This document shows positions 1 through 14,708 of a DNA stretch of 14,708 nucleotides, one piece after another. The position numbers were made by a program, and so were the translations under genes. Within the stretch, counting starts at the first letter, position 1. Each line of letters opens with the position of its first letter. The notes below the pieces were generated by a model. That model was given only the letters and a program-made list of their open reading frames with translations, had not been told where the DNA came from and made no database searches. Source of the stretch: Haloarcula sp. (GTDB lineage Archaea > Halobacteriota > Halobacteria > Halobacteriales > Haloarculaceae); assembly GCA_028275075.1 (NCBI GenBank), contig JAQCNK010000285.1, positions 1-14,708 of the forward strand. Direction: 5' to 3'.

Positions 1-326
1 GTCGTCAGCTCACGAACGCAATCCTGCAGGTCCTCGACGGAGTGGTCGGCTGCGAGCTGGTTGATGCGTCGCCACTCGAAGTACGCGTCGTTGCGCTCGT
101 AGGTGGCCGGATGGCTGTCGTGCCGGGTGACGATGCCGAGGTCGTCGAACCACCCCAGATACTTCCGGGCGGTCTTGGGGTCACAGTCGGCGGTGTCGGC
201 GATCGCGCTCGCCGTCGTCGGCTCGCGGGTCTGCAGGATGGTGCCGTAGATGCGCTGTTCGACGTCGTCGCTGCTGAACGGCTCCTCGAAGGGGGGCGGC
301 CCATCGGCGGCGTCTGTCTCGGACAT
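1..326 (-). CDS. DUF7342-type winged-helix transcriptional regulator, C-terminus cut by window edge
   Basis: Reading from ATG at 326-324, 108 codons stay open to the window edge, so the C-terminal part is missing. After an acidic, Pro-rich start (MSETDAADGPPPFEEPF), residues about 24-68 form a winged helix-turn-helix: a helix with RIYGTILQ, the turn-recognition unit ASAIADTADCDPKTARKYL and the wing-like GIVTRHD. The next stretch, YERNDAYFEWRRINQL, matches what I recall of the haloarchaeal DUF7342/TrmB-like wHTH family common on mobile elements. It probably binds DNA; the target is unknown. The start is supported by a TATA-like element about 25 bp upstream, which fits a leaderless transcript. 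It lies downstream of the primase gene in the same direction, separated by a 212-bp gap that holds a conspicuous inverted repeat, a possible operator for this protein. Family recognition is fairly firm; the regulatory link is inference. Confidence 0.82.
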   Translation of the reverse strand, partial: MSETDAADGPPPFEEPFSSDDVEQRIYGTILQTREPTTASAIADTADCDPKTARKYLGWFDDLGIVTRHDSHPATYERNDAYFEWRRINQLAADHSVEDLQDCVRELT

Positions 327-347
327 ATTCAGGATTGCAACGCGAAG

Positions 348-354
348 GATATAG
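348..354 (-). promoter_or_regulatory. TATA element giving a likely leaderless transcript
   Basis: On the minus strand this reads CTATATC. Its centre lies about 25 bp before the A of the ATG at 326, which is the usual archaeal TATA-to-start-site distance, so the transcript would begin at or next to the start codon. No Shine-Dalgarno sequence is present, which fits a leaderless mRNA. Confidence 0.5.
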
Positions 355-431
355 TTCTTACTTCGCGGAATAGTTTCCTGAAGTACAGTCTCCCCCCGGT
401 AGCCCCCGTTTTGCGGCGAGATTGAGCGTAG

Positions 432-472
432 TTAACCAACAAATAGCGCGATATAGCGAGTCTGTTGGTTAA
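432..472. repeat. Left copy of TTAACCAAC inverted-repeat element
   Basis: Arms TTAACCAACA (432-441) and TGTTGGTTAA (463-472) are a perfect 10-bp inverted repeat around a 21-bp spacer. The spacer itself carries ATAGCG twice (443-448 and 453-458). A related element lies at 14566-14609. The 14-mer AGTTAACCAACAAA (430-443) is identical in both copies and in the same orientation. It sits in the gap between the primase stop codon and the wHTH regulator, with its centre about 100 bp upstream of the regulator's TATA element. It could be an operator or a recombination/boundary site. Confidence 0.8.
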
Positions 473-525
473 TCTTCTCGCTCACAGAATCAGAACGCTC
501 GAGAGAGGTTTTCGGATGGCGGTGA

Positions 526-537
526 AGCGGCGCCGCT
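526..537. repeat. GC palindrome just after the primase stop
   Basis: AGCGGCGCCGCT is a perfect 12-bp palindrome immediately downstream of the tandem stop codons TAG TAG that end the primase gene. No T-run follows on the minus strand, so it is not a textbook archaeal terminator. A short mRNA 3'-end hairpin is possible. The 327-538 gap otherwise contains only the inverted repeat and the regulator promoter. Confidence 0.35.
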
Positions 538-538
538 A

Positions 539-1798
539 CTAAGATTGGCCACCGAAGAATCGATGCAACAGCGAGGCTGGCTCTGAGTCATCACCGGTCT
601 CGATCGCAGTACTGGAGTCTTCCTCGTGGGATTGCGCAGTCTCCTGATCACGGGCTGCGAGTTCGTCGGTGAGGCGCTCGATCTCTGTTTCGAGGGTCTC
701 GATCCGCTCAGTCTTCTGTTCGAGTGTTGCCTCGAGTTCGTCGACGCGCTCGCTCAACAAGCGGTTTTTCTCCGCCAGATACGCACGACTCCGGTCTGCG
801 TCGTCTGGCGTACTACCAGCAGTGACCCCGTCAGGTTGGCCGTGAGAATCTTCGGTATCGCCGCCGGCGTCCGGGTCGTAGAACTCCGACGTGGTCGCAA
901 TCGCTCGCTCGATGGTCTTCTCGCCGTACGTCGATCCATCAGCGTAATGGACCTCGTCCCACTTCTCGCGGTGGAGCCCTGACTGGCGGAACAGCTGTTC
1001 CATCTGTGCCCGGTCGCCGCCGGTCCAGAACGCTAACAAACAACACAGCGCCATATCGGCCTCGGACTGGCTGTCGTACCCGACCGTGTTCCCGTTCCAG
1101 AGCCGCTCGAACTTCTCGCCGTTCGATGCGTTTCGCGCTTTCTCGAGGAGATCCTCGTCTTCAAGTTTGACGTCAACGTCAGCTGCACCGGTCGTCGGTG
1201 ACCGGGCGGCAGCGCCACCACGCTGTTCGGACTCGGCTGCTGGTTCAGTGTCGGTGTCCTGGACGTACTCGCGGTGAATCGCCGCGAGCGCGTCCTGTCG
1301 GCGCGCAACGCGACCGGGAGTCTCCTCGACGTGGTCGCCAGTGACGGTGAAAAACCGTGCCGTGTCGTACAGTTCGATGCTCCCCCGACGATTCCGCCCC
1401 TCCGGAAGTTCGCCCCTGATGAGCACGTGATAGCCGGTGCCGGACGGCGACACCTCCGTATAGGAGTCGAGTCGTTCGATGATATCCTGTGCGACGTCGT
1501 CGACGTCGCCGGTTTCCGGATCGCGACAGTCGTCCAGGTCAATGCCGACGATGGGGTCGTCGTCGGTAAACACGAACCCGACGCCATCAGCGTGCTCCGT
1601 CTTAGTGTACTCGAGTGCCGTCTCGAAGTTATCCCACGTCTTTTGCTCCGTCGACGACGCAAACCCGCCAGCCCCCGGCGTCACTGGAATCTTCGTTGGT
1701 TTCCCGTCTCGATCTTCTTCGCGCCAGCACACCCACTGCTCGATCTCGCGCAACCTATCCGGGACCGCTTCACTATCGATTGCGATATCAGCGTCCAT
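539..1798 (-). CDS. NrS-1-type primase-polymerase (archaeo-eukaryotic primase superfamily)
   Basis: This 419-aa protein probably synthesises primers or copies single-stranded DNA for the element. The N-terminal AEP/PrimPol core shows GIDLDDC (about 85-91; catalytic acidic residues), SGTGYHVLI (119-127; the conserved sGxGxH-type motif) and IELYDTARFFTVTGDH (141-156). After an acidic linker, residues about 212-304 match the helix-bundle domain of NrS-1-family polymerases, with ADMALCCLLAFWTGGD and YGEKTIERA. A leucine-rich coiled coil fills about 341-383, and the protein ends with LLHRFFGGQS. There is no helicase domain. I chose the ATG at 1798 over one 14 codons earlier because GGAGG lies 8 nt before it and the conserved region starts shortly after. 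A 367-bp gap from the secretion genes suggests its own promoter. Family call is strong; a role in conjugal complementary-strand synthesis is inferred. Confidence 0.88.
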   Translation of the reverse strand: MDADIAIDSEAVPDRLREIEQWVCWREEDRDGKPTKIPVTPGAGGFASSTEQKTWDNFETALEYTKTEHADGVGFVFTDDDPIVGIDLDDCRDPETGDVDDVAQDIIERLDSYTEVSPSGTGYHVLIRGELPEGRNRRGSIELYDTARFFTVTGDHVEETPGRVARRQDALAAIHREYVQDTDTEPAAESEQRGGAAARSPTTGAADVDVKLEDEDLLEKARNASNGEKFERLWNGNTVGYDSQSEADMALCCLLAFWTGGDRAQMEQLFRQSGLHREKWDEVHYADGSTYGEKTIERAIATTSEFYDPDAGGDTEDSHGQPDGVTAGSTPDDADRSRAYLAEKNRLLSERVDELEATLEQKTERIETLETEIERLTDELAARDQETAQSHEEDSSTAIETGDDSEPASLLHRFFGGQS

Positions 1799-1806
1799 CA
1801 GTGATT

Positions 1807-1811
1807 CCTCC
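1807..1811 (-). promoter_or_regulatory. Shine-Dalgarno site fixing the primase start
   Basis: GGAGG on the minus strand lies 8 nt before the ATG at 1798. The in-frame ATG 42 bp further upstream would place this sequence inside the gene, so the shorter start is preferred. Confidence 0.6.
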
Positions 1812-1928
1812 GTGGACCACTGACTGAATCCAGCGAACAAACTACATCATCTTCTCGAAATGTCCTTCGACTACCGGCACCCTGTCCGATCTGCCTGTCC
1901 CCGCACTGTTCTGCGGATGCAACCCAGT

Positions 1929-1936
1929 GTATATTA
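1929..1936 (-). promoter_or_regulatory. Possible TATA element for the primase gene
   Basis: On the minus strand this reads TAATATAC and lies about 130 bp before the primase ATG, so it would give a leader of roughly 105 nt. Directly upstream is AACCAAC (1937-1943 reversed), a half-site identical to 7 bp of the arms of the two flanking inverted-repeat elements. Assigned by eye only. Confidence 0.3.
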
Positions 1937-1960
1937 GTTGGTTTTGGTGGCCGGTATTGG

Positions 1961-2042
1961 GTGGACAGTAGCCAAGTCATGCGATTTTGCGTGGACAGCT
2001 GTGTCCATGCAGTTCGCCTGGCTGTCCAGTCTGCGTGGACAG
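1961..2042. repeat. Cluster of GTGGACAG / CTGTCCAG short repeats
   Basis: Three direct copies of GTGGACAG start at 1961, 1991 and 2035, spaced 30 and 44 bp apart. One inverted copy lies at 2022-2029, and TGTCCA at 2002-2007 pairs with the second copy. They fall just upstream of the presumed primase promoter, so they could be binding sites for a regulator or replication/transfer protein. Confidence 0.55.
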
Positions 2043-2135
2043 ATGACTGAAATGCCGTATTCTGGGCAGATAAGAGTCTATTCCGGGGAAAAGCGTGGGC
2101 TGTCTCCCATTGCAGTTGGATGCCCATTGAGCCGC

Positions 2136-2166
2136 AATTATACTGTTTCATATTTCTGGTATAATT
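2136..2166. repeat. 8-bp inverted repeat at the end of the coupling-protein gene
   Basis: AATTATAC (2136-2143) and GTATAATT (2159-2166) are perfect reverse complements separated by 15 nt. The element abuts the coupling-protein stop codon (2168-2166). In RNA it would form an AU-rich stem at the mRNA end, so it may be a termination/processing signal or an operator. No long T-run follows on the minus strand. Confidence 0.4.
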
Positions 2167-5100
2167 CATTCTTCGAGCAGTCTGTTCCCCTTCTCTGTCA
2201 GGGTGAGTCCGATATAGAATTGGACGCGCTCACCGTCCACTCTGGACCGGTCGCTGTCGAAGTCGACTGTGTCCCGTAACTTCCGCGTGAACCAACCTTT
2301 GTTTGTCCCGTCAATATCGTGCTGGTCAGTCCACTTTGAATATGCCTGGAACACGTCCTCTTGCGGTACTTTGACGCCATCGGCTTGCCTGACGTACATC
2401 GCGGTGAACGCTTCAACGCCATCGCCATCCGGATCGATGTCCACCGACTCGTCTGTCGCCGCCGACTCCGGACCATCCGTATCTACTGGCTCCTCGTCGC
2501 TCTGAGCATTCGTCGAACGTTTCGACTGGGCTGCGTTATCGGTGGGGCCGTCCAGCCATAGCTCCTCGTGGTCCGGCGATTCAGACAGTTCGTGCGTCTC
2601 GCCCTGTTGGAAGCGTGTGGGACTGCCGTCTGCTGGGAGGATCAACACGAGGTAGCTGTCGCGCGAATAGTCTCCGTCTGGCAGATCGACGTCGGGGAGG
2701 AACGGCTGTTTGATCGGTGTCCACTCCGCCTCGAACGCGTCTTTCGAGTCGTACGTCTGTGTCTCACCGGGTTTGTGGACGGTATACTGGCCGGATTCAC
2801 GGTCGTGACTGTAGTACGCTGGCACGTCATCCTTTGAGAGCACCCCCTCGTCTGGAACGCGGGCGAACTCCCTCTCACCATCCGACAAGACGCGCTTCCC
2901 GTCTTCGCGCCGCCAGACTGTCCGGTTCGTATTGGACGTATAAGCTCGAACGGCGGTGACGCCACCGTGGGCTGTTGCGCCACCGCCGAAGGTCACGGAC
3001 TCGTCACAGTTGTAATACTGTTCGGTGCCGTCCGCCCGCTCTCGAAGCGGTACTGAGAGGATATTCTCGACGCGTGACGCCCACTCCGTCTCGGGGTCGC
3101 CTGGCCGGACGACGAAGATTGGGATACGATCTGTGTCGTGCGCTCGTTTGAGGTTCTGCAAGACTTTCGCGGGGCGATCCGGTGTCGTCGTCTCGGCCTC
3201 GATGTTGAACACGACATCGTGGTCAGGATGCGTCGCGATGGCGTCGGGTTGCTCGCTGCCGTCCTGTTTGAGGATATCGACACTGAACCCGCGCTCGGTG
3301 AGCGCCTGCTCGGTCTCAACGAGCACTGCATCGTGGTCGGACCCGCCTGCCGACTCCACTCCGCCTGTCTTGGGCTGGACCTCCGCTTCGCCCTCCTCGG
3401 ACAGTCGTGCCACGATATCGCCGTCCTGTAACTCAACGTCGATCAGCGGCGACGCGTCACGCACCTCTGGCAGGTCGTCGTCCGCATACTCAATGTCAGG
3501 ATGGCTGTTCTTGAGGCGGATCGAGAGTTCCTCGTCGACATCGACGACGTCTACCCAGCCGTTCTCGTCTCGGATGCCCTCCCGCAACTGCACTGCTCGA
3601 ACCGCCTCGGCCATCGTCTCGCCCAGTATCTGCGTTGGGTTCGCTGCTTCGTTGGCGTCGCTGTAAATGAGATTCTGCATTATCTCCGCGTCGGTCAGCG
3701 GGTCAGTCCCGTATCGATCCAAACTTGCCTCGATGATGTCGTCGACCGCATCCGATGACCGTAGCGGGGGATACGGCGGGAACGTCCGGAGGAGGACCGG
3801 TTCGGAGTATCGACCGCCCTCTAACGGGAGCTTTGTCCAGGCTTGGTACTGATCCGTCGAGGTCAGGTCCTCCGCCGTATAGTCACGGAACCGCTTCATC
3901 AGCAGCTGGGCGTCGTCGACGTCGTTCACGGAGAAGGCGATGAGGTTATCGCAGTTGTTCTGCATCGCCTTACGCGTGTCCTCGTCGAACTGTGAGGGAT
4001 ACTGCGAGGACAAGGTCACGGAGAGGCGCATCGACCGGGCGCGAGCAAGCATCGATTCGATATCGAGGTTTTCACTCGCGATGTCGTCGAACTCGTCACA
4101 GAGCACGAAATACGGCTCTGGATCGGTATCACGCTCGTAGGACCGTTGTTGGATGACACTCCAGAGGTTCCGCATCACACCGAGCGTGACCATCTTCTTG
4201 ATGTCCGTGTTCTCGACGGGCGTGCGAACGATGACGATCCGGTCGTTGTCGATGATGTCGCGGAAGTCGATGGTACTCTCGCGGTGGGAGATGATCCGCC
4301 GGATGACCGAGTTTTCGACCCACGACTTGATGCGTTTGAGCAGCGGTCGGATCGTCTCGTCGTCCATCCGTGCAATTTCGAGACAGAACTCTCTGACGTA
4401 CGGATCGTCGACATCGTAGGCGAACTCCTCGCGGCGCTCGGCGTGCAGTAGCGTGAAGTACATATCGATCACCGAGAACGGCTGGTCGGACTGCATCATC
4501 GCCCGGCCCATCGATTCGGTGATCGACTCCATGTTGATCCCCCAGTACTCGTCCGTATCGAAGATCGCTTTCAGGTTCTCGATGCGATTCTCGATCTCGT
4601 TTTCACGCTCTTCTTCAGTGTCGCAGTCGGGGACTTCGAGGAAGTTCAGCCCGACCGTCTTGTCGTGTTCGGACGAGCCAGGTTCGATCCAGACGACGTC
4701 GTCGAGTCGGTCCTCGGGAAGCATCCGCAGCAGTTCCCGAGAGTCGCGGCCCTTCGGGTCGAAGTAGACGAATCCATACCCTGAATACGCCCACTGGACC
4801 ATCATGTTCAGCAGTTCCGTCGTCTTCCCATAGCCGGTGGTGCCGGTGATCCAGATGTGGCGGAAGAGTGACTCAAACTGGAGCGGGGCTTCACGGAACC
4901 CCCGTTGAGCGTCCTCGTCGTACCCGATCCACAGCGGCGATGGCGCGGTATCGACGCCCGATTCAAGCATCTCACGAACATGAGAGCCAGCGACAGTGCC
5001 CTCGTTCACCGTCTCGGTGACGACTGGTTTGCTGCCGACGTAGTCCGTGTCCTGCTCGGTGATGTCGTACGACTCGCCGAGGAGTGACTGCGGATCTCGA

Positions 5101-5249
5101 CTGGTCTCGAACGTTGTATCCCCGCTGGTTGCACCGTTTCCGTTACCTCTCGTCTCCGTTGGGGAATTCGCGTCGTGTGATGCGCTGGATGCGTCTGCAT
5201 CTGACGCAGTGTCCTGGTCCTCGTCGCGACCGAAGAAGCGATCAAACAC
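2166..5249 (-). CDS. VirD4/TraD-like coupling ATPase with C-terminal nuclease-like and winged-helix domains
   Basis: This 1027-aa protein is the likely DNA pump/coupling ATPase of the secretion system. A low-complexity acidic start (1-55) leads into a HerA/VirD4-type ATPase, about 105-500. It has Walker A GTTGYGKT (136-143), Walker B YFVLCDEFDDI (380-390) and the downstream SSQYPSQF (414-421). Residues about 640-735 look like a PD-(D/E)XK nuclease-fold domain: PDAIA (668-672), FNIEAET (681-687) and K695. Residues about 946-1027 resemble the winged helix at the C-terminus of D5-like primases (VFQAYSKWTDQ, WFTRKLRD, LTLTEKGNRLL). I see no membrane segment, although VirD4 proteins usually have one. 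The start is GTG with GGAGG 8 nt upstream, overlapping the preceding gene by 8 bp. The ATPase call is strong; the two C-terminal assignments are by eye and tentative. Confidence 0.88.
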   Translation of the reverse strand: MFDRFFGRDEDQDTASDADASSASHDANSPTETRGNGNGATSGDTTFETSRDPQSLLGESYDITEQDTDYVGSKPVVTETVNEGTVAGSHVREMLESGVDTAPSPLWIGYDEDAQRGFREAPLQFESLFRHIWITGTTGYGKTTELLNMMVQWAYSGYGFVYFDPKGRDSRELLRMLPEDRLDDVVWIEPGSSEHDKTVGLNFLEVPDCDTEEERENEIENRIENLKAIFDTDEYWGINMESITESMGRAMMQSDQPFSVIDMYFTLLHAERREEFAYDVDDPYVREFCLEIARMDDETIRPLLKRIKSWVENSVIRRIISHRESTIDFRDIIDNDRIVIVRTPVENTDIKKMVTLGVMRNLWSVIQQRSYERDTDPEPYFVLCDEFDDIASENLDIESMLARARSMRLSVTLSSQYPSQFDEDTRKAMQNNCDNLIAFSVNDVDDAQLLMKRFRDYTAEDLTSTDQYQAWTKLPLEGGRYSEPVLLRTFPPYPPLRSSDAVDDIIEASLDRYGTDPLTDAEIMQNLIYSDANEAANPTQILGETMAEAVRAVQLREGIRDENGWVDVVDVDEELSIRLKNSHPDIEYADDDLPEVRDASPLIDVELQDGDIVARLSEEGEAEVQPKTGGVESAGGSDHDAVLVETEQALTERGFSVDILKQDGSEQPDAIATHPDHDVVFNIEAETTTPDRPAKVLQNLKRAHDTDRIPIFVVRPGDPETEWASRVENILSVPLRERADGTEQYYNCDESVTFGGGATAHGGVTAVRAYTSNTNRTVWRREDGKRVLSDGEREFARVPDEGVLSKDDVPAYYSHDRESGQYTVHKPGETQTYDSKDAFEAEWTPIKQPFLPDVDLPDGDYSRDSYLVLILPADGSPTRFQQGETHELSESPDHEELWLDGPTDNAAQSKRSTNAQSDEEPVDTDGPESAATDESVDIDPDGDGVEAFTAMYVRQADGVKVPQEDVFQAYSKWTDQHDIDGTNKGWFTRKLRDTVDFDSDRSRVDGERVQFYIGLTLTEKGNRLLEE

Positions 5250-6369
5250 GATCCTCCCCTCCCAGTTCGGTCGGTCGTTCGCCAGAACGTTGTCTGACCT
5301 CTGTGTCTTCGTACTGATCTGTATCGGCGGGGACGCGGTCGCCGCGCTGGGTGTAGCGCCAGTCGATGTTCGGCGTCTCGATTTCGTTGTTCGGGATGTG
5401 AGCGACGCCGGCGAGTTCGTCGACGGTCATAATCATGCGCCGGTCGGTCCACTCGCGGTCAGCCATCTGAGAGACGTGCTGGCGGAGCTGGCTCGCGCGC
5501 TTGCTGTCCTTGCGATGCCACACTGGCGTATCGTCGAGGCCCTGCTCGGTGATGGCGTTGTAGTACTTCCTGAACATTCCGGCGACCCCACGGGCACGCG
5601 CCTCCGCTTCGTCTTTGTCCGTAGACGCTGCAAGGACGCGGATGTTGACGTGGAACGCCTGCTGGCCACGTTGCTGTTCGATAGTCTTGGCGGCCTGCTT
5701 GTCCTTCTCGCTCGCTGGTCGCGTCCGAGGATTCAGCCACCCGACTGAGGTTCCCTGTCGGAGTGCGTGGGCGAGGTCGTCGACGCTGTTGTGCTTGAAG
5801 CGGTCGCCGTCCGTCCAGGATTGCTTCGCCGGGCGAAAGACGACTTGCGTGACGACTGTGCTGTCGTCGAGGGAGAGCATTTCGCTCGTGATTTCGCCGT
5901 AGGGGTCCGTCGCCCATTCGTCGCTGTTGTGGTGACGGATCGGATAGTACGGGAGTTTCTCCATCTTCAGCCACGCACCAGCGACGTACTCATCGTGGTC
6001 GATCACGGGGAAAGCAGCTCCACCGTCGACGGGGAATACCTCCGAATTCGCGTAGTTATTGCCGACGCGGCGGCGGAACTTGTCGGCGGCCGCTTCGGTC
6101 GCGGCGTGCATGAAGAATTTGACCTTCCCCTCGTCGAACCAGACCTCGAAGGAGTGGTGGTTGCTCGTGTTCTTCCCCCGGAAGTTCGTCGTCACGTCGT
6201 GAACCGACTGGAGGAGGCCAGCGCCGTCGACGACATCTTGATTCTCCTTGAACGGCCGAATCCGGAGCAGAATCCCCGGCGCATCCCGCGCGTGCTGGAC
6301 GAGTGGCTCGTCGATCGGGAGCTGTGTGGCGTCGTACTGTGGGTTGCCCCCCAAGAGCCCATCAAGCAT
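5242..6369 (-). CDS. DUF8128-like partner protein of the coupling ATPase
   Basis: This 375-aa soluble protein has no membrane segment. Residues 1-25 are a short acidic lead-in. The middle is mixed alpha/beta, with FHVNIRVLAASTDKDEAEAR (239-258) followed by a helix containing MFRKYYNAI. Near the C-terminus MIMTVDELAGVAHIPN (312-327), then ETPNIDW, resembles the 'LxxxELAxLxHlP…tP' signature that I recall (DUF8128) in the N-terminal part of archaeal and bacterial VirD4-like proteins, where it is normally fused to the ATPase. Here it is a separate gene just upstream of the ATPase and overlapping it by 8 bp, so the two gene products together match the fused form. I chose ATG at 6369 rather than the in-frame GTG at 6375 because GGAGGT lies 8 nt before the ATG. 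The overlap with the VirB4 gene is also 8 bp, suggesting coupled translation. Exact function unknown. Confidence 0.78.
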   Translation of the reverse strand: MLDGLLGGNPQYDATQLPIDEPLVQHARDAPGILLRIRPFKENQDVVDGAGLLQSVHDVTTNFRGKNTSNHHSFEVWFDEGKVKFFMHAATEAAADKFRRRVGNNYANSEVFPVDGGAAFPVIDHDEYVAGAWLKMEKLPYYPIRHHNSDEWATDPYGEITSEMLSLDDSTVVTQVVFRPAKQSWTDGDRFKHNSVDDLAHALRQGTSVGWLNPRTRPASEKDKQAAKTIEQQRGQQAFHVNIRVLAASTDKDEAEARARGVAGMFRKYYNAITEQGLDDTPVWHRKDSKRASQLRQHVSQMADREWTDRRMIMTVDELAGVAHIPNNEIETPNIDWRYTQRGDRVPADTDQYEDTEVRQRSGERPTELGGEDRV

Positions 6370-9300
6370 CGTCACTCACCTCCTCGTCGGCCTGGCGTGC
6401 GTCTTCACCGCCGTCAGCGAGCGGGGACGACTCCGCCGTGCCGTTTCGCTGTGCGTTCGCAACAACTGCGTCGACGATCTCCGCCTCGGAGAGTTCTCTG
6501 TCAAGCAGTTGGGTTACTTCTTCCTCGCAGAGGTCGTAGCGGCTGGTCAGCGCGTTCATTTGCGCCTCGTTCTCCACGAATGCCTCGAAGTCGACCAACT
6601 CCTCAGACTGCTCGCTGATGGCCTGCTGGATGAACTCCTGATCCGCTGGTTTGTAGTCGATGACGCGTTTCTCGAACGGGTCCGCAACGATGTGCAGTGG
6701 ATACGTCCCGTGTTCCTCGACGCGAACGAGCGCCTGGCTGTAGCCGAGGTCCTCCTTGCCGGCGTCGGCACCACGGACGTACTGGCGTTGCTCGCGCGTC
6801 AGCCCGATCTTGTCGGCCGTCTCGTCGTCCAAATCTGGCAGTTTATGGAAGACCTTGATCGGACACATGCCGAGAATCTTCTCGGCCTGGTCGGTCTCGT
6901 AGAACTCCTGGGCGGTCTGGGAGAGCAGCACCATCCGAAGGCCGGCGTGGCGCTGGTGGCGGAACGCCGTTTCGAGGAAATCGAGATTCGCCTGGTCCTC
7001 GAAGAGGTAGTGGGCCTCGTCGATAGCGAGTTCGACGTTCCGGTCGGTCTTCTTCGCCTGCTGGTAGACCGTCGACAACAACAGCTGCATCAAGAAGGTC
7101 TGGCGGTCGATCCCCGACGCACTACCTTCGATCTGGCCGAGGTCGATGTAGACGACCTTGTTGTCGCCCTCGAGGATATCGACTTCCGAGCGCTCAGCGA
7201 GGTTGTCGTACGACCCGCCCTCACGGAACGGCTGGAACGCGATTGCGAGTTCATCGGCGTACTGTGCGGCGCGCTCGCGGGCCGATTCGGACGCGGCGAT
7301 ATTGTGCTCGTCGGGGTTCTCCGCGATATCGGCGAGAATCCGATGCACGTCTGTCATCGTCGGCGAATTCTCGGGCGTGTGCGTCGCGACGTCGTCCTCG
7401 ACGACGCCTGCTTGGCGGTAGGTCTCGTCGATGACGTACGAGAGGACGCCTGTCTCGGTCCCGAGGTCGATGTCGCGAGCGGTCAGGAAGTTCTCGAGGA
7501 CTGCGTACACTTCGTCTTTCTTCGCGGACAGCGGCGAGATGCCGTCATCGGCGTCGAGGACCTCCTGCGGTGTCTCTCGGATCTCCAGCGGGTTCAGCTG
7601 TGTATCGCCACCGACCGTGATCGTCTTCGCATCCAGGGCGTCGGCGATACCCCTGAATCCACCGACTGGATCGATCATCACGAGCATCGTGTCCTGCTGG
7701 CGTTTCATCATCCGCAGGTGGCGCATGATGTCGCCGAACGTCTTGCCAGCGCCGGGCATCCCGACGACGAGTTCGCTGTGGCCGGTTTCCAGATCCCACG
7801 GGTTGATCTGGACGGGCGAGCCGTTGTGGCCGTGGTAGCCGTACTCGACGCCCTCGTCCATCATCATGTAGTTCGACGAGAACGGGAACATTGCGCCGAC
7901 GGCCTGGTTCGTCAGCGTCGACATCCGGTCGCGACCGAGTTCATTCGCACCGAGCGGGGAGACAGTCGCCAATCCCTTCTCCTGCCAGCGGTTCGCGACT
8001 TTGAGCGTGCAGTTCGCGGGCGCATCCTTGACTATCGAGCGCAGCCGCGTTGTCTGAGTGTCGAGTTCCTGCTTGCTCTCGGCAGACAGGCGGATGAAGA
8101 CGCCGCCACGGTAGAACGACGCTTTGTTCGCCCGGACGAGCGACCGCATGAACTTCCCACGGCCGATGTCCTCCTGGAGGTCCTCGGCTTTCAGGCTGTT
8201 CGAGTCGTGCTGGTTGACCTTCAGATCCGAAATCCAGTCAGCCATCATGTCCTCAGCCGATTGGCTGTCGAAGGGGTCGAGATGGATGCTGATGTCCGTG
8301 TTCAGGTCGGTCTCTAATAGCAGGCGCTCGAATATCCCGTCGGCTGGCTCTTCGGGGAACTGCTCAATCCAGAACGTCCGAACGTACGTGTCGTCGTTGA
8401 TGACGGCATGGGTCGTCTCCCAATCGACCGACGTCGGCGCGATTACCGACTGGTGGAGTGTCGACGTATCGTCGAGTCGATTCGCAGCGGACACATCGGT
8501 CGTGTCGGCTGAATCTGTCTCTTCACCGTCGTCCCCATCGAGGTCGTCGACGGAGACATCCCATTCCTCGCTCTCTTGGTCGTGGCTGTTGGTCGTCGCA
8601 GTCTGCCTCATGGACTGGCCGTCGTTCATCGCGTCGACGACGTCGTCCGGGTCGGGGGTCGCCGGTACGTCGTCGCTGATGCCGTGGGCGACGACCGGGA
8701 ACGTGCCGATCGCATCGGTGATCTCCCCGTACTCTTCGGTGTGTCCTGTCCAGTATTCTTTCGTGACGCGGGTGAGGTCGTAGGCGTCGACAGGATTCAT
8801 CGAACAGCGGTAGAGCGACGACCCACCGCGACGCAGTTGACCGAGCCGGGATTCCAGCTTGTCTTCCTTGAGGCGGTCGCGTTCGGCTTCCGAGAGGCCG
8901 TCGGACTGGAACCGGCCAAACACACGTCCTAGAACAGGAATGTCGGCGAGGTAGGCGAGGACGCTATCGCCGGTTTCGTCGAGTTGTTCGACATCCTCGT
9001 CGCGGACGGCGGTAATGATGTAGTACTCGCGGATGGTGGTGGTCTCGGAGTCGATGTCGCCGTTCTGGTCCGTGTTCGTGGTGATGTACTCGTCGAGTAG
9101 CCGTTTGAGGACTGGCCGAGAGCGGACGTCGGCGTCGCCGAGACGACGCTGGTGGTCGCGGACGACGTCGTCCTGGTCGACCTCCCGGCTGGTGATGTAG
9201 AACTTCACGGGGAAGTCGATGGTCGCGTTGACGAACTCGGAGAGTGAATCCACGGCTTTCGCCCACGCGTCGTCGTCCTCGAGGGCCATGTTCGCTGGCT

Positions 9301-9709
9301 CAACCTTCATCGCGCCGACGAGCGCACCGTCGGAACGCTCGATAGCGTGCGGAAAAACCTGGCCTACGCGGGTCAGGTAGCGGACCTCGCTGTTGTCTTC
9401 GCCGTGCGTGTACTCCTTGTTCTTGACTGCCCAGCCGAGACGGGCCGCGAGCCACTCGGTGAGCCACAGGTAGGAGGGTTTGACCTTGTGGAGCACGCCG
9501 AGGACGAGGCCGAGCATGAGGCCAAATCCGAGAACGGGAATCGTGAAGGCCGCCGGGACCAGCGCTGCGCCGACGAGCGTGATGAATGCAACGCCGACGA
9601 ACAGCATGATCTCGCCGATTGTGTATCCCTGGAAGAAGGCGGTCGTACCGCCGAGTGACTTATGGATTCGTCGGGCGCTATACTCCTGGTCGTCAGTGTT
9701 CGTACTCAT
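6362..9709 (-). CDS. virB4: VirB4-family secretion ATPase with N-terminal PrgI/VirB3-like membrane domain
   Basis: This 1115-aa protein is the likely motor for pilus assembly and DNA transport. Residues about 1-100 hold two membrane segments (about 30-51 and 53-73) followed by YLWLTEWLAARLGW, like the PrgI/VirB3 proteins that are often a separate gene next to virB4. The VirB4 N-domain (about 110-350) contains RSDGALVGAMKVEPANMAL. A halophilic acidic insert, about 345-415, interrupts it. The ATPase core has Walker A GMPGAGKT (650-657), MLVMIDPVGGF after it, Walker B VELAIDEAHYLF (892-903) and the VLLSQTAQEF motif (927-936). A helical, acidic C-terminal tail follows from about 1020. The ATG at 9709 is preceded by GGTGATG and lies 6 bp after the VirB6-like gene. 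Family assignment is firm. A long antisense open frame (6248-8317) is a shadow of this gene. Confidence 0.95.
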   Translation of the reverse strand: MSTNTDDQEYSARRIHKSLGGTTAFFQGYTIGEIMLFVGVAFITLVGAALVPAAFTIPVLGFGLMLGLVLGVLHKVKPSYLWLTEWLAARLGWAVKNKEYTHGEDNSEVRYLTRVGQVFPHAIERSDGALVGAMKVEPANMALEDDDAWAKAVDSLSEFVNATIDFPVKFYITSREVDQDDVVRDHQRRLGDADVRSRPVLKRLLDEYITTNTDQNGDIDSETTTIREYYIITAVRDEDVEQLDETGDSVLAYLADIPVLGRVFGRFQSDGLSEAERDRLKEDKLESRLGQLRRGGSSLYRCSMNPVDAYDLTRVTKEYWTGHTEEYGEITDAIGTFPVVAHGISDDVPATPDPDDVVDAMNDGQSMRQTATTNSHDQESEEWDVSVDDLDGDDGEETDSADTTDVSAANRLDDTSTLHQSVIAPTSVDWETTHAVINDDTYVRTFWIEQFPEEPADGIFERLLLETDLNTDISIHLDPFDSQSAEDMMADWISDLKVNQHDSNSLKAEDLQEDIGRGKFMRSLVRANKASFYRGGVFIRLSAESKQELDTQTTRLRSIVKDAPANCTLKVANRWQEKGLATVSPLGANELGRDRMSTLTNQAVGAMFPFSSNYMMMDEGVEYGYHGHNGSPVQINPWDLETGHSELVVGMPGAGKTFGDIMRHLRMMKRQQDTMLVMIDPVGGFRGIADALDAKTITVGGDTQLNPLEIRETPQEVLDADDGISPLSAKKDEVYAVLENFLTARDIDLGTETGVLSYVIDETYRQAGVVEDDVATHTPENSPTMTDVHRILADIAENPDEHNIAASESARERAAQYADELAIAFQPFREGGSYDNLAERSEVDILEGDNKVVYIDLGQIEGSASGIDRQTFLMQLLLSTVYQQAKKTDRNVELAIDEAHYLFEDQANLDFLETAFRHQRHAGLRMVLLSQTAQEFYETDQAEKILGMCPIKVFHKLPDLDDETADKIGLTREQRQYVRGADAGKEDLGYSQALVRVEEHGTYPLHIVADPFEKRVIDYKPADQEFIQQAISEQSEELVDFEAFVENEAQMNALTSRYDLCEEEVTQLLDRELSEAEIVDAVVANAQRNGTAESSPLADGGEDARQADEEVSDDA

Positions 9710-9715
9710 GAATCA

Positions 9716-10912
9716 TCACCATCGTGAGACCTTCTCTTTCGTTTTCCTGAACGCCTGCTTCGACCGGGCTTTCGCCGCCTGTGATGTCCGACTGGCGTCT
9801 TCTTTGGCCTTGTCGCGCATCCGGCCGGTTTTCGACTGCCGCAGGTTGTTGTAGCGGCCTGCGTGCCACTTCGCGGACTGCGCGGAGGACCCGAGTGTGT
9901 AAGCGTTCGAGTCGCCACTCCCGAGTTGGGATTGTCCGCTTTTCGTCACCGGGCCAGCTTTGTTCTGGGCGTATCCTCGATGTACGTTCCGAGCACCGCG
10001 AACAGATTTTCCAGCACCGGACTTCGCTGCTGAGGCGGCAGCCATCGGATTCGTCTTGGTCGCACCGTGACGAGCGATTGTCTTGACCGCCGGAGCAGAC
10101 CAGTAGACGGTCATAATCGAGGCGATACAGGCCGCCGGGATGAGCACGAGGCCGAGGAACAGTGAGAAAATTCCACTGGCACTCGCTGTAAGGTCCATCT
10201 GCCAGCCGATTCTGAAGAGGACGGCAGCAGGGAGTCCGGCAAGCACGAGCCCTGGATAGATGCCAGCTGCGCGGCGTGCGATCTCCGAGGCGGGACTGAG
10301 CGGCCACACGTCCAGCGCCCAGAAGACACCGAGTAACGGCATCAACGGCGTTAGTACGAGGATTCCCAGCCAGCGGAGACCATAGACGAGGCCGGCGACG
10401 ATTAGGAGAAAGTTCGAGACGAGAACCATCACGAGAACAACAAAGAGGCCACCGACAGCTGATTCGATGAGGCTCCCGAATCCCGCCGACATATCATTAA
10501 TCGGGGCGAGTGTGAGCCCCACCGCATCGATGAATTGGAGCGGGACTGATACAAGTGGGAACCAGACGAACGAACCCATGAACACAAGCCCGATGCGCCT
10601 GAGGAGACGCTTTCGTCGGTATGGACTGATCGACCCGGACCGGAGACCGATGTACGCGAGCCCAACGATGAGCAGCATTATTGTCAACGGCAGGATGTAC
10701 TGGAGATAGAAATCCGCGTAGAGGCTCTCCCATGGCGCATTATCGGGAGTGCCGGCAACGATGTATCTGGAGTTTGACTCTGGCGCAGGGACGCCGGCAA
10801 TCGGATTGAGAAGCGCTCTGAAAATGTCATTCGCGAATCCGAGGAATGCCTCTTTGATGCCGTTGATGACGCTCTTGATGGCGTTCTGTACCTGCTCCTC
10901 AAGCCATCCCAT
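9716..10912 (-). CDS. VirB6/TrbL-like polytopic membrane protein with basic tail
   Basis: This 398-aa protein is probably the inner-membrane channel component. An amphipathic start (GWLEEQVQNAIKSVINGIK) and the helix to about residue 40 lead to roughly six hydrophobic segments: about 68-91, 106-130, 153-178, 181-200, 217-235 and 247-271. This is a VirB6/TrbL-like arrangement, and the position directly before virB4 fits. From about 277 to the end the tail is rich in Lys, Arg, Ser, Ala and Gln and poor in acidic residues (for example KARSKQAFRKTKEKVSRW), unlike the usual acidic bias of halophile proteins; it may contact DNA or partner proteins. The ATG directly follows the stop of the lipoprotein gene (TAA-ATG, zero spacing), with GGGGGAGAT a few bases upstream. 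Function is inferred from topology and context, not from a diagnostic motif. Confidence 0.75.
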   Translation of the reverse strand: MGWLEEQVQNAIKSVINGIKEAFLGFANDIFRALLNPIAGVPAPESNSRYIVAGTPDNAPWESLYADFYLQYILPLTIMLLIVGLAYIGLRSGSISPYRRKRLLRRIGLVFMGSFVWFPLVSVPLQFIDAVGLTLAPINDMSAGFGSLIESAVGGLFVVLVMVLVSNFLLIVAGLVYGLRWLGILVLTPLMPLLGVFWALDVWPLSPASEIARRAAGIYPGLVLAGLPAAVLFRIGWQMDLTASASGIFSLFLGLVLIPAACIASIMTVYWSAPAVKTIARHGATKTNPMAAASAAKSGAGKSVRGARNVHRGYAQNKAGPVTKSGQSQLGSGDSNAYTLGSSAQSAKWHAGRYNNLRQSKTGRMRDKAKEDASRTSQAAKARSKQAFRKTKEKVSRW

Positions 10913-11800
10913 TTAGGCATCTCCCCCGTTCGACGTCGTTTTGGTCGAGCCAGTCGGGCCGCCGTCGACGATGGTTAGATTGCACGAGTATTTCTCCCCA
11001 CCATACTCAATCGTCTGTGAATACGACGGATTCGCTCCAGCTTGGAGGGTTCCCGTGGCAGTGAGCGTCTCCGTCTCTAACTCGCCGCAATCAATGGCAC
11101 CGTACACGCCGGTCGGGTCTTCTGTCTGATAGACTGGCATCCTCGTGTAGATGGTCGTCTCACCGGGTGACAGAAGCCGGTTCAGATTGGTCGTCACTGT
11201 ATCCGACGCAGATACCTTTGCCTGCGGTGAATTGCGCCACTCTACTGCCGTGAGATACGTTGGTGCATTGCCCGTATTCTCCACGGTCAGGGCGGCGAAT
11301 TGCTGCCAAGCTGACCCGCTCTTATTCCAGTTCATGTCTGGGCTATTCTGTGCCCAGATGACATCCGTGATCGTGACCTGGGGTTCGAGAGAGATCGTCG
11401 TCTCGCCAATAGTCTTGTCGCCAGCGACAGCGACGACGCGGTACTCCCCGAGCGTATACCCGTCTTCGGTTTCCCCAAGTAGCTGAAATGTTACCTGCGT
11501 CGCTCCTTCTTGGACGCGCCGGAGTGAGTTCATCTCCCCATTCGGGTTGATGAGATTGACCGAATCAGCCTTGGTATCGCTGGCGAGTTCGACAACGAGA
11601 GCGGTCTCGGTCATCGCGACGCGCTCGAAGGCGTCGATCTTACTTCCAGGCGGTGGCGATGTCTCGGAACTCGGGCTGTTGGTATCGGATGGAAATGAAG
11701 AACAGCCAGCGAGAGCGACGAGCGTTCCGCTGAGCCCACTGAGAACGGTTCGACGGCCAATACGCCTGTCATGGTTGGATGCGTCTGTGGTGTCGTTCAT
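10913..11800 (-). CDS. Tat-exported lipoprotein of the secretion cluster
   Basis: This 295-aa protein is predicted to be surface-anchored. The N-terminus has the twin-arginine motif GRRTVLSG (15-22), a hydrophobic stretch and the lipobox LAGC with Cys33 as the lipidated residue, the typical haloarchaeal Tat-lipoprotein arrangement. A Ser/Thr/Pro linker (34-54) follows, then a beta-rich region containing LTVENTGNAPTYLTAVEW (171-188), reminiscent of extracellular beta-sandwich proteins. Two cysteines (238 and 273) could form a disulfide. The frame extends 63 codons upstream inside the neighbouring gene, but ATG 11800 is the right start. It puts the Tat motif near the N-terminus and gives a 4-bp ATGA overlap with the previous gene. 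By position and lipidation it could play a VirB7-like structural role; no sequence similarity to VirB7 is visible, so that is only an analogy. Confidence 0.8.
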   Translation of the reverse strand: MNDTTDASNHDRRIGRRTVLSGLSGTLVALAGCSSFPSDTNSPSSETSPPPGSKIDAFERVAMTETALVVELASDTKADSVNLINPNGEMNSLRRVQEGATQVTFQLLGETEDGYTLGEYRVVAVAGDKTIGETTISLEPQVTITDVIWAQNSPDMNWNKSGSAWQQFAALTVENTGNAPTYLTAVEWRNSPQAKVSASDTVTTNLNRLLSPGETTIYTRMPVYQTEDPTGVYGAIDCGELETETLTATGTLQAGANPSYSQTIEYGGEKYSCNLTIVDGGPTGSTKTTSNGGDA

Positions 11801-13557
11801 GTTCGATTTGAGAGACCGAGTAGTGCGCCATCGGACATGTAGTCGAAGCCGAAGACCAGGACTGCGAGCGGAATGAACCAGAGGATCGTCACGACGACAA
11901 GCTGGATGAGCGTCTGGAAATCGGGATAGTTTCCCGGCGTCTTTGCGACATCCGTTGCCGCTGCGTAGGGGCGATCCGTCCGCCACCACTCGGACGGCTG
12001 GTACTGCCCTCGTACGAGCGCCCCTGGATTCGAGAGCATGATGGTGGCCATCCCGCTGCTGTTGAGCGCCGCAGTCTGGTTGCGGATCGCCACGCGACCG
12101 CTGGTGACAGCCGCACCGGTCGCTGTCCCCGTGACCGTCGCACGGACGACCGCGTGGGTCGCGTTGGCGTTAGTGACCGTGAGAGTGAGGTTCGTCTCGC
12201 GGACGGTCTGCTGCTCGGAGAGAGTGACTGTTCGTGATTGCCCGCGAACGATCCCATGGACGCTGACCTCGCGGAAGGCGCTCCCGTCGAGGGTTGTGGA
12301 CGTCACGGCGACCGAGTCGGCGTTCACGTACGGGCTGGCAGACTCGAGGTCGATGTTCGGCGGCAGCGACGGTCCAGTCTGCTCCGTGCCCCAGGTTTCC
12401 TCGATGGCGAGTGGGCGCTCCCCATCTTCGGTCAAGTCGGTGGGGACGTACGGTGCTTGTCGACTCGGGAAGGCGTGAATCTGGACGGGACGCACCGATG
12501 ATGTCGCCCGTGACGTGTTGGTCGCGGTATTCGTGACCATCGTCTGCCAGCCGGCTCGACCGGCCGTGTAGAACCACCAGTTGCTCCGGGCGCGAACGTC
12601 GCCGTCGACTGAGACTGTCGACCATTCGGTATTCGGGTGGACGACCGCGCCGACCTGGTCCTCGCTGGTTTCGAACTGGACACGCTTGCCAGCGATATCG
12701 GTGAGCCGGTTGACGACGACGCGCTGTGACGTCGATACCGTTTTCGACGCTTCTGGTGTTTCGACATCTCGATTCCAATCCCCATCACAGCTGGTCGTTG
12801 AGGAGTTCCAATCGGGGCAGTCCAGCGTGACGTGACGCAACGTCACCGTGATGTTGGCTTCGACGGTCAGCTGCGGCGATCCTGAAAGACCGGTGTACTG
12901 GAGCGTCGCTTGGTGGCCACTCCCGCTGTCGAGCGTTCGCCCACCTGCGGAGAGTTCGACCGACTCGATCTGTGTTCGGTCGATTGACCAGCGTTCACGG
13001 TGCGATCCATTTCGATCATCCCGGGGAACGGCAACCCGGTAGTCACTGACTGTCCGGACTTGGCCGTCCGGGGCAATGTGCTGAGTTGTTCCGTTCGTAT
13101 GGTGGAGGATTGTCGAGGGCTGGGCGGTAAAGATGCTGACGTACGCATCTTTGATGTACACACCATCCTCAAGGGACGCACTCTCGGGGTGGATTGACTC
13201 GCTGCGGCCGCCAGGCGTGTAATCGCCGAAATCGCCGCTGTTCCAGTCTTCGGTAGCCTGTGGCGGGCGAGCAAATGGGATGTCCGTCGACCGAGCCAGC
13301 CGATAGGCGAACTCGGCGCGGGATGAGACGTTGGTGTCGTCGAAATCGTCAATCGAGAGATTACTGTTGTCGACATCCTCCGACCAAAGCCGCTGGAAGG
13401 TACTGTTGTTCACGCCGTAGGCTGGTCCATCGGCAGGCACAGCGTCACCCGAATCTGGTGGGGTGACAGCGTTGAAGCCTCCTGCAGCAACAATGCCAGC
13501 GGTGCCACTCACGAGCAGGAGGGCACACACAGTGGCCATTGAGCGACGGGCGGACAT
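11797..13557 (-). CDS. Secreted, membrane-anchored surface glycoprotein with Ig-like segment (possible adhesin)
   Basis: This 586-aa protein has a Sec-type signal peptide (SARRSMATVCALLLVSGTAGIVAAG, given here in part: basic residues 4-5, hydrophobic core about 8-25). A long beta-rich extracellular region follows, with about twelve N-glycosylation sequons (for example N51, N66, N76, N155, N183, N235). Near the C-terminus lies a transmembrane helix (about 549-571), ending in a short cytoplasmic tail YMSDGALLGLSNRT. Residues about 455-510 (TSGRVAIRNQTAALNSSGMA) look like an invasin/Big-type Ig-like repeat. Two cysteines (247 and 257) are close together. I do not recognise the rest. The position between the pilin and the lipoprotein/VirB6 genes suggests a cell-surface part of the transfer apparatus, perhaps for mating contact or for anchoring the pilus through the S-layer. 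No Shine-Dalgarno is visible at the ATG, and a 52-bp gap separates it from the pilin gene. Confidence 0.75.
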   Translation of the reverse strand: MSARRSMATVCALLLVSGTAGIVAAGGFNAVTPPDSGDAVPADGPAYGVNNSTFQRLWSEDVDNSNLSIDDFDDTNVSSRAEFAYRLARSTDIPFARPPQATEDWNSGDFGDYTPGGRSESIHPESASLEDGVYIKDAYVSIFTAQPSTILHHTNGTTQHIAPDGQVRTVSDYRVAVPRDDRNGSHRERWSIDRTQIESVELSAGGRTLDSGSGHQATLQYTGLSGSPQLTVEANITVTLRHVTLDCPDWNSSTTSCDGDWNRDVETPEASKTVSTSQRVVVNRLTDIAGKRVQFETSEDQVGAVVHPNTEWSTVSVDGDVRARSNWWFYTAGRAGWQTMVTNTATNTSRATSSVRPVQIHAFPSRQAPYVPTDLTEDGERPLAIEETWGTEQTGPSLPPNIDLESASPYVNADSVAVTSTTLDGSAFREVSVHGIVRGQSRTVTLSEQQTVRETNLTLTVTNANATHAVVRATVTGTATGAAVTSGRVAIRNQTAALNSSGMATIMLSNPGALVRGQYQPSEWWRTDRPYAAATDVAKTPGNYPDFQTLIQLVVVTILWFIPLAVLVFGFDYMSDGALLGLSNRT

Positions 13558-13609
13558 GGTGTATTGAGCGGGGATCGTGGGGGCAGTTCGCTATCTATTC
13601 GAATTACTA

Positions 13610-14095
13610 TCAAAATGGTTTGACACAATCGGAGAAGCCGAAGCCCATCTGGCTGCCAACCTTGTCGATGAGCGTCGGCGAGATGAGTGCTAAGACGACG
13701 ATGCCGAAGCCGATCCCGGACATGACGAGTTTTTCCTTCGCATCGTTTTTCTTCTCAGGGTTGCCGCCGGCACGCATGTACGAGAGACCAGCCTTCCCGG
13801 TGTAGAAGCCGGTGGCCGGCAGGCCGAGGCCAGCGATCGCACCGAAGACGAGGTCGATACCAGTATCGACGCCCGTCCCACAGTAGACGTCGCCGACCTG
13901 ACTCTGGGCAGCGGCCGGGCCGACGGCGACGACGAGGAACGCAAGCCCCATCGAGAGGGACAGTACTCGCGGGGGCGCGCGAGCGAGCGTCGCCTTGAGA
14001 CGACGGGTGATCTGGGACTGGGGCGCCTTGTCATCTGTAGAGGGCGATTTAGTAGTCGGTGCGTCGCTCGCGGAATCGGAGGGTATATTCTTCAT
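13610..14095 (-). CDS. VirB2/TrbC-like conjugative pilin
   Basis: This 161-aa protein has the pilin layout of VirB2/TrbC. A long polar n-region (1-43) precedes a hydrophobic signal segment (about 44-62) and a probable signal-peptidase site after AAA (63). The mature part of about 98 residues has two hydrophobic helices (about 79-105 and 123-143), joined by the hydrophilic basic loop RAGGNPEKKNDAKEK (108-122). Such a two-helix hairpin is the hallmark of conjugative pilins, and VirB2-like pilins are known in archaeal DNA-transfer systems such as Ced/Ted. Cysteines 72 and 157 flank the hairpin and could form a disulfide. It sits 15 bp after the RHH-like gene and heads the structural part of the operon. 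No Shine-Dalgarno is visible. Topology is clear; homology should be tested with a profile search. Confidence 0.72.
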   Translation of the reverse strand: MKNIPSDSASDAPTTKSPSTDDKAPQSQITRRLKATLARAPPRVLSLSMGLAFLVVAVGPAAAQSQVGDVYCGTGVDTGIDLVFGAIAGLGLPATGFYTGKAGLSYMRAGGNPEKKNDAKEKLVMSGIGFGIVVLALISPTLIDKVGSQMGFGFSDCVKPF

Positions 14096-14110
14096 AGGGT
14101 GATTTGGTTA

Positions 14111-14419
14111 TTAATCCCTGGAGGGGTTTGCTTCGGGCAGGGCGTTCAGGTCCTCAATGCTGGCGGTTTGCTTGAGGAGGTCGTTGAGGTCGCGGTTGGT
14201 TTCGGTGAGTCCCTTCTCGGTTGGGGTCGCGAGTTCGTCTTTCGTGTAGCCCTGTTCGCGGGCCCGGTCGAGGAGGTCGCGGAGTTCATCGGAGTCGACA
14301 CCGCGGACTTCCATTTCCTCGCGGAGGGCGCGGCGATAGAGGGCAGAGGCGTTGATGTGGTCGTTCCACATCAGGTACAGATCATCGATGTCCTCGATGG
14401 TGACTGACCGTGTGATCAT
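14111..14419 (-). CDS. Small ribbon-helix-helix-like protein, first gene of the transfer operon
   Basis: This 102-aa acidic protein starts with a short strand-like TRSVTIED (3-10), then a helix DLYLMWNDH and a second helix INASALYRRALREEME (22-37). The N(x)SAL-(x)RRAL pattern after a TxSVTI strand is typical of ribbon-helix-helix DNA-binding proteins such as CopG/Arc-type regulators and relaxosome accessory proteins (TraY/MobC class). The rest (about 41-102) is helical and charged with no recognised motif. As the first gene of the run, preceded by a 204-bp gap with an inverted repeat and a 14-bp palindrome, it could autoregulate the operon or mark the transfer origin. No Shine-Dalgarno precedes the ATG. 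Gene is convincing; the RHH call is moderate. Confidence 0.65.
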   Translation of the reverse strand: MITRSVTIEDIDDLYLMWNDHINASALYRRALREEMEVRGVDSDELRDLLDRAREQGYTKDELATPTEKGLTETNRDLNDLLKQTASIEDLNALPEANPSRD

Positions 14420-14484
14420 ACGTGCGGGTATGGGTATGCACCGGCTGCGTCCCGGTACATATTGACGCCGTAGCTAGATGATGG

Positions 14485-14491
14485 GTATATG
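14485..14491 (-). promoter_or_regulatory. Candidate TATA element of the transfer operon
   Basis: On the minus strand this reads CATATAC, about 68 bp before the ATG at 14419, so it predicts a leader of roughly 40 nt. Its distance to the centre of the 14566-14609 inverted repeat (about 100 bp) matches the distance between the left inverted repeat and the regulator's TATA element. Another TATA-like sequence (AATATG near 14457-14463) is possible. Confidence 0.35.
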
Positions 14492-14539
14492 CCTTCTGGC
14501 CACCAATGGTGAAATAATCTAAGGTAAATTATAATAGAA

Positions 14540-14553
14540 TGATGAGTTCATCA
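14540..14553. repeat. 14-bp near-perfect palindrome upstream of the transfer operon
   Basis: TGATGA-gt-TCATCA has 6-bp arms around a 2-bp centre, inside an AT-rich stretch (14510-14565). Short palindromes of this size are typical binding sites for ribbon-helix-helix or small HTH regulators, and the first gene of the operon encodes an RHH-like protein. Function is inferred. Confidence 0.45.
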
Positions 14554-14565
14554 CGGATAATAGAG

Positions 14566-14609
14566 TTAACCAACAAAGTGGGGGTATCGTAGGGGGACGC
14601 GTTGGTTAA
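14566..14609. repeat. Right copy of TTAACCAAC inverted-repeat element
   Basis: Arms TTAACCAAC (14566-14574) and GTTGGTTAA (14601-14609) enclose a 26-bp, G-rich spacer. The 14-mer AGTTAACCAACAAA (14564-14577) is identical to that of the left copy at 430-443, while the spacers differ. It begins 15 bp after the stop of the right-edge gene and lies about 147 bp before the RHH-like gene. Confidence 0.8.
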
Positions 14610-14623
14610 GATGGCGCAGAAAT

Positions 14624-14708
14624 CTATTCGATTTCTACGATGTCCCCACTACCCTCGTCGAGAATTTCTCGCACCTCACCCAAGAGTTCCTGACCTTCCT
14701 CGTGAAGC
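14624..14708 (-). CDS. C-terminal tail of an unidentified acidic protein
   Basis: Reading in from the window edge on the minus strand, 27 codons (LHEEGQELLGEV, then REILDEGSGDIVEIE) end with TAG at 14626-14624. The Glu/Asp-rich, helical tail has haloarchaeal composition and looks like real coding sequence. Too little is visible to name the protein. It is in the same direction as the transfer operon but separated from it by the inverted-repeat element and a 204-bp gap. Confidence 0.55.
   Translation of the reverse strand, partial: LHEEGQELLGEVREILDEGSGDIVEIE

Follow-up and report, generated by a model that had tools for sequence, protein, structure and literature searches.

A haloarchaeal coupling ATPase with a nuclease-like and winged-helix tail, linked to a conserved 15-mer and a primase-polymerase gene: a possible stand-in for the relaxase

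Described systems and the haloarchaeal operon

VirD4-like motors are hexameric in the known family, and an N-terminal transmembrane anchor is usual, though not universal, among VirD4/TraG coupling ATPases. TraB of Streptomyces, which acts together with clt and belongs to a different family, has a winged-helix reader; it is not known to have a nuclease domain or a neighbouring primase-polymerase. In excerpt, PMC4170104 describes TraB as an FtsK homologue forming a hexameric pump that recognises 8-bp plasmid repeats and moves double-stranded DNA; TraB thus shows that transfer can need no more than a pump and its repeats, and the arrangement considered here would work alike. For thaumarchaeal conjugative elements, an excerpt of PMC6563490 states that no relaxase was found and suggests double-stranded DNA transfer. 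In the alpha protein of phage P4 and in D5-like primases the C-terminus is a winged helix. The P4 iterons, which read TGTTCACC in 11 of the 16 annotated copies, are reportedly bound by P4's own winged helix. The primase-polymerase of phage NrS-1 recognises TTTGGTTA, with the core TTGGTT, and a second, shorter motif is also mentioned in the excerpted report (PMC8718748).

The window, i.e. the whole 14.7-kb contig analysed here (parent genome assembly 72% complete), carries all its main genes on the minus strand: those for a pilin-type protein, two further operon proteins, a polytopic membrane protein, VirB4, ORF377, the coupling ATPase and a primase-polymerase (Table 1). A gene truncated at the contig end (3-326, minus strand) matches DUF7342 and, weakly, helix-turn-helix domains. 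The 1027-aa protein is a coupling ATPase of the VirD4/TraG type, encoded in a type IV secretion operon that is taken to be haloarchaeal from its named relatives. That it is a coupling ATPase, as the earlier note had said, is borne out by three Pfam models above cut-off (bits/cut-off: T4SS-DNA_transf, 28.5/20.1; TraG-D_C, 29/22; TrwB_AAD_bind, 26.6/20.5) and by the presence of VirB4 and pilin genes alongside it. It shares these features and the ATPase motifs with VirD4/TraG/TrwB, including the Walker A P-loop GTTGYGKTT. Unlike them, it has a nuclease-like and winged-helix tail and no N-terminal membrane stretch by hydropathy, no strongly hydrophobic stretch being present and the 19-residue average peaking at 0.11 in the first 130 residues.

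A further difference concerns the relaxase, which the earlier note had described as lacking. The relatives support this at the family level, since PF03432 (Pfam Relaxase) was matched on none of 10 complete relative plasmids and 112 of 114 plasmid records matching the protein, some of them by the ATPase only, were classed as non-mobilizable by MOB-suite. TrwC (PF08751) was matched on none of the 4 relative plasmids tested, and Rep-Arvir (PF25227) on 1 of the 10. Among the open-licence papers that the literature searches listed, no title or abstract opening describes a nuclease-fused coupling protein in haloarchaea.

The GTG start of the coupling ATPase overlaps the stop of ORF377, and since the two are fused in relatives L093, L094, L095, L097, L150 and L160, with ORF377 joined to the N-terminus of the ATPase, they probably form one functional unit. 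The L094 protein (3367-13254, minus strand) is a giant of 3296 aa comprising ORF377, ATPase and nuclease-like parts, and has a weak match to the DnaG primase N-terminus just under the cut-off (24.8/26 bits); those of L095 (2441 aa) and L160 (3210 aa) are giant too, the former giving no DnaG-type match when scanned. TM398 is probably a VirB6-like part, a role inferred from hydropathy and synteny.

Table 1. Positions of the features discussed, in the numbering of the window
Feature	Positions	Strand	Basis or count
NrS-1-type primase-polymerase (ORF433), helix-bundle domain, no helicase domain	539..1798	-	PF22763, solved primases
Coupling ATPase/primase-polymerase gap, candidate cis-acting site, also 123-codon open frame	1799..2168	-	length, open-frame tests
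Conserved 15-mer	1930..1944	-	34/37 gaps; genome scan
Five TGTCCA repeats, both orientations	1962..2041	.	5 of window's 10 TGTCCA
VirD4/TraG-type coupling ATPase gene, 1027 aa	2166..5249	-	Pfam matches; VirB4 gene upstream
Winged helix, residues 940-1027	2169..2432	-	fold and family profile matches
Predicted beta-rich insert (~746-865) with closing strand and helix (~866-899), boundaries approximate	2553..3014	-	structural alignments
Predicted PD-(D/E)XK-type core, residues 637-745	3015..3341	-	AF2 models; Foldseek and VIA-align 2 matches
K695, lineage-specific	3165..3167	-	K in 71/76; 30 K, 7 Q, 2 R of 39; K in 0/10 deeper matches
E686 of E-x-E, replacing usual Lys	3192..3194	-	75/76; 39/39; 10/10 deeper matches
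E684 of E-x-E	3198..3200	-	75/76; 39/39; 10/10 deeper matches
D669, PD half-motif	3243..3245	-	75/76; 39/39; 10/10 deeper matches
H639, invariant	3333..3335	-	76/76; 39/39; 10/10 deeper matches
Walker A P-loop, residues 135-143	4821..4847	-	sequence
ORF377, accessory operon protein	5242..6375	-	fused to coupling ATPase in some relatives
VirB4-type ATPase	6362..9709	-	NF045971 7.2e-51, TIGR00929 6.1e-17, both below curated cut-offs
TM398, polytopic membrane protein	9716..10912	-	hydropathy, synteny
T4SS pilin-type protein	13610..14095	-	PF18895 3.4e-9

The nuclease-like domain and winged helix of the coupling ATPase

The interval 2166-3330, to which the earlier note had drawn attention, encodes the last 388 residues (640-1027) of the coupling ATPase, and PDAIA (668-672), FNIEAET (681-687), K695 and the C-terminal region lie where that note placed them. 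Its proposal of a restriction-endonuclease-like fold was supported by structure prediction and fold search (AF2, Foldseek, VIA-align 2): a domain of PD-(D/E)XK nuclease type, interrupted by a beta-rich module, is predicted for residues 637-899. The alpha-beta-beta-beta-alpha-beta core of this fold superfamily is present in the predicted domain, and the structural alignments cover most of the 280-residue model (e.g. 13-265 and 10-274). The extent first proposed, residues 640-735, was right in position and too small in size, the domain beginning at about 637 and the structural matches reaching about 880-900 across the insert. In core topology, with D on strand 2 and E on strand 3, the domain resembles BamHI, Hjc, VRR_NUC, FokI, PaqCI and HindIII. 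It differs from PD-(D/E)XK nucleases in its invariant H639, its large beta-rich insert and its fusion to a secretion ATPase, and also in that no solved nuclease matches it in sequence; a sequence-profile search of the domain against solved structures gave a best E value of 0.73 and no relevant match. Stand-alone versions of the domain gave 10 matches of 87-226 aa, six of which are 82-91% identical.

Conservation was counted in three sets, namely 76 sequences (counting that of the window and omitting one identical copy), a 39-sequence domain alignment that takes in coupling ATPases without the winged helix, and 10 deeper matches at E < 1e-6 (nine distinct proteins, some of them outside the window's class). 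Among 24 Asp/Glu positions of the 39-sequence alignment, only D669, E684 and E686 are invariant, and all three are retained in every deeper match; H639, which lies just outside the interval 2166-3330 and had escaped the earlier note, is likewise invariant, while away from these four residues the identity of the domain drops to about 28%. D669 and E684 supply the acidic pair on strands 2 and 3, and E686 occupies the third position, where E, Q and N are known to substitute for K; the canonical Lys itself is absent. The earlier suggestion that the E-x-E site may be degenerate is weakened: since E-x-E is as invariant as D669, it is the family's own conserved variant and not obvious decay. K695 was ruled out as a displaced catalytic lysine, Q, N, R, T or M standing there in the deeper matches (counts in Table 1).

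A Glu in the canonical Lys position and a variable K695 would also fit a domain of PD-(D/E)XK fold that is catalytically inactive and does no more than grip DNA or some partner; the coupling protein would then select its substrate without cutting. According to the excerpted reports, however, acidic substitution and residue migration are described in the superfamily (PMC1189080), and BamHI, an active enzyme, replaces the Lys by Glu, as the domain does here, and BglII by Gln (PMC4081073). Moreover, a dead domain is unlikely to retain precisely the metal-binding positions, and H639, D669, E684 and E686 are invariant in a domain otherwise of low identity. We consider inactivity rather unlikely. 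With its acidic D...E-x-E centre and conserved His, the nuclease-like domain is probably a metal-dependent nuclease, here called putative.

Residues 940-1027 form a winged helix of the D5/P4-primase and RFX type. Both its fold and its family profile agree with this, the matches being to RFX and to the phage P4 origin-binding domain, in agreement with the D5-like primase-type winged helix proposed earlier. The C-terminal winged helix is thus of the same type as that of P4 alpha and D5-like primases; unlike in P4, it sits on a transfer motor, and the primase is encoded by a separate gene without a helicase.

The primase-polymerase gene and the stretch preceding it

A neighbouring primase-polymerase and a conserved 15-mer are points beyond the earlier note. 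ORF433, starting with an ATG at 1798 in a TGATG overlap with the upstream open frame, matches PF22763 (E 2.5e-31) and the solved primases 6k9a (2.4e-36) and 6a9w (3.4e-36, over residues 30-328). Like the NrS-1 enzyme it has primase-polymerase and helix-bundle domains; unlike it, ORF433 has no helicase domain, and its priming site is a predicted one. A related primase-polymerase lies downstream on the same strand at 38 of the 40 winged-helix loci vs none of the 34 winged-helix-less loci (Fisher 4.6e-19), the loci having been chosen by hand, not randomly, and not being independent. Four of the 34 had less than 3 kb downstream, and the search was made by phmmer at 1e-5, which more distant primase-polymerases would escape. 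Among the 38, that of L130 sits 1.9 kb off and that of L126 is split across two frames. The winged-helix coupling proteins of L121 and L140 had no primase-polymerase in the fetched stretch; L140 keeps the 15-mer with one mismatch, and L121 has a three-mismatch form.

The gap between the two genes, its start fixed by a scripted rule, measures 271-388 bp in 36 of 38 loci, the window among them. It contains a 15-mer, AAACCAACTAATATA in the window, which differs by one mismatch from the family form AAACCAACTAGTATA. Within 2 mismatches, AAACCAACTAGTATA was found in 34 of 37 gaps vs 1 of 3700 shuffled stretches, and in 0 of 34 winged-helix-less loci. The exact 15-mer was found 59 times, in 41 of 381 genomes (reversed control, 0); when 30 of the 59 places were opened, a primase-polymerase was present at 27 and the winged helix at 25. 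L184, L203 and L208 have the exact 15-mer, with no primase-polymerase found within the 3-kb locus. The opposite strand of the 15-mer contains TTGGTT, the NrS-1 core (AACCAA in 30 of 37).

On the coupling-gene side, the 15-mer is flanked by TGTCCA repeats (1.95 per stretch vs 0.23 in shuffles), of which class II stretches have few; the window-wide total of TGTCCA (10) is not above chance. These repeats share TGTYCA with the P4 iterons, from which they are two bases away, and P4-iteron-like matches were enriched at up to 2 mismatches (188 vs a mean of 108) and not at up to 1 (6 vs 10). In P4 the crr lies just past the alpha gene; here the repeats lie just past the winged-helix gene. Whether winged-helix type tracks repeat type was also considered. 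The winged helix is 68-80% identical to that of the window at TGTCCA[CT]G loci (7 of 14 class I) and 53-57% at TGTTCAGG loci (7 of 14 class I), the latter being on average as close or closer to the window in the ATPase and nuclease parts. Among all 21 classifiable class I loci, however, the winged-helix difference by repeat type was not significant (p 0.09), and the nuclease, middle and primase-polymerase parts differed oppositely (p 0.004, 0.03 and 0.03). This is a hint at most, the groups having been set after seeing the data and the winged helix and gap being physically linked.

The strongest rival to a role in transfer is that the tail, 15-mer and primase-polymerase are a plasmid replication origin cassette, serving the coupling protein as a mere address, with replication explaining the conservation. 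NrS-1 polymerase starts at a defined site, and such sites may be origins, as stated in an excerpt of PMC7102993; the P4 iterons, too, include a cis-required region, located just past the alpha gene. Two relative plasmids, however, have separate orc1/cdc6 replication genes, and the cassette is linked to a secretion ATPase (38/40). An origin role is therefore held to be possible, at a probability clearly below even.

The gap cannot be treated as plain non-coding DNA, a view that was dropped for that of a candidate site overlapping an open frame, as such a frame is present in most loci: at least 95% of the gap is open in 33 of 37 stretches vs 52 of 1110 shuffles. In the window the frame of 123 codons shows ATGA and TGATG overlaps with the neighbouring genes. 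These start and stop overlaps, together with the position of the best 15-mer match, which in all 37 of the 37 gaps lies 105-146 bp ahead of the start of the primase-polymerase, would suit a promoter/operator, or a segment of a small protein made by translational coupling, in place of a DNA-processing site. Yet in six loci of equal length the three codon positions differ about equally (0.322, 0.300 and 0.312), with 933 nonsynonymous vs 158 synonymous codon differences and no sign of purifying selection on the amino acids; in 4 of 34 the retained 15-mer lies outside the open frame; and a general promoter would be expected at far more than 59 exact places in 381 genomes. We find this explanation doubtful. 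The open frame could be either a small protein that changes fast or a coupling leader superimposed on a DNA-level site. A test of the gap for strong single-strand folding gave no significant result (z -1.36).

The nuclease might instead serve defence, entry exclusion or the processing of incoming DNA, and not the initiation of transfer. PD-(D/E)XK enzymes are frequent in defence, and the PADLOC defence ATPase model mad8 matches the ATPase part (8.6e-20). Against this, the PADLOC match is confined to the ATPase, a VirB4-related gene is present at 62 of the 74 sampled relative loci (35 of 40 winged-helix and 27 of 34 winged-helix-less), and winged-helix members adjoin the primase-polymerase and the conserved 15-mer. 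This alternative appears distinctly improbable.

Cassette exchange and a possible route of transfer

Identities to the window, taken by best local match, run in opposite directions in two sets of relatives. In class II (L124-L140, 17 loci) the ATPase has a median of 23% and VirB4 one of 36% (15 loci), whereas the nuclease domain has 57% and the primase-polymerase 65%, with values up to 89% (16 loci). L091, L096, L152 and L153 show the opposite (VirB4 70-81%, ATPase 54-72%, nuclease domain 27-28%), and their fetched stretches contain no winged helix, primase-polymerase or 15-mer. These opposite patterns show that the tail and primase-polymerase act as one exchangeable cassette, and the tail, 15-mer and primase are common to otherwise divergent secretion systems. 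In L116-L119 the ATPase is 76-78% identical to that of the window, yet VirB4 is only 33-38% and ORF377 30-31% identical; the coupling protein and the remaining parts of the secretion system are thus mixed as well.

Of the 391 genomes sampled from the window's class, 186 gave a tail match, weak ones counted; in the 44 genomes with only weak matches, the nuclease domain alone was matched in 34 and not in 10. Outside the class, in L166-L169 and L173, a VirB4-related gene adjoins a coupling ATPase with a nuclease-like domain.

The preferred reading is that the coupling ATPase carries its own DNA-processing tail and that the cassette does the work of a relaxosome, to which we give about an even chance. 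The following steps, and their order, are what we infer: i) the winged helix would, most likely, dock the motor onto the repeats just downstream of its own gene, ii) the nuclease-like domain would open or nick the DNA at the repeats, iii) the motor would pass the DNA to the VirB4/pilin machine, and iv) the adjoining NrS-1-type primase-polymerase would begin strand synthesis at the conserved 15-mer. In its fullest form, put forward tentatively and as less probable than not, this would be relaxase-free archaeal conjugation by a self-contained cassette, exchanged as a unit between type IV secretion systems and consisting of a motor with a nicking nuclease and an origin-reading winged helix, a downstream cis site, and a primase-polymerase that starts the replacement or complementary strand at the 15-mer.

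The computed domain identities, four-residue invariance, linkage and cassette exchange supply, side by side, candidates for the enzyme, the cis site and the primase, along with four residues that can be mutated. With the tail matched in this many genomes of the class and related domains outside it, the question is directly testable in culturable haloarchaea. A swappable DNA-processing cassette may possibly stand in for the relaxase, which suggests one route by which archaea may make DNA ready for transfer when the usual nicking enzyme is lacking.
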